Assembly: GCF_000003815.2 (NCBI RefSeq)
Contig: NC_049979.1
Span: 13,920,850-13,984,849 of the forward strand
Direction of reading: 5' to 3'
Source: Branchiostoma floridae
Lineage: Eukaryota; Chordata; Leptocardii; Amphioxiformes; Branchiostomatidae
Length of the DNA: 64,000 bases
In this document: in pieces, positions 1-64,000 of the stretch
How positions within the stretch are numbered: position 1 is the first letter of the stretch
Layout of the letters: every line of letters starts with the position of its first letter
Position numbers and translations under genes: made by a program
Notes under the pieces: generated by a model
Told to the model about the DNA's origin: nothing
Databases searched by the model: none
Seen by the model: only the letters and a program-made list of their open reading frames with translations

Positions 1-3000
1 TGCCAAAATGAATCTAAAGTCAAAGATAGGCATGTGAAAGGACAGAAAGAAAAAAAAATCTATTATTGGTTGGGGGAGGTACCAGTACAGAAATTTCCAG
101 GTCCGGACATGAACCTGGACCTGATTGTCTGTGGAAACTTGAGAACTGGCAATACTCAAAACAATGGTAATTGGTCAATTTTGCTACAAAGGAATCTGTT
201 TGGTGGATTATTGGACTCCCACTGCATTTTAAAATCCCATCTCCATGTAATAAAGGCTAACTGTCTCTGTACCTTTGACTGTAGAAACTTGGTGCAATTG
301 ACTACACTCTACTTGACTTCGCTCTTGTTGTCTTCTTGGCCCCCCGGTTAGACCCCAAATGGCTGCCGACATAGTGTGTCCATTTTGTAATTGGCGAAAC
401 CTGTTCCTCTGTTTTTTTTCAGGTCTGTTTTTTTTCGGATTGGTCCAAGAAGAAAAATATTTTGCACCCATATGATGTACTGGTCCCTACACCTAACTGT
501 TGGTATACCATACTATGCGTGTTTAGTCCTATGTTCAACCTTCCTGGCCACTTTGATTTCATACTGAAGGCAACTTTTTTTTTGGCCAAACTTTTTTTTT
601 ATTCGCTCGCTCGCATCAGTTTTGGAGTTCCCGGAGGATGTCATCCATATAATCAAATCAACATGGCCTTAGATATTGCGTAATACAAAAAAATGTATGA
701 CTTAGAAGACGAAAAAATACACAAAAAGTAAGAAAACTCGTTTTTGTCTCTGAAATTCATTGAGTTTCGAATTCTACGAACCACGCAAGCGTGACGCAAG
801 AGCAGTGAGATACCACCTTTAACTGGTAAACCGCCTCATGGCGATACGCACTGATTACTAGATACATATCCGGCCAGATGTATTTGATCTACTCACAATG
901 AAATGAACCACTACTCTTTTCGATAAGTGTGCTGGGTTCTTCAACGTGCTCAAGGTGTGTCACTCCTCAAACATGGTCCTATCGGAGGGACTTCCCAGCG
1001 AGATACTCATTTACACCTTAGTTAAATGAGGAAATCGCTGTTAAAGACCTTCCCCAATGACACGACATTGAGACCTATCTGGGATTCCAGCTCGGTACCT
1101 GCAGAGTCAACAGACCATGCCACCGTATCACTGTGCTTTCTCCGGGCGGTGAGCCTCTCCCACCGGCCGCCAGCCTGGACCGATGTTTACTTGTGGCTGA
1201 TTGGATGATCCGTCAGTCGCGTGAAGCTGTTTGCTCAAAACCCCACTGTTTGTTGTCGGAAGACAAAAATTCATCAGCGGTACACAGGCGCTACTTTTGC
1301 AAACATACGGCCCGTCTCCTCGTAAATGGTTTGGAACTCAGGAACTCAGTAATATTCACATGTGGAATTTTTGCTATTTACACGAAAAATCACTGGCTGT
1401 GTGTGGGGGCGTGGCCTTGTGTGTGAGTGCGATAAGGGAGCGCTGTTGCCAACATAGTTGATTTCGATACAGTATATTGTTAGTGGAAAACAGGACCACC
1501 CGTATCAACGTTAACAAATACACATGTATTTCAGACAACTGGAGGGAATTTCCATCGGAATGGTAGACATGGTTTTCAATTGTCAATACCAAATAAACGT
1601 GTCTTCAACAAGACACAATGATGTAATTCTAGTATACACATCTAGCGCAACATCTCAAAAAACGTAACGCCCGAACATACCATAGTTGAACACGGGATGA
1701 TGACAATCTATATGTGAAGCCACTACATTCAGCTTGAAATGATTTGATGTGTCATACGCCAGCAGTATTTTAAGGCAACAAGAGTTACAGAACTCAGCTT
1801 GAATCTGAACCCCAACAGCGCATTTATGAATAGTGCACAGTGTCATGAATTCCACATACGTAATGTTACACCTGTACTGGTTCACGACGTTAACTAGTTA
1901 ATATATCATGTTCCATCCGGATCTAAAACAGGGTATATAAACAATAGAAGTTATCTTAGTACTGTCCATAAACCATAAGTTAATCCTATATATATATTTG
2001 TTGTCGTACAATCACATGTAACATGTCCTCGAAAAACTATGTAAATCAACTTATACACTTTTACTCACGAAACTTAATGATCGTGATGTCACACTGTTTT
2101 ACACGTCAGCATTCGGGAAAATTCTTTCATAGCATGCTATGCTATTATCCAATAAGACTGCTCAAAGATTTGTATGTACACAGCCATGTACTGTGAAGGA
2201 AAGTTAATGCCTTAAGTCACACCAGGCCATCAATACCAGGCTGATAGTTCTCGAACTAGAGATTCAGTAACCATTAGATTATCTTAACCTGACCTAAACT
2301 GTATGCAGATATCATAGAGCTATCAATATTCATAGCACCAGCTAGGTCATCCCAATGCTTCTTTCTGCAATCTTAAGCTATTATCTAACAATGTCTTTTA
2401 CAATTCGAAAACAGAAAGCTTCTTTCATTAAACCATTTAAAGAACAGGTTTAGGCTATAGAACACTCATAATCCACAGTAATCGATCCTGACGGTTGCAA
2501 AATGAGAGATGAACATCTGGGATAAAGAATGGTACAGATATCTCACTCTCGTTGCACGGTCTAGCTCATAGCCAAGTCCCTTCATCCGGCAATGTTGTCA
2601 GATCATCAGAAGCGACGGCCTACAACTGCCGACATCGAGAGTCGTCCAAGGACCGCTGGGTCTTCCCATCTCGGTGAGTCTGCACCGTCACTCTCAGCTT
2701 GCAGTCATATGCCTGAAAGTTGCATACAAGGACATAAAATGTTAAGCATTTCTAGCTTGTTGCGTCGTTGTCAGACAGCAATTATGCCCCTGTCACATTG
2801 TTGACGATCTTCGGCTGTACTTCTTGATCACTGGAAGGTCTGTCGATTTTAACATCTACAAAGAGTCACGCGTGTTTTTACCCTAAAAATGTACCCTGTC
2901 ACATAGACGAAGGCTCGCGCGATTGTCTAGGAATACACGATAATAAACCCATGACATGGCACCACCTCTTGCACGCAGGCGAGGTGAAACAAAACGTTCC

Positions 3001-3311
3001 TAGCAACAAGGCAACAGTTCAATCAATGTTGATCGGTTATGCGAATTCTTAACCAATTAATGGAGTGCACATGGCATGCAGAACAGAAATGATCGTAGAA
3101 GAAGTGTGATAAACCAGCCCTCATGCTACCCCAGGAGCCACATAGTCAAAGTTACACGCTAGATCAAAGAGTCATTTTGTCATGGCATATAACAGGACAC
3201 ACGTGTATACAATGACAATTTTTATCTCGATGCCTTTGTACAAGAGCAGAAGGCCGATAGACGTCGAAAACAGCTTGGTGACGATTCAGTCACATGTTTC
3301 CACAAACTTAA
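1..3311. other. Intergenic DNA, no supported gene
   Basis: All open frames here are short, and none shows a recognisable domain, a signal peptide or convincing splice partners. The stretch lies 3' of the repeat-linker cystatin gene and probably contains its 3' UTR. I saw no clear AATAAA on the - strand close behind its stop. Nothing else could be assigned. Confidence 0.5.
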
Positions 3312-6300
3312 CTACCTTTGACACTCTTGAAAGAGGTCGAAGGAAATTAGGCATGGGCTTCGAGATAAAAGTTTACGGAAAGTTAAGTCAGACCATATGT
3401 CATTGTATGCCATGACGTATACTACGAAGCAAACAGAAACATCTGTAAATCCCCCTTTCTCTGCAGCTGTGGCAGATACTGTATATAGACTCATTTGACA
3501 TCGCAGGTCACCGAGGTCATGGTCCTGCACGGTCAGCGACTCCATGTCACTGGCTGTGATTTGTGGTAACGACAAACCTATAAATCTTTACTTTTCAAAC
3601 ATTAGGAAAGACATGCGTAATGCAATTCAAATTCAGTTTCTCTATCAGCAGGAGAAATGGATACTACCGTTCTGTGCTAAATCCAACAAACTGAATAACA
3701 AGCCATCTACCATACGGATGTGTGACAACGTCATAGGAAACGACGCATATGGTTACCTTTCCATCTACAGGTGGACATTTATCTGTCATTTCAGATGCAA
3801 ACGCTTTGTGGTCTCTGGGACAAGCTGTGGGAGATATCGTCAGGTGGAGGTCATACGTCGTCGTGCCCGGAACTGGTGTCTGTTAATAAGGCGGAGAAAA
3901 AAATCAGCAACACATTAATGCGAAAATTTGACGCATAATGGCTGACTGCAACACTGTGTTGTGTTACTGATGTATTTCAACTGAAGACGCATTCAACAAT
4001 GTCGTGTTTGAGTTTTCGACTATCGTCATAGACAGTTAAATTGTGACGGTGTTACTGAAAGAGGAATCCGTTGTCGCCAATATCACGATAGTCTGTCATA
4101 CGAAGCTGCTATACCTTATCCGGCTTTGTAATTTTACATTAACACTTTCATCACCTGAGTCTTGGAGTCCGTCAATTCACCCATGACGTAGATCTCATCG
4201 AAGCTGGTCATCTGGTTCATCCTGTCGACGGCGAAAGCAGCTGCGCCGTATTCATCCATGGGGTAGTCTTTGCTCGGTAGAGAGGGTTGGTCCCCGTAGC
4301 TGTAACTGTAGCTATAGCTGTAGCTTGACGACGATGCTTGCTTTCCTCCGTTGCCATAGGAATAGCTGTATGAGGAGTAGCTCTGTTTAGGTTGCTGAGT
4401 TCTTAGAGAACTCAAAAGGTATCCAGCGTTGAAGTTCTGTGGATGAACTATTTCCGGAGGTTGTGCTACTTGCTCAATGTAGCCAAAACTTGATTGACTT
4501 GGTCTGCCATTTTTCTGACTCGGACCGAAGACGGTCTGTTGAGAAGTCATTCTTCCGGACCCACTTGTCTTTACTTGGGACTGTCTGGTCTGCTCTGTGT
4601 ACCTGGAGCCGGATGGATAGACTACTGTACTCCCACCACTTGATGCTGGAAGAATCGGACCCATGAAGCCAGATGTATAGCCTCTAAACCCTCCATTTTG
4701 CCGGGCACCACCTGCCTTTTGATTACCTTGATTCATTGAACTGGAGCCTTGACGGAAACGTGAGTTCTTCCCCCCGCCTTGCATAGAACCAGACACTTGC
4801 CCACCGGCCTTCTGGTTTCCTTGCTGGAGTGAGCCGAATCCGCGACCAGCCCCACCGGCCTTCTGATTACCCTGTTGCAAAGAGCCGAATCCACCACCTG
4901 CTCCACCAGCTTTTTGATTTCTTTGCTGCAGGGAACCAAAATTTCGACCAGCTCCTCCTGCTTTCTGGTTTCCTTGCTGTAACGAACCAAAATCTTGTCC
5001 AGCCCCTCCTGATTTCTGATTACCCTGCTGCAGTGAGCCGAATCCGCGACCAGCCCCACCGGCCTTCTGATTTCCTTGTTGTAGAGAGCCAAAGCCTCGA
5101 TCAGCCCCTCCGGCTTTCTGGTTTCCTTGCTGTAGAGAACCAAAATCTTGCCCAGCCCCTCCAGCTTTCTGGTTTCCTTGTTGCAGAGAACCAAAATCTT
5201 GCCCAGCCCCTCCAGCTTTCTGGTTTCCTTGCTGCAGAGAACCAAAACCTTGTCGAGCCCCTCCAGCTTTCTGGTTTCCTTGTTGCAGAGAACCAANNNN
5301 NNNNNNNNNNNNNNNNNNNNNNNNNNNNNNNNNNNNNNNNNNNNNNNNNNNNNNNNNNNNNNNNNNNNNNNNNNNNNNNNNNNNNNNNNNNNNNNNGATA
5401 GCTCTCCTGCTTTCTGGTTTCCTTGCTGTAACGAACCAAAATCTTGTCCAGCCCCTCCTGATTTCTGATTACCCTGCTGCAGTGAGCCGAATCCGCGACC
5501 AGCCCCACCGGCCTTCTGATTTCCTTGTTGTAGAGAGCCAAAGCCTCGATCAGCCCCTCCGGCTTTCTGGTTTCCTTGCTGTAGAGAACCAAAATCTTGC
5601 CCAGCCCCTCCAGCTTTCTGGTTTCCTTGTTGCAGAGAACCAAAATCTTGCCCAGCCCCTCCAGCTTTCTGGTTTCCTTGCTGCAGAGAACCAAAACCTT
5701 GTCGAGCCCCTCCAGCTTTCTGGTTTCCTTGTTGCAGAGAACCAAAACCTTGTCCAGCCCCTCCGGCTTTCTGGTTTCCTTGATTCGAGCCCATGCCGGG
5801 ACCATATGGAAAGAAAGTAGACGTGTCAAGTCCTGATGCCGGAAGAATCTGTCTCCCACCAAACCCATTGTATCTTCCTGTGTCCTGAGGAGGCCCAACT
5901 ACACCGGCTTTCTGGTTCCCCTGGTTCCCTTGTTGGATTGAGCCAAAGCCAGGACCTCCAGCTTTCTGATTGCCTTGCTGCAGAGAACCAAACCCTGCTC
6001 CCCCTGCTTTCTGATTTCCTTGCTGCAGCCTACCAAAGTCTGATGGTCCGGTGACTTGGCTCGCCTTCTGGTTGCCCTGCTGTAGCGATCCGAATTGCTG
6101 GCCCGCTTTTTGGTTGCCCTGTTGCAACGATCCGAATTGCTGGCCTGCTTTTTGGTTGCCCTGTTGTAAGGAGCCAAATCTTCCTGCTCCGCCGGCTTTT
6201 TGGTTGCCCTGTTGCAACGATCCAAATTGCTGCCCCGCCTTTTGGTTGCCCTGTTGCAACGAGCCAAACCTCCCGCTTCCACCAGCTTTTTGGTTGCCCT

Positions 6301-9300
6301 GCTGCAACGATCCAAATTGCTGCCCCGCCTTTTGGTTGCCCTGTTGCAACGAGCCAAACCTCCCGCTTCCACCAGCTTTCTGATTTCCCTGCTGCAACGA
6401 GCCAAACCGTCGGCCACCTGCTTTCTGGTTGCCTTGTTGTAGTGACCCAAACTGCTGGCCCGCTTTCTGATTACCTTGCTGCAACGATCCGAATTGCTGA
6501 CCTGCTTTCTGGTTGCCCTGCTGCAAAGATCCAAATCTTCCGGCTCCACCAGCTTTTTGATTTCCTTGCTGTAGGGATCCAAATCCCTGCGTACCGCCTT
6601 GATTCTTACCAGAACCCATTCTGACTGTAAAGCCTGTAAGCCGACCTTGCCGTGGCGCCTCACCGCTAAGTCTGGACTGTTGCTTCGACTGAGATCTCCG
6701 AGTAGATGCTTGAGACGCCGATTTTTTTGAGCGAGATTGCAATGAAGCCTGTTGTGGTCCAGCAGGTCCCTTCATGTTTAGCGACTGTGCCGCCACCTGG
6801 ACCTGACAACTGCTCTCTGTCATGCGGTAACCTGACCGTTGCTTAACGACATGTACTTGACATTCTTCAACCTGAGCAAAATACAGGAGAGTTTTACATG
6901 ATGTCAGAAAAATTGCAATAATGTGTACTCGTTATATATATCATGTCACGGCATGTTTATCTAGATATGATATGCCATGCCATGTATAACGTTACATGTG
7001 ACAAAGTTTATTGACAGCTTTTTCCTAAAGTTGGAATCAACGGCTATGGTCAAAACCACTTGTACCATCTGATGAAATGTGTACATACAAGGATATGGAG
7101 ATACCAATGTCAATCAAAAATCCTTTGGTGCTACATTTAAGAGACTGTGACTTTTCTGTATATACATACGGAGTTTTTGTGATGGTTGATTCGATAATGT
7201 CCGCATGAATGCATGCACAAGATCTCAGAGTGTCATTGACACACACATATTTACACATGGAGGAGAATTAACGTTACTTCACATGCATTTTTCCAAGCTA
7301 CTCGAGGAATGTTTGCACGATTCCAGTAGGGTTATTTCGGGTCGTTCGAAAGATGTATCCCATCACTGCAAACATGGGCGTGCTATCGGTCGGTACTAAC
7401 GATGGGATGTAACATTCACGTTCAGTTGCTGTTATTTAGCAAAATGAATAAGGAAAAGTTGTGCCTTGTTGCATGTGGTTCGGTTAGGTGCATGCTATCC
7501 CAATGAAATACAATTTTCAAGCAAAAAGAAGGTTGAATTGGGACTTTTCATAAGAACCTTATCAAGATGACAAGATAGATGCTATCTTACCGTGCGTCGT
7601 TGGTCACGTGTTATCTCTATATCCAGCTGGTACAGACAGCCACCGCTACTGTATGACTGAAATGACAAGATATGCACCATCTCATGTCTGATCACTGCAA
7701 CAGTGCAACAGTGTTGCGGGAGGATCTAAGGTCTAAGTAAGGTCATATCTGATCGACTAGTGCATTCAAAACACACCATGGTATCTTTGGGGTTATGACA
7801 TATCAAACTGGTTTCTTTATTTTGACATATAAAACTGAAATTGGCCTTTCTAATTATGCACACAGACAGTACTTGTGCAAATTTATATTTACGATGTTCA
7901 CCTTTATAAAGAAATACAATAACATAGTTAATGGAAATATGAATACAACAGTGGTGAAGTATCATTTTATCTGTAATAACGAGAGAGAGTAAACCCGCAA
8001 TGTTTTCAAACGGTAGAGTTTGCATTCCTAAAAGGGGATATGGTGTGAGTGGCGAGATAGGGATTAAAATGCCTCAGATTCTGGGGTTCTGCCCTCGCTT
8101 CAGACGGGAAAATAATGCTAAGATAACAACAGAGTAATGAAAAGTCTCCACACTTAACACAAGTATCATTGTAACAATCATTAGGAACCACATTAGCATT
8201 GCTATCATTTGTCATTGGGTTTGGAGTGTTTTTAGGCTGGAAGGTCTCCGATATTTGTTCACAATGGAAGAATCAGAGATACGTTTACTGTTCCGACCTC
8301 TGTGGGTTTTCTCCATTTCACAGTTACCAATTTGTCTCAATTGGACTACATTATGTCTATCAGATTGCCTTTCGAATTGTGTCACAGTATGTCTCTTGAA
8401 CATCATTTTGCAGGAGCATTGTGTGGGCCACACGTACGTCTCCGTCTCCGGTGGGACATGTTCAGATTTACCCTTCTGCGCCTCGAATACCTGGGATTCT
8501 GCCGCGCCACTAGCCAGTCCCTTAGCACTAAATGCACCATCGGAGGCAAACACACTTCTCGCGAGGGAGAAAGTGACCCGTCACGTCTTAAAGACATTCC
8601 TATCCGAGTGGCATTGACCTTGTGCCAAAGATGGCGACCGGATTAGCCCAAAGAAGACCCAGTTCTACTACGTGTATGTGGAATTTTGTGCATAACGTAC
8701 ACTGTCTATCCTAAACTGTCAGTCTGGACAAGGTAAGAGTAATGACTGGCTTGATTAGAAAACTTACAACGGAGAAACGTCTGTCTTTACAAAAAAATTC
8801 ATTTTAGTCATGAAGCATCTACTAGCTAATACGCACCATTGCCCAGTCGTTTGTATTCGTTTTTACACTTATAATATGCCATTTTTTGCCATGACATTAT
8901 ATTTTCTTGCAGAACAATATTCAAAACAATAGATATAGAAGCTATTATAAGGTATACAGGAGATACGTTCTTTCGCGCCATCTAACTATAAGGTCCCATC
9001 TGGTCCTCACATTTAAGTGTCCTCCCGAGGTTTCGGCAAAGGACCCAACACCAAACTGGCAAATAGCTGCTACTGGACATTTGGGTTCAGTAGCGGCTGC
9101 CCCAGCCTCTACTGCTGACCCACTGGATAACCTTTGGCTACCCCTCCCCAGCTGACCCTCTTTCCTCTAAAAAGTTCTTCCTCTGTATAAGCAAATCAGA
9201 CATGTATGTAGAGAACGGGGTAAGGGCTGTCAAGTGCATCAGCGTGAACTGATTCATCTTCTGGAAAACCAAGAGACCACCAGCGCTTCAAGGGTCAATA

Positions 9301-11063
9301 CAGGGCCACGACAATATTCAACAAAGTTCCACAACACATTTGCTACAACGGTATGGATTTCACTCCGACCGACGGTGGAACTCGTTATGGTAGTTACAAA
9401 CCTAACAAAAAAACTGATTCAATTTTACATCTGAAATAAGTAAATATAACACAAAATGATACATCATCATTTCACTTAAATAAAAGCACTTCTATTAACG
9501 ACTGGAGTAAAAAAAAAAGGGTACGAAAATAGCTCGATCCATCAAAACACAGAACCAATATGTACTTTTAAAAGCAATAGTGCTCTCCAGAGACAAGTGT
9601 CATTTGCTTAAAGCCTACATTACTACGGATACAAATGTGAAAGTACAGAGTAATTGTACAAACTTTTCCAATGGTCTACGTTCCATTTGAAACAGCTGAA
9701 GGGTCTTCATCCAAGTAATCTATTAATTCTACTTAAAGCTGAATGAGTGACGCGAAATTAAAAGAAGCAAGAAAAACTCATCTTTGACTGAACGGATTCT
9801 ATTCATGAATTTCGTATATCAAAAGATGGACTTGTCCATAGAGTCGGTACCCTGTGTACGCCTGCTAGTGTCGTTATGTCTGAAGAGAAATAAGCACTTC
9901 CCTGCTGGATTTCCACCTATCAGGTCGATTACATTCTTATGTCACTTCGCGTTTCATGTTTTCAATCTGAATTTTTCTACTTGGAAATTGACCTTACTTT
10001 TCATAAGATACCAGACAGTATGAATTACAAGGCAGAACAGGCTGAAAGCAATGAAAGAAATAATGTTTTCTGTCTACTATTCCATATCCGTTGTCTTTGT
10101 CGGGCGTTGAGCAAACATCACCACCCTACTTTAGAACCATCACTCTTCCGTCGGATACGCCTGGACAAAGAAAGGCATAGCCACTCAGTTCCCCTCTTCA
10201 CCTTATGGTTATGGTCCATCAGTTAAAGCGGACGCAAAGATTGCCAGTCATCAAATTTCGGGCCACGTCTAGAAATTATGTGTGGCCTCAAATATGTTCT
10301 AATTTAGTTCAAAATCAAAACAGCAATTTAGTTCAAAATTAAAACAGCCATAACCAGTATACACATCTGCAATGCCCAGTTAAGTCCGGGATAGTTGGTG
10401 CCGTCTGTTAAGGATGAAACCGTGGGCAGGCGGACAAACACTGCCTTCTCCCTACTGGCGATATGTGGTGTTTGTTCAGTGCGGGAAATCACGACTTGAT
10501 CGTTAAGTTGCCAGACTCCCTCTCTGCTCCCCCTGTGAATGTGATTTTGCTCGACTTGATGTGAATGGAGAGTACGCTACCACAGTTCAGATATTGTTGA
10601 ACGCAGAGCTGAAAGTGAACGCGAGCTTTTCGCACCCCTGTGGCATACAGCAATATCACCCCACTGCACACTGGGGGCGGGGCCGCAGACCCGGCACCCA
10701 GACAGCGTCGGACGCGTCGAAAATGCAAAGTAATAATTTCGACTACTCTAAGCAAGCGGAGCTGCAATAACACTTTCGTTAAAGTGATGACTTTAAATGT
10801 TCTCCGGTATTTTCATAATCTTTAGTCGAAAAGTCTCTATCGTGAATGTGGTACAATGTATGATCGTTTCCTCTTACCTGTTGACTTGCGCTGGTAACAC
10901 GTAAAAGTTGCGCCCTGAGTTCCTGTGCCGCGAAGTACGCCAGTTGCTGCACGACGCCGTCGTCTGTCCGCAAAGTCACGGCCCCGGAGCGGTAGGCTCC
11001 GTGGGCAGAAGGAATCAGCAAAACCGAGAGCACCGCGGCCAGGATCCCGGCAGAGCCCACCAT
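3312..11063 (-). CDS. Secreted two-domain cystatin-family protein with giant Gln/Gly/Lys repeat linker
   Basis: Five exons, all joined in phase 0: 10878-11063, 7591-7656, 4155-6871, 3757-3879 and 3312-3524. The ATG at 11063 opens a typical signal peptide ([18 protein letters not shown], then SAHG). Domain 1 is [19 protein letters not shown], then the small exon with [11 protein letters not shown], then VEECQVHVV...CQVQV. Domain 2 starts near the end of exon 3 ([13 protein letters not shown]...KTQ), continues in a 41-residue exon ([11 protein letters not shown], two Cys) and ends with [10 protein letters not shown]...VSVC. TPVPG resembles the cystatin QxVxG inhibitory loop with the Gln replaced. 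Between the domains lie about 870 residues of repeats. Total length is about 1,100 aa, uncertain because of the gap. The first- and second-exon calls rest on phase, splice consensus and fold pattern. The exact start of exon 5 (3524) is the weakest join. Inhibitory activity and target are unknown. Confidence 0.78.
4957..5745. repeat. Near-identical 340-bp block on both sides of the gap
   Basis: Bases 4957-5296 recur essentially unchanged at 5406-5745, an offset of 449, flush with the gap. Even the degenerate unit with QKSGG and the order of unit tails are the same in both copies. This could be a recent tandem duplication or an assembly artefact, such as two haplotypes or one repeat placed twice. 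Confidence 0.85.
5297..5396. other. Assembly gap (100 N)
   Basis: Exactly 100 N inside the coding minisatellite, the usual placeholder for a gap of unknown size. The reading frame before and after the gap differs, so the true length is not 100. The frame on each side is individually open and encodes the same repeat, so no real frameshift needs to be assumed. Confidence 0.97.
7657..10877 (-). other. Intron 1 of the repeat-linker cystatin gene
   Basis: This intron lies between the signal-peptide exon (donor CAG|GTAAGAGG at 10877) and the 66-nt second exon (acceptor tgtcatttcag). I found no further exon with cystatin character. Short open frames on both strands, for example around 8.2-8.6 kb, lack splice or domain support. 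Confidence 0.5.
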
Positions 11064-14000
11064 CTCGTCCTCTCCCTGCAGCGATCCGTGTAGAAATGGT
11101 GTCGGGCCGCGGGACTGTTTGTGCTCGTCGTGCCAGGCGAGTCCGGGGAATAGCTGGGTGGCGACGTCAGTCCTTAGCACGTGCCACGGCTTCTTACAAT
11201 TTGATCACAAGTGCCCCAGCGATTCTGCCAAAACACGCTCCCGGGCCGCCGGGAAAACACGCCTGCGCCGCGCTCCCAGACACCCGCTATCACAGGATCA
11301 TAGGAGCTCAGCACTGCTGCCAGCGTGAACTGAATATTAAGTACTGCGAAAAAAGTCCACTCAATAGTTATATCAGTCATGTGCCACATTCAGGGTAAAA
11401 TGGCAATCAAGGCCGGTTAATTTCTTATACCAGCTGTATTGGCAGACGCATGGGACGATATGGATGAAAAGCCAAGTAGTCAAAGTTGCTTTGACGGGAC
11501 AGTCACAGGTTATGATATCGATTTGTGCCAGTTCAAATCAAGAGATCTTGAAATTTGCTATCCACTTTACATTCATTAATTGTTAGAAACTTCTTTTATA
11601 TTTGACTTATATCTTCTTTTATATTTGCTTTCATTTGCCTTGTTGGCCAATCTGTTGAGATTATGATGACTGCCGCCAAGTCAAGTTTAAAGCAATATAA
11701 TACGATAAAGTAGCCCATCGCCCAATCGGTACATTTTCTTTATAAAAAATCGCCGACTGATCCAATAAAGAAATTATATTTTTGTCAATTGATCCTGTCA
11801 AAGAATAACTTAGCGTGATGAGAGCAGATACATTCTGTGCCGTGACCCAATGGTAATAAGGACCCTGGGTGGTTTCATGCTAAAAGGGGGTTATAAAAAG
11901 TCAACTGGGTACTGAGAAGTTTAAGGAAGTATTATGGAAGGGAGTGCGATAGAATAGATACTCTAATCTATTGATGTGTCTAGCAAAAGGAAATAAAACA
12001 CCGTGACTGAAACACTAGACACAGTCTTTAATGCGTCTAATTTCATCCCCTTTATAGTTTCCCACATGGATCAGTCCAGAAGACGTTCGCGTCTTAGTGA
12101 TTTAGCTCCCGACCGTCTGTGTGTACTGTAAGTGACATCTTCACCCTCAGGCTTGCTGCTGGGAGCAGATGTAGGTGTCGGGGTGGCCGGGGAATCCCTT
12201 CCTGGGCCCGGAACGCCTGGCCGACAGTTTAGTCTATGTCTATATGGGTGTGCCGCGGACGGCCTATCGGGAGCTTTCATGTATTTTCTTAGCGCATCAA
12301 GCAGGGGATAGGTTACGAACTATATGCCTCTGTCTGTGACTGGGCCTTTAGAGCTTTACCGTTGTTCAGGTACATCTGGGTAATGACATAACATGAAGAA
12401 CAATGACCGGAAACCGTTATCACACCACAGGTGCCCTTGTCGGTGGAGCATGGATGACCAGCCTGACATGATTGAAGGAAGCCGCTAGCGGAAACACTTG
12501 TCTCTAGAAAATGACCCTCCAGATGACCGTCCGTTGGGAAGGACGTCCTCTGAACTGATAACACAACTCACGGTCTGTCCTTCGAATTCTGCAAACCAGT
12601 GATATTCCTTGGGCTGCTGTTTTGAGTCACAGGCCATAGACGAGAGACTGTTTCTAGGTCATGTCACTTTAGTCAAATCAACATGTTGGAGAACCACACA
12701 AACAGGCAAATATTTTTGTGTACTCAGTCTAAGTCTGCATCGCGTGGCAGCACCTCTGTACCTTGAAGGGAATTCCTGATAGTGATAGAGGACAGCTGCC
12801 GTGATACGAGATTTTAAAAAGTACACACAGAAGTATATCCTCTCTAACTGCGTACATCTGTTCGTCGTATACAAAGAACGAAAGACGAGCACACGTTTAT
12901 GCCCAGGTATATTTCTCAGCTAATGTAGATTACTTTGCGAGGTGCAAACAACACGCCATTACTTTCCTTGGACAGAAAGTGTCACGTTAATTTTAGTACA
13001 ATTTTATCATTCGCTTTGCGTCATCACGTGTGAAGACTTCGTTTTTATCTTTCTTATCATGCAATGCACACCATTGTCGGTCACACGGTGCTTCCTGTCG
13101 TGACAGCGTGTACAATATACGTGTCATGCCATCCAATAATTTTTGCAGCCCATTGATGACATCGATCTTAATTAATTAATAAAATGACTTTGACTTAAGA
13201 AATGAAAAATTATTAATGTAAGCTCGTTTTCACTGAAAACAGACACGATCAGACACCAGTCACGCAAGGGAATGGAGATGGGATCGGGACGACTTGAAAG
13301 GCCGATGTCAAAACCTGCAAGGGCTTCAGTAGTTTTGTCGACTAACACAGAAAACGGTGTTAGGGCCATATTGCTCACAAAGTTGGAACGTGATCTATCC
13401 CAGATGGCCCCTTTTATGGAAAAACCTTCCATGATGAGATCACCATTACACGTAAAGGCTTAATATTCGTGCTGTGGGTCCGATAAAATTGTGCAACTGT
13501 AGTGCATGCGTACATTCTATTCTAACCGTGTACAATGTGACCTCAGAGAGAGAGAGAGAGTATACCTTGCATTTGTGCTCCACATCTTGCGTACAACGAC
13601 GTTTGGAAGGAGTCTATAATTTACCGATAATGTATTGCAAGGTTCTATCATAGGCACGACCCCCCAATCATTAGGGTTAGTTTGTACACATGTTCTCGAC
13701 TCGGTGTCATTCGCCTTTGACAAGACTGCTGTTCTTCATGTGCATACACAAGTTAGGGCGGGTCTACTGACCGTCGGGAAATGCGCGGGACCTCTGCCTA
13801 AACCGCAAAGCATCAAAACCGCACTTGAAAACACAGAAGCCCCATCAAAACCAGGAGGGCAACAACAATGTTTTTGTGGTTGCCCCTTAAATTCCATTCA
13901 GTTAGCCTATTGCTCGATACTTTAATAATGCATTGGTAGTGACTGCCAAGGCGTCTGTTAAACTGACCGTGACTTTCCTGTATAGGCTGCGGTCCGACTG

Positions 14001-15680
14001 AACGACCACAGAGCGGCAGAACGTAGATAGCTCAACCAAATTCATGGATGAAAAATATTTTTTACGTTTTGTGTGTCTTAGTCATAAATTTATATCTTGC
14101 TTCATATTTCACTTATGAAATTAAGGGTCACACAAATCCAATCTGGGTCGCAGTACGGTCCCACAGCGATCGCTTCCTAGTGGAAAGCGGGTCTTACCAA
14201 CACAACTCTCCTGACCGTGCGGAGGGAATTCTCACGTTCAATCTTGCGATGTTCTAGCTGTTTCTAAGAATGTTCATTAAGCCGCCAACTTTTAACAAAG
14301 ACTGCCTTCCAGTAATCCAGTCAAGCCGGTGTTTCATAGCCCAAGTCTTGTTGTAGTAGTCCTCAGGTATGATACGTAGTGTCTCATCCCAGATCTTGCT
14401 GTGTTCGTGTATTTTTGGATGGCACGTCAGCTCAGATAAATGAAATATCTTACTGCGTAGGAGGAAAGGTTGATTATTTAAGATCCCCAGTTTGTTCTTG
14501 GTGTTGCTTTTGTAACGAGTCCAACATAAACATTGTGAGTCCAGATTTACCGTGCGTGCGATGGGGAAATGAGAAGGACCCGAGCCAAGTCTCTTCTGTA
14601 GTGAGAGAGAAAACAGAGGGCGCATCTCAAGACTGGTGTGACCGTCTTGGTCAACAAACTCCCCGGTCACGTCTGGGTAGGAATGTGGTCGGTTTCCTCT
14701 TTCTCAGTGACGTCGCGTCACAAGCTTAGATCTGCAAGACAGCTTCTGCTCAATTCTGACGCACATTCTTCGATTTTATTATTTTCTCAAGAGGCTGAAA
14801 GTTCGCACGTACCTCCGCCGCGGTGTCTGGGGCATGATATGTCCGTCTATATCGGGTGAACTTCGGGCACAAATCCGTGTTTTTCTTCCCTGTCTTCCCT
14901 GCCCACACGCTACCACTTACGGCTAATTGGTGCTAACTGTCCAATTTACAGTGACCCCAGCCTATGACTCATGCTGTTACTCGCTACTTGCAGTGTTTAA
15001 GTTCGCCCTAGTTAGCCGAGGAATGCCACGGCGAGCCACAACAATTTGCTGCTTGTTATATCCCATGGCTTATCCCGATGTGTACTTTCTCAAGCCTCGG
15101 TTCAGGCTTCTAGTGGTCACGTTGTTTTTGTTTGCATACCTGTTTCAGGAAATTTCGAAACTGAACATACTAACTTGACGGAAACCGAGTAGATTTGCAG
15201 AAAGTGCGTATGATACAACCACACGCGTTTGTACATCCTAGAATTTGGGTAAAGGTGACGGTGGACTTCCACGTCTGTCCAGAACAGACTACCTCAGTCC
15301 TGGATGAGACACGGATTACCGGGGATTTCCACAAGTTTACGGAGGTTCAGTTTGGCAGGCAGGCTTTGTTTTCGCTGCAGAAGTGGGTCTTCTTGGAACG
15401 GAGTTGTCATTCCTGACATTTTACCGAGTCTTCATCTATGTGATTTTCAGACTTCTGCCATAACAAAGGACATTTTCGTCTACAGATCCGTTTGGTTGGA
15501 ACTGTCTATATTAATGATACCAGTATCCATCGGTCTGCCAAAAATACAATCTTGTCACCAGAAAAAATGTTATCCGTCATTTTTAGTAGCGAATGCCGAT
15601 ATATTAGGGTTTATGTCGGGGAGGAAAATAAATGTTCATCGCAAGGCTCGCTCGAAAGGCCTATTGGAAACTAGAGTTCG
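11064..15680. other. Intergenic DNA upstream of the repeat-linker cystatin gene
   Basis: This should hold the promoter of the gene starting at 11063, but I could not pick a convincing TATA box or initiator. A short GA microsatellite lies near 13544-13560. Apart from the doubtful exon-like frames at 12.07-12.56 kb, listed separately, I see no gene. Confidence 0.45.
12071..12564 (-). other. Possible unrecognised exon pair (Cys-rich frame and Pro/Ser-rich tail)
   Basis: Two neighbouring - strand frames look more protein-like than their surroundings. At 12313-12564 the frame has five closely spaced Cys (CQAGHPCSTDKGTC, then GHCSSC) and contains AG acceptor- and GGTAAAG donor-like sites. At 12071-12280 it has a Pro/Ser/Thr-rich stretch followed by a basic tail ending at a stop. 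I do not recognise a family, and no start or complete gene can be built. It may be a remnant or chance. Confidence 0.18.
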
Positions 15681-16676
15681 GCGACCTCATACCTCCATGA
15701 AAATTTAGAGCTTTCGCAAATTTCATGCAATTGACTAAGACACTAACATAATTTATGCATGGTGTTGTTCATCATTGACAAACGTACACATGTCACAATT
15801 ATAAAATTCCCATTATTGATCATGAAGCGGTTTTGCAATTTTTACATAAATTATTCAAATAAGTTCCTCATTACCATATTTGGTATCTGCTTATATTCCA
15901 CCTATCATAATTAACATGTGTTACATTTATTGAAGTCCAGTTATTGCAAACAATGGAATTATACAAAATCCTCATTAATTATGCAAATTAAGTCCTCACT
16001 TGCATAACATGTATATCATTATGAACATCTTTGCCTAAGGTACCCGCATGCCTAATATGATGCCAATCCGTCAATCCTTTCTGCAGTTATCCTCTTTGGA
16101 GTGTCTTGACAAAAACGCCCCTGCAGTTCCCAAATTAAATGTTAGAGGGCTGAAACTTGCCCCACTTTGTCATGACACTGAACGCTATCTACCACCCAAA
16201 TTTCAAGACCATATCACGTCCAAGACAAGAGATACATAGAAAAAACTGCTATGATTTAATGTTGTCATTAATTATGCAAATGTGCTCCTATTTTGCATAA
16301 TTAGTATTTCATTTTGTACAACATTGTCTGAGGTACCTACATACCAAAAATTATGAAAATTCGTTGTTCCCTTCTTGAGTTATCCTCTTCAGAAGTTTTT
16401 GACAAAAATGTCCCTGCTATCCCAAAACTAGACGCTAGGGGGCCCAAACTTATGTCACTTCTTCCTAAGCGCAAGAGCTATCTAATACTCAAAAATCGTG
16501 ACCATAGCATGTTCAGAACACCGAAATAGCAAAACCGGAAGTTGCGCTGCAGTACTAAGGGGAGCCGCTAGGGGGCCCAAAATCTAATCATTTCCAGCTT
16601 TCATCACACCCTACCAACACACCAAGTATGAAACCAATCCACCCAACCATTCTTGAGTTATCTTGTTTACACACAG

Positions 16677-16709
<33 letters not shown>

Positions 16710-16755
16710 AACGCGGGGTAAAATATAACCTCCATGACATTTCATGGAGGTAATT
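15671..16755. repeat. Dispersed repeat element with 12-bp terminal inverted repeats
   Basis: ACCTCCATGAAA at 15691-15702 is matched by its exact reverse complement TTTCATGGAGGT at 16740-16751. The interior contains two diverged units of about 300 bp, recognisable by ATTATGCAAAT, CTTGAGTTATCCTCTTC and GCTAGGGGGCCCAAA, then an AC microsatellite and a short palindrome at the right end. Related pieces occur at 17.2-17.8, 19.4-19.7, 20.8-21.1 and 47.4-47.6 kb. No open frame for a transposase is present. Confidence 0.7.
16670..16706. repeat. AC dinucleotide microsatellite
   Basis: An uninterrupted ACACAC run near the right end of the dispersed repeat element. A shorter, decayed CA-rich tract stands at the same relative place in the copy near 19.66 kb. 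Confidence 0.9.
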
Positions 16756-17221
16756 ACACAATATTGAATGAATGAATATTACATATAAAGCATTGCCGAC
16801 TGATTGTCCGCGTCTACTTTGAAGCGTGTTCCGATACATTTCACTCAACTGTGTTTCTTAAGGCTACAGCAAGTAAATTCTATGAAGGACAACCTCTGCA
16901 GACTGCAAAAATGAGACAGGGCAATAAAAGAGTAAAAAAAAGACGACAAGATGGCTATCTTCAAAATAAACACCAAAAACGTTGCAACAAGAATCAAGGT
17001 GACAAAATATATCATCACAACCAACAAGACATTCATCCTGTATTCAAGAAGCGCACTAGTGTAGAAAAATCGATGTACTCATATACTGGTATCACCTCCA
17101 CTCATGGCGTCCATATTGGTGCCACTTTTACAACTATCCACAAGTTTCACTTTTTCTACTACAGTCATGGATACCTTTCTAGTGTCACTTCTACAATTAC
17201 AATTAAAACAAGTCCATAGCA
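16756..17221. other. Sequence between repeat copies, no gene
   Basis: A + strand frame at 16851-17219 is rich in Lys, Gln and His and lacks any recognisable motif. It sits between two repeat blocks and I do not support it as a gene. Confidence 0.4.
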
Positions 17222-17770
17222 TGTCTTGGACAAGAGATACATTGCAAAAACTGCTATAATAGAATATACTCATTGATTATGCAAATGTTCTCCTATTTTG
17301 CAAAATAAGTATTTCATCTTGTACAACATTGTCTTAGGTACGTACATACCAAAAATCATGAAAATCCGCTGTTCCCTTCTTTAGTTATCCTCTTCAGAAG
17401 TTTTGGACAAAAATGCCCCTGCTGTCCCAATCCTAGTTGCTAGATAGCCCAAACTTATGTCACTTATTCCTCAGCACAATAGCTATCCAGCACCCCAAAA
17501 TCGCAACCATATCATGTCCGGTACAAGAGATACATTAAAAAAACTGTTATGATAGAATAAGCTCATTAATTATGCAAATGTAATCTAATTTTGCATGATT
17601 AGTATCTTATCTTGTATAACATTGTCCAAGGTACCTACATACCAAAAATCATGAAAATTCATTGTTTCCTTCTTGAGTTATCCACTTCAGAAGTTTTTGA
17701 CAAAAATGCCTCTGCTATCCCAAAACTAGACGCTAGGGGGCCCAAACTGGAACATGTTGTATCAATCTGT
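17222..17770. repeat. Two more units of the dispersed repeat family
   Basis: Two consecutive diverged units, starting near 17222 and 17516, each show a GAGATACATT...AAAACTG start, ATTATGCAAATG, CCAAAAATCATGAAAAT, GTTATCC.CTTCAGAAGTTTT.GACAAAAATG and a CTAG...GCCCAAACT end. They match the interior of the element at 15.7-16.75 kb but lack its termini. Confidence 0.7.
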
Positions 17771-20472
17771 ATATATCATGAAGAAAAGACGTCAGTCTAG
17801 ACTAAATCAAGATAAACTCAACAAATACTTTTCCAGCATTGCCGGATCGTCTGCTGCTGCCTCCCATGACATCTGCTCCAAGGGAAACACGCTAACCTTA
17901 CCACTACAAACACCAACTTAATCATGTCTTGACTGGAGCTATCTTATAGCCCTACCAAAACATCGAGAACGACATCTGCCGGAAAGTGTCAGACTTCTGA
18001 CTCGGAAAGAAACATCGAAAATAAAACAGGTCAGGTGCGTACATATGAAGCCGTTGCGGTGTCCACTGCATCTTCGGCATTACGCGTTTAATCCTTAAGA
18101 TAATTTCTTGGACCAAAAAACGAAACTGACCTGATCTCTCCTTTTCTGGACCAAGAACCACACTACCGACAAGCTCAACCCTACGATCATGATAAAAATG
18201 TCGCGAGCCACCTTTACGTGTTCCCCATCGACTTACATGTTTATGGTTATAAGTTCACGTGCCTAAAAACTATTTCCTCTACATGATATTCCTATGTAGA
18301 TCCACCCCAAGGACGATGTGTAAGAGTCGTTTTAGGCCACTAGCCGTGTTGAATTGATGATATGTGAAGAAGAAATCGGCTGGGACCTTGGTATAAATAT
18401 GTATGACCTTTTGTGCCCTTCGAAAGGAGATGGGCGTTCATTTGTCAATCATGAACGAGTATCTGACATTTTTAAAGAAATAAAATATTCAATTTGTATA
18501 CATAGTCGTTGTTGTCACTTGTTTCCTGTGGCAGCTAGCCTCCGGGCCACATGTTGGGAGTACGAAGTTCACGTGGCCTTCGTCCCCACGAACCGCTACA
18601 CGTACACTGAACACCAGATTATGTCATGTTCTGATCATTAGGGATGTTCTGATTGGTTCCTGACAAATTCATTCTTGTCAATGGCAAAAAAGAAACGTTA
18701 CGGATAGCTTCGGCCTTCTTAGAATGGACCATATGGAATCATTGCCTTGCACCAGAAAGGGCTTACTAATCTCAACTTCCTTACAATATGGCCGAAATGC
18801 CATTCTAAAGGCGCTTGTTTAGGATTGCAAATAAAATGTGCGAAATGCGTCAGCAGGCTGTCTAGGTAAAACTCGCTATGAGGCAACAACAGACTTAGAT
18901 TGTACCGAAGCCTCCGAAAAAAAGTTTAGTAGAAAATCCCTTCGTCTGGAGAACACATCCATGGTTATGAAACCATCTGAGCTGTACTGCATGTGCACCG
19001 CTATCGAATGTTTCAGCTTCGTGTCCCTTTACTTTACTCACACGCGCACAGAGCTGTTGCGTCAAGACTGAAAACTTCGTGCCAAAGTTTGGCACCAGGG
19101 TCCTGACAGACATGCTCCACACGTGAGGAACCATGTCTGGTCACCGGCTGTGTTTGTGATCATGTATCAGTTCCCTGACCTGGAGAGGTTGAAGTTTAAG
19201 TCTCAGTTCATCCAGTCAAACGTAATCATTTAAGGTCGACTGGATGATGTAATAATCTTTAAACAGGTGACATGATCCTTACGTGCAACCATTCTTTGTT
19301 AGGAAAACTGGAAATTTTGACACAAGGCGAAGTCTTTTCCTTCCTACTGTATTGACCTCACCTATACGACGAGCTACAGTTTGAAAATAATCGAAAGACA
19401 ATAACCACAAATCATGAATATCCGTCAATCACTTCTTGAGTTATTCTCTTTCAAATATGGGCCGAAATCTACACCACTTACTTTCTGCCCCATGAGCTAT
19501 CTACCACTATTCTATTAAGACCGGAGGTTCAGTACCATGGAAAGCCGCTAAGAGGCCCATTATCAAACATGACCTTTGTTTTCCCTAACCTTACACACCC
19601 ATTATTACCAAAACCATACAGATACAACTACAGATTTGATTCTTAAGTTAAACTGGCAACAGACAGGCACACATACACGAACAACCCGCGGCGAAAACAT
19701 AACCTTCTTGGCGAAGGTTACGACGACAGGGAAGTGTCACACAAGATGCTGGCAAGCCGGATAATGAACCCATAATTGTTGTTGCTGTCAGCTCTAATTG
19801 GCACTGACGAATTTGTGGGAGATGAGTTTTCTTCAATGACCTTGTAGACCGCCTCGCCCAGTTGACAGCAGCACTTCCGATGCTGGGGTTATAGGGTCAC
19901 TTTAATGGTGATGTTTACCTACGTCTGACAGCCACTACATTCCCTGGGAGTTCCAGAACCAAAGTGTTTGTGGTGCTAGCCAGTTTTAGCAACGCGCTGT
20001 CCTTTTGGATTCTTCAGATGTAGACGGACGGAATTTACGAGAGATGGCCGGTTTACGGCAGAGTCATCTTACTGCTGGGTCACGATGATCGATCATTGTC
20101 CAATACTCAACAGTTCAGCAGGAAAAGTTGACAGGTGATTTATGTCATAACAAATGTAACATTAACTCGTAGAAACACCTTTTTAAGTCAAAGCTCTTAA
20201 GGAAAAATAAGACAAGATATCGTCTACCTTAATTGTGGAGCCACAAAACAAATGTTCGACAATCATTTCCAGTGTTACTGTAGGAAACATTCTTTCCATA
20301 CCTATAACGCCATCTAGCATGGTGGAGTTAAAAAGCAGCTGACACGCCTTGTGTACCTTAAGATTCCTGTGTCAATGTAACACATACATATGTATCTTAG
20401 GAAATTATGTAATTATACACACAGGTTGATCCCGCAAAGCGAAGGGCAAGGAAGGACACAATAACAACGGTG
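17771..20472. other. Intergenic DNA with a repeat remnant at 19.4-19.73 kb
   Basis: Around 19420-19730 there is a diverged 3' part of the dispersed repeat family: CTTGAGTTATTCTC, GCTAAGAGGCCCA, a CA-rich tract, then AACCTTCTTGGCGAAGGTTA in place of the usual terminal palindrome. The rest shows no supported gene. Confidence 0.5.
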
Positions 20473-20478
20473 TTTATT
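20473..20478 (-). terminator. Polyadenylation signal AATAAA of the single-domain cystatin gene
   Basis: TTTATT on the + strand, AATAAA on the gene strand, about 127 nt past the stop codon. Confidence 0.5.
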
Positions 20479-20604
20479 GCTTTTGCTTTAATCAGAACAT
20501 GTCCAGACATTGCAAATTTTGTGAAATCTCCAAGCAGATATTGTAAGGCAAACCTCTCGGCTATCTACACGATATCTTTTCCTGCCCAGACCCAGAAGCG
20601 GTGC

Positions 20605-21723
20605 TCAACCCGTGATGGGGAGGGTGCTCAGGTCTGCGCGGCAGCGGACGAAGTTGACCTCCCGCCGGACGTTCTGATCGTCCTCGATGACATTGCCGGA
20701 GCCTTCTACCTCCAACGTCACAGCGTTGTGTTGGACAATCTCAGAGGAGCACATCAGGTTCTGCAGACAGTTCGTGTTAAAATGCAAAATTGAGTAGTAA
20801 GACGAATGTTCGTAGGCATGTCTTGAAATAATGCTACATCTAACAAGAGTTCGGAAACTTCATACCTCCGTGAAATATCTAAAGCCTTTTTTAATCTTAT
20901 ACAGATGTTGTCTTTATTATTTACATAATCCATGCATGGTGAAGTTCATGTCACAGGTGTGAAATTCCTTTCATTTACCACTAAATAAAATTGTGGAATT
21001 TTGCAAAAGTATGCTCTAGATGCAAATAATACATATAAGGAAGTCTTCTTATAGAAAACACTGGAATCAACAATGCCTATGGTCCCCACTTTTAAGAACA
21101 GTGCAATGATAAGGAAACAGGCAATAACCTTGTTTAAGTTCCAATAAGTACGTAAAGATAGAAGTTATCACTTACCCTGCCGTGGTCGCTCACAACACAT
21201 TTCTCCTCGGCCTCCACCGCGGGCATCAGCGGGTCGTTACGGCAGTCGGACAGGCCCAGCCTGATGTCAAACTTCTGGTAGGTCAGCTCAGTTTGGGGGG
21301 ACTGGAATGGTTTGGAGCAATTGCAAGATCGTCGGAATGAATACCGAAGTAAAGAACCGACACACAGAGTTTTAATCGTATCATTCATGTTTCTTTGCAA
21401 AATGGTGACACTGACGGTAATGTCAGCGTGATGTAGTTGTGCCATACATGTCGTGTGAAATACGGGTATTTTAGTGAATGAACATGGAAAGTTGTGCGAA
21501 AGGATCCGAAGCACAGCACGACTGGACTACAACACATTCTACTCATATCTTTGTCCCTTACTTCAGCTGAGCGGATGACCTCCTCCAGCACATAGAGGTT
21601 CGGCAGCCTGCTGTTGGCGTTAATGATGTCCACCACGTGGAAGACGGAGAACCTGATCCCGGCGGGGTAGTCAGCTCCTGCCGCCAGGGAGAGCAGCCCC
21701 AAAACACACACCAGGCCCAGCAT
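20605..21723 (-). CDS. Secreted single-domain cystatin-like protein (147 aa)
   Basis: Three exons, phase 0 throughout: 21562-21723, 21176-21301 and 20605-20760. The ATG at 21723 starts a clear signal peptide (MLGLVCVLGLLSLAAGA). The mature part has FSVFHVVDIINANS (N-terminal helix), FDIRLGLSDC and a second Cys 15 residues on, then LMCSSEIVQHNAV...FVRC in exon 3. This gives the four cysteines in two nearby pairs typical of secreted type 2 cystatins, and the length fits that family. The QxVxG position reads SPQTE, so classical papain-type inhibition is doubtful. Splice sites are canonical (GAA|GTAAGG, AGG|GTAAGT). The assignment to the family is by fold pattern and exon plan, not by search. Confidence 0.85.
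20836..21120. repeat. Partial copy of the dispersed repeat family (left end)
   Basis: Starts GAGTTCGGAAACTTCATACCTCCGTGAAA, closely matching the left end at 15674-15702, and continues with TTATTTACATAATCCATGCATGGTG, a version of the neighbouring text there. It lies inside the last intron of the single-domain cystatin gene and has no right terminus. Confidence 0.65.
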
Positions 21724-24136
21724 CGTGTAGCTTCAAATGGTACAGGTGTGCCGTGCTTCACTGCTGTTGTTATACCTGTACCTGCAGGGAAAACCGGAAT
21801 GATTTGCCTGGTAAACATCACTCAGCCTTCAATTTTCTGGAAGATAGCTGATAACACGACTGCATGAAAAGTTAGCAATTTTAAAAAGTGCTATATTTAG
21901 TTTGACAAATTTTCTATGTTCTTAAATCAACTTTTAATTGTGTCATGCAAAAACAATTGCCCAACTCACGTGGGCTTAAACTTGGAAACTACCTAAATGA
22001 TACTATGAAGGGAGATCAGAATTGACAAATGACAAATAAATTTGTGTGTGCAACTTGTGTGTGCGACTGAAGATACCCCAAAAACGTTACCCAACACCTA
22101 CCCAGACCTAGTATTCGTGAATTTTGGGTTTGGAATATCCCGTGCAAATAGTAAGGTTACATGTTTACTAAGTGTATCGGCATTACTGGATATGACCTAG
22201 TATAGCCACGTATGGCCATGTGTAGAATACATATATTGCATATACTAGTACATTCCAAAGCCCCTATAGATAGTATACATTGTAGATAGCCATTGCCCGG
22301 GCTTGAAGCTTCCTGGTGACTGTGGACACATCCTGAGGTAGAGATAAGTTATCTGTGTAGTTATGGTTATCTATAGCGGTAATGACGTAAGTAGTGAGAA
22401 ACTGGCCAGCTGGTATTGAATCATCACGTCACGTCTTTACTGTGGGTCATGTTTATCTAAAACTGCCATATTATTCACCATTTTGGACGCGCTCTTAGAT
22501 GATTGGAACTAGTGTATACTAGCTATAGTTTCATACAGTTAAGATGTAGGAAATTATGGCCATGGAATATGAAAGTTGTTTTCCTCTGACACTCATACAA
22601 AGATGAAATTAATCTATTTGACGTGAAAGTGATCGATGAAAACATCTAGTAGTAGTAAATATCAATAGTAAGGTCGTATGATGGGGATATATTTCTGTTT
22701 TTAAGTAGCTGATCGAACTGCATTCTTACGACACGAGAAGAGCAATATTTGAGTGAGTCCTGTGATGATGTCACAACTCTTGACACAATCGTGCCTGTGA
22801 CAAGGGTAATGTCGACAGTAACCGAAAATACGTTTTCAATTTGGCATCAATCAGTGGGTTGGTCGACTCATTTCAATATGGCTGTTGTGCCACCGTGGTT
22901 GAGCTGTTGTGCAAAAGGGTGCCAAAGGTCACAGGATGGAGTAAATGCCTACAAACGACTCATACAGCTGTTAATGTTTTGGTCTGGCGACGTTGCAGTT
23001 AAGATAGGCAACATTTGCTTTAAAAAAAGTAAAGGTTCCGTCAACAGCCGCAAAACCAGACAACCGAAACGTTGCGGGTTATGACGGAAGCCCGTTCAGC
23101 TGCCGTGTTGTGGTGGATTTTCCATCATTGGCCGTCGTGCAGATCGGCTTCCGGAGTGGGTGTGTTTTGTAAGTCTGTGCATCCTACAGTCACGTCGCTC
23201 CTATCTAATTGAACATGTCACATTGACCGTGTTGGCGGTGGTCACCGCTTCTATTTCATAACTTGATCAATGGACAGATTAAAGGGGCTAGATGAGAGAC
23301 AACACCAACTAATCCCACCGAGTTTGCCTAATCGTTCTTGCGCTTTAAAGACGAAATTATTTCAAACTGTTAGTTCTACGATCGCGAAAGAAAAAAAAAC
23401 TGTCTGAAGACGCCACCAAATTCCACCCAAATTTCTCCACGTTCACTGATAAAAACAAAACAATTCTCCTTCTAACATTACAAAAGCCACACATAATAGA
23501 AAATGTCGGATCATTCGTCTTCTACTGTCTTCGGAAAAGAAGTCGAAGCCAAAAACCCAAAATTCTAGAATTAGCTTTAAACTAGATACCTGCAATATTG
23601 TACATTGTTTGCATCATTTCACGTTACCTGCAATTAGCCCACGGACAAGAATTTGCAATTAAGTTTCTATATACGCCTAAAACTCGACCGGCCATAATAC
23701 CGCAACGTCAGAGAAATACATGAATTCAAAGTTATTTAAAGGAAAGTACCAATGTAGTATCAGCAATTCAGCAATCAACAATACAGATATTCAAGTGTTC
23801 AGGACAATCTCTGTAACGTTTTATTTTATTTTTTTGATTTGGCGGTATGGTGGCACCTGATGGAATTATGAGAGTTGGTGTTACCTATAAGAAAGCGCGC
23901 GGAGAAATTCTATTTCTAGCTTTGCCACATTCATTCAGAGATAGTGTTATAATGTAGCAAAGAAAAGTTTCCACTGCCCTGCTATAAAATCATGATTTTG
24001 GAAATCATCGTTCCAATACGATGGCTTGAGGCTAGATCCATATTACATACAGATGTTGAGATATCATATGTGAGATGTCATTGCAACGTTACATATATCT
24101 CCAATTAAATACAAGGCAATATCAGCCGACAATGTG
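21724..24136. other. Intergenic spacer between the two small cystatin genes
   Basis: About 2.4 kb upstream of the single-domain gene and downstream of the three-domain gene. The longest frame, at 22749-23084 (+), opens with TTG, has no recognisable motif and no splice support. I see no gene. Confidence 0.5.
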
Positions 24137-24142
24137 TTTATT
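24137..24142 (-). terminator. Polyadenylation signal AATAAA of the three-domain cystatin gene
   Basis: TTTATT on the + strand, AATAAA on the gene strand, 26 nt past the stop codon. Confidence 0.55.
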
Positions 24143-24167
24143 CCGTGGTAAGTCTGTGGCTGTCTGC

Positions 24168-26789
24168 TCAGCCCTGGATAAGCGATGTCTGCAGGGTGGG
24201 CACGCCGCACTGGACGTTCTCCACGCGCCTGCGCACGGCCCCGGAGTCCGACGTCTGCTGCACGACCGACCCGGTACAATCTTGGCTCTGTTAACGAGAA
24301 AGGGCAAGTTTGCAACATTTTCTGCAGACACGTATTGAGCTGATGGTGAATAATAGACGCATACATGTAATTCAGAAGCTCTGTATAACTCACCCTGTGT
24401 GGTTCCGGTACAGGGCAGCGAATGGTGGCCGTCTGCGCATCCATGGTTCCCTTTTGACAGTCGGAGTAGGCGATGCGTATGGCGAACCTGTGCACAGACT
24501 CCACATCGGAAACCTCCTGCAAATTTGTGAAATGTGTATTAATATGAAGTGCATATAAAACAAATAGGTATGGTCATCATTAATTTCCAAACAAATGTTT
24601 TATGTACTATTGCCATGCCTAACCACCCCCACCCCACGTCAAATCTATTATACGTCAGCTTCTGGTCTCCATCAAAGTTTCCCCATTGTTGAGAAACAAA
24701 CGTCAAATTTCGTCCAGACAGATAACAGTTAGAACAGAGTGTCTCTATCAATCAATAATTTTCAATAATACAAAATTTAGAAATACCTGCTCTCCTGATT
24801 TCATCACCGCCTCCAGCACCCACACGTTGTCGTGCCCGCTGCCGCGGTTGATGGCATCGATGGCGAAGTAGATGGACCCGCGCATTCCGCCATCGTACGT
24901 CGTGAAAGAAACGGCCGTCAGGCTGTCGGACAGGACGGGCCTGACGGCGTCCCGCTTGGACACGGCTTGGACCGCGTCACATTCCAGCTCTGCAATGCGT
25001 CTGCGCACACCACTGTCCGACAGGTACTGGATCACAGTGCCCTTGCAATCCTGACTCTGAAGAGAAGACCCAAGCACAACTCTGTGAAGTTACTGTACAG
25101 TTATGCTTTCTTTACTCCTAGTTATCGTTTGAAAATCTACGAGCATTTCCTCTGCAAAATGTGCTTAACTTATTTTATAATGCATCCTTATGATCATCTT
25201 ATCGATCAATAGCTTCAAAGGGCTCAAATCACAACGTTCTAAATTTTTACAGAGTCTATTGAATAGACATACAGGACAAAGCCATTTAGTCATCGGTGTA
25301 GATACGACACGGAGTCGAGAAAAAAGACACAGTTGTCTCACCCTGTGTGGATCCTGCACAGTGCAGCGCTCGGCGGACATGATGGCGTCAGCTGCACCGT
25401 TGGGGCAGTCGGAGTAAGCCAGGCGGATAGCGAAACTGTGGCGAGACTCCTCCCTAGACACAACCTGGAGTGCGAAGTGTAAAAACATTTCCTACTGTCA
25501 AATATCAATAGAAGACATCACATATTGCAACGGAGTGCCTACAGAGATCGTCAACTAAAATTCTAACAAAACAGAATACCGAAAAGCCAGTTAACAGTCA
25601 AATAGCTTCTTCAAACTGTTTAACGTTAATCAAGTAGCGGTGCCCCATATCATGAGCTTCCCTGCTCATTACCAGTTGATGAGCGTAGAGCAGCATACAG
25701 CATGACAACTTTACTTGTCTGTGCTAAAGACTTACGCACAGTTTTCTTCATCTCTTGCAGCAGTACGACTGATTTCTTATTTGTCTCAACGACAGTCTCT
25801 TAACACCAAAACCATGTCCCTCTGGCTGCTCAGTAGAGTCCGCACAAATGAACAACCCACGAGGAATAAACTAACAATAGCGACCAGCTTGCACTTCTTA
25901 CCAGTTCTCCTGATCGCAGCACCTCCTCCAGCACCCACTGGTTGTCCAGCCCGCTGCGTTGGTTGATGGAGTCGATGACGAAGTAGATGGAGCCGCGCGT
26001 GCCGGCCTCGTACGTCCCCGGCACGCTGGCAGAGACAGCATCGGTGAGAGGGCCAAGAGACTCATCAGTCAGGGCCTGCGCTCCGCCACACTCGGTAACG
26101 ACAAGTCGCCTGCTTACACCAGCGTCCGACAGAACCTGAGTCACAGCAGCCGTGCACTCCACACTCTGAAAAACAGCAGAAGAGCTTGTCGAACTAGAGT
26201 TTGTGCCAATTTTGACTGACGTTGGTGTTAGTAATTTAATTTCTTGCAAAAATACCATTACCTGATCAATACTATCCTGGGAAAACTAGATATTAGTAAC
26301 TTTGTATTTGCCATGAAATAGTATTGTCATCAATGATCAATGAAATCTGGAGCACAGCGTAAACGATCACAAATGATCCCCTCACCCTGTGCGGGTCCGG
26401 CACGGGGCACCGTTGAGAGGCTGCCAAAGCATCAGCCGCACCGTTCCGGCAGTCCGAGTAGGCCAGGCGGACAGCAAACTTGTGTCGGGTCTCCACTCGA
26501 GACACGATCTGGGAGGAGACCAGACAACAGCACGTCATCAAGGCAATAGCATGAAAGGAAAAGGCCTGCACAAAAAACGAATTGAAGAATAGCTTGTGGT
26601 GTGGATTGGTAAGAGTAAAACATTTTCTACCTCTTCACCAGAACGCAGCACCTCCTCCAAGACCAGCTGGTTGTCCAGCCCGCTGCGGCGGTTGATGCCA
26701 TCGATAGCGAAGTAAACAGACCCGCGCAGACCTGCGTCGTACGCCACCGCCAGGGAGGCCAGGGCCAACAGACACGCTACACGGAACAT
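24168..26789 (-). CDS. Secreted three-domain cystatin-like protein (393 aa)
   Basis: Seven phase-0 exons: 26631-26789, 26386-26508, 25902-26165, 25342-25464, 24787-25056, 24394-24516 and 24168-24287. The start is the ATG at 26789, giving signal peptide MFRVACLLALASLAVA. Each domain repeats the same plan: RGSVYFAIDGINRRSG...VLEEVLRSGE | a 41-residue exon with FAVRLAYSDC and CPVPDPHR | a segment with two Cys about 20 apart (SVECTAAV...VTEC). Exons 3 and 5 join the end of one domain to the start of the next. Four Cys per domain match the secreted cystatin disulfide pattern. The QxVxG loop reads EIVSR, LVVSR and QEVSD, so it is not canonical. Three cystatin domains in one secreted chain recall the kininogen heavy chain, but nothing after domain 3 resembles the kinin or His-rich parts. 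The last exon, ending TGA at 24168, was found by phase and Cys pattern. Confidence 0.87.
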
Positions 26790-27692
26790 GATTCCCGGGA
26801 CGATTTTCAAACTACAGGCCAGTTTATGTCAGCCTTAAATGAAGTTTTGTTATCACCTATGTGAAGTAGAGCAAACGCTACGCCGGCAGCGTCCTTGAGA
26901 ATATTATTATCACGAACAATCAATAGAGCGGAAGGCATTCCGTGAGTATTTACTTGCCTCTCAAATACGTGGGTCGTTGATAAACTAACAGCTAAAATAG
27001 AATCGGGCAAGGACAAAAATATTATTGTAATAGTACCTTTTTCAACCGACGGAGAGAAGCCTGAGTTGGCACAACGTAGTCCTCGTTACGCATTAAGCTA
27101 AGGGCACAACCCGCCCTAAGTGGTAAGTACCGGACGAAATCGTTCGGAATCCAACGGATTTGGGAGCACGCAGGCACACCGTAGGACTTTAAATGCATTC
27201 AGAACTTTCTCTGCGTTCGGGCTGCGCGCTTGTCCCATACAGCGAGTAGAGTAAGGAAACCGTACGTACGCAGCACATGAGTACGGCCTGCATACGGTAA
27301 CGTGGCAATCGCACATAGATCGCCCGTTGTTAGCATGTACAACTCACCACTTGCGCAACGAACGATGCACGCAATCGATCACGGCATGCAGACCACATAC
27401 TTATTACCTGAAGAGTGAAGTGCGCTGAGATGTACTCCCTCCCTGGTCTTGCCATTCGTTCCCCACGTTTTCAGAACATGTGGCGGACGTGGCCTACCCA
27501 AACAACGTACGGACATAAACCACGTACAGCGGGTTGTGCCATTGGCTTTATAGTTCTTTGCCTCAATCTATGGTTACAAAGTCATTGGTATTACGTAGTA
27601 AATGAGAGAGACAAAGATAACCGTTGTTTTGCAGCCGTTGTCACTCAAGTAAAGGTGAATTTGTACACGTTTATAACTAATAAAATCTCAAT
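26790..27692. other. Upstream region of the three-domain cystatin gene
   Basis: The promoter should lie here, but no element could be named. Most of it is occupied by the inverted-repeat element listed separately. Confidence 0.4.
27103..27540. mobile_element. Probable non-autonomous DNA transposon (MITE-like), 438 bp
   Basis: GGCACAACCCGC at 27103-27114 is repeated in exact inverse at 27529-27540, and similarity continues inward imperfectly (CTAAGTGGTAAGTACCGGAC against GTACGTGGTTTATGTCCGTA). The interior is rich in short palindromes containing GTACG and CGTAC. No coding potential and no clear target-site duplication were seen. A further GGCACAAC lies just outside at 27068. The superfamily is not assigned. 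Confidence 0.5.
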
Positions 27693-29248
27693 TTATTTCT
27701 TCAAAATTCTTTGTACAAAATTTCCACACAGACACAAAGCAACGAATAAAATCCTGCATTGATGTCTCCATCAATTTCGATACATGCAACAATCAAAACT
27801 ACCAAAATTGTACAGATAACAATTTGGCACTTATATGGTACATGTACAATGTGAACATAATATTAAACACTCCACACAAATTCTCAACTAAGTTGAAAAT
27901 TTCACAACAATATCAAAGGTAAATCATCCAACAAAAGGTATTACATTGTTTCATAAAAATCACAACTTAGCAAATATTCACTGTCTTAAACCTGTGTCAA
28001 ACAGGAATGTTATCTATCTATTGGTGCATAGATCAAACTGCTACCTACAGCAGTGCTTGTGGGAATTGCCAGAAAATCCATCATGAAGCTCTAATATAAA
28101 AAACGTCATCATAGTTTAAGCATGGACCTCAAGGAATCATTTAAAGAACTCTTAGTAATTCAACTTCCTTATGGCAAGATCCCAAGAAGCTGAATAATGC
28201 ACATACATTAGGTAAAAGCCACATAAAGTGGAAGTTCATTTAAATCTTGTCTCCAGTGAAAAGTTGTGAGATCACCATACTCTATTCTGTGGTAAATGTT
28301 TGATGGCAAGATTATTTCTTTTTTGCTGTTAAAGAGTTTTGGCATAAGTTCTTGGCATCATTGCTTGTTCGCAAGTAAACCCAGAAAAACATGCTGCTGT
28401 ACGTAATATTGCTATAATGTGGCAAGTTGCTACGGAGTAATGGCAAAAACTTCTATTGCAGCTGAGGGTGCATGTTCATGTCCTTGCAAGGGTAGGAGTA
28501 ATTTGAACAATGTGAGGAGAACAATCAAAAGAAAACTTAAACATTTTGGTAACCCCTTCTAAAATACATACATGTGTATTCAATTTGAGCCCTTACATTC
28601 CTTTTATGCCATATCTAACCTGTTATAGAGCAGTGTAGGTGCACAACCTTTTGCAAAGTCTCTATACAAACCAACATATTGCTTTCATACCTGGTACAGT
28701 ATCATATTTGTACAAAATTCATTGAAGTATAATTTTCACACCTGTGACACATTGTTTCTTTCCGAGGGTTACAACAACTCCTTCATGGTGATAATTGGTT
28801 ACAAGAATTGTGTCTGTTGCAACTAATAAACAACAGTTGAAATACTAACTGGCAAGGCAAACTGATCAGGACATCACTGGCAAGTGAAAAAAGATTTTAT
28901 ACAATACAATGCTTTTCTGGTATCAAAAATGGACATGCGATTTGTAATCTCCAGAAAATGTCTGCCGGCACTCTTTCGAAAATATCTAACATGTACATAC
29001 ACCATCTTGGACACATGGAGGTAATCATTCTGTAGAAACCTGGTAAAAAAATAGTCTCTTGTACAAGTTTATTAAGGAATGTTTCCAGGGTTTGATGGCC
29101 ACAATTTCTTTTAGGTTAGATTTCTCACCTTTTATCAAAGTGGGGATTCCTTCTGCAAAAGCAAACTCTTTTGTGTAAAATGTGGCAGATATTGACCCTG
29201 GAAAGTTCCCTAAGTTCATGCTACAATGATTTCTTTGGACCCCTGCCC
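27693..29248 (-). other. Probable 3' UTR and downstream flank of usherin
   Basis: AT-rich sequence without supported exons follows the usherin stop. AATAAA on the gene strand occurs at 29068-29073, about 176 nt past the stop, and again near 27692-27697. Which is used cannot be told from sequence. Confidence 0.4.
29068..29073 (-). terminator. Candidate polyadenylation signal of usherin
   Basis: AATAAA in CCTTAATAAACTTG on the gene strand, the first such hexamer after the stop codon at 29249. Confidence 0.4.
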
Positions 29249-30673
29249 TCATAGATGTGTGTCGGTGAACATGGTGTGCTCCTTCTGGAAGCTGACGCTG
29301 CCATCACTGCTCTCCACCTCATCAGGGTCGTACTGAAACATGCACAAGGTCTGGTCACAATGTGTTCTACATGGCAACTGCCAGGATGCTTGCATTCATA
29401 TTCTCAACTGTATGACATTTCTTAGAAGCGAGAAATTTCAAACATAACATATTCTGAGCAGACTTTTCCATGCTGCAAATCCCAAACAGTCAATGTGCCA
29501 TATATAGCAGCTTTGCACAGAGATGGATCATCATCATCGTTGCATTTTTCTCTCTCTTGAGAATATTTCTAATTGATTTGATCATTACCATCTAGTGTGC
29601 ATTGTTCTGGGGGTGTTATTTTGCCATTTATCATCGACCAATGATGATGATGAGATATTTGAAGATGTAGAGACATTTAAAGGGATGATGGGAGGGTCCT
29701 TGAGTTAAGAATTAGCTATAGGGGAATGTTAACAGTTAGTGCTAATTAGTGCCTAGAGTGAAGGTGGAATGAGATCAGTGCTAGACTAGAAGGAAGGATA
29801 CTTACAGAGTACATACTGACCAGGCCACTATCTGCAGGCACATGACCATCCCACATGGCATCATCATCGTCATCCAGGAATTTTCCCGACAGCTTGTCGG
29901 ACACGACGATGTCCTCCAGTGGGTCCATGATGCCGCTCCTGCTGCTGTGTAAGGAGGTGTGGGAGTAGGCTGGGTTCATGTGAGCGTACGCTGGGTTCAG
30001 GTGGGAGTAGCTGGCCTGGCTGGTGCGGCCCATGCTGCGGGTGTGGCGACTGGACGCAGTGGGCGGTCTCATGGCTGGCATTGTCTGTAACAGAATAAAT
30101 CACAGAATATAAGCCTACAAAAGTCAATACCCATTGATATACCCATTGTATTGAGCACTCTGTAGGGGCCTTAGTAGGTCTTCTTGTGATGTTCCTAGTC
30201 AATGGCAATGTTTACTCTCTGTGAAGACACTTCACTCAATCAAATATACCTTCTTCAGGAGAAGCAACATTTTATAAGGCTATTGATAACTTTGAATTGA
30301 TTCTGCATTTTTTACTGACATTGCTGACAATGTGGCAATGCAAAGTTATCCTCTGTTCAGTTATAAACTGCCACCTAATCTAAAAGCAGACTATCTAAGT
30401 GTGCTTGAAGTGCTGCATGTCAACCTACCATGATGCTGCCGTCCGGAGCAGGGTAAACACACTCAGCCAGGGGCGTCCTTCTCTTCTGCCTGGGAGCCAG
30501 GGGCGCTCGCTGCCGCTCATACGGGGGCTTCCTGGTGCCAGCTCTCCGCAGGAACAGGGCGATGATGATGAGCAGGAGAATCATGGCCACTAGTGTAGCA
30601 GTGACCACAAACCACACACTGTGGTACCATGGTGTACTGACCCTGGTGGCAGGGGTGGGGACCAGAACGGCAC
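29249..30673 (-). other. USH2A: Usherin transmembrane helix and cytoplasmic tail with PDZ ligand
   Basis: Exons 30429-30673, 29806-30084 and 29249-29332. The helix VWFVVTATLVAMILLLIIIA is followed by LFLRRAGTRKPPYERQR, a basic stop-transfer. The tail is about 160 residues with Tyr/Ser/His-rich repeats (ASYSHLNPAYAHMNPAYSH) and an acidic patch (DDDDD). It ends FTDTHL, a class I PDZ ligand identical in its last four residues to that of vertebrate usherin, which binds whirlin and harmonin. Confidence 0.95.
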
Positions 30674-33600
30674 CTTGGACACACGGGGGGAAATAACAAT
30701 TAGGGATGGACCACAGAGGATCTTGAAGGGGTTTAAAAATGGAAGAAAGAAAAGTTTTATTACGATAATAATGGGGAAATAAAACATGCAAAAGTGGGTT
30801 GAAAGAAAAACAAGTGCTGGTTCACATGTATAAAAAGGCAAAAAATTATACGATCCATGGTAAGCTGTGTTTTCCATATTTATGTCAATGCTTACACCAA
30901 GTGTCCCATCAGCTGAACTGTGAGGGATAACATGATAACATGTCCACTGAGTTTTTTGCATTGGTGATAGCATGAATCATAACCAGGTGAGATGAGCACC
31001 CAGGAGTTTTATCATTGTACAAGCTGTGACCTACCTGTGTCTGGGTTGTAAGTAGCTGTTACAGTAGAAGCCTGGCCTTGGGTTGTACGAACTTCAACAC
31101 GGATGATATACACTGGTGGAGAAGACAAGTAATTATTTCATTTTCTTGAATGACAGGGTATGGATGGTCAATCACTTTGTGAAGCAGAAGACTAAATACA
31201 TATATGAACAGGGTCTTATACTTCTTGTTTAAGGATACAACTTGCAATAATAGCTTATGGGAGCAATGAACCTTATGAATTCCTGCCTAGTGACACTTGT
31301 TCTTAGTTCACCTGTTACAGTAAATATGATTTCCTTACATTCTATTGATGGACGTAACCTGTTTTCATCAATATAGTACATTTGTAATGTCTGTCATATA
31401 ATTTTTTTTTCAGAAATATAACCTCCTATTACTTGTGTTCATTGAATACTCTACAGTGAGAAAGAAGGACCTTTCCCCCTACCTTTGACACTGCTCCTGT
31501 AGATGTCATAAGCAGTGTTCAGCCCGCTGTATCTGATTTCCTCATTGTCAAACAGGACGTACTCCTCCAGGTAGCCGTTCAGACTGAAGGCATCGCTCCA
31601 GTCCACATGCACATAGCTCTGGTTACTGGTTATGTCTGGCACATTCACAGCTGTGGGTGCTGCAGAAAAAACATTGGTAACAAACAAATTAGCAAACAAG
31701 TACTAATAAGAAATCTCCGTTACTGTCATTTCATATGTCAAGCAGATTAATTGCTATAGTGCAATTAAACAATAGCAATGAAATGGAGTTTTTATTCATT
31801 CAGTTTTGCTTAAGGAGGAATTAAAAGAAGTCAGTTAAACTGTTTTTCTCATCTGCATCCTAAAACATTCTGTGCTGATTCACAAGCACTTCCTTTCAAT
31901 TTGATTATGAAATTAGAAGAGCCAATTCAAGCATCTAATATAATAGTGACACATCAAAATATCTGATTGAGCAGGTTTGATAGCTACATGTACTAGATAT
32001 GCTGATTCGTTGCTGAATATGTCAGTAAGGTAGAAAGCTATTGCTATTGAGGACTCACGGGCAGGTAATGTTGTCCCTAGCTGCCAGCTAGATGGTGCCT
32101 CCCCTTGCTCGTTAAAGGCAGTGACCATGAACTCATAGTTGGTGTACGGGACCAGCTCTGTAGCGTTGTACATCAGCAGGGGACCGTTGTACACAACTGC
32201 TTCCTGTTGGGTGGTGCAGGTTCGAGACGGGGTGACTGGCTGACTGGTCAGGGGACATGCACGACGCTGGCGCAACTGAAACCTGGGGGGGGGGGGATAA
32301 TGCATTCAAGTAAATAGTCTGATATTCTCTTATCAATTTCAAGATTCTGCAGTTGTAATAACAAACTAGTTAAAAATGAACACATGAAGAGTCATCTTTT
32401 AGATATAAACAATATCGTTTTCACAACAAGTACATAGAATGAAGTCTTAACAAGCCCTACCTGTTGATGATACCATTTCTGTTGTCAGGATAGTCCCAGG
32501 TGAGGTAGATGGCATCAGTGTCTGTCCTCCGTATGCTTGGTGCACCCTGTCCTGTGGGAGCGGCCCCCAGTGTTCTCACATATGCCGGTGGACTGAGAGT
32601 GGATCCACCGTTGGTGAACACGGCAACCCTGAACTCATAGTTGGTGTACGGATGGAGGTTTGTGATCTCCCATGGCATCCTGACAGTTGATACCACAACC
32701 TGGAGGACCTGAACACAAGCAAGCACAAATGTAAATTCCAACTTTAATGTTAAATCTTGTATCAATACTTCTAACTTACTCTGATACCTTAATGCATGTG
32801 TTGTTGTATACAGTAAGCTTCAACTCTTGTTAAATAAAAGCTATCTGACTGCCTTGCATCAAATTAAGTCCTTCCAATTATCCATGCATTAAAAACGAAC
32901 GTCATATTATTTGACATTTGGGCTCATGAAAAAAACACTTTAAAACTTATCAACAATGAACCATGTCAAAATCATGCAAATCAGCAAAATTGCATTCTGA
33001 AAACTCTATATATGGAAATTAAAGAGACTGTACATACCCCTGAGACATTGGCTTGGATGTCATACTTCACAATGTCTCCGTTTGGTCTTGCTGGAGGGGC
33101 AATGTTCACAGTCACCTGGCTTCCAGTGACGGATGAGAAGGTTGGTGCTTGTAAGCCTTCTGGTCGTGAGTCTCCCGTTTTGACAGACTGCCAGGGACAC
33201 TGGAGAATGCTGCTGCAGGAGGTGCCTGCACGGTTAACTGATACCACAATGTACTCATAAAATGTAGCAGGTTGGAGGGAATTATCTGTGTCACTGTAGA
33301 CTGTGATGGCTGCAGAGCCGTTGTACACAAACACAGGGCTGGAGGCGGATTGCTGTCTCCTGTACAGGCGGTATTCTGTGATGATCCCTCTGGGGTTGCT
33401 GGGGGCACCCCAAGATGCCTGGATACCAAGCATGGCGCCAAGAGAGTCAGCCAGTTGTGTAAGTACTGGCAGAGGCTGGTTTACAGGTGGGGCTTCTCTG
33501 GTATACTCCCTGGAAGCTGTACTCTGTACGCAGCCCTTCAATGTACAGGCCTCCAGGTAGAAAACATACTGTGTGTATGGCTGCAGCCCGTAGACGTCCC

Positions 33601-36600
33601 TCTGGAAGGTGTCCCCTGTTAACGTGTATTGAGGGGTCCCATCAACATACAGGGTGTAGTTTCGAATGATTCCATTGGGAAATGCTGGAGGCATCCATTC
33701 TGCTCGGATGGCAGTGGAGGATAATGCAGTGAGAGCTGGTGGGTCCAGTCCAGCTGGAATGTCTGCAATGGTATTGATTATGGCTGGTGGGCTGGGTCCT
33801 GTACCACCAATGCTGTTAAAGGCTTCCACAGTGTAGCTGTACTGTCTTCCAGGGGTAAGCCCATAGTCGGTGTACCTTGTTTCACTCTCATCATAAACCA
33901 AATTTCCATCTCTTCGGACCTCATACCGTCGTATAACACCATTTGGATACAGTGGCTCATCCCATGTTACTTCCACCACGGTTGAACTCAGCACACGAAG
34001 GGTTGGAGACTGTTGGTTTGTTGGCCGGGCCTCTGTTGTGCGTGCAAGAGTGGTTGGGCTGTCCGTACATCCACCTCCTGTGCAAGCTCTCACAGTGAAG
34101 CCATACTCTCTGTATGAGATAAGACTGTCAACAACACACATGGTAATCAACCCAGAGCATCTGGTTATTCCGTCAGCCTTCAGCTCAAAGTTGTTGATCT
34201 CTCCATTTAGTATTCTGGGATACGACCATGTTGCCTGCACTGCTGTGGAGTTGATGGCAGCAATGACAGGTGCCTCTACTTGGAGAGGAGCAGTCTCCAA
34301 TGTGCGTCTGGTTGCTGGCTGACTGGTGGTGCATCCGCCTGCTGTACATGCTGTTATTGTGTAGCTGTACACAGTGTAGGGCTCCAGTCCTGGGTCCTGG
34401 TAATCAAACAGCCTCGAGTCTCCTGCTGAGAAAGAGATGGGTGCGCTGTCATTCCTCTGCAACTGGTAGCTAACAATGACTCCGTTGGGTGTGGCTGGTG
34501 CAGTCCATTTTATCCTCAGTGTGCGAGCGTTTGAGCCAATGTATTCTACAACTGGAGCCTCGACACTGGCAGGCGCAGCCTGAGCAGTTTCCACACGGAT
34601 CCAGTCACTATCCACAGAGCCAATGCTGTTGTGGGCCCTGACTCTGTATTCGTATACAGTGTATGGGGCCAGGTCACTGTCCACAAACATGTAGTTATCT
34701 TGATCTGTGTCTGTGGTCTCATAGACAACACTTTCACCTGTTTGTCGGATGTTGCGGCCCAAAGACCGTGGTGTTAGTCGCCTTATCACTTCATATCTGA
34801 TGATTCTCCCATTGGGGTTGACAGGTCTTGTCCAGGTAAGGACGACGTGTGTGCCATTCAGCTGTGGTGCTGTTGGTTTTGGAAGAAAATCAGGAAGAAT
34901 TTCAGCAGTGGTCAGTGCCTGTCTCTCGGAGCGAGCACATCCCGCCAATGTGCATGCTTCAAGAATCAATGTGTATGTTGTGTATGGTGTCAGTCTTCGG
35001 AAAGTATACTCCTTGGTCACACCTATATATAGTGCTGGCATTTGTATCTGTCCATTTTCACCAATTTCGTAAATGAGATACTCGGTGATGGCTCCATTTG
35101 GCTCAGTGGGTTCGTCCCAAGACAAGTCCATTGAGTTGCCATCGGTAGCTTTGACAACAGAGAACAGTCCAACACCCCTTGGTGCAGCTTCTGCTGTTCT
35201 GACTGGTGTCCAAGGGCTGGTTGTGGCACCAGCACTGTTCATGGCTGTGACCCGGACTCTGTACTCTGTGTACGGCTTCATGCCACTGATGGTTGCCTGT
35301 TGTCTGGGGCTTGCGACTGTCACAGCAGTAACAATAGGTTCTGGAAGGGTGGGGTCATTGCTTTGCTCTTGGTACTGAACAATGTACTGTGATATTTCAC
35401 CATTTGGTGTGGTCGGCGGTTCCCAAGAGATGCTGATAGAATATGCCCCAACTGCCTGAGCAGCAGGTTTCTGCATCCCGGATGGCAAATCTTCAAGTGT
35501 CCTTACAAGTGTCCAAGGGCTTTCTGTCTCTCCCTGGGAATTTCTGCTGATCACTTTGTACTCATACTGGGTGTATGGTTGGAGGTTTGAGTCGGTGCCT
35601 TTTCTTTCTTGGTTGAGGGCTGTTTCCAAGACAAGCAGACGTTGGTTGGTGCCGAATTCTCTCCTGAACACTTGGTATCGAGTGATCTCCCCATTGGCCT
35701 GCAGGGGAGGTTCCCATGATATCTCCACAACTCTTGGTCCAACGGCGACCAACTTGGGGGCCTCCTGGCCACTTGGTGCTGCTTCAAGAGTCCGTGCAAA
35801 CACTTTTGGACCCAGCCCACAGTCAGCAGTACATGCCATCACCCTGATTTCATATTCAGTGTACGGTGTCAGTCCTGTTACATTGAAAAATGTTTGGTTC
35901 CCTACAGACCTTCTCTCTCCTCCTTCCATCCCATAGTTGAGGGTGATGAAGTAGTTTTGGATGATACCATTGGGTTCTGCAGGGATATCCCATTCTGCAT
36001 AGATCACAGAATCACTCATGACAGTAACATCAGCAGCAGGGATGCCTTCAGGTGTGCTGGAGGGGGTTGCTTGTCTCTCCGGCATGCTCCGTCCAGTCCC
36101 CACAACTGTGTGAGCCTCTACATGGTAGATGTAGGTTGTACTTGGCGTGAGACCTGAGTCAGTGAAGTTCATGTCACCTCCACTGTAGATGACACTACCG
36201 TCCCTCACCAGCTGGTAGTGGGTGATGATGCCGTTTGGACGTCCTGGTTCTGACCAGTACACCTCAATTTCAGTTGAGCTCACCACTACAAATCGAGGGC
36301 GAGACACCTCTGAAAAATCAACACAAGAAATATGTTATACTTAATCGTGTTGATTTGGGCTTGCATAAATCTAGCTATTAGCTGCGCATGTGCCGTGACC
36401 TCCGCCCTCGCGTGACTCAGCCTAACACGGCCGAGAGGCATAGATTCTAGGGTTCCGCTCATGTTTCTTAGCATTAAAGTTTTCTTCCAAGCCCATCCTA
36501 GTCTCTTTGCCATTATGAGTGAGAGTGCAGATAACTAAGTAAACAATCTATCTTCAACTATCATGTCCAAAAATGCAAGGATGACTACAAGGGGTTGAAC

Positions 36601-39600
36601 CTGGGAAAGTTTAAAGGTTTAACAGTGTAAATCTGGTGGGGAATAACTCTATATCTGCACTAAAATGATACGCAACATGTCTTCTGTATTTGTTTTGTCC
36701 ACTTTTCAAACAGTGTCATTGATGAAGCTCTTCAACAAGTGTCATTGATATGGGTAAACTTTTATTGAGCCTACCTTGTGGAGTGTCCTGTCCTGTCATG
36801 CCCACCGCAGGGTCAGAGGTCGTGCACCCAGCTGCTGTACAGGCCGTCAGGCTGTAACTGTACTCCGTGTAGGGGTCCAGACCTGCAGAAAGGGTTTAAT
36901 AGGTGTAAGTACAATTCTGTGAAACAATTCTCTTGAGAGATATAAGGTATATGTAAGTGATAACTAAAGATGTCTCAGCTCTTGAACCATTTAGAATTGT
37001 GATGTACTAACAGAACTTTAAGTTGAAATATTGCAATACATGGATATATTTTGTACAGTTTCTGATTGTTATATTTTACGTTTTAACAGTGGGATGGATC
37101 TTGCTACAGGGGAAAATTATATGGCCTGTAAGGTTATCTTCATACCAAATCTCACTTCAGCTCATACGTTACTGTCAATTGGCTGGAAATAAATGTAGTT
37201 TTCACTTACCCGTGTGTAGGTACTCCTTGGGATCATCCATGTCCATCTGTGTGTATAACACAGTTTGGGATGTTTCATTGACCAGGTTCAGACGGTACTC
37301 GCGGATGATACCGTTGGGCTGCCCTGGCTCTCCCCAGGTGATGCTGAGGCGGGAGGAACTGACGGCCACAATGGCAGGAGGCTGTACCTGAGCGGGGGCC
37401 ATCTGAAGGGTAGCAACTGTCACCTGAAAAAACATTTCACAATCAATATCAGCTGGGCTATTTCTCCACCAGCTAGGACTCATACCACCACCTGTATACC
37501 TGAGGTCATACTTCTTGACTCCACTTTCTAGATTCACAACATCTTAAGAGGGCAACAGAATGTGCATTTGTCTAATGTGGTTTGCATATTTTAGATTACT
37601 GTAGGGTGTTAAGGTTTGGAAATGTCATCTTAGCTGCAGCTCTCTTTCAACACAAAAGAATGCTCCCTATACAAAAGATAAACCAAAAATAAGAAACACG
37701 TAAAATCTGTATTAAAGAATGAAGATTGTTTATGTAGTAATTACCTCCTCACTCTCCCCAAACCCAGCACTGGTGTAGGCCCGTAGTTTGTAGATATACT
37801 CCTGGTAGGGTCTGATGTTCCCCAGGTCTCGGTACTGCCTGGCCAGTCCCTGGTACACTTGCCTGAAGATCTGACCGGCACCGTCCGCACGCAGCAGAGA
37901 GTAGCGAATGATCGCACCTATGGGGTAGAAAACAGTCAACAAGTTGAATGATAGCATGTATCTAGACACTAAACGTATCATTAATGAGTGACAGTGCCTT
38001 TAGCATCCCTAGTATCAAAAGTTATTAGTAAGAGTATGTACAAATGACCTTTTCTCTGGGATTCATATTCACACTAGCCTTTAGCTTTGGTTAAGACCAG
38101 TATAAACTTGATGATTGATTTCTCAGAATATGCTAAGAAAGAAATAAGGCTGACCTTGGGTGAACTTGGGTCATGCACATGTCAAACTAACTGAACAAAA
38201 AAGGCCATTTGCTTCTTGAACATAAGTAACGAAAAGAATAGCATCATGAATGCAACATATAAAATCATTCTGACCTTACATTCTGTCAGAGAGTTATTAG
38301 TTATCATCATGACCTTTAACTCTGCATGTGTTACAGGTCAAATATCTTATGCACTGCTTTTTATCAAATGATACAGTAAGTGAGTGTGAGGGGATAACTG
38401 GGTTACCGTTGGGTTTTCCTGGCTCATCCCACGCAAGGTTGACGACGTTGTACTCCCCCTCTGTAACAGACCACTCGGGTGGAGACACCTGCTCTGGTGA
38501 TGACTCCCGTGTTCGTGCCATGGAGGCGTCGCTGGTTCCCTCCCCTCCAGCATTCACCACCACCACCTGATACTCATACTGGGTGTACGGCTCCAGGCCA
38601 TTGTCTGAAAAGCAGTCAACATGATGCCATTAGTACCTCTTTTAATTGGTAGTGCTATATATAACCTACATAAAGGTTGATAAGCTTGGCAGTTTTGTTT
38701 TGCTACTATGATGAATGACCTATGACCAGTTTTCAAGTGTAAATGTTGTCAAGCAGTCTAATGTTTTGGTTAAATGTTGCTTAAATTTTGGGACTTGTAT
38801 GGATTTCCGTAATCCTGGATTGTTTTATCAGGATCATCAATATGCAGACAACAAATTAATCAGTCCTGACCTGTGAAGATGAAGACATTGGTCCCACCAG
38901 TGTAGACATCTGATGTTTCCTGTGTACAGATGCCAGGGTTGGAGGTGGGCTGGGGTGTGGAGGAGACTGCCCCATCATATGCCCCCTCTACTATTGTACA
39001 TATACTGGAGCTTGTGCTGAAGTCACATCTGCAGATTGTAGCATAAGCCGAGACATAAGTTAGTACCAAAAGAAGATTTGATATCATGTAAGGTAACATA
39101 ATGTACCTGAGCGGGGTCATGTATCAACCAGGGGTCTTGGTCCTTAAAGCTAGAAGCAAAGCATACAGCTGCAACATTTACTGTATATTTTACACCAGGA
39201 CCATTTTGTATTTGCCTTTAGAATTATACATGCATTCCCTTGGCACTACAGTGACTGTGTCATACTAAGTACCATAATCCAAAATAGCATGATATGTTCA
39301 AATTGATCATCCCTCCAACATCTCTCACCTGTTACAATATGCTGCTGTAGTCTGGCTGATGGGGCATGTTACTCCATCCCCACAGTCACTGAATGATGAA
39401 GTGATGCGATATGGTCGGTCAGCACACACATGGGTGGCACTGTTGTACCCAACATTGTTACAACAGGAGAAGTCGGGCCGGATCAGGTTCAATCCACAGC
39501 ACTGACGGTTGTCATTGTTCTTGTCATCTTCACTGTCATATGAATGGACCTGTCAAGTGAAGAACCGAAAAAACAATAAACAAAAATTAAGATATCATGT

Positions 39601-42600
39601 AATAATCGTAATAATTGCACTAGGGAATTTCATGGGGGTGTATGTCTACCATATCTCCACAATGACCAGGAGGTCAAGGGACTAGGTAGGTAGGTAGGCA
39701 GGCAGGATGTAGCTTATCAATGGACATTATGGAGCATCAATCCTTTAATGATATATTTATCATCATTATGACAGCAATGCTAACTTGACTAGTGTTTAAA
39801 ATGTTAAGTTCTTGAGAAGATTTGATAGCAGACATCAATTTTATTGCCAAGTATCTAAAAGAAGTAGACACAAGCTAGGCTGTTATTTACCCTGGCACTG
39901 CCACTGTCACTCTCACAGCATCTGGTGGTGGCAGCAGCTACGTACGAGTTGCCACAGCAGAAGCTTCCGGAGTCTGCAGCATAGGCCTGGCCATCCTCCT
40001 CCCCCCCGCAGCATGTCATGTCCTCCTGCACCATGCTGCCTCCACAGCACTGACGCTCATACCCATCAAACAGCATGCCTAAACAACAGTAAACAATGCT
40101 TATTATAAACACCACAGAAAGATTATCAAATTAAACACAATGGGGTTGGCATAATCTTACTCCCATCGTAAACCTGTCCAAATAGTATAGAAATATTGTA
40201 AACAAAGCACTGATCTGTAATATGATAATGAATGGTAGATATCAATAATGTATAAGGAAGAACAAATCACAGAGACTACATTTGGATAAAGACTGCCTGT
40301 GTAAAAGGAAATTATTTCACTTGTGGTGATTTGTTCAGTGGATAACTTGAAGTATAGCAGGTAATGATGATATACCAATATATCAATAATATATATATCA
40401 GTAATATATAAAAGTCAGTTATCAGTCTTCACATCCATACTAGATGTTAGGATATTAGGTTTGTTCCTGTTTGCTTACACTCACCTCCACAGCAGACCTG
40501 TCCTTGTGAACTGTAGAAGGGAACATCTCCGCAGCAGGCATCACCACTGCCTACAGACACTCTGTCCTGGTCAGGGCTGGGGCAGCAGATCTGATCGGGA
40601 CCGACTTCCACGTACTGTCCACCGCAGCACTGGTGATTCTCCTGCTGGGGGTGGAGCTGTCCTCCACAGCACACGTCTGACGGATCACCCCTCCCCGTGA
40701 TGTAACTGGTGTTGCAGCATTCGTAGCCTGGTACTGTGTTGTACAGGGTACCATCACAGCAGTCACGGGCACCAGAGTAACACTGGGTCCCACACAGGCT
40801 CTCAGCGCTGTCACACTCGATGTAGGAGCAGACATCAGCATCAGGGTTGGGTGTTGGAGCAGGTCTGGGGAGTTAGATATCCAGATTAGAAGACTATTTG
40901 ACTTAGTTCCTCTTTTGTGTGCACTGGCTTGGAAAAAGGTATTTCTACTTGTCAAGTTTTGACAACCATTGCTCACCCCCATTTTTCTTGAGGCTATTTT
41001 TTCCAGATTACCAACAATATCAAATCCAATGCCATATTCAATTGAAAGAATCATAAAACTTATTGATGTCTTGACCTGCAAGAACAAACATTATTTTCAC
41101 ACCATTAGGACAGCAGCAATGGAGACAACTTACGCAACAGAACAAGGCAAGTAAGCTGTTCTGGATATCCTGTATCCTTGGATGATACCATTAGGCTGAG
41201 CAGGGGGTGACCAGGTCATGCGAATAGAGCTGGAGCTGAGGACCTGCAGAGTGGGTGAGGCTATCCCAGATGGTGCCGTCTCCAGGGTGGTGACTAGTGT
41301 ACCCTCACTGACCAGACAAGCAAACACCGTGCACACCTCCACCTGGAGACATTAACAGGAAAGACAGAAACTTTGTCAGAGTGTATGTACGCAAAAGGGA
41401 AACTTAAAGAAGCTGAGGCATACTCGAATAAATATGGATGTAACATGACATTCTTCCTACAGCAAAACTGTACTGTTCTGCTCAAATAGGGAATAACAAA
41501 ATACTTGACACCATCCCCTTTGGGCTTTCTTTCTATTTAATAGAGAAAAGAGAAAGTACATCTGATTCATGACAAATTCAGAACAAAATACATCAAAACC
41601 CAAAGTTCCACTGTAGAAGCACATGTGCATGCACATACATGAATGGTACCGAAAACATAACATTCTTAGTGAAAATAAAAAGCCCAAGTATGTACCTGTA
41701 TGGTGTAGATTGTGTAGGGCTGCAGTTGTCCCACGATGTAAGAGCCTGCTTGTGTCATCCCAGTGGAGATGTTCTGTATGAGCTGGTTGTTTCCAGACAC
41801 GTAGATGTTGTAGGCTGTGACCTGTCCATTAGGTGTCTGTGGTGCTGTCCAGCTGACTCGCACCTCTGTGCCGCTAACTACTGAAGTGACTGGTGGGTCC
41901 AAACCTTCAGGTGCTAAGGAAAGTGAAACAAGAGTACTTACAACTCCCATATCAATTTTAGATCCCATTGACATTAAAGAGAAGCCGTACTGAAGTGCTT
42001 TCCAATGGCAATGCAAGTGATATTTGATATATTTAGCAAAATGTAGATTCTGTTTTCTTTGTTAAACTATTCTGAAACAAATTACAACATAAACTGCCCA
42101 TAAAGATTATTTTATAAGAAATCACAGACCCCTGAACAAGGGGATTGACCCTGCTGAGCTTAATCAAAGGCCAGTGAACTAAAACGGTATCTCTCCTTGG
42201 TGCTGAAATTATTATTGAAGCTATCAACTGAAATTTTTTGCTAGCAAGCTGAAAACATCACCACAGACAATGAAAAATTCATGAAGTACACTTATAAATG
42301 AGCTATGATTTAATTTCTATCTCTTAAGATTCAACATTTTGTGTTTCATTGATTCTCTTGCATTTGCTGTATGAGCTGGATCAGCATGTTATGATAAAAA
42401 TTATTTATTTTCCAATTCTTATCATTAGACTAAGGGATAGGTGGAGGAAGGGCCTATCATTGAAAGCACAGCAGAGAACAACTCACTTCCATCCATGGTA
42501 GTTGCTACAGCAGGAGTGCTGTCGATGGTGTGGGCACCATTATCTATGGTGATGATGAAGCTGTAGAGCGTGCTTGGTCTGAGGTCTCCCACCACCGTTT

Positions 42601-45600
42601 CAGTGTCAGAGGGTGGGAATGACATTGTTTGCATCATGCCACCACCTGTGTACCTGAGGTCATACCTCTGGACTCCTCCTTGTAGATCAACAACACCTTA
42701 AGAGGAAAGTAGGATATAAATTTTGTTTAATGTACATGACATCATCTTTGGCATCTGTATTTTCAAAGTGTTGTGCATTTTTATGTAGCCCGTAAAGCTT
42801 TTGATAAAAACTGTACAAAAGAGGAGATTTTCATTATTGCAATGATACGTAAGCAAAAGCAGTTAATGAAACCTTGGAAATAGGATTACAACTCACTGGG
42901 TGGTGTCCACTGCACCCTGATAGCAGTGTGATTGAGGGTTGTAGCTGTCAGGTTGGCAGGAGCGGTAGGAACACCTGGTAGGGTGGTGGCCTCTGTAGCA
43001 TTACTGGTGTAGGGGCCGATGTCATTGTATACTGTCACCTGGTACTCATAGGTGGTGTACCTGGGGGGTAGGGGATAAACAACTTTATTCAACTCGCCAT
43101 TTAATCTATACAAATGCAGATGGATTCTTCTGAAGATCTACCATAACCACACCAAATGACTTATAATAATTGAGAAAGAAAGAACATCATTTACATGAAA
43201 GGCCATTTGGCAGCCAAGCCTGGCAGTAAACAAGAAATGAATGACCTTACCTGGAAAGACTTCTGTCATCATAGGACAGACCAGTGCCAGAATACACAGA
43301 CACGGGCGACAGTAGGTCTGGAGGTGCTGGTACTAGAAGCTGCCTGGTCTTGGTACGAATAAGCTCATATCGGATGTTGGGCCCATTTGGGAATGTAGGA
43401 GGCTGCCAGAAGATAGAGATGTAAGAGTCGCTGATGGGCGTGGCCTCTGGAGCAGCCTGTCCTGCAGGTACTGTAGCCTGGGTGGAGGCTGCGGTGGCGC
43501 TGCTCTGGGTACAGCCAGCTGCAAGGAGGGGTCAAGGTTCCATTATTTTTTTCTCACATACAAATGTATATAATGTTGTAATGTCTTATGATATCACAAT
43601 GTTCTAATTATGTTAAGAATTTCCACCCTACCTGCTGTGCAAGCCTGAATGCTGACAGAATAGCTGGTGTATGGAACCAGGCCCACCACCGTGTAGGAGG
43701 TAAGGTTGGTATTGGTCAGCTCGATCCTTGGGTCAGGCATCCTGATGACATATCTGGTCAGGGCACCGTTAGGTTGGCTCGGTGCCAGCCAAGTCACAAA
43801 CATGGAGGTGGGGCCAAGAACCTGGACTGTGGGAGGGGTCAGGCCTGCTGGTCCTGGGGATAAAGAAATTGTTTTGTTTGTGTCACATAAACTCTGCCAG
43901 AAAGTACATGACATACATGTAGATAGTATAGATACATGTATATATAGGTACCAAATCATACGTTTAGCCCCTGGATGGTCTAAAGATGCAAAATACCAGC
44001 ACAGTAGCACTAGCAAGTAAAGAAAAACACATAGAGATTGACACAGACACTAGATGAAGTGGGATAGGAATGATATTTTGCTTTCCATAGTGGAATACAG
44101 GGGTACCTAAAACAACAAAAGCTAATTGTTCTCCTTGTGACGCCAGGAAAAGGAAGTGCTACCTCTAGAAGTGCAGGTAGGTTGAGAGAGAGAACAGGCA
44201 GAGGAAGAGTTCTTTCTGCTGCCTGTAGAGAGAAAAAAGCACGGAGGAGAAAGACTTTAAACATGTACAACAAGATCACACCGTTTACATTCATGGCATG
44301 TCTAAAACATTGAAATTATAGCTTTCTAGGACCATAAGAGTGATCTTATTAGAAGCACAAGGAAGTACTGGATTTCACAAGTGTTCAATAAAATTAATTT
44401 TATGGATGTCATCCCCTGGAGATGCCAAAACCAATGGAAGAGAGCAAAAAGAATCAGGCAGAAAGAGAACTTGTTTAAGTTCAAAACTTAAGGAATACAA
44501 AACTGGTAACACAAATTGTACCATAGAAAATGTATCAATGATAAATCAGTGTGCCCTCAATTCAAAGAAAGCAACTTAGAAAAAAAAAGGCATTAAACTT
44601 GACTTACTTGCTGCTTGTGTAGTGACTTCAGCCCAGTCACTGTATGCTGGCTCAGTGATATCTTGCACATATGCCAACATCCTGTACTCATATGTGGTAT
44701 AGGGTTGCAAGGTATCAGACTGGTCCAGATATGTCCGTGACTGTGTGGGCAGGAAGTTGGCCACCACATCTGGGGCACCAGAAGAGCCTTTCAGTCTTCT
44801 CTGAAGTGTGTAGAGCCTCAGAATACCATTGGGTGAAGAGGGCTCAGACCATCTGATGGTGACCGATGTTGGGGTTTGTGAGCTAAGACTGGGCGGGGCA
44901 AAGGACCCGGGTGTGGCCGGTGGAGTTGTCACGGTGACGGAGTTACTGCTGGAGGTACATCCCTCCCTGGTACAGACCTCCACTCTGTAGGTGTAGTCTG
45001 TATACGGTGTCAGGCCCTCCATTCGGTACTCGGTTACGTTACTGGGAACCTGCAAACAGAAGAACAGGCATTTGAAGGGAAAGTACCAAATGCACCTTGC
45101 CACTAAAGTGGGATTCTAATCTGTAAATTTCTGTGCAGTTACATGTACGTGTATAATGCTTGCCAACCAGAATCCACCTTGCTGATATGGAACCCATATC
45201 CCTTACTGGAGAGTTAAGTTGTGGCTGCTGCATATCATTGAGTCTGCACAAATCTTCTTTGTCATCCTTAAAAAGCAGCTACTACAAATCATTTACCCAA
45301 ACACATACACATACAATGTATTTCTGACATGAAACGATAAAGACTGTAAGAAAACAGTATGCTGCTACACATCTCCAAGTTTTGGGCTCCACAAACCGTC
45401 ATTACTCACATGTAGAAGGTGGCAGTGGCAGTTAAAGAAACAATAAAACATGGCCGTTGCAATGAATAAGTTAACAGGAATTAACCAACAACGACCTCCA
45501 CATAAATGGTTGTAATGCCTAATGGTCTATGAAACATTTCTGAACCCTAGTTCCACATCAAGGTCCCATATGTCTCCAGTTCTCACTTTGAAAGAATGGT

Positions 45601-48600
45601 TGAGAATTACGAGGAGGGCCCCCTAGGAAACTACTTTTCCGAACACATTAAAACAAGGAGTGTACCAAATGACCCATCAAACAGTGAAGGATGTGGGGTA
45701 GGCTTATAGCACTACAACTATGGAATGGGAATGGAGTGAAGCAGGTAATTTATACAGTAACTAGGGATTTCAGCATGGCAAAAGTCAATGCCTTCATTCT
45801 CCTTGGAGAGCAAGAAACTTTAAATAATGCAGGGAGAGATCCTCAGTCATTCACAAAACTGCAGCCTGCATGTTGCTGAGGAGATGGTTGGAGATTATGG
45901 ACATTCTTGATGAATGACAACAAAGGATGGGGTCAGGTTAGGGTCTTGGATGGCCTTAAAGCCTATCCACTAAAATGTCACTTAAAACAGCCAATTCTTT
46001 TTAAAAAATTACCTGTTAAATCAGCTGTGATGTACAGAAATTAAAGACTTTAAAATTATCCTCTCCAGCAAGCAATGAATGTCTACATTTCTGCACAATC
46101 CTACCAGCTAATTTCTTGTATAGATGCCTGATTCTTCAGAGAGTGGGATAAGTAAACATTGATTGTATTGAGTGATTGCTGCTGTGCTGATGCATTCTGA
46201 AATAAGTAGATTTTCACTACAGGCTTCACCTTCAGTACCAATATTGGCAGCTAAAATTATCAAAGTTAGAAACCAGGATGACCAGATGTGATGCACTATT
46301 TGCAGTTCAGGACACCCTCCTTGGTTTTATGGAGATATATACATCCACACAAATTACCTACCAACATAATCACTGTACAATGGCCCCATAGTCAGACTTC
46401 CAATTTTCACCTAAAGCTTCAGGAAATAAGAAAGCAGATATCCTATAAACCTGCTAACAGCATACATCCCTTTTTCATATAGGTTTAACTCTTTTCATTT
46501 GGGTCTTTATCAGGACCAACAACCCCAAGATAATGATGTGGCTTACATGCAGGGACATACACCAACCAGCTGTACCAGTCTGGTTAAAGCAGTCACCCCA
46601 CCTTACAAGGTCAGCATTCCATTTAGACTCATGTCCGCTCATTGCAACATCGTAAAGTTTTGAAACTCGATGCAGAGCAATTCATGCAGCATATCTACTT
46701 TGAACCTACCTACTTAAGCTTAGGGTCTTAGTGCATTGTGAAATGTCAGATTACTGTGTCCCCTAATCAGCAGTCTCCTCACATAGAAAATGGACATCAA
46801 GCTGGACCAAAGATTGTTCCTGCTGTTTGGGGGTCCAGGAATTGATGGATGTTTTTTTTGTTTTCAGAAATGAAGGGAGCAAGACTTGATCTGATAGCAT
46901 TGTTAGCAGAAAGTATCCCAAAACAATTACTTTTTAAAGGCTGCATTAGGCAGTCTGTTCTGATTTCCCTGTGACTGGAGTAGAGAGAAGCACACCATAA
47001 AATGATCACTATTACTTTGAAAAAAAAAAGCTCTTGCTCTTTGACGTTATTTTGATATGAGAAATATTTGAGGTACTTAACATTCATGACCATCCAATAC
47101 TAACACACTTGTGAATAGTCTTACTAAGCATTTCTTCATATACAAGGCATGAAATTGCACTTCCTTAACAGGACTCAAGCTTTAAATCTATACCATAAAA
47201 GCCCAACTATACCTGTCGGAGAGACACAAAGAGGCTGGTAGTTTGCTAAACAGACTGTCTGGACACAGATAATGGCATTTGCTCTACATAAGAATTACCC
47301 AGAGGGAGACATGAATGAGGATATTTGAATGCAGGAACAACTACTTGACAACTAAAAATCAAGACCATCATGTCCAGGACCAAAGATATACAAAAAAATG
47401 TTGCTGCAGTACCAAGGTCAACCAACAGGAGGCCAAAAATCAATCTTAACCATCAGATTTACTCCACCTACCCACCTAACATATACCAAGATCGTTATCC
47501 ATCCAGCAGATCTTCAGATTTATGCCTATATACATAATTGCATCATCCAGAGTAAAAACTATATCAGATCTTCATTTTTCATGGAGGTAAAGACCTAATA
47601 GTATATACTGCTGAATACTACATAAAGTATTGCCACTATAAAAAACAGAGACTAATGCCTCTTTTCTAGCACTAGTACTAGCCATGTGACATGAACACCA
47701 CAGAGCACATTACAGGGGAATAGCTGCTATAAATGTCAACGTTCCCTTCCATGGACCACCTTTCACCTACAAAAGGAAGACCTGACCTGCTGGCAATGGT
47801 CAGATAAGCAATCGTTTACTGAGTAAAACACAACAGTGCATTAATTCATTCATATTGATTACACTTAAGTGACACTTAAGTACATGTAGCTATCAATGGC
47901 CATGCAATGAAACGGTATAAAACTCAAAGTCAACAGCATTATAGTCACTGTGGTACTAAGCTTGATTTCTGGGTGAAACCAGAGTACCGGGTGACCCAAC
48001 TTCTGTACAAACACTTATTTATAGATATTTATTTAAGAAAGTAGGGTTTGGCCTGCAAAGTGACTACAGCAGCTTGCTACCACATGTGGTGGTCAACCAG
48101 AGAGACATGCTTGTTCTGGAGTCTACACAAGTATGCTGAACTCACTGTAACTTGTCGTGCGCTGTTCTGGTACAGTCGGTACTCTGTCAGGATGCCATTG
48201 GGCTCTGCAGGAGGCTCCCAGGTCACATGTAGGGTGTACGCATCTATCACTTCCACCAGGGGAGCGTCAATGGGACCAGGGCCTGAGGAGAACAAGAAAA
48301 TTAGAGAAGAATGAAACAGCCCAAAATTGATGTTTGGTAAGAAACATGAACTTATAAGTGTTAGAACCAAAGTCTGGACTTACATTCTTCAGTAGTAGGA
48401 ATTGTCTGACTATCAAAAAATCAATTGTTGATTGCAATTGCTGATCATGCCCAATAATCAAAAATCATGCCTAATTGCTTATGTCAAATTTTCACAGAAT
48501 AATTCCTGAGAGCCACGATGTCTGAAGTGTTTACAGTGATCAGATCAATTAAGCATATCAGGAAAGGCTAATTAAACCATTAATCAATGTGTGTGGCTGA

Positions 48601-51600
48601 CATTTATAGCCAACTTGCTGCTGACATCGTCTATAATCTGTGGTGTTAAATACATGTATTAGCATGGCCACCTGCTGCACCCATTCTTGCATTGACTTAA
48701 AACATTAATAAAGTGGAAAACCTTTTACCCCCAGTCATATAACACGATATGCTCAGAGTATGTTGTAGTGGACTGATAAGGCAATGGATAAGACAGTCTT
48801 TTTTTCAATGACTTACATGTGAGCATAACAAAATTACAGATTCCATAGAGTAATATTCCCTTCAACTGTCAAGCTAAAAATAATTTTCCCACCAAAATCA
48901 TTTTTGTAGAGACTTGTCAAGGAGTATTTGAACTTTAAAGTTAACAGATATCTTGGAAGACCTGACATGTGTGTACAACAGATATTGGAGAATTACTTAC
49001 GGTCCTCTGAGGTGAGCTGTGCAGCCCACTCACTCGGTGTTGAGCCATAGTTGTTTCCAGCGATCACCCTGAATTCATACTCTGTGTAAGGTCTCAGGCC
49101 TGTCTGTGTGTGACTCCTGGACGTAGATGGTCCAAAAACACTGTATAGGGAATAAGAAAAAATAAACATGTCAGAATGTCAAAAATGCATTTAATTCCCC
49201 ATAGATCTAATACGGACAAGCACAGAAATGAAATACTATATGATACTCTTTAAAGGCCTTCAAGTTTAAAACTGGAATAAAATGTTGCAAAATCAGGAAA
49301 GGTGAACAACAATTTTTCTTATGACTTCTCAAAGAAAAAATTCATTCCATATATCAGATAAACTATTTGAGTTCAACAATGGCTAAGCAAAACAGAAGGA
49401 TATTAACAACCAACAAGATCCCTAAACAGGGTGACAGGCTACATCAGAAACTCAGCTTGACAAAATTAAACAAATTCTCTCAACTTGACAAAATTCTCCT
49501 CTAGAACGATTCAGATATGATAATCCTTTTACCTGTTGGTTACCTCCGTTCCCTTACCCATCCACCAAGAATCAGTAGAATTAGACACCAGTTCAGGCAG
49601 AATGACTTGGGTCTTCAGAAAAGAGTAGAGGCGGAAGAAGAACAGCAACAGCACAAAGACCAGAGTCAGTGCAAACGAGAGGGAAACTTTGAAAGACATG
49701 GTGCAGGCAGGCAAGTTGCTTCTGTCCGGGCTGCTGACAGGGAACCTGCACCACCGAGAGCTGCGCACATTGTGACTGCTGCCTCCCAGCAAACAAACGT
49801 GTTGATCGTATCAGGAAATCATGCCCAGAATCACCAAGATCAGCAGTCTTGTTAATAATTCAATACAAAACGGAGCATAAATTTCCCGGACGTGGACAGC
49901 TGTTACCAATCAATTGGGACTGTGGAGGCTGGTGGCAATGAGAGCGCTGGTGATGGGGCATGACCACTAGGCTCTGGTTAATGGCAACTCACCTAGAGAT
50001 GTATTACCATTATAAATGGCACTAGTGCTTCCTCCTCTATTGGACAATAGTTCAGGTCTTTACATATCAAAACTGCTATTGTTCAGAATGCAGACAGCAA
50101 CAAACACATCAAGACAGGGAAGGTACAGTAATTGGGTCAGCAGGTACTCTGTCAATGAGGGATCTCAGTTGGCTCCTGCAGCTTCCTGCCACAGATAAGC
50201 ATCAGGAATGAGTCTGCTGGATAAGTTACCCCACTACAAATTGGGGATTCAAGTCACTCTCTGATGTCCTGGTGAGATTACATTTCCCCACCTACTCATT
50301 TACGTTGAAGGAGGCTAAAGCCTGCCCATTGCTTCTCCATTACTGCAGGAAGCAAGCTGCTGCTGCTGCTGAATTCAGCACATGAGTCAGACATATGCAC
50401 AAAGATCTAGTACCATGGTATGATTAGCCCTGGCAGAAGATAAGGTGCCCCACGTTGGAAGGAAATGTCAGCTTCACGCAAACACCTGACGTTGCAAGCC
50501 CAGCAGGTATTAAGATCAACACCGTTGGCATTTATACAGCATTGACTTTGATTCTCACCTCTATTTGCCACAACGGATAAAGGCATAAAGATCTTTCCAT
50601 ACCTCACGGCATTGTAGTCATACTTTAATTTGGACCTATCATACTTATCATAGATAGGGCTGACCCCGACTGTCCCTGTGGTGGTTTGGACAGCTCAGAG
50701 ATTAGGTTTGTCGATTATCTCTCTATATGCACTGCTTGTACTGTCGATTCTTGCAATCACACATCAGTCATGGCAAATAAGTCATGATTTCTAAAAACAC
50801 ATTTTCTGAATATGACAGGCTCATTTAGAGCTTCTTTGGCAAAACTATAGGTGACAGTACAGGAGACAAAGAAATTATGGTAGCTGATGACATGTGGGGT
50901 GCCTGTAGGACATGGATAATTCTGTCTTTTGGGCAAGCATCCCTACAAACATGATTGTCAAGGACAACATCTAAAATCAGCAAGTTTTAAGTGCCCCAGG
51001 ACACAACAATGTTATGAATTTCAGATTATGAGATGACTAGTGCGGTTAGATCCTTTTCCCAATATTAATCAATAAAGACTGTCAAATTTCATCATAGATT
51101 TTCTTTTAAGTATTCCAAGCATTCTTGATCCTGGAATGTTCCATGGCTGCATTCTGTGAAGATATTTTTTTTCTCCACTTTGGAAGGTCCTCCAAAAATC
51201 AAAAATATTGTAAAAGTTTTTTTAGCAACGATGCTAAATGATAGATTGAAATTATACAACTCTGTTCATAAAGGGCCATGGCTAAAAGAATCAGGCATGG
51301 TATAACAAGTATACTTTGTATGCACAAGCAGCACAAGGCATTGATGTTGCAAAGTGGTCTTGATTCATGCTGTGCTACTACTTCACTTTCTCATATGCAT
51401 AGTCAGAAAGGGTGAACATATTACCAAACAACAGCTGCAGCAGATTATAAACTTGTCCACAATAAGAGAGAAGCCCCAAAATCCTGTCATAAAGAACCAG
51501 AAAAGCCGTAGTAAGCAGCTTATGTGACTGTACATATTTCTGACACGTCTTCTCAGCTGTTGGACTCTCCAGCTGCTTCCACAGGCTTATATGCTTACAG

Positions 51601-54600
51601 GCTGACCTGGCAGATAATGTTATTCTGCTGCTTTTGGCATTCTGAGTACACTCGATATCTTTGAACATTGTATCATATTGTCACAACAAAATTTGAAGGC
51701 AAGAGATTGCAGTTTCTAATGATAGCCTAAAACATAAGCCCCCATACTGACAAAGTAGTGTATTGATTGTTGAGTTGAAAATTCCCAAACAAACGACAAG
51801 CAAGTCTATATGGGTGGGGAGTGACTGATATATGGCAGTGTACCACATGTGGCCAGGGACTGTCATTGATCACCTATGATTAATTTTCCCACAAAGTGAT
51901 TCATCATTCAAAACTCCAGTAATGTGGAACATTAGATCGACTTGCATAGGTTATCAATATCATAAATCTAAACATTAATGCTAATGCCCTGGTTTCTCAT
52001 TGGGAAGGCATAGGAAAAATAATGTTGTGTTTCCAATAACGGTCCTGAAAAAGGTACGATAGGCAGGTATGGATATTTCAGCTACAGTTTCATAATGTAA
52101 ATTAAAATGAAATGCAGCATGGCACTGGGATTTTCAACATCAACCTCCCAAAAGGTCAGGGTCCCCAGGTTTTGCTTGGGTCAGTTGTGTAACTGGAAAC
52201 ACAACATCATAGGTCTTAGGCAACAAACATAAGAAACTACTGTAACAGTACTCAACGAAGCTACAGTCTAAACACTCATGTATGTATTGCATTTCGTGCA
52301 CTTCCCACATTGATTATGTTACTATTGATCATGGAGCTTAAATGCTTTTCAAGCTCCAACCAAATACAGCTGTGGGCATTAATAGGACGATAATATGAAA
52401 GTTCCACATTCATTATAATCACAGCTGCAACCTGAATGTGCACTATTGGAAACCAATGAAAACGGTAGGCCCAAAAGGAATTTGCTTACTCAAGACTTTC
52501 TCAAATCCTATTAGGCTGTATTTACATATTATAAAAGCCTGAAATGTCCAGTGTTAGATCTACTAAGGTATGAAAATGAATATAGCCTGGCATGTCGGTG
52601 CCTCATCGAAGAACGATTGGGCGCACAAAGTGCCTGCAATTGTGCTGTTTTTTAAACCTAGTCTGTCTGCATATGAACAACTTTATATGAAGATGTGTAG
52701 TGATGGTACAATTCCTACACCAGGTTAGATCATGTGTCTGTAGACTTTATTGCCTCACATCTGCCAAAAATAAACAACCTAAGCTGGTATATATCTGGCA
52801 TACATCCAGTAAGTCATATTGTGCATTTTACCTATTAGTAATCTAAATCTAAGAGAATCTAACCTAACCTAATCTAAGAAAATGGAGGCATTGAAGACAA
52901 TGTTTGTTTTGTTTTGTGGGTTTCTGATACTGTAGTACCAAACTATACTGTGAAAACCTAATTTACAGCACTGTCTTAACTGGTGCTGACATTTTGCATA
53001 ATCCTGGAAATGAAAAATAGTCTGCTATAAATGGAAGGGATGTAATTCTTCCATTCAAAACTTTCAGTCTTCGCTCAATCATGAGAACCTGAGAGCAACA
53101 AAAGCACTTGGGGTCACCATGGGCTCATTTATAAGAACAGCAGGCAATGTAGTAAATGGCCCAACATCAGGAGACCTACTGTGACATATGGGCAAGTAGG
53201 GAATAGCCATGACCTTCAGTAGTATTCTGTAGTGAACCCTGCATTTGAAGGCACGAAGTGTGCAAAGTTTGACCATTTTTACATGCACCATTTAAGTCTA
53301 GTACTCAATCATAACAAATCAATATAGATTACAGCTACCTGCAGGACTGTGATCAGCGCTCATACTGGCCTACCTCAGTACTTATTTTCCTGCATAGAAA
53401 TCCAATATTTAATAACTCCCATTTCGAACTTCTTCTCCAGGATTTTTGAAAACATAAGATAAATCTAATGGAGCCTGCCTGGCATCCAGGGGATAGTTAT
53501 CCATGCCTAGAATATAAGTACAATAGAATTCAGTCATCTTTTTCCTATATGATCCTGAGTCCGCTTCAGACTTCACTTTTCTATCCCTGGACACTAAAAG
53601 CAGGTACTGTCTCATTGTGAAGCAGCAGAAACAATGGAAAGTTAGACTTGATGACATGAAGAAACAGCACCAGTGCAATCTGCAATGGCAGAAATTGTTT
53701 AGAACCCCTATTGTTTGGGATCAAGACAAAAAGAGGAACTCTGAGGATGTAAAGAAGATATATATATATATATAGAAGTGCTGCATTTTGTACACTGGAT
53801 TTTGCAGACACATGCATATAAAAGACACAAAAACACAGACAGATAAGCCAACAAAAATAGTTCATTCTGTTGGGGTGAAGTCAAGATATATAGCTTCAAT
53901 AGAAATATGATGGGTGTTATCTATGACATATTCAGGTACCCAAAACAACCATGTCATATTTCAAGACACTAGCCTGATCTAATGTTAGATCAGAGTATGC
54001 CCGTATTTCAGCACCAAGGACAGCTACTTTACTCTCCTCTCCATTTGAAAGCGAGCATTTTTTAGTGCTCTCAATACATAACACAACAGTTGTGTAATTC
54101 GGTATGAAATTTGTAACTACAGTCCTTGTATTTATGGAAGCCAGCTAGTTGCATAAGTTAAAAAGCTAACAGTCAAGTGTGATGAAGCAGAAAATGAAGA
54201 AACAACTTCTGAGAAACATGGTAGGCAACCCTAACAGTTCCGCCTTGAACTAACAATTGGCAGACAAAGACAAAAGCCAAAGACTCCTGACCTGTTTGAT
54301 TCAAATATTAATTGCTTCTATACAAAGGATGCTGTGAGTCCAAACAATCTATATATCACACGTGCATTCTGTAGGTTTATTTTCATATAGCTGTCGCACC
54401 ATTTTACTCATGTGCAGTTGTGAGAATTCTGAAAAGGGGAAGTTTTGACGTGATCTAACTTACATTTGCCCACTGTTGCTGCCTGCTTCCCTGTACTCCA
54501 GCCTGTAGTCTGCATTACCAGGTGCATTGTTCCTGCCGACTGCATCCCAGGTGGCCTGGATGGACGTGGCAGACACCGCCACCAGGGTGGGGGGACGGAC

Positions 54601-57600
54601 TCCATCAGGTTCTGAAACAATGGGACAGACCTGTTTTTTCTCGGTTATATTAAAGAATATATTATCATAAATTTTCCACTCCTTATACTTGGCTGCATCT
54701 GATCAACCTTGGAAAACACCATATGCAAAATAAGTCTTCTGTTATTAGGAGATTTTCTTACCTCCTACTGGCATTGTAGCTGTAAGGGTGTTACTGAGAA
54801 TGGAGCCTTTTGTGTTGGAAGCGTTGACCTGCACAGTGTATGTGGAGTAGGGGATAAGGCCTGGGATGGTCACCCACTCATCAGTTACAAGACTGGTGAA
54901 CAAAGACTGGGTGTCCCTCACTGTAGTGTAGTCCCAGTTATCTGTAGAATGGCATCAATAAATGCAATTAATTTAAAGCAAATTAATATTAGTGAATACT
55001 ATAGAAAGGTACATGTGTAACCAGCAACACATTGTGATGGAATTGTAACATCCGGACATAAGCCAAAAAATACTTCAATGAAATGTTTGTTTCATCTTTC
55101 AGATCAAACAAAACATGTTCTAGCAATATGAGGTAAAAAAACTGCGATGGCACTGAAGATTCTTCCCAATTAATATATGGAACCAAGGCAGGCTAACATG
55201 TTGTTCAAAATATCTGAAAGGATCATCTTAAGTAATTTTTGAAACATTGTTGAGGTACAAATGTGAAGTAAGACCTATCACAGCACAGAGATCACTATTC
55301 AAACTTGCTTACCCGGATCCCTGTAGAAGATTCCAGTAAACAGTACGCTGTATGACACATTCCCATTTGGTCGTCCAACAGCGTTCCAACGTGCGTCAAT
55401 AGACCTACTGTCCCGTCCTCTGACCTGAAGGTTCACTGCTCCCTCTGGGGCAGCCTCTTGGGTCCTGCCACTGACCTGTCAGAACAAAAACAAAAACAGA
55501 GGTAAATCTACTCCTTACAAAACTAACCTAAAGACAATTGTCACCTTCTAGCTTTCAGTCAGACAAACAACAAACAAGTGACTGTAATGTAGTGAAGGCA
55601 AAATCAGGGAATAGAATACCTGTTGCTTTGAACATAATCACATTAATAAATCCTACTCATCTTGAGTTTGAGTGGACTTCTTATTATATGTATAAAATAA
55701 AGGTCTAACTACAACAAATGTTGACTTCAATGAAAATTATAAAAATAAATATTTAATACCTTTGGTCCCAGCCCACACCCCCTTGCTGTGCATGCCTGGA
55801 CCTGGAAGTAGTGTAAACTCCAAGCTGACAGGCCGTCTGTCTCATACGTCATCACGTTTGATGTGTTCTGTACTGGATTGTCATTCATGTACAGGGCATA
55901 GCTGATGATCACACCTGAAATGAATGATAATTTTAGTATTAACTGAGGGAAATGGTCAAATGATACTTATCTCAGTAGACATCCAAATCAATCATCTGTA
56001 TCCAATTATAGCACTAAGGCTAATGATAAAGCCCATGAAGCATAACTGATTGCATTCTACAACTGGCTCACCATTAGGTATCCTGGGTGGCCCCCAGGTG
56101 GCTCTGATGTGTGAAGGACTGTCAGACTCCACTGTTGGTGCTGGGACTCCCTCTGGTGCACTCTCCTCTGTAGTGGCTACAGATGCAGCACTGGTCCGAC
56201 AGCCTCCACCTGTACATGCCTGGGGACAGGAAGACATTTCTTATTCACAAGCTCATGCAGGGTTGGGGGGGGGGGGAGTCAATAATAGACTACCTTAGTT
56301 GTCAGTTATTTTACAGTCACATGAATATAGAAGAAAATGAAAGAAATGTGGCCTCTGTCCCATCCGTCCCATTTAACAAATATCTGTCTCATCTGTCCAA
56401 TTTGTCCATTATTCCTGTGCTCTGCTTACATACAACTGTAATCGCATCTCACCTGTAAATTACTAAAAGCTTCAAAGAGGTTACACAAATACCATAGGTA
56501 ACAGTAACTAACACAGTAAATGTGTGGTCTTAAATACATCCCATGTACTGCAATATACATGCAGTAGGTGTGAATAGACTGTAGTACTTACTGCCACCCT
56601 GATGTAGTATGTTGTCCCACCAGTCAGGTTGGTAAGAGTGTAGTCCCTGAAGGCAGTGGCTGTAGTGTTGTACACCACCTCTCCTAGGTCAGCTTGTACC
56701 AAAGACCTGTACACTACATATCTCTCCAGGATGCCATTCAGCTCCAAGGGCTCAATCCATCTGGTAGCAAGATAATCTTCTTAGAATCCATACAAACTAT
56801 CAGGTGAGGTACTTATATCTTTCAGAAGTCGAATTTACTCTTGATAAAAATATCATGATTTGCAATGAAATCTTGGCTTTACTAGTCAATAGATATCAAA
56901 GTGATCAGATAAAAAGAAGTACAAATGCTACAATCATGTAGCTCAGCTAAAAATAAGAATTCTAAGATTGTCTGGTAGAGTTACTTAATCAAAACTTACT
57001 CTGCAAAGATCTCCTTTGCCCCTCGGACCTGAAGAGTGGGAGGGTCCATGCGGGTGGGTGGAAGCTGTGAGGTGGTTATAACAGCTTCAGGACTCTGTGT
57101 ACACCCCTTGGCATTACAAGCCTCCACCATGAAGTGGTATGTTGTGAAGACTGTCAGCCCAGAAACAGAATGTACTAGGAGTGTGTCGTCGGGCCTGGTG
57201 ATGCGAGAGCCATCCCTGAAGAGGTTGTAGCCCTGGATGAGACCATTAGGCCTGCCTGGTTCATCCCACCTTAAAGTCAGCTCTGTGGCTGAGGTGGCTG
57301 TTGCATACGGTGGGCTAACATCATCAGGAACTGTAAAAAATGTTTGATGCAAATAAGATAAATATAGAATGCAACACGGTGTATTCCGTATCATCTGAAG
57401 TACCAGCCTGACCGCTGGTTGGATCGCCCGACGGCCGAAGGCTGGAGGGTGATCCGACCCGCAGGAGGGCTGGGACCAAGGGTGATGCAGAATACACCAT
57501 ATTGTATTTTATTTATGTCATACCCACCTGAGAAAACCCATGTTTTGCTACGAAATGCGACAAAAGTTGGTGCCCTCGAAAAAAAGAGTTACAACAGCAA

Positions 57601-60600
57601 TGTTCCAACGTCTGAATCAGGCGTTCGAATTGCCGACCATGCCACACTCGGCCCGCTCGAAATGGTTCGATTTACTCCAAGGAAGCCTGTGTGATACAAA
57701 CTTCGAGCCTGTGTGATACGGAAAGCTATCACACGGTCCGGAATGCCCGTGTCAAACGTTTTCGTGTCACAGGTACAAGCTCACCCGTCATTCTTTATCA
57801 TTCAATGTTACAGAAAAAGCACCAATCAACTATATCAGATGTTGGTTCAGTAAGTAGAGGCACGATTTCTCCCAAAGCAGGTTGTGGAGAGGATCGGGAC
57901 TATAATCTTTATTTTTTGTGTGAGAGAGTGATGTATATCTTAAAAGCTGTCCACCACAATAGTTTCATGCTAGTATATCTTTCAGCAGCACAGTGTGCAC
58001 TCGGGATGACATGTTGTATCCTACCTTCCTGTACAGTCGTGTGCCTGAGTCCTGGGCCTTCAGTGCTGGCTCCCCCTGTGCTGGCCACCAGGCGAATGTC
58101 ATAGTTGGTGAAGGGGATCAGGTTTGTCATATTCCCTGCGGAAAACACAATGGAGGATATTTTTCATCTGTCAAAGATCAAGTAACTTGTGCTTGACAAG
58201 TTGTTACAAGAATTGAAGACATAAGTCCGGAAGATGAACTTTACCATTCAGTAAATACCGTGCCAGAGTGTCTCTTGATGAAGAAAGACATTAGGCAGAT
58301 ATACTACAGTACTACAAAACCACTGAATACATGACCTGTAGGAAAGCTAAGTTTCGAATGAAGACATGAAATGATAACACTAAGATTTCAGCACCAAGGA
58401 CAGCAGATGTACAACAGTACTATCATTGACATCTTAAAGCAGATGCTTGCATACCTTTAGATGTAACTTAATGCAACTAGAATGTTTTGATATGAGTGGG
58501 TCTTTACCAGGAAAATGAACCTAAAGGTTTGCAATAAAGGAGAAAAGCAATAGATGAGTAATGGAAAGACACTCACCTGAAGTAAGCTCGGTGTCAGTGA
58601 AGTTGGTTTCCACCGGAGCATACTCAGGTCTGTCTAAGTTGTAGGCCCTGATGGTGTACTGTTGGATCACACCATTATTCTCCATGGGGTGCTGCCAACT
58701 GAGGCCCACCACATAACCACTGTAATCCATGGGGTCATACGGGGCCACCAGTCCAGTGGGAGCTGTGGAACAGGACAACAAGGAATTATCAAACTTTGCG
58801 AACAAAGAAAAAAATCCAGGATTTGTTCTTTTTCACACATTTTGCTTTAAAAGGCTGGAAACTATCAGGAGCATTTAGTCAGTAACATTTTATCACATGG
58901 TTATGGCCCAATACTTTGAGAATAAAAGATGTAGTCACATATTGGGCAGCTATACCCACTGCAGGAAAAAATTCCTTTCACGCACTGATGTTACTAGCTG
59001 ATCCCCTTACCTCCCTCTCGTGTCCTGCCAGAGCTCCACTGGCTGAGACTTGAGCCAGCTGGGTTGCTGCTGATCACCTGGTACAGGTACTCTGTTGGAA
59101 AAGGAATAGATACAGCAATAAATACAAATACACAGTTAGCACATTTGGTATCAATCAAGTAGGCTAATGTTTACAAATTTACCTTTACTGCAGAGGAAAC
59201 CTTACACAATGGAACAGTCAAGTCCAACCTTTTTTAATAGTACATACCTGATAATTGATTTTAGGATAGTGACTTGTCATATTCTATACCCCTGTAGCTT
59301 ACCAGTGAATGGGGACAGTCCAGTGGTGTCCACGAAGCTGCGTGCCTGTCCCATGTACAGCTGGCTGGTAGCATCACTCATGCAGACCCTCATGGACCCA
59401 TCAGGCGGGCACCCATCCAAGGCAACATTAGCCACCTCCAAGTCAGGTAGGATGACGTTAACTGCAGCACCACTGTTAAAACTCAGCTCTTTCAGGCAAC
59501 CTCCAAAACCTGGTAAGGCAAAAGCAGAGCTTAGACAAAGAAAACCAATTCAATTCCATAAACTCAAGATAAAGTTTTAAGCCTTGCAAGTCATTCTTGT
59601 AAGAGCTCATTGGTAAAATATCAAGCATTATGTTGATGCCTTTACAATGGCAGGATGCACAGTCATGTGGTACGTACCTGATTGAAGATCCAGATTTTTG
59701 GCTGAGACAACATCAGCAGCCTCTCCCTCCACTGGCAACCCTCCAACGTACAAGTGTGAGTCTAGAGCCACTGTGAATGCTGATCCAGTCCCTGTTGCTG
59801 TCACATTACCACTGTCCACATCTATGCTGATGGTGCCTCCATTCTTTTCTATAGTCACAGTGTGCCAGGCACCATCACACAGTTTGAACACATCCGAGGG
59901 TGTTGTCTCAGCTCGGATTCTGGCTGCACCAGAGGCAACCTCAACCTGTGAAGATGAATCCCAATAAGAATTTTTTCTTCCTAAGACTTTTCTTCGAGGT
60001 CATTTTTGTCAAGCACAGGTAATTATCTACATGTAGACAGTGTGGCCATTAGACTGGTAACTTTACATTTATGTGTATGTAACAACGAAAGTGCAGGGAA
60101 CATCTGTATCTGTATCTATATAGCCGGTATAACCGCCATTCGGCGTAACACACCAGCTTCGCAGGCACGCGGCGCGGCAGCAGCTGGTTATATTACACTG
60201 AACGATCCGTCACACCTAACTTTTGCACATCTAACTGCAAGCGTTCTTTAAAACTATCCAGAGAAGATGCCCCTACTGTACTTGGTGATAACAAATTCCA
60301 ATCTACGATAGTTCTGGGAAAATACGAATTTTTGAACACATCAATCCTAGCTTGGAAACTCTGGTACTTGAAGTCATGGCTGTTTCTTGTTCTTTTTTGA
60401 GCTGGTATTAGATACTTATCAGTCGGTACGTCCACCAGCTTATTGGTCATTTTGTACATCATGCAAAGTCTGGACATTAATGGAACATGGCTTCCATTAT
60501 CATAGCTACACAGTTGTCTCAATCCATTCTCTAATTTGGAAAGGCTATATATCCTGTGACTGAGAGATGTTATACTTCAGATAATCCCTATGTACCCATA

Positions 60601-63600
60601 CCTGTAGACTTCCCATGTTCAGCTCCACCACCATGTAATTGTCCCCAGTGCTTCCGTAGGAGAACAGCACCAGTCCTGTCAGGATCTCCGTGCGGAACTG
60701 GAAACTCATATCAAAGTTTGCTCCACCAGAAAATGTTCCAGTCGGCAGCTTGATGAAACCTGGTGGCAAACAGTTTTTCAATTAACATATGAAAATCTGC
60801 ACACTGGTTTGCCCCTACCTTAACTTAGCATTCTAAGACATTGTCATGTTAGGATTACAATAAACAGTAATGATTCTAATCATTCAAAAAAAGTGAAAAA
60901 ACTGTATAAGTCAAACTGCTGTGCATTCTTGTCAATATAATTCGCTCACCTTTATAGAATAAATCTTTACTTACCTCTTCCTTTAAAGTGTACACCTGGC
61001 TGTAGACCAGAGACACAGCCCTCCCAGTATGCAGGTACGTTGGCACTTTTGGTTGCCTGAGTCCAGTCTACAGGTGTCCAGGTGTAGGACGGAGAGATGG
61101 AGGACAGGATTGTGACGTCCTTCAGGCAGCCCAGGTATCCCACACGCCTGGTGGCCCTGTCCCCTGTAGAAGTAGATTTACGTGTACATGTATATACATG
61201 TAAGTCCATTATCAAACATATGGGGGCCAAATGGTAGCTGCTTCAAACCTTTTTCTTCAGCTTCATTGATTCTATCTGAGGCTTTGCAAGTCAGCCCCTG
61301 CCTGCAGTTACAGTGGCCCTTTCTAAAAGAAGTACATTTAAATAATAGTCCACTCCACACATCCATGCCATGACCACCCACCTGTGTCAGTCCGCACCAA
61401 CTGGAAGTCATGAGGAAGGCCCCCTAGGTACAGGTAAGCCATGCTGCCGATGATGTTGGAGGTTCCTGAGGATGTTGCAGTACCTGAAATAAAAAGTTTT
61501 TTTACATGTCTGTTACATGTCTGTTATTTCAAAATGCATTGTGAAATTGCTTACAAGTAAAACAAGTGCTTTTAAAAAAGCTGGCATTTTGCCAATGTTT
61601 GCGTGTGTGAACGTTTTTTTCTAGTTATTAGAATGTCATATAAATAGAACATAGTAACTAAACCTGATATTGGCGCATGGAGAGATTCACATATGTGCCT
61701 GAACTGCAGCAGATCTAGACGCCACCTGTTAAAATTTGCGTGAACTGCAGCAAATTTCACTACACATTGCCTGTTTTTGAGTGAGCTCTGTTGCGGGGCA
61801 TTTTTAAGTTTTTTTTTATAATTTTTATTTCTATTCAGCAAAAAAACGAAGCGGCGAATCCGTTAACCAAAGAAATAAATTGGTGTGGCCAAATGGATGT
61901 AAAAATTAGTATTTTAATGGATGTAAAAAAAAAAAAAAGTTGAAAAAAATCTACCTCCCCAGATTCGAACCGGGTGCATTGGTTTAGAATGCGTAAACTT
62001 TACCACTGCGCTAGTGCGAACATGTTGAAGAAATGCCTGTTTTAACAGGTATACAAATGTTTGGCATGGATTGAACAGGTCCGTTCATCTCAACATCACA
62101 ACGGCGACTACACTGGCCAGAAGGCATTTTGCGACTGCAAGTCGCAAAATGCAAAAAACAACGTTGTGACAACATAGACCGTGCCAGGTATAAAGAACTC
62201 ACCATCAAAACCATCCACAGTGAGTGTCCCAACTCTTTGATTTCTGAATGCCTCTAACTCATGCCACTCTCCATCATCATACCGCCTGCCTGCATCATTG
62301 GTGGTTGTTACAGCAGTTGCTGCATCCTGGATAAGGCAACAAGGACTTAATGTTCAATATCCTTGCAAAGAAAATTTAGACCAAGCTCTTCATTATCCAT
62401 TATACATGTACATTACAAATTTAGGAAGGTACACTGGAGCAGGGTCGCTAACCTGTACATCAAACAGGAACCATGGCCGGCCATTCACCATCTGGATTAC
62501 CAGGTACTCGCTCTGTGCTGTGTCAGAGGATACTGCAAAGAATATCAGTCCATTGGGGTGGGAAGTCTTGAAGGAGAGTCTGACACCTGTAACAAGAGTA
62601 AGACATGTCATTCCATGCAATCCCAAAGATCTGGAGTTTCAGTACACCCCCTTAAACATCCATAAACAGTACCTTTCCCAAGCACTGTGGGTAGTAGGCA
62701 TCTGTGGGTAGAAGACTACTTGAAAACTGCATGTTAAGGGTGCTATATCTCTTTAATACAACTTGTCTCAACTGAGGAAAATACATGTACCTGTCTTCTA
62801 AAGCTTTTTGGCTATTCTGCAAAGGTAGCATTCTAAGGAAGCAGCCCTGTTAGGTCGACATTATAAAGGTGCAAGCACACTTCCTGAAAGCTACTACAAG
62901 ATAGCATCTTCTTTCCTACGTATGAATTTTTAACTGACCTGTGAAGGCAGCATTCCCAGGCAGTAGTGTGCCAGGAAACCTCCTGTACCCTGCCCCAGGG
63001 AAGTATGTCCCTTTGAACACCTGGGGAGGAGATGTAGAGAAGGAGGACGGCAACCGGTGGAGCTCGTAGTTAGGGGCTGGGCCATTCAGCTGTGTGGGGG
63101 GTGACCAGGTAACGGTCATGGCAGAGGAGTTGTAACCTTCAGCGATAGCAGGGGCTTGACCACTGGGGGCTGTTGGAGTAAGAAAAAGCAATAAGAATAA
63201 CAAAGTGTCATTTTGCTATACAATGAACAAGGAAGTTTACTTAAACATTCCTCTTCATTAAGGCTTAAGATTTAATCAATCTAGAACATACTTAAGATAG
63301 ATTTGAATAGATGATTAAATCTATAAAACAAATGATAAACTACCGGTATGCAAATTATTGGTCTGACATTCGACAAGTCCTCAACAGGATCCACTTTCAA
63401 AGGACAGAAGCAAATTTGAACACACCTTCTGGAAGTGTGGTGCCCCTCCCCTCAGAGCTGTCCACACAACCCACACTGTTACAGGCAGTGATCCTGAACC
63501 GCTGCTGGGAGTACGGCAGGAATCCTCCGGCTACGTAAGAGTACTCGGAGCCACCAGCTGTGTACAGGAGCTGCAAGATAATTGCACAATTAATACCACA

Positions 63601-64000
63601 AAACACCTCAGTGTCCACTGTCCATGAAAGCAATAAAAGAAAGAGATCAGCAAAATCCCTTTTCTGACATCTGACTGCTTCAATCTGAGTTGATTGCAGA
63701 CCATCAGTCTACTTGAGAAAAGTTTGAAGGAATGTCAAACAAAATCACACGCAAAAATTGAATCTTGGTGCCAATAAGAAAGTAGAGTTTGATGTGACAA
63801 TGACTTTTGATTTTGTACAAGAGATACTATTTAAAAACCTGTCCTTATAAATTGGTTGGTAACTACTAGCAATGCTTACCTCAGCTTGATCTGGAGGTGC
63901 GAATGGATCTGTTGATGTGCGCACAATGTAGACCTCATACCGCAGGATCTCCCCCCTGGACTGGGTCACATCTGGCTCCTGCCAGGTCACATTCAGCTGG
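29249..64000 (-). CDS. USH2A: Usherin, 3' part (45 exons; 5' end beyond the window)
   Basis: This is a large type I membrane protein. In vertebrates usherin forms the extracellular links of photoreceptor periciliary membranes and hair-cell stereocilia, and its tail binds the PDZ proteins whirlin and harmonin. Here 45 exons with canonical GT-AG sites and matching phases give 3,868 codons plus stop; the frame enters at 63999. Order: FN3 modules, two laminin G domains inside a split FN3, about 13 FN3, a Cys-pair module, FN3, a 12-FN3 exon, two more FN3, transmembrane helix, tail ending DTHL. This architecture plus the DTHL end is specific to usherin. The laminin N-terminal and laminin-EGF domains expected of the full protein are not here, so the first exon shown is internal. 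Exons are given in the block entries. Splice boundaries were set by hand and could be off at a few weak sites (for example the acceptor at 30674). Confidence 0.95.
31035..32708 (-). other. USH2A: Usherin membrane-proximal FN3 exons
   Basis: Exons 32461-32708, 32059-32282, 31483-31659 and 31035-31112. They complete the last module of the giant exon and add YLTWDYPDNRNGIINRFQL and VHVDWSDAFSLNGYLEEYVL, then VYIIRVEVRTTQGQAS and a short linker before the membrane. The acceptor of the 32059-32282 exon has a pure C tract as its pyrimidine tract. Confidence 0.9.
33038..36309 (-). other. USH2A: Usherin giant exon with twelve FN3 modules (3,272 nt)
   Basis: One uninterrupted frame encodes about 1,090 residues. 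Twelve FN3 B-C hairpins follow each other: VYWSEPGRPNGIITHYQL, AEWDIPAEPNGIIQNYFI, ISWEPPLQANGEITRYQV, ISWEPPTTPNGEISQYIV, LSWDEPTEPNGAITEYLI, LTWTRPVNPNGRIIRYEV, IKWTAPATPNGVIVSYQL, ATWSYPRILNGEINNFEL, VTWDEPLYPNGVIRRYEV, AEWMPPAFPNGIIRNYTL, ASWGAPSNPRGIITEYRL and, incomplete, VNIAPPARPNGDIVKYDI. Acceptor tgatttttcag, donor GGG|GTATGT. All other exons of the gene here are 78-442 nt. Confidence 0.95.
36775..38604 (-). other. USH2A: Usherin FN3 exons between the Cys-rich module and the giant exon
   Basis: Exons 38407-38604, 37745-37917, 37210-37423 and 36775-36882. They encode NLAWDEPGKPN|GAIIRYSLL, SITWGEPGQPNGIIREYRL and LDPYTEYSYSLTACTAAGC. Phases run 1-0-1-1 and join the 3.27-kb exon as G|AG (Glu). 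Confidence 0.9.
37481..37552 (-). pseudogene. Decayed copy of an usherin FN3 exon start, inside an intron
   Basis: This intronic stretch matches 42634-42705, the 5' part of usherin exon 42487-42696, at about 61 of 71 positions by hand count, including the ctcttaag acceptor. The copy would read VVNLESGVKKYDLRYTGGGM against VVDLQGGVQRYDLRYTGGGM in the real exon. After that the similarity stops. It stays in frame with the exon at 37210-37423. Confidence 0.7.
38871..40864 (-). other. USH2A: Usherin cysteine-pair-rich module
   Basis: Exons 40485-40864, 39891-40078, 39329-39549 and 38871-39028, about 315 residues. Adjacent-Cys motifs recur: DCCDGTLYN, YECCNTSY, VCCGGQL, QCCGGQY, ICCPSPD, ACCGDVPFY, QCCGGSM, TCCGGEE, FCCGNSY, RCCESD, QCCGLN, SCCNNVGY. 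The spacing suggests about a dozen small CC-centred repeats, each probably a compact disulfide unit. The next exon (38407-38604) resumes FN3 with DNGLEPYTQYEYQV, so the module sits inside an FN3. I do not know a named Pfam family for it. Confidence 0.85.
44163..44222 (-). other. Possible 60-nt cassette exon of usherin
   Basis: Between exons 44608-45049 and 43632-43853 lies a stretch bounded by ctctctacag and GAG|GTAGCA. It is 60 nt long, in the matching phase 1, and encodes a Ser-rich insert with two Cys (SSRKNSSSACSLSQPTCTSR) in the linker between two FN3 modules. The neighbouring exons also join correctly without it. Confidence 0.3.
45050..48145 (-). other. Usherin intron, about 3.1 kb
   Basis: No exon was found. 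Near its 5' end it carries a dispersed-repeat fragment at about 47.37-47.60 kb ending TTTTTCATGGAGGTAA, the right terminus of the family seen at 16.74 kb. The remainder is AT-rich unique-looking sequence. Confidence 0.6.
49141..54463 (-). other. Usherin intron, about 5.3 kb, the longest in the window
   Basis: The only feature of note is the possible alternative first exon at 49533-49699. A TA microsatellite lies near 53757-53774. The other open frames are short, AT-rich and lack splice context. Confidence 0.6.
49533..49699 (-). other. Possible alternative first exon of usherin with hydrophobic N-terminus
   Basis: An ATG at 49699 opens 55 codons beginning MSFKVSLSFALTLVFVLLLF, a strong signal or signal-anchor segment, followed by a hydrophilic stretch with a glycosylation site (NSTD). 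It ends at a good donor, AACAG|GTAAAAG, in phase 2. The next usherin exon downstream (49001-49140) requires exactly phase 2, so splicing would give a shortened, in-frame usherin. It could instead start an unrelated nested gene or be chance. Confidence 0.35.
57378..57500. repeat. Long imperfect foldback hairpin in an usherin intron
   Basis: GGTGTATTC near 57382 pairs with GAATACACC near 57490, and the arms stay complementary with interruptions toward a centre near 57438 (CCAGCCTGACC...GGATCGCCCGACGGCC against GGCTGGAGGGTGATCCGACCC...GGGCTGGG). It is much GC-richer than the flanking intron and probably part of a non-autonomous mobile element that extends to about 57.78 kb. Confidence 0.5.
60096..60545 (-). 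mobile_element. 5'-truncated non-LTR retrotransposon, 3' end
   Basis: A - strand frame ending at 60193 matches the usual end of non-LTR reverse transcriptase ORFs: MMYKMTNKLVDVPTDKYLIP, then FKNSYFPRTIVDWNLLSPS and LDSFKERL. A short 3' UTR and a tail of GATACA repeats near 60100-60118 follow. Only the C-terminal part is present, as expected from 5' truncation. It lies in an intron in the same orientation as usherin. The clade (CR1/L2-like or similar) is not certain. Confidence 0.75.
61951..62020 (-). repeat. tRNA-like sequence with A and B boxes (tRNA pseudogene or SINE head)
   Basis: On the - strand, TAGCGCAGTGG (62013-62003) matches the Pol III A box and GGTTCGAATCT (61971-61961) the B box. 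The T arm CCCGG-TTCGAAT-CTGGG forms a good stem, and an oligo-T tract follows at 61949-61943. The acceptor arms do not pair and the anticodon arm is ambiguous, so it is not a functional tRNA. Confidence 0.55.
62124..62152. repeat. Perfect 13-bp hairpin
   Basis: GCATTTTGCGACT, a GCA loop, then AGTCGCAAAATGC, its exact reverse complement. It stands about 100 bp from the tRNA-like sequence in the same intron. Confidence 0.85.
62939..64000 (-). other. USH2A: Usherin FN3 modules before the laminin G pair
   Basis: Exons 63880-64000 (open at the right edge), 63426-63570 and 62939-63169. They encode VTWQEPDVTQSRGEILRYEV, then YSQQRFRITACNSVGCVDSS, and the first half of the next FN3 (VTWSPPTQLNGPAPNYELHR). 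That FN3 does not finish: after PPQVFKGTYFPGAGYRRF the chain passes straight into laminin G domain 1. Confidence 0.9.

Follow-up and report, generated by a model that had tools for sequence, protein, structure and literature searches.

A predicted minus-strand cystatin-superfamily gene of Branchiostoma floridae with a tandem-repeat linker between its two domains

Exon structure of the locus

The window, a 64,000-nucleotide stretch of Branchiostoma floridae contig NC_049979.1, contains a minus-strand gene that we read from the sequence as five exons, with all introns bounded by AG/GT and in phase 0. The gene and the features of its large third exon are as follows:

Exon 1, 10878..11063, minus strand: ATG, hydrophobic leader, then the first segment of domain 1 (cystatin-like) up to SASQQ; open, phase 0, donor GTAAGA
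Exon 2, 7591..7656, minus strand: shortened middle segment of domain 1; 66 nt, AG/GT, phase 0
Exon 3, 4155..6871, minus strand: last hairpin of domain 1, then the repeat linker, then the first segment of domain 2; AG/GT, phase 0
Repeat array, 4800..6583, minus strand: QQGNQK-type units of 14-19 amino acids, with a stretch of non-repeat sequence in between, at about 5905-5785
Assembly gap, 5297..5396, no strand: 100 N, with 342-base identical flanks at 5745-5404 and 5296-4955
Linker end, 4293..4385, minus strand: Tyr/Ser-rich, read from the sequence
Exon 4, 3757..3879, minus strand: TPVPG segment of domain 2 with the first Cys pair; 123 nt, AG/GT, phase 0
Exon 5 (probable), 2620..2712, minus strand: final hairpin of domain 2, followed by the stop; acceptor CTTTCAG, phase 0

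The hydrophobic leader of exon 1, judged by eye, is a putative signal peptide. Exon 3 is flanked by ...TTTTGCTCAG upstream and GTGATG downstream, and its phase-0 frame stays open before and after the single 100-N gap. An earlier sequence-only reading of this DNA had described it as opening with the Cys hairpin of one cystatin domain and closing with the first segment of the next, exactly like two fusion exons of a neighbouring three-domain gene. This is what we find in frame, and the fusion exons are as described, at 26165-25902 (264 nt) and 25056-24787 (270 nt). The length of exon 4 also equals that of the corresponding exons of the neighbouring gene. The same reading had ended the gene at 3312. 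The open reading frame 3524-3312 does carry a hairpin-like C..C stretch, but the domain 2 alignment ends before reaching it, and the profile score is 40.0 over 76 columns, compared with 46.4 over 105 columns when 2712-2620 is used. The phase-0 acceptor of 3524-3312 has a pyrimidine fraction of 0.50 as opposed to 0.70, and 2712-2620 is therefore probably the last exon.

Both domains match an amphioxus-plus-vertebrate cystatin profile, domain 1 through exon 1 and the remainder of the domain, with scores of 34.9 and 34.7, and none of 150 shuffles of either was as good. Against the local family alone (hhalign), domain 2 gave the 46.4 over 105 columns noted above (0 of 200 shuffles), whereas domain 1 gave no match to this profile, with 149 of 200 shuffles scoring at or above it. 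Comparison with two vertebrate cystatins alone was marginal, with 1 of 200 shuffles at least as good for domain 1 and 10 of 200 for domain 2, and the local family itself showed no significant match to the same two proteins (E 0.093). Neither domain scores against Pfam Cystatin (PF00031), and a PDB search with domain 1 returned 0 matches up to E 10. Membership of the cystatin superfamily is nevertheless indicated by profile-level similarity over the length of both domains. Furthermore, each has the three-exon anatomy with an intron between Q and the xVxG segment, a split for which the human cystatin intron position serves as the comparison: SASQQ/SYSSGG in domain 1 and DSKTQ/TPVPG in domain 2, next to SASTQ/VVAG in the relative L001. 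Because the exon anatomy is shared, phase 0 is kept throughout and both domains match the profile, the data support a gene with two cystatin-superfamily domains and, between them, a linker that has turned into a coding tandem repeat, in agreement with the sequence-only reading.

We infer that the five exons are spliced into one transcript. A gene-model error, with the repeat exon transcribed apart from the cystatin exons on either side and these forming one or two further transcripts, might be suspected from an intron 1 of more than 3 kb and from the presence of a second last-exon candidate. It is improbable, given that the repeat and pieces of both cystatin domains share one open exon in frame and that the partner exons agree in phase and profile.

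The same reading had described a two-domain cystatin gene, which holds at the level of profile matches but needs correcting in detail. The four Cys of domain 2 line up with those of its neighbours, whereas domain 1 has three and is missing the first disulphide loop. Inhibitory type-2 cystatins constitute family I25B and are recognized by QxVxG and PW hairpins and by two disulphides. The corresponding residues are QSYSSGG in domain 1 and QTPVPG, one residue longer than QxVxG, in domain 2, and there is no PW hairpin in either. As the intact pair is found in neither domain, papain-type inhibition by these domains is doubtful. Repeated cystatin-superfamily domains are known in cephalochordates, according to the available excerpts of Kordis and Turk (2009, PMC2784779), and phase-0 fusion exons are also read in the relatives L001 and L003. 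However, those relatives have short linkers and VVAG or VVSG in the inhibitory hairpin, whereas the gene described here has a linker of ∼690 amino acids and worn motifs. Histidine-rich glycoprotein and high-molecular-weight kininogen also have tandem cystatin domains and a low-complexity charged region, but there the region is His-rich and follows the cystatin domains.

Assembly, uniqueness and composition of the repeat linker

The 342-base duplication flanking the gap is far longer than the next exact repeat in exon 3, which is 77 bases (offset at least 20), and the two flanks are probably a single unmerged assembly overlap. As assembled, there are 34 NQK[A/S] units, 23 before the gap and 11 after, consistent with the original description of an exon of about 2.7 kb holding more than 30 units. 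If the flanks are collapsed, the exon is 2268 nt with 27 units, in frame and open throughout, and since the flanks may be one overlap, both of the original figures may be inflated.

In order to place the repeat in the genome, we used several queries. The sequence CARCARGGNAAYCARAARGC has 28 exact genome matches, all inside the array, and a 77-amino-acid repeat query gave 12 matches, again all inside the array, among the best 20 candidates listed. The non-repeat part of the linker matched only itself, as did domain 1 and domain 2 (3 of 3 matches each). A dispersed element is ruled out, as all repeat matches found in the genome fall within the array, and neither the exact nor the 77-amino-acid query revealed a second copy in the Branchiostoma floridae genome among the matches listed. 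Literature searches combining amphioxus, Branchiostoma or lancelet with cystatin found no such protein, and a search for QQGNQK found nothing; multidomain cephalochordate cystatins have been published, but none with such a linker was found in the literature searched.

With the flanks collapsed, the linker is 693 amino acids long and consists of 23% Gly, 19% Gln, 12% Ser and 5% Lys, with no Cys, a net charge of +56 and a pI of 11.3. Each repeat unit contains one Phe. An AlphaFold model of 393 residues of the array, run on a single sequence without an alignment and hence weak evidence of disorder, had a mean pLDDT of 38, with no helix of 4 and no strand of 3 residues.

Codon variation among the repeat units

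The 24 full cores fall into one run of 14 units and another of 10, with none skipped in either, a set that omits 3 of the 27 merged NQK[A/S] units. Among 22 distinct units, 131 of 136 changes are synonymous, where 23% would be expected. Read in the coding frame, the count is 118 of 122 (22% expected), compared with 12/123 and 0/123 in the shifted sense frames and 45/130, 68/123 and 1/123 in the antisense frames; the units share ancestry, and a pooled binomial p on such synonymous counts overstates their independence. A column test found all 12 third positions variable, compared with 6 of 24 first and second positions (p 3e-5). Since F, G, QQ, N and QK are required by the core pattern itself, their invariance is partly imposed, but the pattern imposes neither the unbroken runs of 14 and 10 nor the pattern in nine consecutive 51-nt units, in which the 12-codon core shows 36 synonymous versus 2 nonsynonymous changes. 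In the spacer of the same nine units, the numbers are 14 and 12.

Synonymous sites vary widely from unit to unit, whereas the encoded protein barely changes. The array is thus not a fresh minisatellite: its spacer drifts but its core peptide is retained, and recent slippage is ruled out as its main history. The sequence-only reading of a linker blown up into a coding minisatellite is thus borne out as to a coding tandem repeat and not as to fresh expansion. The codon pattern also makes it very improbable that this is an ordinary inhibitor in which a long, neutral linker has tolerated slippage without a role of its own. Unit length and copy number do vary (14-19 amino acids) and local duplications such as the 77-base exact repeat are present; however, the core is almost without amino-acid change against wide synonymous change, and what has worn are the inhibitory motifs.

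Possible roles of the linker

We consider it a real possibility, if somewhat short of an even chance, that the gene encodes a secreted, trappin-like cystatin-domain protein that is cross-linked by transglutaminase through its linker repeats, a role that we infer from composition and analogy. With 27 units the protein would be ∼911 amino acids, a disordered, strongly basic Gly/Gln/Ser/Lys linker of ∼690 residues lying between the two cystatin-like domains. It would have arisen from the local family of multidomain cystatin relatives when the linker of a phase-0 fusion exon gained, and then multiplied, a QQGNQK-type unit. The Gln-Gln and Gln-Lys pairs, which recur at even intervals along the units, could serve as transglutaminase acyl donors and acceptors. 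The protein would then be cross-linked with itself as well as with secreted mucus or the extracellular matrix, and the cystatin folds would form its end modules, much as trappins couple an inhibitor domain with a repeat that is a transglutaminase substrate. Transglut_N has 10 exon-wise matches above cut-off in the Branchiostoma floridae genome, on C4, C6 and C11.

Trappins and elafin likewise combine a small secreted inhibitor-fold domain with a Gln/Lys/Gly-rich repeat. Counting against a transglutaminase role, the available excerpts on trappin-2 (PMC3110255) report no reactivity towards epidermal proteins for any Gln or Lys of its GQDPVK motifs. In guinea pig Svp5/trappin, according to the portion of the source available (PMC7556508), a poor inhibitor domain is combined with a very long repeat of pI 10.3. 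Trappins are defined by a WFDC domain with GQDPVK-type repeats; they carry GQDPVK/VKGQ units and a single terminal domain, whereas the protein here has no WFDC match, QQGNQK units and two cystatin-like domains flanking the repeat. The likeness is a parallel, not homology. A broader and more tentative proposal is that, independently of mammalian trappins, a chordate lineage converted a cystatin gene into one for a structural protein that can be cross-linked. The sites of inhibition would have decayed, the QQGNQK repeat, under strong purifying selection, would have become the working part, and the protease-inhibitor folds would now serve as caps at the ends, or as anchors, of an extracellular material built by transglutaminase. 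If so, this would be a cystatin-family protein whose strong conservation sits in the linker and not in the inhibitor, and an independent parallel to trappins, and the codon pattern of wide synonymous change, near-fixed core and drifting spacer would mark the residues that matter, making the cross-linking idea directly testable.

Rather unlikely, in our judgement, is a linker that is a flexible, self-associating spacer, elastomer- or hydrogel-like and Gly-rich with regular Phe and Tyr, acting through its length, softness and stickiness, with no cross-linking by an enzyme. Its Gly content, the Phe in every unit, the Tyr/Ser-rich tail and the disorder-like model all suit such a role, and the repeat presumably resembles FG- and abductin-type repeats. 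Nevertheless, the QQ-N-QK core is strictly held while the Gly-rich spacer drifts (36:2 versus 14:12), which goes beyond what a generic spacer needs. Histidine-rich glycoprotein and high-molecular-weight kininogen also have tandem cystatin domains and a low-complexity charged region, but there the region is His-rich and follows the cystatin domains.

We see little prospect of a cathelicidin-like host-defence protein, in which microbes would be acted on by the basic linker, or by fragments cleaved from it, and the cystatin-like domain would serve as the pro-part. The net charge of the linker would suit this, and the three-domain gene next to it scores 24.0 bits with Pfam Cathelicidins, above the cut-off of 21. 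However, the units are weakly basic, dibasic sites are few and no helix is predicted. Cathelicidins are characterized by PF00666 above cut-off and a C-terminal antimicrobial peptide, whereas domain 2 reaches 16.1 bits against the cut-off of 21 and is placed after the linker, and the protein C-terminus is a cystatin hairpin followed by the stop.

Gene structure and cystatin-like domains

The genome searched comprises 513,431,437 bases in 431 contigs, with the window at C1:13920850-13984849. The exons of the repeat-linker gene are as follows.

11063-10878, minus: exon 1
7656-7591, minus: exon 2
6871-4155, minus: exon 3 (repeat exon)
3879-3757, minus: exon 4
2712-2620, minus: exon 5

All introns have AG/GT at their ends and all junctions are in phase 0. 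By eye, the 20-odd N-terminal residues of the predicted protein look like a signal peptide. Domain 1 comprises exons 1 and 2 and the start of exon 3, and domain 2 the end of exon 3 with exons 4 and 5. An open reading frame at 3312-3524 (minus), containing a C..C stretch that resembles a cystatin hairpin, is a possible alternative or decayed last exon.

Single-sequence searches with either domain are weak, and profiles do better. The Pfam Cystatin model matched none of the four sequences scanned. Domain 2 matched Pfam Cathelicidins at E 0.014, under the cut-off, and in the PDB it matched protegrin cathelin (E 0.012) and a tick cystatin (E 0.36); enterotoxin chains, at E 0.68 and above, were taken as chance. 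Domain 1 had no PDB match up to E 10. Against a local profile, built from the domains of the neighboring three-domain gene and a single-domain gene, domain 2 scored 46.4 over 105 columns, which none of 200 shuffles reached, and domain 1 gave no match, with 149 of 200 shuffles scoring at or above it. Comparison with two vertebrate cystatins alone was marginal (1/200 shuffles for domain 1, 10/200 for domain 2). When two genuine amphioxus cystatin domains from L001, another cystatin locus of this genome, were added to the two vertebrate ones, domains 1 and 2 scored 34.9 and 34.7, each above all 150 shuffles. The exon breaks fall after SASQQ in domain 1, after DSKTQ in domain 2, and in L001 after SASTQ, before VVAG.

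Papain-type inhibition by either domain is doubtful from sequence. Domain 1 has no first disulphide loop and carries QSYSSGG where QxVxG is expected, domain 2 has QTPVPG at the inhibitory-motif position, and the PW motif is absent from both.

Size and constraint of the repeat array

As assembled, a 100-N gap splits the 34 NQK[A/S] units of the array into 23 that precede it and 11 that follow, in line with the more than 30 units and about 2.7 kb of the sequence-only reading. However, the same 342 bases stand on either side of the gap, and the exon's second-longest exact repeat (offset 20 or more) measures 77 bases; we judge that these flanks are probably an unmerged assembly overlap rather than a true duplication. 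Collapsing them leaves an open exon of 2268 nt with 27 units and a protein of 911 aa. True duplication of 51-nt units could also keep the frame, and therefore frame does not decide between the two.

Comparing 22 distinct 12-codon units (from the 30 in the assembly) with their consensus gives 136 differences, of which 131 are synonymous (23% expected), although this invariance is partly imposed because the core pattern itself requires seven of the twelve residues. With units cut to 11 codons so that frames are comparable, synonymous departures number 118/122 in the coding frame, 12/123 and 0/123 in the other sense frames, and 45/130, 68/123 and 1/123 in the antisense frames. The 24 merged full cores follow one another without interruption in two runs, of 14 and 10 units. 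Across nine consecutive 51-nt units, synonymous to nonsynonymous changes are 36:2 in the core and 14:12 in the spacer. The fraction of third positions that differ is 0.46 between next neighbors and 0.57 over all pairs, and homogenization of the array is therefore limited. The array is not a freshly expanded minisatellite; on these substitution patterns, it is translated in the coding frame, old and constrained.

In the searches made, the repeat was seen only at this locus. A degenerate QQGNQKA pattern has 28 exact genome matches, all inside the array, as are all 12 matches to a repeat query among the best 20 candidates, and the non-repeat linker matches only itself.

Relation to other cystatins

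No cystatin with such a linker appears among the literature matches listed, which covered papers readable without subscription. Cephalochordate multidomain cystatins are already published (PMC2784779).

The three-domain gene (24168-26789, minus; seven exons, phase 0) encodes a protein matching Pfam Cathelicidins at 24.0 bits (cut-off 21) and not Pfam Cystatin, making it a cathelin-like cystatin relative in a genome that resembles a lancelet's. Its single-domain relative (about 20605-21723, minus) has no Pfam match. Multidomain cystatins of the canonical amphioxus type, carrying VVAG and fusion exons, lie on C1 at 1.21 Mb (L001) and 13.79 Mb (L002/L003); they are very similar by eye and about 12.6 Mb apart, and one of these sites is some 130 kb away from the window. 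Stretches coding for fibronectin type III at 33900-34300 and 44700-45100 (minus; Pfam fn3, E about 1e-11) belong to a neighboring gene.

Linker composition and possible transglutaminase role

The 693-aa linker is rich in Gly (23%), Gln (19%) and Ser (12%), with 5% Lys and no Cys, a net charge of +56 and a pI of 11.3. AlphaFold, run on 393 residues as a single sequence, predicted no structure (mean pLDDT 38). Such a linker could make this cystatin-domain protein a transglutaminase substrate, in the manner of trappins. Trappins are the closest working parallel, joining an inhibitor fold to a repeat that confers substrate status, and three cystatins are named as substrates in the same source, which also states that in trappin-2 none of the Gln and Lys residues within the GQDPVK motifs was found reactive with epidermal proteins (PMC3110255). 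Guinea pig Svp5/trappin combines a very long, basic repeat with a poor inhibitor domain (PMC7556508). In this genome, 10 exon-wise matches to the transglutaminase N domain exceed the cut-off, spread over C4, C6 and C11. We offer the analogy as a tentative hypothesis, slightly less probable than even.

Two non-repeat islands in the linker, at about 5785-5905 and 4590-4710 (minus), both contain ILPAS with Gly/Pro/Tyr-rich stretches close by, hinting at an older, larger duplication.
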